Source of the DNA: a virus
Reading direction: 5' to 3' (one strand)
IMG/VR virus record: IMGVR_UViG_3300047554_000379
Span: 1 to 22,778 of that record
Length of the DNA stretch: 22,778 nucleotides
Within the stretch, counting starts at the first letter, position 1. Every line of letters starts with the position of its first letter. Below are positions 1-22,778 of the stretch, one piece after another. Below the pieces are notes generated by a model, which saw only the letters and a program-made list of their open reading frames with translations, did no database searches and was not told the DNA's origin. The translations under genes were made by a program, and so were the position numbers.

Positions 1-1654
1 ATTCATAACGGTTTGACAGGCTAGAGTTAGACAAAATGCCCTTCAAGATGATTGGCAGGACAGGAGTGTTTGGCCCCAAAGTCTGCAACAAGCCAATAAA
101 CTGCTGTTGTTCATGCTCACGAGCAATGATGCCAAGCGTAGCCGTGGGAATGAAGTTCATGTCCACAGAAGGATAACGCTCAGGGTCAAACTGCATGAAG
201 CGGAAGGCAGCTTTCTTGATGAAAGGAATCAAGAAATCCTCTTGGAAGTTCACCAAAGTGCGCTTGTACTTCTTGATGATAGAAGCCACAGCCATTGACA
301 TACCGCCCTGACCACCATCGCGAGCAACATTGCTGACCATGCCCTGAGAATCTAGAGTTCCAGTGGCTTGGAGCAACATACGCTCAAAAGCCTGAGCTGT
401 TGCCAAGTTGTTTGGGTCTGTATTGCCGAACTTGAAGGGATACAAAATCTCCGAAGGCGCACCATTTGTCAGGATTGCCTTGCCAGGCTTGACTTCAAAC
501 TTCATGCCGCGTGGCAGACGGGTTGCGTCCATCGCAATCATGGGAGAAGTGGTCAAAGCCAGAGAATCCAAGTGGCTACGGGTCTGGGCATCAATAGCTT
601 TTTGCATATTGAACGCCTTTTCCACAGTGCCACGACCCAAAAGACGGTTAGGAACAGTGTCATCTTGGTAGGCCAAGACGGGTCTGTCCTTCATCATGTA
701 GGGATTTTCCTCAGCCTTAAGCAACAAACCATCGTTGGCGATGACCACAATGGCCTCTACCAAGTCAGAATAGTCCTCAGCAACTGAGTTTTCAGGGAAA
801 AGCTCAACAACCTCTTTGTTTTCCTTGAGATTGTTCAAGTATTCACGAGGAACCAAGCCATAGTAGGTCAACAACAGGACTTTTTCATCCTGATATTGGC
901 TGACCTCTTGGGTAGGCTCAAGGTCTGTATCTTCGCCAGTCGTGCCAATATCCACTTTGCGGTAGATGCCACGCTCAATGCCCTTGACCACCTTGTGAAT
1001 CGAAACATATTTCTCGATAGCCACACCCATACAGTCATCAATTGACGTACCGTTGGGGTCAAACAAGAAGTTTTTTGGGTTGACGGGGACAATCTTGACA
1101 CCAATACGGTCACGCTCTAACACACCAATGGCCGCCTGACCAACTTGGCCAGGAATCGGTTGGGTAGATGGGACGTATTCTTTCTCTGTGGTGACGATAA
1201 TCTCGCCAATACCAGTGCCATAAATCTCTGCCATCAACTCAATCTGGTCAATGGACTTACGGATTTTGTCTTTCTTGAAGTCTTCCATCAACTGAGCTTT
1301 GATTATCTCAATGTCAATGGGGTTGCCGTTCACATCTTGGATGTTGTCTTCAATATCAAAGAAGTCACCCTGACCAAAGATGGCTTCCATGATTTCGGCA
1401 TGGCGGGTTTCTACGGCTTGTTGTGTGGCAGGGGTGACGATGCGTGAACGCTCAGATTCACGGGTCTTGTCTTCTGCTGCCCACTGACCACGGAAGATAC
1501 GCTCATATTCCAACCAATCGGGAAGGAAGTTCACATCACGGTAGTCACGCCATTTCGTGCAATGACTGGTTACAAAGTCCGTAAGTTCTTTATCAGCCTC
1601 CGTAGGCTCGTAGAACTCACTCTGCTCTAATTTGACTTCGTTATTTGTTGCCAT
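1..1654 (-). CDS. Portal protein (head-tail connector), C-terminus cut by window edge
   Basis: The minus frame is open from an ATG at 1654 to the window edge (551 codons seen). It begins MATNNEVKLEQSEFYEPTEA and has the look of a podovirus/P22-type portal: an N-terminal acidic region, GTGIGEI around residue 135, FLFDPNGTSIDDCMG near 200, RPVLAYQDDTVPNRLLGRG near 325-345, then a long helical QKAIDAQTRSHLDSLAL stretch. Portals form a dodecameric ring at one capsid vertex through which DNA is packaged and ejected, and to which the terminase docks. The start shares one base with the TerL stop (TAATG), so the two are translationally coupled. Nothing looks disrupted; the missing part lies to the left. 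Assigning it as the portal is strong because of its position directly after TerL; the exact portal subfamily is inference. Confidence 0.85.
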   Translation of the reverse strand, partial: MATNNEVKLEQSEFYEPTEADKELTDFVTSHCTKWRDYRDVNFLPDWLEYERIFRGQWAAEDKTRESERSRIVTPATQQAVETRHAEIMEAIFGQGDFFDIEDNIQDVNGNPIDIEIIKAQLMEDFKKDKIRKSIDQIELMAEIYGTGIGEIIVTTEKEYVPSTQPIPGQVGQAAIGVLERDRIGVKIVPVNPKNFLFDPNGTSIDDCMGVAIEKYVSIHKVVKGIERGIYRKVDIGTTGEDTDLEPTQEVSQYQDEKVLLLTYYGLVPREYLNNLKENKEVVELFPENSVAEDYSDLVEAIVVIANDGLLLKAEENPYMMKDRPVLAYQDDTVPNRLLGRGTVEKAFNMQKAIDAQTRSHLDSLALTTSPMIAMDATRLPRGMKFEVKPGKAILTNGAPSEILYPFKFGNTDPNNLATAQAFERMLLQATGTLDSQGMVSNVARDGGQGGMSMAVASIIKKYKRTLVNFQEDFLIPFIKKAAFRFMQFDPERYPSVDMNFIPTATLGIIAREHEQQQFIGLLQTLGPNTPVLPIILKGILSNSSLSNRYE

Positions 1655-2913
1655 TACACCCCCGATATTACGTCCACAGGCTCCCAATCATCTTCTTGGT
1701 CGTCAACAAAGTAAGAAGTGACCGCCAATTGATCTATGTAGCTAAGGCTGTCAATCAAGTCGTCATGCACACCAATCGAGGGAAACAATAGGAGTTGGTC
1801 AATAAACTCATCCCAGTTTTCCTCAGAATTGAGCACAATTCGTCCATGTTCGAATCGCCCCTGAAGTGACCAGATAATACGGTCGGCCTTTTTGCGATTG
1901 CCGTGGGTCAAGTCAACTATGTGCGAATATACATTACTTTTTCGCATTAAGTCACTTAAATATGGCAAAACAGCGTTTTTCAGCGCCCCCTTCTCAATTC
2001 CGATGCTCAAAGGACGGTAATCCCGCATCTTCATCAGAATCTTGGAGGCTGTCTCCCTCACATCCCATCGACCATATTCAACCTCTTTGACAAACCACTT
2101 TCCGTCATCTGTGACCTTCACCACGGAGATAGCAGTCTGGTCAAGTCGTTTCTTGGAGTTGGCCGCCTGCTTTGCCACTTCTTCAAAGCCAGCCAAGTCC
2201 ACAGCCACATAGTAGCTGCCCATCTCAGGCTCAACCCCGTATTTCAGCCACTCTTCCTTAAAGATGTTGCTACCAGCATTGGTAAAACTTGCCATGTATT
2301 CTTGCTTAAAAGCAAAGGTAGACAAGGTTTTCTTGGCGGCCTCAATCTCTTCTGGGTCGATCAGGGGATTGTCTTGGGTTGTGAAGTGCCAAGATTTCCA
2401 GTCTTTATCCTCTGCGCCTTGGCCCAGTCTAAACATATCGTGGAACCAGTTTCTACCTTTTGGGGTTCCGATGAACATGGCTCGTCCTTTTTTGTCGGAC
2501 AAGGAGGCTCGGATAACTTGCTCCCACGCTTCGGGCTTGATGTCTGCGACTTCATCGAGGACTGCATAGGTGAGTGAAACGCCACGTAGCGTATCTGGTC
2601 GGTCGGCTCCTCGGACATAAATAGTCGCTCCATTGATGGTTGTGATGTTCTGATTGTTGATGTGGGAGCTTTGGATGACTTCACGCCCCAAGTCCATGAT
2701 TACATCCCAAATAATCTGACGCGCCTGCCCGTTTGTTGGAGCAACATACATCACGGCGGAACCTGATGGACAGCGCAAAGCCTCAATCAAAAGGGTGACA
2801 GCGGCAAGGCGAGACTTACCACAGCGGCGACCAGCGGCAATGACTTTGAATCGGGTAGGGTCGGCAAAGACCTCCTGCTGCCACGGTAGTAGGGAAAAGT
2901 TCAGATCAGACAT
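1654..2913 (-). CDS. terL: Terminase large subunit (ATPase and nuclease)
   Basis: 419 residues, normal for a TerL. The ATPase half shows Walker A AGRRCGKS (27-34), Walker B YAVLDE (116-121) and coupling motif GTPKG (149-153). The RNase H-like nuclease half shows VAVDLAG (D239), DQT (D259), IGIE (E307) and the C-terminal HDDLIDSL (383-390), which supplies the last metal ligands. The protein pumps DNA into the prohead and cuts the concatemer. AGAGGAT lies six bases before the ATG. The start overlaps the TerS stop by eight bases and the stop overlaps the portal start, so TerS-TerL-portal form one operon. All catalytic residues I can place are present. Confidence 0.96.
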   Translation of the reverse strand: MSDLNFSLLPWQQEVFADPTRFKVIAAGRRCGKSRLAAVTLLIEALRCPSGSAVMYVAPTNGQARQIIWDVIMDLGREVIQSSHINNQNITTINGATIYVRGADRPDTLRGVSLTYAVLDEVADIKPEAWEQVIRASLSDKKGRAMFIGTPKGRNWFHDMFRLGQGAEDKDWKSWHFTTQDNPLIDPEEIEAAKKTLSTFAFKQEYMASFTNAGSNIFKEEWLKYGVEPEMGSYYVAVDLAGFEEVAKQAANSKKRLDQTAISVVKVTDDGKWFVKEVEYGRWDVRETASKILMKMRDYRPLSIGIEKGALKNAVLPYLSDLMRKSNVYSHIVDLTHGNRKKADRIIWSLQGRFEHGRIVLNSEENWDEFIDQLLLFPSIGVHDDLIDSLSYIDQLAVTSYFVDDQEDDWEPVDVISGV

Positions 2914-3301
2914 TCTTATCCTCTACATCTTCAACATCATCGGCATCAATGGTCTTGGAGCCACCAATCTCAACACCACCAATCCCACTGATCGTAATGT
3001 TAACAGCCGAACGCTGTTTTCCCTCTTTCTCAAACATTGAGACTGGCAACATCCTGTCCATGCACAACTTGATAGCTGCTAGTTGGGCAGGGTGTTCATC
3101 ATTAAGGGCAATCTCCACGGCTTTGTGGACAACACGGCTACCAGCACTGTTTATCAGAAGGTTCTTGAGTTCTTTGAGTTGACCTGCCTCTGTTTTGGGC
3201 ATAGGTAGGATGTTTGGCTTCTCAGCAAAGCTCGTCAGGCTGAACTTCTTGTTTGTCGAGCCTTTTGGTCTACCAGGGGGTCGTTTTTTAATTTCTGTCA
3301 T
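2906..3301 (-). CDS. terS: Terminase small subunit (DNA recognition)
   Basis: 131 residues from the ATG at 3301. The N-terminus has a basic, AT-hook-like stretch (KKRPPGRPKGSTNK), followed by helical segments LKELKNLLINSAGSRVVHKA and AQLAAIKLCMDRMLPVS, and an acidic tail. This matches small terminase subunits that bind the packaging site and stimulate TerL; the position directly before TerL is the main support. I chose 3301 over the in-frame ATG at 3343 because the longer form has no ribosome site and would begin inside a 9-base inverted repeat that looks like part of an RNA leader; GTGGA precedes 3301. If the longer start is used, 14 residues are added. Confidence 0.8.
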   Translation of the reverse strand: MTEIKKRPPGRPKGSTNKKFSLTSFAEKPNILPMPKTEAGQLKELKNLLINSAGSRVVHKAVEIALNDEHPAQLAAIKLCMDRMLPVSMFEKEGKQRSAVNITISGIGGVEIGGSKTIDADDVEDVEDKNV

Positions 3302-3327
3302 TACTTTTGTCCACAAAGGGGAAGTTA

Positions 3328-3517
3328 TGTTGGTGGCTCCCATAAAGCAGGGTGAGGGCGCAATTGAACGAAATACCCCACGGGGCTAATCCGTTTCCAC
3401 CAACACGGCTGAGGATTAATTATCTGGAGTCGAACCAGACTTATCCATAAAGGAATCGAACCTTCAACTTCGTCAAGTGGGTCAACCAGACCTCTTAATC
3501 CCCATGCGTCTTGGTGT
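3328..3517 (-). promoter_or_regulatory. Structured 5' leader of the terS-terL-portal transcript
   Basis: Downstream of the minus-strand promoter the leader can fold into two closed domains. Domain I: GGGGATTAA (3503-3495) pairs with TTAATCCTC (3419-3411) and encloses four hairpins: GGTC/GACC, ACTT/AAGT, GAAGG-TTCGATT-CCTTT (3465-3449) and TCTGG-TTCGACT-CCAGA (3439-3423). The last two look exactly like tRNA T-arms (five-base stem, TTCGAYT loop), but no full cloverleaf forms. Domain II: TGTTGGTGG (3405-3397) pairs with CCACCAACA (3336-3328). No convincing coding frame lies here. It may regulate terminase expression, act in packaging, or overlap the cos/pac site. The pairing is seen in sequence; function is unknown. 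Confidence 0.5.
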
Positions 3518-3523
3518 AACGCA

Positions 3524-3552
3524 ATCATAAGTCACATTGTGTTGTTTAACAA
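3524..3552 (-). promoter_or_regulatory. Promoter for terS operon (minus strand)
   Basis: On the minus strand TTGTTA (3552-3547) and TATGAT (3529-3524) are separated by 17 bases, a good sigma-70 fit (4/6 and 5/6). Transcription would begin near 3517 and read through the structured leader into terS. Its -35 overlaps the -35 of the opposite promoter and the inverted repeat TTGTTTAACAA (3542-3552), a likely operator that could control both directions. Confidence 0.55.
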
Positions 3553-3573
3553 TAGGGAAAACCCTGATACAAT
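3545..3573 (+). promoter_or_regulatory. Extended -10 promoter for the 3580-3670 RNA
   Basis: TGATACAAT (3565-3573) is an extended -10 element (TGn followed by TACAAT, 5/6). TTTAAC (3545-3550), 17 bases upstream, is a weak -35, as is common with extended -10 promoters. The spacer holds AGGG-AAAA-CCCT (3554-3565) and the -35 lies in the perfect repeat TTGTTTAACAA, both possible operators. Expected start of transcription is about 3580, one base before the first hairpin of the RNA. Confidence 0.55.
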
Positions 3574-3579
3574 GCAGTC

Positions 3580-3670
3580 ATATCTGTTCGCGCCAGATAA
3601 AGCCTTTTAGAAGTGGTACAGCCTCTGGTATTCAGAGGGCGCGACTGTATCACCCCTAAAGGGCTTTTTT
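3580..3670 (+). ncRNA. Candidate small structured RNA with pseudoknot and intrinsic terminator
   Basis: About 91 bases with a promoter before it and a terminator as its 3' end. Hairpin 1 is TATCTG (3581-3586)/CAGATA (3594-3599) with a seven-base loop TTCGCGC. A long three-part hairpin follows: AGCCTTTTA (3601-3609)/TAAAGGGCT (3657-3665), GTGGTACAG (3613-3621)/CTGTATCAC (3645-3653) and CCTCTG (3622-3627)/CAGAGG (3633-3638), then six T. The only bulge on the 3' side of the inner stems, GCGCGA (3639-3644), is the exact complement of loop bases TCGCGC (3588-3593), giving a six-base pseudoknot. I do not recognise a known class: the strand order does not fit the pistol ribozyme, and no riboswitch signature is evident. 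It could be a free sRNA or an attenuator in front of the HNH gene, whose ATG follows the T run at once. Confidence 0.6.
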
Positions 3671-3671
3671 C

Positions 3672-4124
3672 ATGGGAATTTATCTTTACAGCCAAAAGGC
3701 AATTGACGCTTACAAGAAGAAACGCAAGCGGGACGCAGCCAAGGCAAAGAAGACCCTAGAGAAGCTCGCAACCTCCAGCCCAGTCCTTCAGGCGCTTATC
3801 AAAAAAAAAGCCTCCCAAATGGCATGGGCGATGCAAAAGAAGTCTCCCAAGAAGAAAACCTTTGAGCCGCCACCAGCCTATGTGTTTGGCATGGGAAAGG
3901 ACTTTTACAAGACCCGTGAGTGGCGGGAAGTCCGTTACAGGGCATTGGTAAAGTTTGGCAAGAAATGTCAGTGTTGTGGAGAGACAGGCGGATACATTCA
4001 TGTTGACCACATTCAACCAAGATCAAGGAAACCAGAGTTAGAATTGAACATAGAGAACTTGCAGGTGTTATGCGAGGCGTGTAACATTGGCAAGTCAAAT
4101 AAAGACACAACAGATTGGCGTTAA
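3672..4124 (+). CDS. HNH endonuclease
   Basis: 150 residues. The N-terminal 60 are lysine-rich and basic (YKKKRKRDAAKAKK), probably for DNA contact. The HNH core lies at about 95-150: zinc ligands C99/C102 (CQCC) and C134/C137 (CEAC), catalytic pair D112-H113 (HVDHIQPRS), then NLQVLCEACN with N138. HNH proteins beside terminase genes in many cos phages assist TerL in cutting the packaging site, which is the role I favour; a free-standing homing nuclease is the alternative. The ATG follows the T run of an intrinsic terminator by one base and has no clear ribosome site, so expression probably depends on readthrough from the RNA promoter upstream. Confidence 0.85.
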   Translation: MGIYLYSQKAIDAYKKKRKRDAAKAKKTLEKLATSSPVLQALIKKKASQMAWAMQKKSPKKKTFEPPPAYVFGMGKDFYKTREWREVRYRALVKFGKKCQCCGETGGYIHVDHIQPRSRKPELELNIENLQVLCEACNIGKSNKDTTDWR

Positions 4125-4132
4125 GAAGTAAA

Positions 4133-4333
4133 GGGAAGTCGGGTGTCGCAGTCGCACCCTCAAAGGCATGAGATATACGGTTGCCCAACAATACCCGAAA
4201 GGGAAGTAAGGGCGGTGGCTATAAAGCGGTACGCACCGAAAGGTAATACGACCTGAAGCCCCACAGAGTCTGCTTAACTCTGTACGCTATACGACTCCCA
4301 CCCAAGTCTAGGGATTCTCAAGACCATGAGAAT
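4133..4333 (+). ncRNA. Foldable RNA domain with GNRA tetraloops, downstream of HNH gene
   Basis: There is no gene here. GGGAAGTCG (4133-4141) pairs with CGACTCCC (4292-4299) through eight pairs with one bulged A and closes a branched domain. Inside are GGGTG/CACCC (4141-4145/4155-4159), TTGCCC/GGGCGG (4181-4186/4210-4215) enclosing CCC-GAAA-GGG (4194-4203), ACC-GAAA-GGT (4235-4244), and a perfect seven-base stem ACAGAGT/ACTCTGT (4263-4283) with a seven-base loop. A separate stem ATTCTCA/TGAGAAT (4314-4333) follows. TACGAC occurs three times. Repeated GAAA tetraloops and a GC-rich closing stem suggest a real structured RNA. It starts eight bases after the HNH stop, so it could be a 3' UTR element, a ribozyme remnant, or part of the packaging site. 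No group I core was recognised. Confidence 0.4.
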
Positions 4334-4530
4334 GCTACGACTGCCTTGCTACGCCTATACATTTCCCACCACCATACTCTTCCATCACCAGCCAGAGCTA
4401 GACAGAAAAAAGCTAGTTTTGCTTTTCGTGTGGAGGAGAGGCACCCACAAAAATCTCTCCACCACCACACCCCCTCCCCCCCATAGTAAGCACCAACTAA
4501 CCAAGTGTTGTATCGGCGCAACAGTAGGGA
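4334..4530 (+). other. Noncoding stretch with hairpins and a C-rich tract
   Basis: I see no credible gene. It holds a strong hairpin, GGAGAG (4435-4440)/CTCTCC (4455-4460) extended by GTGTGG (4428-4433)/CCACAC (4465-4470); a C-rich tract C5-T-C7 (4470-4482), which is a G-run on the minus strand; and TGTTG/CAACA (4506-4510/4519-4523). The upper strand is nearly free of G over long parts. Function is unknown. Confidence 0.4.
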
Positions 4531-4605
4531 TAGTTATGAAGCATAACTAAATTGATTATGAAACATAACTAATTGATGCGTGTGATTCTTTCATGCACCA
4601 TAACT
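4531..4605 (+). promoter_or_regulatory. Three operator-like inverted repeats (TTATG-N3-CATAACT)
   Basis: Site 1 is perfect over eight bases per arm: TAGTTATG-AAG-CATAACTA (4531-4549). Site 2 is TTATG-AAA-CATAA followed by CTA (4556-4571). Site 3 keeps one full arm, ATG-CAC-CATAACT (4593-4605). All use a three-base spacer. Sites 1 and 2 also form a 22-base near-perfect tandem repeat that continues into AATTGAT. This is typical of cooperative repressor operators or of iterons. They lie 220-290 bases upstream of the clamp operon. Confidence 0.55.
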
Positions 4606-4641
4606 CACACACCCACAAAACACCCCAAGATATTCCACCTT

Positions 4642-4735
4642 GTTTCACTAATGAAACGTAAGTATTCATAGTTACATGATGTACTAATAAGTTACAAGGG
4701 TTAACCCTATTAGGGTTTTTAGTACCCTATATAAA
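4642..4735 (+). promoter_or_regulatory. Further inverted repeats and possible promoter before the clamp operon
   Basis: In order: GTTTCA-CTAA-TGAAAC (4642-4657); an imperfect TAGTTACA...TGTACTA around 4669-4686 that resembles the upstream operators; the palindrome GGGTTAACCC (4698-4707); AACCCTA-T-TAGGGTT (4703-4717) followed by TTT, which could also act as a weak terminator; and TATATAAA (4728-4735) as the best -10 candidate, without a convincing -35. The alternation of GGGTT and AACCC allows competing hairpins. Together these look like the control region of the 4825-6884 operon, but the promoter itself is uncertain. Confidence 0.4.
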
Positions 4736-4824
4736 TCAATGACTTACGCGGCCTGGCACGATTCTTTCGCGCTATATATATGAAAGGGCTAGATTTTCTG
4801 GTTCTATTTTTGAAAGGCGTCACA

Positions 4825-5022
4825 ATGAAAGAACTTTTACTTTACGGGTTAGAGCAAGGCGAAACGCGTGATTACATGGAAACCTTGCTTTTTAGCGGTG
4901 CAAGGTCAATGGCCGATATTGAACGCGTTATAAAGCTGGCAACCGATGCGGGCTTTCATTCTTTCCGCGTTGCAACCTATAACGGCGAAGCACCGAACTT
5001 TGCAAAGGCCGTTAATGTGTAA
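4825..5022 (+). CDS. Small protein of unknown function
   Basis: 65 residues starting MKELLLYGLEQGETRDYMET, ending APNFAKAVNV. I do not recognise a domain; the pattern of alternating helix and strand (ADIERVIKLATDAGFHSFRV) suggests a small alpha/beta fold. I chose the ATG at 4825 because AAAGG lies seven bases before it; the in-frame ATG at 4780 sits within TATATATATG with no ribosome site. It is the first gene of the plus-strand operon that also encodes the sliding-clamp-like protein, and is followed by two hairpins. Confidence 0.7.
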   Translation: MKELLLYGLEQGETRDYMETLLFSGARSMADIERVIKLATDAGFHSFRVATYNGEAPNFAKAVNV

Positions 5023-5024
5023 TC

Positions 5025-5065
5025 TAGGGTTTATCCCTATTTTCTAGGGGCTTTGCAGCCCTTAG
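5025..5065 (+). repeat. Intercistronic hairpin pair 1
   Basis: TAGGG-TTTAT-CCCTA (5025-5039) followed by CTAGGGGCT-TTGC-AGCCCTTAG (5044-5065, nine pairs, one G-U). There is no T run, so it is not a simple terminator. Similar tandem pairs follow the genes ending at 5351 and 6058; such elements can tune transcript stability or set gene dosage within an operon. Confidence 0.5.
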
Positions 5066-5097
5066 AATTTCCCTTCAATCAACTAATAGGTGTCAAT

Positions 5098-5193
5098 ATG
5101 CGTCAATCAATCCTAGACTTATCTCTCGCCATTGTCTTAGGCCTTGCTTTTGCAGTGCTCGCCCTGGCTTACTTCGATGTTCTTTTCTTTTAA
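5098..5193 (+). CDS. 31-residue single-span membrane peptide
   Basis: ATG preceded by AATAGGTGTCAAT, a ribosome site copied almost exactly before the next gene. The peptide has a short polar start (MRQSILDLS) and then one hydrophobic helix (LAIVLGLAFAVLALAYF) ending FDVLFF. There is no lipobox or cleavage site, so it probably stays in the inner membrane. Function unknown. The shared leader with its neighbours and the absence of another frame favour a real gene. Confidence 0.55.
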   Translation: MRQSILDLSLAIVLGLAFAVLALAYFDVLFF

Positions 5194-5204
5194 TAGGTGT
5201 CAAC

Positions 5205-5351
5205 ATGAAATTTAAAGTCAATCAAATCGTTAATTTGCCTATTTTTGGCAAAGTGCAACCCGTGAAAATTCTGGCCGTTCACCCGTTCGGGACAATTGAC
5301 GTAGAAACCGCATCGGGCCACTGCTACCGCATTACTGGCCTTTCCCTTTAA
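5205..5351 (+). CDS. 48-residue protein, probable small beta-barrel
   Basis: Starts MKFKVNQIVNLPIFGKVQPV and ends CYRITGLSL. Short alternating strands with a KV-x-AV-x-P-x-G turn resemble a small SH3-like or OB-like barrel, but no family is recognised. The ribosome site AATAGGTGTCAAC is a near copy of the one before the preceding membrane peptide. It directly precedes the second hairpin pair and the clamp gene. Confidence 0.55.
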   Translation: MKFKVNQIVNLPIFGKVQPVKILAVHPFGTIDVETASGHCYRITGLSL

Positions 5352-5362
5352 TCCCTAGACTG

Positions 5363-5406
5363 TAAGCCCTTTAATCGGGGCTTATGGCCTAGCGATTGTC
5401 GCTAGG
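5363..5406 (+). repeat. Intercistronic hairpin pair 2
   Basis: TAAGCCC (5363-5369)/GGGCTTA (5378-5384), then the perfect eight-base stem CCTAGCGA-TTG-TCGCTAGG (5388-5406). No T run. It lies between the 48-residue gene and the clamp gene, 25 bases before the clamp ATG, and has the same two-hairpin layout as the elements at 5025 and 6070. Confidence 0.5.
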
Positions 5407-5431
5407 ATTTCAACTTCAAAAGGTGTTAATT

Positions 5432-6058
5432 ATGAAATTCTCAATTCAACGTAAATCTATCCGTGCAATGTTGCACATGGCCGCAAAAAAGGACCTTCGT
5501 TATTATTTGCAGGGCATCAACGTTGTTCGCGACAATCGCGGCACGTATCTTGAAGCGACTGATGGCCACATCTTAGGCCGTTTATTGGTTGACGGTATCC
5601 GTTCAGAGACAAAACAAAACGTCATTTTGCCCACTGATGCCCTGGCCAAGTTAAAAGGCACAAAAAAGACGGGTGACGAATGGTTACATTTTGAAGTTAA
5701 TGGTTTATCGGTAGAGTGCATTACGGGTGACGCTACCATTCGATTCTCAGCGCATGATGCTAAGTTTCCCGATACAGATCGCGTTATTCCCCTTAAATTT
5801 GACCCTGAAAACAATAAACCAGCCACTTTTAACCCTGATTTACTGGTTCGCTTTGTTGATTTATCCGAAGAATTGTATGGAAAACGTCAAGTTCCAGCAG
5901 TTTTGCAGCAGGGGACAATGTGCTCTATCGTTTCGTTTTGCGATGATGATTCTTTTATCGGCGTAATGATGCCCTTCAGAGAAACCACAGCAGCTAAAGT
6001 GCCTGCCTGGTGTTACACACCTTCAGTTAAACCCGTAGAAACCACTGAAACCGCATAA
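5432..6058 (+). CDS. Shortened DnaN-like sliding clamp
   Basis: 208 residues against about 366 in bacterial DnaN. From memory of the E. coli sequence, the match begins at domain 2: KKDLRYYLQGI aligns with QDVRYYLNGM, LEATDGHILGR with the signature VATDGHRLAV, NVILPTDALAKL with SVIVPRKGVIEL, and FPDTDRVIP with FPDYRRVLP. After that the first half of domain 3 seems absent, and FNPDLLVRF plus IGVMMPFRE match the second half, including the MPM-R C-terminal strand. Domain 1 is missing. So it carries about three clamp half-domains. It could assemble into a ring of unusual stoichiometry, cap or sequester host polymerase III, or bind clamp partners. I chose ATG 5432 with AAAAGGTG before it; the upstream extension lies in the hairpin. 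Confidence 0.75.
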   Translation: MKFSIQRKSIRAMLHMAAKKDLRYYLQGINVVRDNRGTYLEATDGHILGRLLVDGIRSETKQNVILPTDALAKLKGTKKTGDEWLHFEVNGLSVECITGDATIRFSAHDAKFPDTDRVIPLKFDPENNKPATFNPDLLVRFVDLSEELYGKRQVPAVLQQGTMCSIVSFCDDDSFIGVMMPFRETTAAKVPAWCYTPSVKPVETTETA

Positions 6059-6069
6059 TTTCAGCCTGC

Positions 6070-6110
6070 AAAGCCCTAGAAATAGGGTTTTGTGGCCTGC
6101 AATTCGCAGG
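6070..6110 (+). repeat. Intercistronic hairpin pair 3
   Basis: AAAGCCCTA-GAAA-TAGGGTTTT (6070-6091, nine pairs with one G-U and a GNRA loop) and CCTGC-AATTC-GCAGG (6096-6110). GCCTGCAA is repeated directly on both sides. The first hairpin ends in TTTTG and might weakly terminate after the clamp gene; the second sits seven bases before the ribosome site of the next gene. Confidence 0.5.
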
Positions 6111-6129
6111 GTTAATAGGAGTGAATGAC

Positions 6130-6459
6130 ATGAAAGTGACAATCAACGTTTCAGATTTTCGCGATGCTTTTCATCGTTGCGGCCGTGGTTCTCAGTTCTC
6201 ATATGAGGGCTTAGCCATTCTTTTCGATTATCTTGAAGAATGTGAAACCGATATTGGTGAAGAATGGGAACTTGACGTTATCGCCCTTTGTTGCGATTTT
6301 GCTGAAGAATCCTGGAAAGCCATTGCAGAAAATTACTCTATCGAATTAACCGATACCGATGACGATGAAGAAAAAATGCAGGCCGTTATGGATTGTTTAA
6401 CCGATGAGGGCGTGTTTATCGGTATTACTGGTGAAAATATCGTTTATCGCCAGTTTTAA
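6130..6459 (+). CDS. Acidic conserved phage/plasmid-type protein
   Basis: 109 residues, strongly acidic, starting MKVTINVSDFRDAFHRCGRG. The segment FRDAFHRCGRGSQFSYEGL followed by an acidic helix, LDVIALCCDF and a C-terminal GITGENIVYRQF resembles a conserved hypothetical family I associate with phages and plasmids; I know of no proven role. Its acidity makes a DNA-mimic (anti-restriction) role possible, but that is speculation. AGGAG lies eight bases before the ATG at 6130; the same TTAAYAGGAGTGAAT leader recurs before several genes further on. Confidence 0.75.
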   Translation: MKVTINVSDFRDAFHRCGRGSQFSYEGLAILFDYLEECETDIGEEWELDVIALCCDFAEESWKAIAENYSIELTDTDDDEEKMQAVMDCLTDEGVFIGITGENIVYRQF

Positions 6460-6468
6460 GGGCCTGCA

Positions 6469-6642
6469 ATGACACAAACACAAGCCCTAACACAAGCCCT
6501 AATTTTGGCCATAACCGCACCAAGTGACGAAAATGCAACCAAGGCCACAAACCTAGCCGAAAATCTAGCCTACGGGCTTACTTTTGACCAAGTTGAACAA
6601 TGCAAAACTGATGCGCTAACATTTGTTGAGGGCCTGCAATGA
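6469..6642 (+). CDS. 57-residue protein, unknown
   Basis: Starts MTQTQALTQALILAITAPSD and ends DALTFVEGLQ. Two helices are predicted by eye, the second with LAYGLTFDQVEQCK. Polar and alanine-rich, no family recognised. The start lies nine bases after the preceding stop, within GGCCTGCAATGA; the same 12 bases occur at the start of the next tiny gene, whose ATG overlaps this stop (ATGA). Such reuse suggests a copied start region. Confidence 0.5.
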   Translation: MTQTQALTQALILAITAPSDENATKATNLAENLAYGLTFDQVEQCKTDALTFVEGLQ

Positions 6643-6692
6643 TCTATGCAACCCTGGCGCTAATCCTTCAAATCCTCACAAAACGCAAATAG
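6639..6692 (+). CDS. 17-residue hydrophobic peptide
   Basis: MIYATLALILQILTKRK: a short hydrophobic helix with a positively charged end, as in tiny inner-membrane peptides. Overlaps the previous stop by four bases (ATGA), and its own stop is embedded in TAGGTGTAAAA, the ribosome site of the next gene. It may be a real micropeptide or a coupling element that carries ribosomes to the next start. Confidence 0.35.
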   Translation: MIYATLALILQILTKRK

Positions 6693-6701
6693 GTGTAAAA
6701 A

Positions 6702-6884
6702 ATGACATACATTGAACAACAATTCTACAAAGTGGCTCCCTTCCCATTCTTTTCAGAGAAAAACGGCCAAATCTCCATAAAAATCAACTCTGAGAGAGGA
6801 GCGACCAATTGGATAGGTATCTCAGCCGAAACAATGCGGAAAATTGAAGACCTATTGATTGAAGAAGAAGACAGATTAAATTAA
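6702..6884 (+). CDS. 60-residue protein, unknown
   Basis: Starts MTYIEQQFYKVAPFPFFSEK and ends LIEEEDRLN. Strands around QISIKINSERGATNWIGIS followed by an acidic C-terminal helix (AETMRKIEDLLIEEED). No family recognised. TAGGTG, shared with the stop of the 17-residue gene, acts as ribosome site. It is the last gene before the terminator at 6905. Confidence 0.6.
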   Translation: MTYIEQQFYKVAPFPFFSEKNGQISIKINSERGATNWIGISAETMRKIEDLLIEEEDRLN

Positions 6885-6904
6885 GTCAGTAAACACTAAC
6901 TTAG

Positions 6905-6929
6905 ACCCGCCAAGCGCGGGTTTTCTTTT
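6905..6929 (+). terminator. Intrinsic terminator of the clamp operon
   Basis: ACCCGC-CAAGC-GCGGGT (6905-6921), six GC-rich pairs, followed by TTTCTTTT. It lies 20 bases after the last gene of the plus operon, in front of the converging minus operon. Confidence 0.75.
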
Positions 6930-7005
6930 GCCCGTTTTAAGCCCTTCAACACGCAAACCCTTTTGCGATGCTTAATCAATAGCAGAAAACGCCTAAAAAT
7001 GCCCT

Positions 7006-7019
7006 TAAAACGCGTTTTA
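7006..7019 (-). terminator. Perfect palindrome, possible weak terminator of the minus operon
   Basis: TAAAACGCGTTTTA is a 14-base perfect palindrome just after the stop of the last minus-strand gene; on that strand ATTTTTAGG follows ten bases later. The palindrome leaves no proper loop, so it may instead be a protein site. Confidence 0.25.
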
Positions 7020-7022
7020 GCG

Positions 7023-7238
7023 CTATTCGTGTGGGTGTTGATCGGTGCTCGATACAGTTACAAGCCCGATTAAGTTTAAATCCATCTCATCTGTTAGCCC
7101 TAGTTGATAGAAATGCGCTGCCCAAACGATTGATAAACGAATGCCACCCGCCAGGCTGCCTTTGCCTATACCCTTCAAAATTTCGCGCTCGGCATCAGTA
7201 AAGTGGACAACAGTGCCCCTTAATCCCTCTTTATTCAT
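7023..7238 (-). CDS. Small protein of unknown function
   Basis: 71 residues, MNKEGLRGTVVHFTDAEREI at the start. The stretch DAEREILKGIGKGSLAGGIR followed by LSIVWAAHFYQLG resembles a short DNA-binding or ribbon-helix-helix-like fold, where GSLAGGIR would sit at the start of a helix; this is only a visual impression. ATGA overlap with the RuvC-like gene upstream, so the two are co-translated. Last gene of the minus operon. Confidence 0.6.
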   Translation of the reverse strand: MNKEGLRGTVVHFTDAEREILKGIGKGSLAGGIRLSIVWAAHFYQLGLTDEMDLNLIGLVTVSSTDQHPHE

Positions 7239-7714
7239 TGCTTGGCAACCCTTTTGCCTTTGATTTGCTCGCGCCAGTATTCGGCTATGAGCAGGCTTTC
7301 GGCTATGTTTATGTCTTTCTTTCGCTTAAGTGGTGCTTCAGGCCAAAGCATACGCGCCATGTCCAATGCTTCACCCTTGTCGCTAGTTAAGTGAAAGTGC
7401 TTTTTCCACACTTGCGGCCTTACCATGTGCAAAGGGTATCTGGTTAGCTCACAAACGGCCGTAATCACGCCCACAGCCCTGCCAAATTGGAAAGTTGATG
7501 CTACCCCTTGGTTTGGCATCGAATGGACTTGCTCGCAGCAAATCTCCGCGCCTTCCTTTGGGTCAACCAGCCGCAGAATCATGTTTTTAAACACCATTGG
7601 CAGCACGTGCTTGTCTTGGTGCTCAATCATAAAACTGTCAAGATAATCGCCGTTTGAGTGCAAAGCACCCACTGCGCCAGATATGCTGCCTGGATCAATT
7701 CCGATGAACACCAA
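7235..7714 (-). CDS. RuvC-like Holliday junction resolvase
   Basis: 159 residues, close to RuvC length. The RNase H-fold acidic residues are D7 in GIDPGSISGA, E61 in CCEQVHSMPNQGVASTFQFG, D134 in KKDINIAE and E139 in IAESLLIAEYW, where bacterial RuvC has Asp; Glu at the last place is tolerated in phage and viral relatives. It would cut four-way junctions in replicating DNA before packaging, fitting the nearby replication and recombination genes. The start is TTG at 7714 with AAAGGAG eight bases upstream; a GTG follows directly. Confidence 0.87.
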   Translation of the reverse strand: MVFIGIDPGSISGAVGALHSNGDYLDSFMIEHQDKHVLPMVFKNMILRLVDPKEGAEICCEQVHSMPNQGVASTFQFGRAVGVITAVCELTRYPLHMVRPQVWKKHFHLTSDKGEALDMARMLWPEAPLKRKKDINIAESLLIAEYWREQIKGKRVAKQ

Positions 7715-7886
7715 AATAGTTCTCCTTTATGCGTTGCTCTCGCTCTAAAACATAGTTTTCAAGCGCTAAAAACATCTCATGGGCATTTTGTGTTGATGCG
7801 GTTCGATAGTTCAGCGCGTGCCAATGTAGGCTGTTTTCTTCTTGTTCTTCTTGTTTGACCGTCAGTTGATATTCAATTTCTATCAT
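7695..7886 (-). CDS. Small acidic protein, unknown
   Basis: 63 residues starting MIEIEYQLTVKQEEQEENSL. Glutamate-rich, with a helical second half (HEMFLALENYVLEREQRIKE). Its end overlaps the RuvC start by 20 bases, so it contains the RuvC ribosome site. ATGA coupling with the upstream gene and AGGTGAAGG before the start support translation. No family recognised. Confidence 0.6.
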   Translation of the reverse strand: MIEIEYQLTVKQEEQEENSLHWHALNYRTASTQNAHEMFLALENYVLEREQRIKENYFGVHRN

Positions 7887-8101
7887 GCCTTCACCTCATA
7901 ATTCAATCCAAGTTCTCGGGCATTGTCTGCCTTCTTGTCTAACGCTGTTTGGCTTTTCTGCCATTCAGCGCCAGCGTCAAACCCATAATTCCAGCCCATT
8001 TCAATCAAATCTAGTTCTTCCTTTGAATACGCCTTTTTTCTAGGCTCTCCGTATTCCAAGAATCGACCATTTGCCCATTGTTTAAAAGTTTTGTAAATCA
8101 T
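7883..8101 (-). CDS. 72-residue protein, unknown
   Basis: Starts MIYKTFKQWANGRFLEYGEP; contains YSKEELDLIEMGWNYGFDAG, a helix pair with an aromatic, acidic surface seen in many small phage proteins. The frame is open upstream to a TTG, but the ATG at 8101 is preferred because it overlaps the stop of a 28-residue membrane peptide (ATGA). The stop is likewise ATGA-coupled to the next gene. Confidence 0.65.
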   Translation of the reverse strand: MIYKTFKQWANGRFLEYGEPRKKAYSKEELDLIEMGWNYGFDAGAEWQKSQTALDKKADNARELGLNYEVKA

Positions 8102-8184
8102 TTGTGCAATATCCCTATTGCAGCTTGAAACAATAAAACAGAACAAACGCCAACAAGAAAACCACCCAAAAAAACAGACTCCAT
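8098..8184 (-). CDS. 28-residue membrane peptide
   Basis: MESVFLGGFLVGVCSVLLFQ and then AAIGILHK: a single hydrophobic helix with small residues. AAGGAG, inside the end of the preceding gene, lies before the ATG, one of the better ribosome sites in this operon, and the stop overlaps the next ATG. Very short, but both signals indicate real translation. Function unknown; the window has other peptides of this kind. Confidence 0.55.
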   Translation of the reverse strand: MESVFLGGFLVGVCSVLLFQAAIGILHK

Positions 8185-8187
8185 AAT

Positions 8188-8472
8188 CTACTCTCCTTTT
8201 GCCTTGTTTATGGCCTTTTGAAGCTCGGCCATAGTCGCTTTAATCTCAACATCTACCCTTGGGTCTTCAACAAAGTTATCTAGCAGGCAAAAAGCCATTT
8301 CTGCGGCATCAATCAGGTCAGGCGCAGCAGCGATCAAAGCCGCATCAGATTTTTCATGCACCCTAGCAATTTCTTGCCTTCTTGAATCGTAAATAGTAAA
8401 AAACTCTTCAAAATAATCGTCATCAGGGCCAGTGTCGTTGTCGTATTCAAAAATCCATTGGTTGTCCATCAT
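8188..8472 (-). CDS. Small phage protein with an LIAAAPDLIDA motif
   Basis: 94 residues. The acidic N-terminus (DNDTGPDDDYFEEFFTIYDS) is followed by SDAALIAAAPDLIDAAEMAF and a C-terminal helix LQKAINKAKGE. The AALIAAAPDLL helix followed by a short AI-x-KA end is common in small proteins in early regions of many phages; no function is established. The ATG overlaps the stop of the zinc-ribbon gene. Confidence 0.75.
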   Translation of the reverse strand: MMDNQWIFEYDNDTGPDDDYFEEFFTIYDSRRQEIARVHEKSDAALIAAAPDLIDAAEMAFCLLDNFVEDPRVDVEIKATMAELQKAINKAKGE

Positions 8473-8624
8473 TTATCCCTCTTTTTCCATTGTTGTTTGG
8501 GTTTTGGCTCGGTTAGCAGTATTTCCTGAGTTTTGAACCTATGCAGATTAAAGCATTCCCTAGTTCTTAGCCCGTTCTTGGTGTGCTTAACATCAGTTGG
8601 GGCTTGGCAAAGTGGGCATTTCAT
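8469..8624 (-). CDS. 51-residue NrdR-type zinc ribbon protein
   Basis: MKCPLCQAPTDVKHTKNGLR at the start, then TRECFNLHRFKTQE. This reproduces the N-terminal ribbon of the NrdR repressor (CPxC, R-R-R-x-C-x-x-C/N-x-H-R-F-T-T), without the ATP-cone. C3 and C6 are obvious; C24 and H28 probably complete the site. Such lone ribbons occur in many phages and may bind DNA or RNA. ATGA overlaps at both ends tie it to the genes on either side. Confidence 0.7.
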   Translation of the reverse strand: MKCPLCQAPTDVKHTKNGLRTRECFNLHRFKTQEILLTEPKPKQQWKKRDK

Positions 8625-8877
8625 TGCGTAACCCCTTGATTTTCTCGGCTGTCAAGATACCTAGACCAGCCAATTCGGGTGTCTCTTTCTCCAATTTCCT
8701 GACCATCCACCGCGCATGACCAATCGAGCCTGGATTCATGGCCATCAACGCATAGTGTCTGGCTAAGTGGTCTTTCAGATGGTCGAAGTCTGGGCAAGTC
8801 CCCAAGGGCTTGTAAGGCTGCATTTGTGATAGCCAAGGACAAACTTTGTCCTGCTCTGATTCTGTCAAGTACGTCAT
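8593..8877 (-). CDS. Small phage protein, overlaps another frame
   Basis: 94 residues starting MTYLTESEQDKVCPWLSQMQ. The central and C-terminal part (HARWMVRKLEKETPELAGLG, then LTAEKIKGLRNEMP) reads like a genuine helical protein. Its ATG overlaps the stop of the upstream gene (ATGA), and its end runs 32 bases into the zinc ribbon gene. It shares most of its length with a different frame (8621-8896) that also looks genuine at its start, so one of the two may be a remnant. Confidence 0.55.
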   Translation of the reverse strand: MTYLTESEQDKVCPWLSQMQPYKPLGTCPDFDHLKDHLARHYALMAMNPGSIGHARWMVRKLEKETPELAGLGILTAEKIKGLRNEMPTLPSPN

Positions 8878-8896
8878 TCGCTTGTGCTTTGTTCAT
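8621..8896 (-). CDS. Small phage protein in an overlapping frame
   Basis: 91 residues. The first 35 (MNKAQANDVLDRIRAGQSLS, then LAITNAALQALGDLP) match a pattern known from small phage proteins, a helix-turn-helix-like pair ending in TGDL. After that the composition turns to Ser/Arg/Asp-rich sequence typical of a shadow frame. AGGA lies eight bases before the ATG at 8896 and the stop overlaps the zinc ribbon ATG. Members of this group are usually short, so the original stop may have been lost. Confidence 0.45.
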   Translation of the reverse strand: MNKAQANDVLDRIRAGQSLSLAITNAALQALGDLPRLRPSERPLSQTLCVDGHESRLDWSCAVDGQEIGERDTRIGWSRYLDSRENQGVTQ

Positions 8897-9077
8897 CTTC
8901 CCAATCCTGTAAGTCTCGTGCAAGTATTTCGTTAATTGTCTTGGTTACATCACCATTGTTAGCAAACACTAACTTAACGCAGGCGGTTCTTTCTTGTTGA
9001 AGTGCTTTTCTGAACGCCAAGGCTACAAAGCTCGATTCAATGTAAACCTTGTCGTCAACCGATGTTGTTGGAATCAT
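8874..9077 (-). CDS. Small protein with QQERTAC motif, unknown
   Basis: 67 residues from MIPTTSVDDKVYIESSFVAL. GGGGA lies six bases before the ATG at 9077 and supports it over the in-frame ATG at 9089, which would overlap the end of the methyltransferase gene. The motif ALQQERTACVKLVF resembles the AIQxERxACAK helix found in numerous phage early proteins. Its stop overlaps the start of the next gene (ATGA). Confidence 0.6.
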   Translation of the reverse strand: MIPTTSVDDKVYIESSFVALAFRKALQQERTACVKLVFANNGDVTKTINEILARDLQDWEDEQSTSE

Positions 9078-9079
9078 AT

Positions 9080-9631
9080 TTATCCCCATTGCTCGGCCAT
9101 TGCATCTGCAATCCCTTGGTATGTTGTGCTTCTTAACTTCCAGCGGTCAGGGCTTGGTGGCATCTTGTGAATACGGTCTGACCTGCCATCGACAATGTTT
9201 GTCGGGGTAAGTTTTGGTAGATTTTTAAGCCACAAACAGGTGGCTTTAGTCTCACCATGGCCAAACTGCCAAGGCTGAATTATTTGGTCAGGCTTGCGAA
9301 TTCGGCTGGAAATTATGCTAATTGGGTTTTCCAAAGCAATCTTAGGAATGTTGGCGTTTAGCAAGATACGCACAAAATCTAAGGCTTCATCCTGAACGCC
9401 ACTTGCTTTTTTGGCTGCAAAGTGACGAGCGCCAGAAACAGCCAAATGTGTGCAAGGTGGATGGGCAATCATCAAATCCCAATCGTTTCCCAAAATGTCG
9501 GAAACATCGCATTGAAAGTGAGGACCAGGCGCATCGGTAGGCAACAAGTCACACGACCACGCATCATGGCCGTTTGCGATAAACGCATCTCTGTCGCGGC
9601 CAGAATACTCACAAGCAATCAAGACCTTCAT
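9080..9631 (-). CDS. C5-cytosine methyltransferase-like phage protein
   Basis: 183 residues, much shorter than a full DNA C5-methyltransferase. MKVLIACEYSGRDRDAF resembles motif I, HPPCTHLAVSGARHF (57-71) is motif IV with the catalytic PC (C60), and ALENPISII (99-107) corresponds to the ENV motif VI. The C-terminal part (GHGETKATCLWLKNLP) is a hallmark of this phage family; the target recognition region seems minimal. It may methylate phage DNA against host restriction, but activity is unproven. The start overlaps the upstream stop (ATGA), and the ribosome site is within GGGAGACTCCC, where GGG and CCC could pair and mask it. Confidence 0.75.
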   Translation of the reverse strand: MKVLIACEYSGRDRDAFIANGHDAWSCDLLPTDAPGPHFQCDVSDILGNDWDLMIAHPPCTHLAVSGARHFAAKKASGVQDEALDFVRILLNANIPKIALENPISIISSRIRKPDQIIQPWQFGHGETKATCLWLKNLPKLTPTNIVDGRSDRIHKMPPSPDRWKLRSTTYQGIADAMAEQWG

Positions 9632-9996
9632 GGGAGTCTCCCGAAACTTTTTCTTAGTTCTTCAAGTTTGGCAAGTCCAGCGCGTTTAGCATCCTCGGAA
9701 TAATTTGAAGATTTTGAACGGTCTTCCAGCAACTTGTCAGCAGTGTTTACCCTTGGTGCGTCATAACAGAGCTTTTTCATCTGAATTGACGATGGTGGGC
9801 GCACTGGGTCAAGGTTTGACAAGGCATAGTCCATTACACTTTTTATGGTCAAGTAATGTCCCAATGTGCCAATCCATTCCTGCCTTATTAGGTTTGGGTC
9901 AATCCCATCCCACTTTCGCGCAAAGTCATTGCCATAAATGGCGCTCATGCGCCCAAAGATGTAGTCAAAACCTTGGTCTGGTGTGCAATCAGCCAT
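9628..9996 (-). CDS. Helicase loader-like replication protein (lambda P type)
   Basis: 122 residues. The pattern FGRMSAIYGNDFARKWDGID, then LIRQEWIGTLGHY, MDYALSNLD and RPPSSIQMKKLC matches phage proteins placed right after O-like initiators (Y-G-x-x-F...W-x-G-x-D-P...W...AL-x-N-L...PP). By analogy with lambda P it would bind the host DnaB helicase and deliver it to the origin. It overlaps the initiator by eight bases, has GGAGG upstream, and is ATGA-coupled to the methyltransferase. The assignment rests on pattern and position, not on catalytic residues. Confidence 0.68.
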   Translation of the reverse strand: MADCTPDQGFDYIFGRMSAIYGNDFARKWDGIDPNLIRQEWIGTLGHYLTIKSVMDYALSNLDPVRPPSSIQMKKLCYDAPRVNTADKLLEDRSKSSNYSEDAKRAGLAKLEELRKSFGRLP

Positions 9997-10732
9997 TTTT
10001 CTTGTCCTCCAACTGCCAGAACTGCTTTTTAGGCGCTGTCAGGCCGTTTGTCAGGTTTGACATGGTGTTTGACAGTCTTTCAGCATGGCTGACTTTTTCT
10101 GTTACCCAAGCAGCCTCAAAACCAACCCATTGCTTTAAACAACAATGGCTGATCGCCTGCTCAATAGTCCAACCAGCCTTGTCAACCTGTTTGACAAACT
10201 GCTTCCAACCAGTCTCGGTCAGCGTCTTAGCTTTCTTCTCACGTCTGACCGTCATCCAGTCATTCCAAACTTGTTGGTCAACAGAATCAGGACAAGCAAC
10301 GCCAGTTGCCCTTTTAGTTTCTGTTTCTGTTTTAGTTTCTGTTTCTGTTTTAGTTAAAGGTGCATTTGTATGCGACTCGCATACATCTGTATGCACTTGT
10401 ATGCAAATGTCTACTCTGTCAGGATACTTGCTTTCTTTCTGTCTAGGAACATTATCCCATTTAGACATTTGTAATACATTTTTTCCATGTGACTGATAAA
10501 CAGACACAAGACCATTTCTTACAAGCTCATCAATCAAGTCTTTACACTTATTGATAGACACTGATTCTTTGATTGGGAAGCAAGAGGCTTTAATCATGGC
10601 AGGTCTGGAGTCAAAACGACCAAAATCATCAACTGTCACCAGAAGACGATAAAACAGATTTTCTGCAAGTGGGGATAAGCTGTCGATGGCTTCGCTGTCG
10701 CGAACGCCAGGCTTTAAATACCTAGTTGGCAT
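9989..10732 (-). CDS. Replication initiation protein (lambda O-like)
   Basis: 247 residues. The N-terminal winged-helix region MPTRYLKPGVRDSEAIDSLS with ENLFYRLLVTVDDFGRFDSR and LIDELVRNGLVSVY is typical of phage replication initiators that bind origin DNA. A repetitive linker (KTETETKTETETK) follows, then a C-terminal region QVWNDWMTVRREKKAKTLTE...GFEAAWV that likely contacts the loader. As in lambda, iteron-like repeats and a T-rich tract sit inside the gene where the linker is encoded. AAGGA precedes the ATG. The loader gene follows with an overlap. First gene of the replication cluster. Confidence 0.85.
   Translation of the reverse strand: MPTRYLKPGVRDSEAIDSLSPLAENLFYRLLVTVDDFGRFDSRPAMIKASCFPIKESVSINKCKDLIDELVRNGLVSVYQSHGKNVLQMSKWDNVPRQKESKYPDRVDICIQVHTDVCESHTNAPLTKTETETKTETETKRATGVACPDSVDQQVWNDWMTVRREKKAKTLTETGWKQFVKQVDKAGWTIEQAISHCCLKQWVGFEAAWVTEKVSHAERLSNTMSNLTNGLTAPKKQFWQLEDKKNG
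10311..10410. other. Candidate replication origin inside the initiator gene
   Basis: Four copies of TGTATGC: direct at 10367-10373, 10388-10394 and 10398-10404, inverted (GCATACA) at 10379-10385. Direct copies are 21 and 10 bases apart, about two and one helical turns, so they face the same side. Next to them (10312-10353) lies a T-rich tract made of 2.3 copies of an 18-base unit TTTTAGTTTCTGTTTCTG, a likely unwinding region. Lambda has the same plan within its O gene. Sequence features are clear; origin activity is inference. Confidence 0.6.
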
Positions 10733-10835
10733 AAGTTTTCCTTCTTTCTGTCCTTCACTGAATGAAACCTCGGCAGGCGGGAAGGCTCGCTTTTCGATAC
10801 GCTCATGACTTCGTATCTAGCCGTGTTTCAAACCA
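10733..10835. other. Short spacer with inverted repeat
   Basis: No gene. GATACG (10796-10801) and CGTATC (10812-10817) form a six-base inverted repeat with a ten-base spacer, upstream of the initiator. It may be an operator or a weak hairpin; no T run follows on either strand. Confidence 0.35.
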
Positions 10836-11075
10836 TTATAGAGGCTTTTTTGTCTCTAGTTCAATAAGCAGTTCGATGTAGTGCTTGGCTTTTTCCAAGT
10901 CTGCTACGCCGTTTTTCTCTTTCCAACGGGTGATGTACTTGACCACATTGCCCTCACAAAAACCCATTTTGTTGGCATGGATGTACTCAATAGGCTGGAT
11001 GGCTTTGTCCTTGTAATGATTGCCACCCACCTGCTTCATCAAAGCACCGTTCTTGTCGTATTGAAGCTGTCTCAT
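10836..11075 (-). CDS. DUF3310 protein
   Basis: 79 residues. NHYKDKAIQPIEYIHANKMG (about 19-38) followed by GNVVKYITRWKEKNGVADLE and KAKHYIELLIELE is the classic DUF3310 signature, a small all-helical family common in phage replication regions and sometimes labelled nucleotide kinase without firm evidence. The ATG overlaps the stop of the next upstream gene (ATGA). Function unknown; placement suggests a link with nucleotide metabolism or replication. Confidence 0.88.
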   Translation of the reverse strand: MRQLQYDKNGALMKQVGGNHYKDKAIQPIEYIHANKMGFCEGNVVKYITRWKEKNGVADLEKAKHYIELLIELETKKPL

Positions 11076-11437
11076 TCTGCCGCCTCATAAGTCATCTCAA
11101 AAATGTCAGGCTTGCATGGATAGTGTTCACCCTTCACGCCTGTGATGATCCAGTCACCAGGACAAACAATGTGACCGCCTTCAAGCGTGTCAACCCATCC
11201 ATGATTGTGCATGATGTCACCGCAATGCTCGCATTTATGCTGTCCATTAATGCTTGGAGTGCGGTAGTAACGCACGATGTCTCCCTCCCATCGCATCTGC
11301 TTGCGATATTCAGGGGAAAACTTGACCAGTTCGCCACCAGCAAAACCATCATGTGTCTTGCTGTAATCAAGCGGGTGATCGCCATTCTTGAACCATTGTG
11401 TTGCCTCAATAACTACGGGTTTTTTTCGGAATTTCAT
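11072..11437 (-). CDS. Conserved phage protein with PGDWIITGVKGE motif
   Basis: 121 residues. It starts MKFRKKPVVIEATQWFKNG and ends with GHIVCPGDWIITGVKGEHYP then CKPDIFEMTYE, both hallmarks of a conserved phage family of unknown function. An inserted CEHCGDIMHNHGW stretch supplies C, C, H and H that could bind zinc. AGGTG lies a few bases before the ATG. It belongs to the promoter-proximal part of the minus operon. Confidence 0.82.
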   Translation of the reverse strand: MKFRKKPVVIEATQWFKNGDHPLDYSKTHDGFAGGELVKFSPEYRKQMRWEGDIVRYYRTPSINGQHKCEHCGDIMHNHGWVDTLEGGHIVCPGDWIITGVKGEHYPCKPDIFEMTYEAAE

Positions 11438-11445
11438 GGCTCACC

Positions 11446-11814
11446 TCATACTCTTGGATAAACAAAGTTGTCACCGAAACGGCTTGGGAAGTTCAGGAAG
11501 TCATACGCGCCTGGTCGTTGACAAGTCTGGCGCAGCTCTGCACCGTCATAAAAGCCCTCTGTCGTACCCGCACAGATTCTGTCCACAAATATCTTCTTCT
11601 GTTGTTTTTCTGCAACAGCGGCATATCCTGAGTGTGTCAGATGCCAGTTTTCTTGGATTTCCACCACATAGCCAGCGGCTTGTAGTTCACCCAAATAACG
11701 CTCAAAATGAACGGATAGGTGGGCGCTTTGGTCATTGTGGGAGAAAGATTTAAGCGTTCTTGGGCCTTTTTCTAGGCGCTTCAAGATGTTCAGTTGGTGA
11801 ATTCTCAGTTGCAT
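11446..11814 (-). CDS. Winged-helix protein, probable regulator
   Basis: 122 residues starting MQLRIHQLNILKRLEKGPRT. The layout helix-helix-recognition helix (LSVHFERYLGELQAAGYVVE) followed by a beta wing ending WHLTHSGYAAVAEKQ fits a winged-helix DNA-binding domain. The C-terminal part (FYDGAELRQTCQRPGAYDFL) is found at the end of several short phage proteins. AGGG lies six bases before the ATG at 11814. The frame is open up to 11859, but that extension covers promoter-like sequence on the other strand. First gene of the minus operon, divergent from the recombination operon, so it could regulate both. Confidence 0.65.
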   Translation of the reverse strand: MQLRIHQLNILKRLEKGPRTLKSFSHNDQSAHLSVHFERYLGELQAAGYVVEIQENWHLTHSGYAAVAEKQQKKIFVDRICAGTTEGFYDGAELRQTCQRPGAYDFLNFPSRFGDNFVYPRV

Positions 11815-11829
11815 ATCAGCCCTTTTTGG

Positions 11830-11862
11830 TTGTTGACCAACAAGGATAAGGCAAAACATAGT
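11830..11862 (+). promoter_or_regulatory. Possible promoter of the recombination operon with an operator
   Basis: TTGACC (11833-11838) and CATAGT (11857-11862) lie 18 bases apart. The -35 is part of TTGTTG-AC-CAACAA (11830-11843). Two more repeats follow in the divergent region: ACTAGG-N6-CCTAGT (11871-11888) and AGACTTG-N16-CAAGTCT (11894-11923). The TTGTT/AACAA arms recall the repeat over the terS promoter at 3542, though with a different spacer. Confidence 0.35.
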
Positions 11863-11945
11863 GGTTGAGTACTAGGGTTTGTCCTAGTTCACAAGACTTG
11901 CAAAACACATGAGAATCAAGTCTCCATCAATTAACAGGAGTGAAT

Positions 11946-12251
11946 ATGAGTGTGAAAGTAACTGACTTTGAGCACAGCATTGAGGTGCATTTGTATGGTG
12001 TCGGAGAGTGTGTGGTTGCCTTTGACATTATCGAAGCTGACGACCACGGTGGGCCAACGATTGACTTTGCTGTGTTCTGTGAAGACAAGCAAGTGACCTA
12101 CGACATTGACAAGCGCCAGTACAACTACTGCGAACACAAGGCGTATGTTGAGATGGAAGACATTTTGACAGAGTGGAAAAACGATTGGGAAGAGAATTTT
12201 TATGACGAAAGACGAAATGATCGTGAGTTTGCGTATGGTCGCAGCTTGTGA
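11946..12251 (+). CDS. Acidic protein, unknown
   Basis: 101 residues starting MSVKVTDFEHSIEVHLYGVG. The first half looks like beta strands (VVAFDIIEADDHGGPTIDFA), the second is an acidic, aromatic helical end (ILTEWKNDWEENFYDERRND). No family recognised. AGGAG in the repeated leader TTAACAGGAGTGAAT lies five bases before the ATG; the in-frame GTG at 11940 overlaps that site and is excluded. First gene of the recombination operon. Confidence 0.7.
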   Translation: MSVKVTDFEHSIEVHLYGVGECVVAFDIIEADDHGGPTIDFAVFCEDKQVTYDIDKRQYNYCEHKAYVEMEDILTEWKNDWEENFYDERRNDREFAYGRSL

Positions 12252-12393
12252 GAACACAATCAAGGCTATGACAAACGCATACGAACTAGGTGAGGAAAAT
12301 GAGCGCGACATTATCTGTACGCTTATTTTCAGCATCATTGAAGACTACGCACTGGCAAACAAGCTGGTGGACACGATCAGGGTGCGCCAATGA
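12202..12393 (+). CDS. Small helical protein, unknown
   Basis: 63 residues, MTKDEMIVSLRMVAACENTI at the start, all-helical by eye, ending KLVDTIRVRQ. It overlaps the preceding gene by 50 bases in another frame, which is unusual, but GGAAGAG before the ATG and the ATGA link to the next gene argue that it is translated. Confidence 0.6.
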   Translation: MTKDEMIVSLRMVAACENTIKAMTNAYELGEENERDIICTLIFSIIEDYALANKLVDTIRVRQ

Positions 12394-12737
12394 CACAAGA
12401 TGAAATCATTGAGATGGCTAGAGAAGCCGCATCGCATGGTGTTGAAAAACATCCTTCTGGCGAAGTAACTTATGTTTTTTACAACGAACATTTGATGAAC
12501 TTTGCCAAACTGGTAGAGGACAAGGTACGAGATGACATTATTGAAAAAAATAAACCCGTACTCAAAAGAGTAAACGCATACATTAAAGAACTTCAGGATG
12601 CTGTTGCAAAAGAGCGTGAGGAGTGTGCAAAAATTTGTGACGCTATCAATGCAGTCTACACCAAGCCTGAAGATGCGGCAGAGCGTGTTGCAAGCCAATG
12701 GTGTGCTGAAAGAATCCGAGCAAGAGGTGAAGCATGA
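12390..12737 (+). CDS. Phage protein with KEREECAKICD helix
   Basis: 115 residues from MTQDEIIEMAREAASHGVEK. A long helix (VLKRVNAYIKELQDAVAKER) leads into EECAKICDAIN and ends CAERIRARGEA. The combination of AxxxEREECAKxCD and a final A-E-x-I-R-A-R-G is common in small phage proteins of recombination and early regions; no function is established. ATGA overlaps at both ends. Confidence 0.75.
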   Translation: MTQDEIIEMAREAASHGVEKHPSGEVTYVFYNEHLMNFAKLVEDKVRDDIIEKNKPVLKRVNAYIKELQDAVAKEREECAKICDAINAVYTKPEDAAERVASQWCAERIRARGEA

Positions 12738-12835
12738 GTGATGTAATTTATCTTCTTGTCGGCATGGGTCTTGGACTTCTTATGCGTCTTATTATTGCCA
12801 TCATTGATGTTTACATAAAGGACGCAGAAAAATGA
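12734..12835 (+). CDS. 33-residue membrane peptide
   Basis: MSDVIYLLVGMGLGLLMRLI followed by IAIIDVYIKDAEK: a single transmembrane helix with a charged C-terminal end. The start overlaps the preceding stop and the stop overlaps the next start (ATGA at both ends), as expected for a translated gene in this operon. Function unknown. Confidence 0.6.
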   Translation: MSDVIYLLVGMGLGLLMRLIIAIIDVYIKDAEK

Positions 12836-12969
12836 ACCAAGATGAAGCAAACCATAGGTGGCATCAACACCAACAGAATGAAATGCTCTTGCAGCGTATC
12901 AAGATGTTGGAAGAAAAGGTAGCGCAGTTGCTACACAAAATCAATGAACTGGAGAGGCGTTATGAGTGA
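12832..12969 (+). CDS. 45-residue coiled-coil protein
   Basis: Begins MNQDEANHRWHQHQQNEMLL and continues as a heptad-like helix (LQRIKMLEEKVAQLLHKINE, then LERRYE), consistent with a short coiled coil that would dimerise. ATGA-coupled to the membrane peptide upstream and overlapping the next gene by eight bases. No family recognised. Confidence 0.6.
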   Translation: MNQDEANHRWHQHQQNEMLLQRIKMLEEKVAQLLHKINELERRYE

Positions 12970-13135
12970 ACTATTGCAAGAAATCATGGAAGACGAAGCA
13001 CAGCGTTTGTACTGCGCTTATTGTGTTCAACCAAAGTCAGGATATTCCTGCTGCCAGGAGAACCACTTCATCGAGTTCAAAGACCTTGATGACGAAACCC
13101 AACTAGAAATTGCAAAGGAGATCGCAAATGTTTAA
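12962..13135 (+). CDS. 57-residue cysteine-rich protein
   Basis: MSELLQEIMEDEAQRLYCAY at the start, then CVQPKSGYSCCQENHFIEFK. Cysteines in YCAYC and SCC with a nearby histidine could form a zinc site, although spacing is not that of a standard finger. GGAGAGGCG precedes the ATG at 12962, which is preferred to the frame opening at 12944. The 3' end contains the ribosome site of the next gene. Confidence 0.6.
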   Translation: MSELLQEIMEDEAQRLYCAYCVQPKSGYSCCQENHFIEFKDLDDETQLEIAKEIANV

Positions 13136-13313
13136 CAACACAACCCGTTCATTCCCACGCCGTTTGGAAGACGCTTTTCCAGAGGAATACATGAACAAGA
13201 ACGTCATTGAAGGGCCGTTTCATTCTGCCCCGCACATCAGCGACTACTCTGTCTTGTTTGGCATAATCATCACCTTTTCCCTCTGTGGAATCATCATGTG
13301 GAACTATCTATGA
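13128..13313 (+). CDS. 61-residue protein with C-terminal membrane helix
   Basis: MFNNTTRSFPRRLEDAFPEE at the start is soluble and probably cytoplasmic; the end SVLFGIIITFSLCGIIMW is one transmembrane helix, so it is a tail-anchored type. AAGGAG before ATG 13128 decides the start. ATGA overlap with the next gene. Function unknown. Confidence 0.6.
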   Translation: MFNNTTRSFPRRLEDAFPEEYMNKNVIEGPFHSAPHISDYSVLFGIIITFSLCGIIMWNYL

Positions 13314-13498
13314 ACGATTACTCAACCATACTTATGCGGATTGAACAATCAGTGAAATCCCTAGATAAAAAGTGTCTCAATAAGCAGTATGATGGATTCA
13401 TCCAAGACATAGGCAGCATCAACAACGACTTGACAATGCTTAGTCATTGGATAGGTGAACAACAGGTTAAAGAAAGTCAATCTAACAGGAGTGAATAA
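13310..13498 (+). CDS. Small helical protein, unknown
   Basis: 62 residues, MNDYSTILMRIEQSVKSLDK at the start and a helical rest, ending VKESQSNRSE. No family recognised. The last codons and stop hold the leader CTAACAGGAGTGAAT that serves the annealase gene; the stop and the next ATG share one base (TAATG). The start overlaps the previous stop (ATGA); a further in-frame ATG at 13298 is possible. Confidence 0.6.
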   Translation: MNDYSTILMRIEQSVKSLDKKCLNKQYDGFIQDIGSINNDLTMLSHWIGEQQVKESQSNRSE

Positions 13499-14082
13499 TG
13501 GAAAAAGAACAAGTGTTAAATCTTTTAAGTAAGAATGTCAACGAGCATACAGAGAAGAAGAACAACCTTACCTACCTATCGTGGGCATGGGCATGGGCAG
13601 AAGCTCTGAAGGCAGACGCAAATGCCTCATACAAGGTAGAAATGTTTAATGATGGTGATGGTGGAAGTCCAACCTGCTACATGGACATAAACGGCACTGC
13701 AATGGTGTTTGTGACCGTCACAATGTTTGGCAAACCAATGACTTGCCAATTGCCAGTGATGGACTACCGCAACAAAGCAATCCCCAACCCTGACGCTTTT
13801 GCTGTCAACACGGCAATCATGCGTTGCATGACAAAGGCGCTGTCTTTGCATGGCCTTGGACTCTACATCTATGCGGGTGAAGACCTGCCAGAAGGTGAGG
13901 AAGAGGAAAGTATGTTGGATGTGAATGCCATGATTGATTACCTGGCGGCTATTGAAGTGGCTCCCACAATGGAGGATTTGAAGAATGTCTACATTGCTGC
14001 TTACGCTGCTTGCGATGGTGATAAGGGCTGGCAAAAGAAGGTAATGGATGCCAAGGAAAAGCGTAAAGGAGAGTTGAAATGA
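13498..14082 (+). CDS. Single-strand annealing protein, Sak/DUF1071 family
   Basis: 194 residues. LTYLSWAWAWAEALKADANA (24-43) followed by VMDYRNKAIPNPDAFAVNTA and IMRCMTKALSLHGLGLYIYA are the signature blocks of the DUF1071 (Sak, Rad52-related) annealases of phages such as lactococcal ul36. The protein coats single strands and pairs complementary ends; together with the exonuclease two genes downstream it forms a lambda Red-like pair. An acidic tail (EDLPEGEEEESM) precedes a C-terminal helical domain that may bind SSB-like partners. AACAGGAG is a strong ribosome site. Confidence 0.9.
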   Translation: MEKEQVLNLLSKNVNEHTEKKNNLTYLSWAWAWAEALKADANASYKVEMFNDGDGGSPTCYMDINGTAMVFVTVTMFGKPMTCQLPVMDYRNKAIPNPDAFAVNTAIMRCMTKALSLHGLGLYIYAGEDLPEGEEEESMLDVNAMIDYLAAIEVAPTMEDLKNVYIAAYAACDGDKGWQKKVMDAKEKRKGELK

Positions 14083-14303
14083 GTGAACAAACAGGTGGGC
14101 CAGCGTTTCCAACTGGTCTTATTACGGATCACAGAGGTGTTGTAATTGGCGGAAGTAACGGCATGACATTGCGTGACTACTTTGCTGCCAAGGCGATGCA
14201 ATCTTTGATGTGGGATAAGGACTTAGACCTTGATAACAGATCAGATGTTGCAGAGGTTGCCTATGCTTACGCGGATGAAATGCTGAAAGCGAGGAAAGCA
14301 TGA
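14079..14303 (+). CDS. Conserved small phage protein (GMTLRDYFAAKAM)
   Basis: 74 residues. GGPAFPTG at the start, GMTLRDYFAAKAMQSLM in the middle and AYAYADEMLKARKA at the end form a pattern seen in a large family of small phage proteins of unknown function, often encoded next to recombination genes. It lies between annealase and exonuclease with ATGA overlaps on both sides, so a role in that system is possible. Confidence 0.8.
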   Translation: MSEQTGGPAFPTGLITDHRGVVIGGSNGMTLRDYFAAKAMQSLMWDKDLDLDNRSDVAEVAYAYADEMLKARKA

Positions 14304-14959
14304 GTGACGAAATCGTACAAGGCACAGATGAGTGGAAGATGCTCAGGCTTGGCAAGGTAACCGCCAGTCGAGTCAAGGACATTGTTGCCACCACAAAGAC
14401 AGGCTATTCAACAAGCCGAGACAAGTACATGACTCAATTGCTCTTGGAACGCCTGACAAACACCGTGGCAGAGTCATACACCAACGATGCTATGTCTTGG
14501 GGTACAGAACAAGAGCCGTTCGCTAGAGCTGCTTATGAAAGCGCCAAGAACGTCATGGTCGATCAAGTGGCATTCGTCAACCATCCAACCATTGAGCAAG
14601 CTGGCGCATCTCCAGATGGCATCGTTGGCGAGGGATTGGTTGAGCTGAAATGCCCCATGAGCCACACACACCTGGAAACGCTAAAAACTAAAAAAATACC
14701 ATCAGATTACATCACCCAAATGCAATGGCAACTTGCGGTAACAGGTCGAAAGTGGTGCGACTTTGTAAGTTTTGACAGCAGGATGCCAAATCATCTACAA
14801 TTGTTCATTGCCAGAGTAAATAGAGATGAGGAATACATTTCATTTCTTGAACTAGAGGTATGTAAATTTTTAAACCAGCTTGAAGAGTCTGTAAAGTTTT
14901 TTAATAAGGAAAATTTTGATGCTGACACAAAAAAAGCTAATGTCGATGCTTCACTATGA
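14300..14959 (+). CDS. YqaJ-type 5'-3' exonuclease (lambda Exo-like)
   Basis: 219 residues, close to lambda Exo. QGTDEWKMLRLGKVTASRVK (7-26) holds the conserved W-x-x-x-R-x-G-x-x-T-A-S entry; WGTEQEPFARAAYE follows; the PD-(D/E)xK core is GASPDGIV (D106) and GLVELKCP (E115, K117). It would resect double-strand ends and load the annealase. AGGA precedes the ATG. The last 40 bases overlap an HNH-AP2 gene in another frame, and the end of the gene is more AT-rich than its beginning, so its C-terminus may have been altered by that insertion. All catalytic residues remain. Confidence 0.92.
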   Translation: MSDEIVQGTDEWKMLRLGKVTASRVKDIVATTKTGYSTSRDKYMTQLLLERLTNTVAESYTNDAMSWGTEQEPFARAAYESAKNVMVDQVAFVNHPTIEQAGASPDGIVGEGLVELKCPMSHTHLETLKTKKIPSDYITQMQWQLAVTGRKWCDFVSFDSRMPNHLQLFIARVNRDEEYISFLELEVCKFLNQLEESVKFFNKENFDADTKKANVDASL

Positions 14960-15398
14960 CGAAACAATTGGAAGATTTCTTTGGATTATTCCAAGAAAAG
15001 GAACTGAAAAAGACTCTTTTGCTGGAAATGAAAGACCAGATAAGTATAGAAGAATCATAATAAATGGAAGAGCTTATTATGAACATCGACTTGCTTGGCT
15101 TTATGTTCATGGGGAGTTCCCAAAATATTGCATTGACCACATAAACAGAAATCCGAGTGATAACAGAATCTGTAACCTAAGATTGGCAACTCAAAAACAA
15201 AATCTTGAGAATCAATCAATGAATAGAAAAAACACATCAGGATTTACAGGTGTTTCATGGACAAAATCAAGAAATAGGTATAGGGCAACAATAACACACA
15301 ACAAAAAGCAATATCATCTTGGTTTTTTCTTGAATGCAGAAGATGCTAGCAAAGCATATAAAAAAGCAGCAAAGGAGATATTTACACATTCAACATAA
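14919..15398 (+). CDS. HNH homing-type endonuclease with AP2 domain
   Basis: 159 residues. Part 1 (YDETIGRFLWIIPRKG...INGRAYYEHRLAWLYVHGEF) is the usual N-terminal region; the HNH core is CIDHINRNPSDNRICNLRLA (H plus two N); the C-terminal third NTSGFTGVSWTKSRNRYRAT with HLGFFLNAEDASKAYKKAAK is an AP2 DNA-binding domain. Such genes are mobile and cut cognate sites lacking the insertion. AT-rich codon use unlike its neighbours supports recent arrival. AAGGA precedes ATG 14919. It overlaps the exonuclease end and is followed by a short AT-rich gap. Confidence 0.9.
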   Translation: MLTQKKLMSMLHYDETIGRFLWIIPRKGTEKDSFAGNERPDKYRRIIINGRAYYEHRLAWLYVHGEFPKYCIDHINRNPSDNRICNLRLATQKQNLENQSMNRKNTSGFTGVSWTKSRNRYRATITHNKKQYHLGFFLNAEDASKAYKKAAKEIFTHST

Positions 15399-15445
15399 AG
15401 CGTAAACATTTTTGATTGATGAATTAAATAATTTGAAAGGTTAAT

Positions 15446-15691
15446 ATGGAAAAAGAAGTGCGTGATAACAGTGGCGTTTTGTTCAAGAACGACAAGAAAG
15501 AGAACGACAAACACCCTGACTACAAAGGCAGCATTGTGGTCAATGGCCAAGATTACTGGCTTTCTGCTTGGATTAAAACAGGCAAAAGCGGCAAGTTCAT
15601 GGGATTGGCAGTGTCACCCAAGAATGCCCAACCAACGCCAGTAAAGGCTTCTAACAGCGTTGCCGACATGGACAACGATGTACCCTTCTAA
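15446..15691 (+). CDS. Small protein with SSB-like C-terminal tip
   Basis: 81 residues. [20 protein letters not shown] followed by [20 protein letters not shown] and [13 protein letters not shown] is a family found in many phages near recombination genes; the strands suggest a small beta fold. The end ADMDNDVPF closely resembles the DDDIPF tip by which bacterial SSB recruits its partners. I therefore propose a phage single-strand-binding or SSB-mimic function, consistent with the annealase and exonuclease just upstream. AAAGG precedes the ATG. Family role is not proven. Confidence 0.7.
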
Positions 15692-15794
15692 AGTGTGAAT
15701 AATGGGCGAACGGACGGATGCAGGCTTGAATTGATTGGACTCCTTGATAGCTTGTGCAGACTTAGTAGCCCACCTTTTTTAACAGGAGTGAATA
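15692..15794 (+). other. Short gap with possible remnant frame
   Basis: About 100 bases without a clear gene. A GTG frame (15695-15808) could encode 37 residues with LELIGLLDSLCRL, but it has no ribosome site and runs into the next gene. GTGAATAATGG occurs at both ends of the gap (15695 and 15788), and GCCCACC plus seven T (15774-15780) precede the next leader; no matching close stem was found. Confidence 0.3.
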
Positions 15795-15974
15795 ATGGTA
15801 ATACATGAGTGGTTTAACATAGTTGAGGACAAGTATCCTCATGGGCCTTCAGTTGGAGCATGGCAAATGTCAAGGCAGCCTTATCACAACATGAAAGTGT
15901 GTATGTCAATAGATGGTGATATTTTGTCAGTCGAGAAAATTGAGCCGTACGAAGTAAATGAATGTGATTGTTAA
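15795..15974 (+). CDS. 59-residue protein, unknown
   Basis: MVIHEWFNIVEDKYPHGPSV at the start, middle WQMSRQPYHNMKVCMSIDGD, end EPYEVNECDC. Probably a small mixed fold; the CDC end might bind metal. It has the exact AACAGGAGTGAATA leader used by several genes here, and its own stop lies within the next copy of that leader. No family recognised. Confidence 0.65.
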   Translation: MVIHEWFNIVEDKYPHGPSVGAWQMSRQPYHNMKVCMSIDGDILSVEKIEPYEVNECDC

Positions 15975-15986
15975 CAGGAGTGAATT

Positions 15987-16319
15987 ATGAGTTTAGACAA
16001 AATCTGGTTTGGTGGTGCAGTAGAGAAATTCTTTGGCTCACCAGCCTTCAAATTACACCGCAAAGACGCGCCAGCCACATCGGTTCAGGCGGCAGAGAAG
16101 GTGGACACACCAAGCCTAGAAAAGATGGTCTATGAGGCTATTAAGAGCTTTGGTGAGCATGGTTGCATCAGTGACCAGATTCTTGAGATGTTCCCACAGA
16201 TGCCCTATTCCTCAATTACAGCCCGTTACAAGGCTTTGTTGAGCAAAGGTTACATTGAGATTACAGGCACACGGGTTGGCAAGTCTGGTCGCCAACAGAG
16301 GGTGATGGTGGCAAGATGA
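15987..16319 (+). CDS. Winged-helix protein, unknown target
   Basis: 110 residues. After a low-complexity start (MSLDKIWFGGAVEKFFGSPA) comes a helix-turn-helix/wing layout: LEKMVYEAIKSFGEHGCISD, ILEMFPQMPYSSITARYKAL, then LSKGYIEITGTRVGKSGRQQ as the wing. This resembles MarR/LexA-type winged helices used in many small phage regulators. Leader TTAACAGGAGTGAATT gives a good ribosome site. ATGA-coupled to the next gene. Confidence 0.7.
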   Translation: MSLDKIWFGGAVEKFFGSPAFKLHRKDAPATSVQAAEKVDTPSLEKMVYEAIKSFGEHGCISDQILEMFPQMPYSSITARYKALLSKGYIEITGTRVGKSGRQQRVMVAR

Positions 16320-16627
16320 GTATTACCGTAATGAAACAGGCGCTTGAGGCGTTGGAAAGCACTTACAAGGTCTTCCATGAAGATGAAGAAATTGCCGATG
16401 CCATCACATCCCTACGCCAAGCCATCGCAGAAGCGTCAGAAAATGGCTTGTATCGCGAGGGATACCGCAATGGTTACGGGTTCGGTGAAGCGGCTGGTAA
16501 ACGCCAATCGAGTGAATGGGTTGGTTTGACAGTAATGGAAGCGGTAGAACTTGAATTAGCAACCAATCATCCAAGGGAGTTTGCCGCAGCCATTGAAGCC
16601 AAACTCAAGTCTAAAAATGGCTTTTAA
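16316..16627 (+). CDS. Small phage protein, unknown
   Basis: 103 residues. The start MSITVMKQALEALESTYKVF with AITSLRQAIAEA is a helical pattern seen in many small phage proteins; the middle YREGYRNGYGFGEAAGKRQS is glycine-rich and basic, and the end AVELELATNHPREFAAAIEA is helical. Function unknown. ATGA overlap with the winged-helix gene upstream and an 11-base overlap with the next gene. Confidence 0.72.
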   Translation: MSITVMKQALEALESTYKVFHEDEEIADAITSLRQAIAEASENGLYREGYRNGYGFGEAAGKRQSSEWVGLTVMEAVELELATNHPREFAAAIEAKLKSKNGF

Positions 16628-16778
16628 AACCGTTCTTGCCAAGGGCGCACCTTGGTACGATATTCCCAAGCCAAAGGAGGAGGCGGTCAAAAGGAAACGC
16701 GCTAGACCACCTCAGATTGACGCAAACTTCAAGAAATGGCTAATCAAGGAAGGATATGTAAATGACAGCAGAAGATGA
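16617..16778 (+). CDS. 53-residue basic protein, unknown
   Basis: MAFKTVLAKGAPWYDIPKPK followed by EEAVKRKRARPPQIDANFKK and WLIKEGYVNDSRR. Very basic, suggesting nucleic acid binding. The ATG at 16617 lies within the end of the preceding gene, without its own clear ribosome site, so translation is probably coupled. The 3' end holds AAGGAAGGA, the ribosome site of the next gene. Confidence 0.6.
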   Translation: MAFKTVLAKGAPWYDIPKPKEEAVKRKRARPPQIDANFKKWLIKEGYVNDSRR

Positions 16779-16965
16779 TGAGTTCCAGCGCATTGAGCGT
16801 GAGCAAGCCTTTGGTTGGCGTAAGCAGCACATCGAGCAACGCAAAGAGCTAGACCCATACCGCAACCTAGTTCTAGAAGAGGTGGCATTGCAGTTTGACA
16901 TGATGCCAGCCTTGGGTGACACAGCAGCTAGTTTTGCGGCATTTGTAAGGGGGATGAAGCGATGA
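16762..16965 (+). CDS. Small helical protein, unknown
   Basis: 67 residues, MTAEDDEFQRIEREQAFGWR at the start, then charged helix and a C-terminal QFDMMPALGDTAASFAAFVR. Charged throughout except the end. No family recognised. Strong AAGGA-type site before the ATG; its stop overlaps the start of the last gene of this operon. Confidence 0.65.
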   Translation: MTAEDDEFQRIEREQAFGWRKQHIEQRKELDPYRNLVLEEVALQFDMMPALGDTAASFAAFVRGMKR

Positions 16966-17060
16966 GCAACATCTTCATGCTGTCAACAATCCTTATTCTG
17001 GGCGCTCTGGTAGCCGTTTGTACCTTTGTCTTTGTCCTAGCCCTAAAAGCTATTGACTAA
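16962..17060 (+). CDS. 32-residue membrane peptide
   Basis: MSNIFMLSTILILGALVAVC then TFVFVLALKAID: one long hydrophobic helix. ATGA-coupled to the gene upstream. It is the last gene of the plus operon and its final 11 bases overlap the end of the converging endolysin gene. Function unknown; too short for a classical holin, though a lysis-related role cannot be excluded. Confidence 0.5.
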   Translation: MSNIFMLSTILILGALVAVCTFVFVLALKAID

Positions 17061-17649
17061 GAGCCGCTAGAGCCTGTTTAGTGTGAAGGATGCGGTCTTC
17101 TAGGCCGATAGTCCCACCATTGATTTTCTTGGTCAATTTGACCCAATCTGCTGATTCTGCAATCTCATTGCACCCATGAGTTTGCCAATACCATCCAGCA
17201 GTCATGGCAGCATATTTTGGTGTGGCAACCAGGTCAGGCTCCATCACAAAGTCCACGCCAAGCGCTTTTCCTGCATGAAAATAGTTGCTATGCCCAGTCA
17301 ATTGGATGCAACCACGGCCTCGAAAGCGATACCCATCTCCAGAAGCCTCATCCCGATTGCCCATGCGGTTGGCATAGACCATGTTGGCTATCTTCTTAGG
17401 ATTCCCTGCATATTGGTTCGCTATTTCCAGTGTTGGGAACCTTTTTGGCCACAGTTTCATCAAGGTTGCGGCTCGATAGTTGAGGTTCTCTTCTAGGATG
17501 CGGAAGTGGCCGCACTCGTGGCCACACTGCCCAATAAAAGCCGCTTGCTGATTCGGGGTCAGAATCCCAAATTGGCTGAAGGTGTCGTTCAGTGCTGTTA
17601 CCCATTGTTGACCAATATGAAGTTTTGCTAGTTGCTCACTTGTTGCCAT
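17050..17649 (-). CDS. Endolysin, glycoside hydrolase family 19
   Basis: 199 residues. IGQCGHECGHFRILEENLNY (39-58) carries the GH19 catalytic glutamate in GHE (E45), with E53/E54 as candidates for the second; GDGYRFRGRGCIQLTGHSNY (104-123) is the diagnostic GH19 block; AAMTAGWYWQTHGCN and KINGGTIGLEDR complete the fold. GH19 lysozymes cut the glycan strands of peptidoglycan. There is no signal peptide, so a pore-forming holin is needed. GAGG precedes the ATG, and the start overlaps the Rz stop by 14 bases. Last gene of the lysis cluster. Confidence 0.93.
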   Translation of the reverse strand: MATSEQLAKLHIGQQWVTALNDTFSQFGILTPNQQAAFIGQCGHECGHFRILEENLNYRAATLMKLWPKRFPTLEIANQYAGNPKKIANMVYANRMGNRDEASGDGYRFRGRGCIQLTGHSNYFHAGKALGVDFVMEPDLVATPKYAAMTAGWYWQTHGCNEIAESADWVKLTKKINGGTIGLEDRILHTKQALAALSQ

Positions 17650-18094
17650 TGATAGCCTCTCTTACTTGGTTGTAGGCTGCGATACAGGCGTTGAGTTCGT
17701 TGATTGCCCTGTCGCCTTCTGCGGCGAGTTGAGCAATAAGTCTGAGAGTCTCTCGCTCAGATTCGCTTGTTTCGGCGTTATTCCCGCTGGCAGAGGCGGC
17801 ACTTGTGGCGGCTTGTACGCAACTTGTGGCGGGGAGGCGCACCCTGCCAGCACTGATAGCGCGATCAAGAGCAGACTGTTTTTGACTAATGGCATTGTTG
17901 GCCTCCAAAAGTTGTGAAGATGTGTTGTTTAAGTCCTGCGCCAGCTTTTGCTCTTTCTGGCGGGATTCCTCATTCAGCCGAGCAATCTCAGCCTGCATCT
18001 CAGCTTCTCGCTGCTTGTAACCAGAGTGTGTGCCGTACTTGTATGTCCCAAGGACAACGCAAATAGCACCAATAATCATCCAAGGATTTATCAT
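17636..18094 (-). CDS. Rz: Inner-membrane spanin subunit, Rz-like
   Basis: 152 residues. An N-terminal membrane anchor (MIIGAICVVLGTYKYG) is followed by a long periplasmic coiled coil rich in Q, E and A (REAEMQAEIARLNEESRQKE and beyond) and a C-terminal helical end (RAINELNACIAAYNQVREAI). This is the i-spanin layout. It acts in the last step of lysis by bridging to the outer-membrane lipoprotein Rz1 and fusing the membranes. The gene contains Rz1 in another frame, the typical nested arrangement. ATGA overlap with the holin candidate upstream. Confidence 0.88.
   Translation of the reverse strand: MINPWMIIGAICVVLGTYKYGTHSGYKQREAEMQAEIARLNEESRQKEQKLAQDLNNTSSQLLEANNAISQKQSALDRAISAGRVRLPATSCVQAATSAASASGNNAETSESERETLRLIAQLAAEGDRAINELNACIAAYNQVREAINGNK
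17662..17895 (-). CDS. Rz1: Outer-membrane spanin lipoprotein, Rz1-like
   Basis: 77 residues entirely inside Rz in a different frame. Signal peptide MPLVKNSLLLIALSVLAGC with lipobox LAGC (cleavage before C19), then a proline-rich mature start (ASPPQVAYKPPQVPPLPAG), both defining o-spanin features. GGAGG six bases before the ATG gives strong independent initiation. The mature protein of about 59 residues would be tethered to the outer membrane and bind the tip of Rz. Confidence 0.92.
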   Translation of the reverse strand: MPLVKNSLLLIALSVLAGCASPPQVAYKPPQVPPLPAGITPKQANLSERLSDLLLNSPQKATGQSTNSTPVSQPTTK

Positions 18095-18558
18095 TTCTGC
18101 TCTGCCCTAGCTAATGCCAATTCCTCACGCTCATGCTCAGGCTCCAAATGGTTGGGCGGCGTGGTAGGAGGTGGCGGTGGAGTCCAAGTCTCATCTAGTT
18201 CAGGATTGACCCATACAGGCAATGCACCTGATGGGTCACTTGGCTTTGGGGGCGTGGTGTCTCCCTTTGGCGCTTCAGGTGGTGTGCCTAAATTATTGGC
18301 AACAGCCCCGACAGATCGCTTGGTCATAACCCCACCAATGCCACCAACAATCAGCAAAACAATGTCGTTCAGCATCTTGAGATAGCCTTGGTCAATAGGA
18401 GCCATAGACTTGATGGGTTGGGTAACGAAAGTCACGCTGTAAAGCATGAAAAACACGATTCCAGCCAAAATAACAGTCACGATGCCGACCACAAAGGCCC
18501 ACACCCTGATCTCAATTTCCGCTGGAGTTAGAGGCTGCTGGTTGGGGTTGTTCTGCAA
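18091..18558 (-). CDS. Holin candidate, two membrane helices and proline-rich tail
   Basis: 155 residues. Two hydrophobic helices, WAFVVGIVTVILAGIVFFML (about 20-39) and LNDIVLLIVGGIGGVMT (about 63-79), followed by a hydrophilic tail rich in proline (TWTPPPPPTTPPNHLEPEHE). Directly upstream of Rz/Rz1 and endolysin, it is the best holin in the window, although its tail is longer than usual for holins. Start codon is TTG, with GGAG seven bases before it. Its 5' end overlaps the lipoprotein gene by 47 bases. Confidence 0.68.
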   Translation of the reverse strand: MQNNPNQQPLTPAEIEIRVWAFVVGIVTVILAGIVFFMLYSVTFVTQPIKSMAPIDQGYLKMLNDIVLLIVGGIGGVMTKRSVGAVANNLGTPPEAPKGDTTPPKPSDPSGALPVWVNPELDETWTPPPPPTTPPNHLEPEHEREELALARAEQK

Positions 18559-18733
18559 TTTTCTTCTCCAAAACAGGGGCTACAAGGTACTCAGGACAAT
18601 CTTGGGTAAACAGGCATCGAGGCTTTTGACACTCAGGTTTGCCAAAGTTGTCTGGGTTCTGGCATGGGTAGCGGTAAACGTTGTCGCACCCCACTAGAGC
18701 CATCAGAATCAGGATTGTTGCTAGGCTTTTCAC
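18512..18733 (-). CDS. Small cysteine-rich lipoprotein
   Basis: 73 residues from a GTG at 18733 with AGGG six bases upstream. Signal peptide MKSLATILILMALVGC with lipobox LVGC, then DNVYRYPCQNPDNFGKPECQ and KPRCLFTQDCPEYLV with four further cysteines. The YRYPCQ-x-P...C...C...C-PE-L pattern recurs in small phage proteins located near lysis or virion genes. The frame extends to a TTG at 18760, but that form has no proper signal peptide start. Role unknown; perhaps outer-membrane associated. Confidence 0.72.
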   Translation of the reverse strand: MKSLATILILMALVGCDNVYRYPCQNPDNFGKPECQKPRCLFTQDCPEYLVAPVLEKKIAEQPQPAASNSSGN

Positions 18734-18932
18734 GTTTTCCCTCTTTGAGTTGATCTTCAAGTTTCTGCCTCAGTTGCTCATTCTTACGCCTATCTGACTT
18801 AATCTGCTCTGCAATAATTCTGTTCTCAAGATAGATAAAGGCAACGGCTGGAAGTGCGATAAAGCTGACGGTTGCAAATAAGACCATGCCCCAAAAGTAG
18901 ATTTTTGCATCGTACTCTGCGATATTAGCCAT
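18633..18932 (-). CDS. Membrane protein with coiled coil
   Basis: 99 residues from MANIAEYDAKIYFWGMVLFA. One transmembrane helix (GMVLFATVSFIALPAVAFIY), then a charged helix with coiled-coil character (IAEQIKSDRRKNEQLRQKLE). The last 30 residues overlap the lipoprotein gene in another frame and look like low-complexity readthrough. The start at 18932 is preferred to 18974; no strong ribosome site is seen for either. Encoded between virion and lysis genes. Confidence 0.6.
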   Translation of the reverse strand: MANIAEYDAKIYFWGMVLFATVSFIALPAVAFIYLENRIIAEQIKSDRRKNEQLRQKLEDQLKEGKREKPSNNPDSDGSSGVRQRLPLPMPEPRQLWQT

Positions 18933-19597
18933 ATAAACACCCAGAAAATGACAATCAGCCCAAGCGTAACCCAATGTGGCACACAGCGATCAGTCCTGTC
19001 ATTCTCGGTCCTAATCTGGTCAATACGCTTTTGCTTTTCGTTCTTCCTGTCCCTTTCCCTTGCCTTTTTCTGCTCATCAAGAATCCGTGAGTACATCGCT
19101 TTATAGCGGCTGTACAACGGCCCTAATTGTGCTGGAGCCTCATTCATCAACTCCCTTAGCTCTGCACCACACTTAACCAACTTTGTCTCAATGGAGATTA
19201 GCTCCAAAGCCCCAATGTTGTTGTCTCCATGCACTGAACTAAAGACTTTGCGCTCTAGGTCTTCTTTGTAAGCAACGAGGTAAGCCTGCGCTTTAAAGAA
19301 GTTGCCAACGTGTTTAATGAACTGGTCAACAATCGCATCTTCATCAGGAATGTAGTCAACATATTCTTCCTTTTTTTGTGGAGTCTGTGGACTCTTCAAA
19401 GTTTCTTGTGGAGTCTTATCTGTGTTTTGCGCTCCACTAAACAACCCTTTTAACCAACCAAAGAACCCAGAAACATCTTTGACGATAGCCTTGGCATCCT
19501 CTACGCCCTTCTTGATTCGCTGTATCTCGGCTTTACCCTCTGACAGCATCTCACAGCAAGAGCGTATGCCCTTGAGTGCGCTTGACAGCATGAGCAT
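18770..19597 (-). CDS. Phage protein with helical body and membrane helix
   Basis: 275 residues. The N-terminus (LMLSSALKGIRSCCEMLSEG...KDVSGFFGWLKGLF) is amphipathic and helical, followed by a TP-rich linker, a long helical domain, a basic stretch (KKARERDRKNEKQKRIDQIR) and one transmembrane helix (VTLGLIVIFWVFIWLI, about 210-225). The last 50 residues overlap the next gene by 163 bases. The frame continues upstream of the first ATG as IDPISAM, where ATT at 19615 has GGAG six bases before it, so initiation at AUU is possible. Placement just after the ejection-type protein suggests a virion or entry role; no function is known. Confidence 0.72.
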   Translation of the reverse strand: MLMLSSALKGIRSCCEMLSEGKAEIQRIKKGVEDAKAIVKDVSGFFGWLKGLFSGAQNTDKTPQETLKSPQTPQKKEEYVDYIPDEDAIVDQFIKHVGNFFKAQAYLVAYKEDLERKVFSSVHGDNNIGALELISIETKLVKCGAELRELMNEAPAQLGPLYSRYKAMYSRILDEQKKARERDRKNEKQKRIDQIRTENDRTDRCVPHWVTLGLIVIFWVFIWLISQSTMQKSTFGAWSYLQPSALSHFQPLPLSILRTELLQSRLSQIGVRMSN

Positions 19598-19618
19598 TGC
19601 AGAGATAGGGTCAATAGG

Positions 19619-22267
19619 TCACTCCATTGGCACTTCTGCCGCTGTTGCACCACGAGCCGCACCAGTTGCAAAGTCATTTGCAGCGTCAGCAACCCACTGA
19701 ATGCCATATTTCTTGCCAATATCAATGGCATCACGAATCTTCTCAGGGTCAAGAGCATTGATTTTTGGTTGTACAGCCTGGAAGACCTTTACAGCATCAG
19801 CAGGGTTCAAAAGCAGGTTTTTCAGCTTTTCTTCTGTCTGCTGCGAGGCTTGTTTTGCCCAATACTTGCTAATCAGCGATGTAATGGCATAAACAGGGCC
19901 AGAAACAGGGTTGTAGATGCGGCTAATGATCTGCTCAGGAGGAATGCCAGTCAGCATTTCTACGGGCGTTTTAGGCACAGTCTCGCCACGGAAAGGCACT
20001 TGTGTAATATCTTTCAGCAGTCGATCAGAGGCGGTAGCGAAATCAGTTACTTTCTGAGCATAAGTAGGGCCAAACACCCTATTAAACACAGCCGCCTTAT
20101 TTCTGTCTCCCAATGTCGCCAATGGGTTGCCACTGCTCACAATGTCATCCAACATGAACGAACGAACCGCATTCACAGCGTCTTTATTCTGGCCATAACC
20201 AGAATTTGACATGAACTTGGTCGTAAAGTTCAAGTCACCATACATCTTGGAGACAAGCTCTTGTGGTGTTGAGAAACCCTCTTTGCCAAGGATTTGCTCA
20301 CCAGCAACACGCTGAAAATCAGCATTCAATCGAGCTTTTTGGTTCAACAAGTCCTGAACATTGTTGACAGAGCCACGCAATTGGTCTTCTAAGCCAGGCA
20401 CAAGGTTCACGCCACCACGGTTCTTGGCAAGCCACTTGTTAGCCGCTTTTGGGTCAATAACATCGTTCTTGAGTGCAGCCTTTGTGAAGCTGTCCAAGTA
20501 AACATCACGGACAATATTTTCACCATCTTTGCCAGTCACACGGATAAATTCATCCACATTTGACTTGTTGCCAATAATGGCAGGGACAATTTGCTCAACA
20601 AACTTCTTGCGGTCTACCGATTTCAGCGTTTCAGCCGAGAAAGGCAGTCCAACGTTTTGCAAATAAGCATTGTCAGCATTGCGATAAGCCGTTACAAAAT
20701 CTGGGTCAAGCGAATCAATATGGCCGCCCACACGAGTCTTTAGCTCTGTCAACAAGCGAATGTCGGCAGGGTCGTTGGCTTTACGCAAATGAGCATTGAT
20801 TTCACGCTTCAAAGAATCCAAGTCTTCCACAGTCGCAGCGCTGAACTTAACGCCGCCAGGTGTCATTGGTGCGCCAGTCTCAGTCAGGATGGGGCTAGGC
20901 TCAGTCGTTTCAGGACGGAATTTGGCACGAACCCTGTTGTAGATTGAAGGGAAAGTCTTGAAAACATCAGAGGCTTGCTCACCAGCCACGAAGTTATAAA
21001 TGTCGTCCACCGATGAGGCAGGCAACTCAACATTCTTCTGCTTGGCAACATCAAAAGCCTCTTTGTAAAGTGGCTGAACAGCAGTCCTTGCCGCTTTTTC
21101 CTTTTGCTGAACCAAAGAGTCAATGCGCTGACCAACAGAATTAGGGTCAATTGAGTAGTCGCGTGATGCTGATTGCAATTGTTCATCAAGGCTTTGAACT
21201 CGACGAGTTTGAGATTTAGCCAAATCAGTTGGCTGTAAGTTAACAGTAACCTTTGATGGGTCGCCAAACAAACGAATCTGGTTGGCAAGCAATGCGCGTT
21301 TTGCTGTCTCAAACTGGTCACCATACTGCGCTCTGAACACAGGGTCTTTGGACGACAAGCTCTGAATGAAGTTGTTGATAACAGGATTGTCAGCCAACAA
21401 AGCGCTCAAAGGCATTTGCATCTCTTGACCGCCAGGAGCCTTCAAAGACACGCCTTTTTGTGCCTTGGCAGCCTCATCCAACACCTTCATAAAGTTGGGG
21501 TCGGCAGCGCCAGCCGCAATAAAGATGTTGCTGATGCGGTTGTCAACGTCCTTCATCAACTCATCTTGAGGCACAGTGCCACGAATCTTGTCCCACTGAC
21601 CTCTGGCAATGTCCATTCCCTTGCCTGCCAATGGGCCTGCCTTCAAAACAGTTCCAGCACCATATGCAGATAAGCCACCACCCAAAAGACCGCCAAGGAT
21701 AGAACCAGTAGCACCAGTTTCACCAGTAATTTTGCGCTGTGTCTCTTCTCCACCAATAGCACCAGCTTGGCCACCAGCGCCAACAATAGCTTGCTCGGCA
21801 GGGCGCATCAAAGCCTGGGCAGGAACGCCCATTCTGCGAACAGCAGCCAAAGGAGGGAAAAGATACGATTCTGGTGATGTAACAGCTTCCAAGCCGCCAG
21901 CAATGATTCGCTCTGTGCCTGTTTGTGGCATAGCACCAGTGGAACCAAGTGCTCTCATAACAGGTTGTTCAACAGTGGTACGACCAGTTTTAAATGATTC
22001 TGTAACTGTTGGCTCAGGAATAGGAGCTTGACCACCAGCGGCTCTCATTCCAAGGCTTAATGGGTCAATGCCCATTCGTCGCAAGTAGTCAAAAGCCACA
22101 TTAGCAGCGCCAGAAACAGCTCCAACCGTTCCACCAAGACCACGGCGCAGCGCCTCTGCTTTGTAGTCGCCAGCAGGAGGCTCTTCTGTATCTGTTACAT
22201 ACCCTGCAAATGGGTTTGTTGAGTCTGCGCCTCTTTGGACATATTGAGCAAAAGGATTATCAGCCAT
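19619..22267 (-). CDS. Large internal virion/DNA ejection-type protein
   Basis: 882 residues. The N-terminus carries two NPFA motifs (MADNPFAQYVQRGADSTNPF, then AGYV), a hallmark of internal virion and ejection proteins in podoviruses. Residues to about 230 are Gly/Ala-rich with segments able to insert in membranes (GSILGGLLGGGLSAYGAGTV); the remainder is long, helical and charged. No lysozyme or transglycosylase motif is visible. These proteins are packed in the capsid and leave with the DNA to form a channel across the host envelope. GGAGG lies six bases before the ATG, which shares one base with the preceding stop (TAATG). Confidence 0.78.
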   Translation of the reverse strand: MADNPFAQYVQRGADSTNPFAGYVTDTEEPPAGDYKAEALRRGLGGTVGAVSGAANVAFDYLRRMGIDPLSLGMRAAGGQAPIPEPTVTESFKTGRTTVEQPVMRALGSTGAMPQTGTERIIAGGLEAVTSPESYLFPPLAAVRRMGVPAQALMRPAEQAIVGAGGQAGAIGGEETQRKITGETGATGSILGGLLGGGLSAYGAGTVLKAGPLAGKGMDIARGQWDKIRGTVPQDELMKDVDNRISNIFIAAGAADPNFMKVLDEAAKAQKGVSLKAPGGQEMQMPLSALLADNPVINNFIQSLSSKDPVFRAQYGDQFETAKRALLANQIRLFGDPSKVTVNLQPTDLAKSQTRRVQSLDEQLQSASRDYSIDPNSVGQRIDSLVQQKEKAARTAVQPLYKEAFDVAKQKNVELPASSVDDIYNFVAGEQASDVFKTFPSIYNRVRAKFRPETTEPSPILTETGAPMTPGGVKFSAATVEDLDSLKREINAHLRKANDPADIRLLTELKTRVGGHIDSLDPDFVTAYRNADNAYLQNVGLPFSAETLKSVDRKKFVEQIVPAIIGNKSNVDEFIRVTGKDGENIVRDVYLDSFTKAALKNDVIDPKAANKWLAKNRGGVNLVPGLEDQLRGSVNNVQDLLNQKARLNADFQRVAGEQILGKEGFSTPQELVSKMYGDLNFTTKFMSNSGYGQNKDAVNAVRSFMLDDIVSSGNPLATLGDRNKAAVFNRVFGPTYAQKVTDFATASDRLLKDITQVPFRGETVPKTPVEMLTGIPPEQIISRIYNPVSGPVYAITSLISKYWAKQASQQTEEKLKNLLLNPADAVKVFQAVQPKINALDPEKIRDAIDIGKKYGIQWVADAANDFATGAARGATAAEVPME

Positions 22268-22778
22268 TATTTTCCTCCAAGAACGCTTTGTGCTGCACCA
22301 GCTCCAAAGATAGCATCAAACTGCGCCTGTGTGCCTTTTCCTGCCTTCAAAGCATCAATTGCCGCAGCAGGAATGTTGGCAAAACTTGGTTTGGCAGCGC
22401 CACCACGCAACTCAGGGAAGTCTAGAGCACTCTCAATCTGAGGCTGTGTTCCAAGTCGGCTTTCCAAGGCAATACGCTTTTGAACGCTAATTTCATCATT
22501 TGCCTTCTTTTTAGCAACAGTTTGCAAAGCCTGAAGCGTCTTTTCAATGTTTTTCTGAGCTTCAAGCGTAGGAGTTCCAGTGAACAAAGTAGATGTTGTG
22601 TCAATCAGTCGTCCATACAAAGATGGGTCGCCACCAGCCGCCTGAATCTCTTTATTGGAAATGTCTCCGCTACCGCCAATCGCACGAGCCAACTGAAGTC
22701 GAGCAGCATTGAATGCGGCAGGATTATTTTGTTTAACAGACAACTCAAGTTGACTTAAAGCCTGATCTGTTGATGTAA
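22267..22778 (-). CDS. Virion protein, N-terminus cut by window edge
   Basis: 170 codons of an open frame continuing past the right edge; the visible end begins STDQALSQLELSVKQNNPAA. It is helical and Ala/Gln-rich (NIEKTLQALQTVAKKKANDE) with a Gly-rich C-terminus (IFGAGAAQSVLGGK). Location directly before the ejection-type protein, with coupled translation, suggests another internal virion protein. A TTG at 22743 could be mistaken for the start, but coding sequence continues upstream of it without a ribosome site. Confidence 0.7.
   Translation of the reverse strand, partial: TSTDQALSQLELSVKQNNPAAFNAARLQLARAIGGSGDISNKEIQAAGGDPSLYGRLIDTTSTLFTGTPTLEAQKNIEKTLQALQTVAKKKANDEISVQKRIALESRLGTQPQIESALDFPELRGGAAKPSFANIPAAAIDALKAGKGTQAQFDAIFGAGAAQSVLGGK

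Follow-up and report, generated by a model that had tools for sequence, protein, structure and literature searches.

A pseudoknotted small RNA of conserved shape ahead of exchangeable genes in lake and Vibrio phages

The RNA1 locus in the window

The window (the whole stretch of DNA analysed, 22,778 b) is an uncultivated phage contig from IMG/VR. Portal, TerL and a TerS-like ORF occupy the minus strand up to position 3343, and the other genes form a lambda-like set that includes a replication initiator, an annealing protein, an exonuclease and lysis genes. The plus strand of the intergenic region to the right of the TerS-like ORF (the terS slot) carries a predicted small RNA, RNA1, followed by an HNH gene and a large structured RNA, RNA2. 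The features are as follows:

3546..3573, plus strand: predicted sigma70-type promoter, with -35 TTAACA at 3546-3551 (or TTTAAC, with a spacing of 17)
3565-3573, plus strand: putative extended -10 element TGATACAAT, read as TG-A-TACAAT (TACAAT at 3568-3573)
3554..3565, no strand assigned: operator-like palindrome AGGGAAAACCCT in the promoter spacer, AGGG-N4-CCCT
3580..3670, plus strand: RNA1, about 91 nt from the predicted TSS to U6, delimited by fold, promoter, homologues and covariance model
3581-3586 with 3594-3599, plus strand: P1 hairpin, TATCTG/CAGATA, with a 7-nt loop at 3587-3593; double changes at 5 of 6 pairs
3588..3593, plus strand: 5' strand of the pseudoknot, TCGCGC, part of the P1 loop; paired in all 64 sequences
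3600..3666, plus strand: long hairpin, closed by stem A (3600-3610/3656-3666, 11 pairs)
3613-3621/3645-3653, plus strand: stem B of the long hairpin, 9 pairs
3622-3627/3633-3638, plus strand: stem C of the long hairpin, 6 pairs
3639..3644, plus strand: 3' strand of the pseudoknot, GCGCGA, a bulge between stem C and stem B and the exact complement of 3588-3593
3656..3670, plus strand: intrinsic-terminator-like 3' end, predicted from the 3' strand of stem A and T6 (3665-3670)
3658..3663, plus strand: AAAGGG, the Shine-Dalgarno sequence for HNH, sequestered by stem A
3672..4124, plus strand: HNH endonuclease of 150 aa (Pfam HNH, 44 bits), with its ATG one base past the U run
4125..4352, plus strand: RNA2, a large structured RNA found together with HNH (z -5.9 relative to column shuffles; without a match in Rfam)
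4697-4708: second operator-like palindrome AGGGTTAACCCT, AGGG-N4-CCCT, promoter-proximal

The RNA1 strand has a minimum free energy (MFE) of -43.1 kcal/mol (z -5.0), which none of 200 shuffled sequences equalled, and stem A alone has an energy of -12.5 kcal/mol. For any given 6-nt bulge, the probability that its complement occurs within a 7-nt loop is about 5e-4. An earlier note on this DNA had described the P1 hairpin, its loop and the complementary GCGCGA bulge, together with an extended -10 element ending at 3573 and the T6 run, all of which we found as described. Its stem lengths of 9, 9 and 6 pairs were right for the last two stems, but the first has 11 pairs. RNA1 had no match in Rfam 15 at either gathering or relaxed thresholds, in line with the note's view that it belongs to no known class, and searches of the available literature found no description of it. 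Tandem repeats were sought at 3580-3670, and none was found.

The signals flanking the fold are conserved in position. Upstream sequence was long enough in 73 homologues; in these, the -35 and -10 elements are 16-17 nt apart (18 in one), and the distance from the -10 element to P1 is 5-7 nt in 67. A U run of 5-7 is present in every homologue, at least five U also being demanded by the search pattern, and the next ATG lies 0-2 nt past it in all 76 terS slot homologues. When the full leader was folded, the Shine-Dalgarno sequence was unpaired with a probability of at most 0.004. As judged from these sequence signals, RNA1 probably has its own promoter and terminator, and the earlier note's description of a small pseudoknotted RNA so equipped is supported by both the fold and the conserved signals. 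The AGGG-N4-CCCT palindrome was matched four times (two sites, both strands) against an expectation of 0.05. No conserved alternative fold that would occupy stem A, as the antiterminator of a riboswitch or two-state attenuator would, was found in truncated alignments, nor did inspection by eye identify a conserved full -10 element of an internal promoter that would free the Shine-Dalgarno sequence.

Other elements surround the slot. Upstream of it, on the terS strand, one relative (L076, 911-1018) has a tRNA-like element that scores 44 bits with the Rfam tRNA model and has an enlarged middle; the window (3329-3404, minus strand) retains no more than a 76-nt shape that has an acceptor-like stem of 7 bp. 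On the right side of the slot, a C-rich block is conserved (4416-4500 in the window, and in relatives); in some relatives (e.g., L089), repeats like TAAGCACTAACTAAC come after it. The block and repeats are possibly a packaging or replication site.

Covariation among homologues

Homologues were collected in two ways. When loci retrieved through HNH and TerL similarity were searched by blastn with the region, 53 proved homologous, of which 42 are distinct; a pattern scan in which the P1 hairpin and the pseudoknot loop were left unspecified gave 104 stretches in viral contigs. The alignment A1 comprises 64 distinct sequences; the search pattern partly dictates its U run, GGR and RACTR but leaves the letters of P1 and of the pseudoknot loop free. 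Across A1, 99.2% of cells in the full structure pair, falling to 38-50% when the partners are slid by 1-3 columns. The pseudoknot helix is kept in all 64 sequences, with 100% of its cells paired, no G-U pairs, and changes on both sides at five of the six pairs. Its loop/bulge combinations include UCGCGC/GCGCGA, UCGUGC/GCACGA, UCGCGU/ACGCGA, UCUAGC/GCUAGA, UCGCAC/GUGCGA, UUGCGC/GCGCAA, UCUCGC/GCGAGA and UCUUGC/GCAAGA.

Folding without pseudoknots yielded the same rod, with loop and bulge free, as the MFE structure of 61 of the 64 sequences. Furthermore, a covariance model built without the pseudoknot recovered three diverged members (L040, L041 and L286) that carry GUCGUGU/ACACGAC. No unpaired position is invariant, and an active or binding site therefore cannot be assigned. 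The pseudoknot was broken in a single case, L160, where a deletion (or assembly) junction falls inside P1: the promoter and loop are gone, and the remainder of RNA1 and the ORF are retained. Apart from this deletion chimera, our search for homologues that break the loop-bulge pairing, by which the earlier note would have been refuted, turned up no intact example.

A blastn search of phages with RNA1 gave no match. A pattern scan of 85,000 bacterial genomes returned two matches, both of which we rejected as false, having neither P1 nor a matching promoter or ORF.

Downstream genes, large RNAs and the wider class

Two alternative cassettes are found downstream of RNA1 in the terS slot: the HNH gene with RNA2, or P74, a helical, basic protein of 63-74 aa, with a different large RNA, RNA3. 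A count over overlapping loci gave 201 copies of RNA1, 94 of them ahead of HNH and 106 ahead of P74. Identical alleles were found before both genes in 7 of 49 cases, and RNA1 is therefore not tailored to one protein. There was no detectable support for HNH and P74 being homologues, their common basic motif being too short to count, and the predicted P74 fold (AlphaFold2 pLDDT 78, a helical hairpin) had no match in the PDB. In type C phages, the RNA1 promoter is kept, RNA1 and the ORF are absent, and a third large RNA, RNA4, begins there. L046 and L047, near-identical relatives with 99% identical TerL, are among the phages that keep the promoter but lack both RNA1 and the ORF, and in L042 the HNH gene and RNA2 lie within an operon without RNA1.

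By the column-shuffle control, RNA2 (z -5.9) and RNA3 (z -6.5) are strongly structured and RNA4 more weakly so (z -2.6). RNA2, of about 225 nt, directly follows the HNH stop codon and is often better conserved than the gene; its 39 distinct copies had no match in Rfam or in phages. RNA3 (in L076, L107, L098 and L179, downstream of P74) has a long-range closing stem, GCUACCCGA/UCGGGUAGC, and, by eye, what may be its own promoter, with the -35 element in the last P74 codons and the -10 element at the stop codon. RNA4 (CGGGGGCAUGACCC...GGUUGAGCCGACC), seen in L047, L049, L055 and L121, starts directly at the RNA1 promoter.

The RNA1 shape also occurs outside the terS slot. We searched with a pseudoknot-aware descriptor comprising P1, stems A, B and C, the pseudoknot and the U run, with a score cut-off of 40. 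It gave 61 distinct matches in 2.28 Mb of loci, compared to four in 56.9 Mb of a first-order Markov control, though the matches lean towards the shape of the first-seen members, from which the descriptor was written. Seventeen of the 61 differ from the window's type. The descriptor brought to light a second locus in lake phages (L223, L194, L214, L127 and L189), unrelated in sequence to RNA1, that carries GUGGAAA/UUUCCAC or GUAGCGG/CCGCUAC. It too has a promoter and a U run, after which comes a large RNA and, in L127, an HNH gene beyond that. A scan for this second-locus type gave 75 stretches, 61 of them distinct and 59 with U5 or more, and pseudoknot-blind folding produced a rod with free loop and bulge in 38 of 48 sequences. 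The promoter and terminator signals are conserved in both types. Some phages have both loci, with different pseudoknot letters (L223; L039/L127).

The closest HNH genes from cultured phages lie in Vibrio phages. Up to 315 Vibrio phage records share a common promoter, directly followed by an RNA with the topology of RNA1 and unrelated letters. The loop/bulge pairs are GUGGUGA/UCACCAC (L292, L307), GUCGUGU/ACACGAC (L304-L306), GUCGAGU/ACUCGAC (L297), GUGAGAU/AUCUCAC (L298) and UGAGACC/GGUCUCA (L309-L311, L313, L317), joined by UGAUAC/GUAUCA and UGAAGG/CCUUCA in V. breoganii phages (by eye from folds). The descriptor matched in 14 of 26 cultured-phage loci, all of them Vibrio, and cultured members include Vibrio phages 1.016.O, 1.178.O, 1.276.O, 2.095.A and jenny 12G5. 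The order in Vibrio phages is the RNA, its U run, about 300 nt of another RNA, and then a variable gene, which can encode an HNH protein, a methylase, Orf172, a phosphoesterase or a hypothetical protein. Both here and at the second lake-phage locus, what comes after the class RNA is another stretch of RNA, about 200-330 nt long, and not a start codon.

These Vibrio relatives were reached only via the HNH neighbourhood and structure. On five cultured loci, the RNA1 covariance model scored at noise level, and yet the 7-bit score at L292 belongs to a real relative; sequence-based models therefore miss most of the class. Pairwise identities among class members are inflated by free gaps and were set aside. 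Across the class there are about 18 distinct loop/bulge pairs, and its members combine pairing of the P1 loop with the bulge between C and B, a nested A/B/C hairpin and a U run. The Vibrio relatives and the large RNAs had no match in Rfam.

Several neighbouring cases differ from this arrangement. In L312 and L314-L316 (Vibrio), a different large RNA (UUCUUGACGGGACGG...) sits right behind the shared promoter, mirroring the lake type C phages; the gene after it encodes a D12 methyltransferase, another methyltransferase or an HNH protein. In Vibrio phage 1.242.O (L308, 580-870), an RNA with UGGAAG/CUUCCA that adjoins a tRNA-Arg gene and a large RNA is a probable class member. Xanthomonas phage Kintu (L295, 1800-2190) has a long terminator-like hairpin before an HNH gene, without the P1 pseudoknot, and probably also a structured RNA of about 300 nt before that gene.

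Proposed role and comparison with known systems

We regard RNA1 as the window's representative of a new phage small-RNA class, a discrete, shape-conserved product that heads an exchangeable cassette and also acts as a cis throttle, and we assign this reading a probability of about one half. The strong sigma70-type promoter would start transcription within a few nucleotides of P1, and the P1 loop would then pair with the bulge of 6-8 nt on the 3' side of the three-part long hairpin to give a compact rod. Termination at the U run would release a discrete RNA of 90-125 nt whose two ends lie in helices. Because shape is conserved rather than letters, we infer that the RNA itself is the working product and keeps a single fold, most probably in order to bind either a protein or the cassette's large companion RNA. 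That the shape is retained while no unpaired letters are conserved speaks against a ribozyme or metabolite aptamer and for a single compact, nuclease-hardy form. In the terS slot, the 3' stem would in addition be a cis brake, the terminator limiting read-through and the stem hiding the Shine-Dalgarno sequence of the next gene, so that the RNA is expected in large excess over the protein. Since no conserved competing fold was found, this brake is expected to be constitutive and not a two-state switch. The computations show the fold, the covarying pseudoknot, the spacing of promoter, U run and ATG, the exchange of genes behind the RNA and its return in cultured phages; transcription, termination, repression and any partner in trans are inferred from these.

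RNA1 might instead be a cis leader only, an attenuator that throttles the next gene by termination and Shine-Dalgarno occlusion and is perhaps relieved by a protein or another signal. The ATG just past the U run and the buried Shine-Dalgarno sequence are consistent with this, as are the constant presence of one of two ORFs right behind RNA1 in the terS slot, the joint absence of RNA1 and ORF behind the shared promoter of type C phages, the HNH-RNA2 operon of L042 without RNA1, and the occurrence of identical RNA1 ahead of two unrelated ORFs. However, stem A is stable enough to form without the pseudoknot, which would then be superfluous, no conserved antiterminator fold was seen in the truncated alignments, and there is no start codon behind the Vibrio and second-locus RNAs. 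We consider this explanation unlikely. The earlier note's suggestion of an attenuator controlling the HNH gene is thus plausible as a cis role in the window, but repression of HNH is not the general purpose of the class, because one allele can precede two unrelated proteins and the RNA elsewhere lacks an adjacent start codon. A regulatory or structural sRNA fits best among the three functions that the note offered.

The layout also recalls type III toxin-antitoxin systems, in which a promoter-proximal pseudoknotted RNA and an intrinsic terminator precede a protein gene expressed via read-through (PMC5086642). By its signals, RNA1 resembles the RNAs of these systems (ToxI/AbiQ/CptI/TenpI) in having one promoter, RNA, terminator and protein gene, and an RNA-protein pair of this type, with RNA1 in excess neutralising or guiding the protein behind it, would match the promoter, structured RNA, intrinsic terminator and protein gene described for ToxIN and for AbiF/RCd22 (PMC5086642, PMC12373285). 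Unlike type III RNAs, members of the RNA1 class are single-copy, 90-125 nt long, and have a pseudoknot between a hairpin loop and a distant bulge, and the genes behind RNA1 are exchangeable and not ToxN-like, encoding an HNH nuclease or an unmatched helical protein of 74 aa. An RNA-protein pair is also at odds with one allele serving two unrelated proteins, with the absence of a toxin fold, and with a next gene that in Vibrio phages can be HNH, methylase, Orf172 or phosphoesterase. Because the repeats and the toxin are missing, we compare RNA1 with type III systems and do not file it among them; such a pair seems improbable. RCd22, the ncRNA associated with AbiF in a prophage of C. difficile, has a promoter and a terminator and is described as lowering expression of the next gene by termination; it has two repeated stem-loop motifs and an Abi_2 protein, and that account, in the parts drawn on here, reports no loop-bulge pseudoknot of RNA1 topology (PMC12373285).

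The omega-RNA of IscB (HEARO) is likewise structured and, as with RNA1 in the window, an HNH protein is encoded immediately behind it. The HNH protein of the window, however, lacks RuvC and PLMP and scores 40 bits with the NCBIfam IscB model against a cutoff of 175, and RNA1 is shorter than omega-RNA, occurs also before non-HNH genes and has no Rfam match. The pistol ribozyme has a 5' hairpin loop that forms a 6-bp pseudoknot with a strand beside two stacked stems; this strand lies on the 5' side, between P2 and P3, and the catalytic core is conserved. RNA1 has a similar 5' loop pseudoknot, but its partner strand is on the 3' side, and it has neither a conserved unpaired core nor an Rfam match. 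ColE1-like RNA I/RNA II logic was rejected, as RNA1 does not overlap any large RNA in antisense.

The put RNA of phage HK022, like RNA1, is structured and lies at the 5' end of a phage transcript. Cis antitermination of this type, with RNA1 modifying RNA polymerase, could account for a promoter-proximal position that always begins at the predicted TSS and for a conserved shape ahead of varying cargo, but RNA1 ends in a conserved terminator-like U run whereas put RNAs are not known to end in a terminator and consist of two simple hairpins, and we hold out little prospect for it. A packaging-linked RNA similar to phi29 pRNA, the remaining suggestion of the earlier note, is highly improbable: RNA1 adjoins terS, and HNH genes of this kind occur beside terminases, but phages with 99% identical TerL (L046/L047) lack RNA1, the class recurs away from terminase genes, and no match to pRNA was found in Rfam.

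The preferred reading, of a shape-conserved product with a cis throttle, can be extended. A widespread class RNA, a second large RNA and a swappable gene (HNH, methylase or helical protein) might together constitute a mobile two-RNA cassette with trans effects on the host or on competing phages, a proposal that we advance tentatively and at less than even odds.

RNA1 is a real and previously undescribed kind of small folded phage RNA. Its one fold has been kept through near-complete sequence turnover, at at least three genome positions and in both lake and marine phages, and the class heads exchangeable genes and large RNAs, the latter likewise absent from Rfam. The noncoding regions of phages have seldom been examined for RNA classes; the presence of members in cultured Vibrio phages makes their expression, structure and function directly testable.
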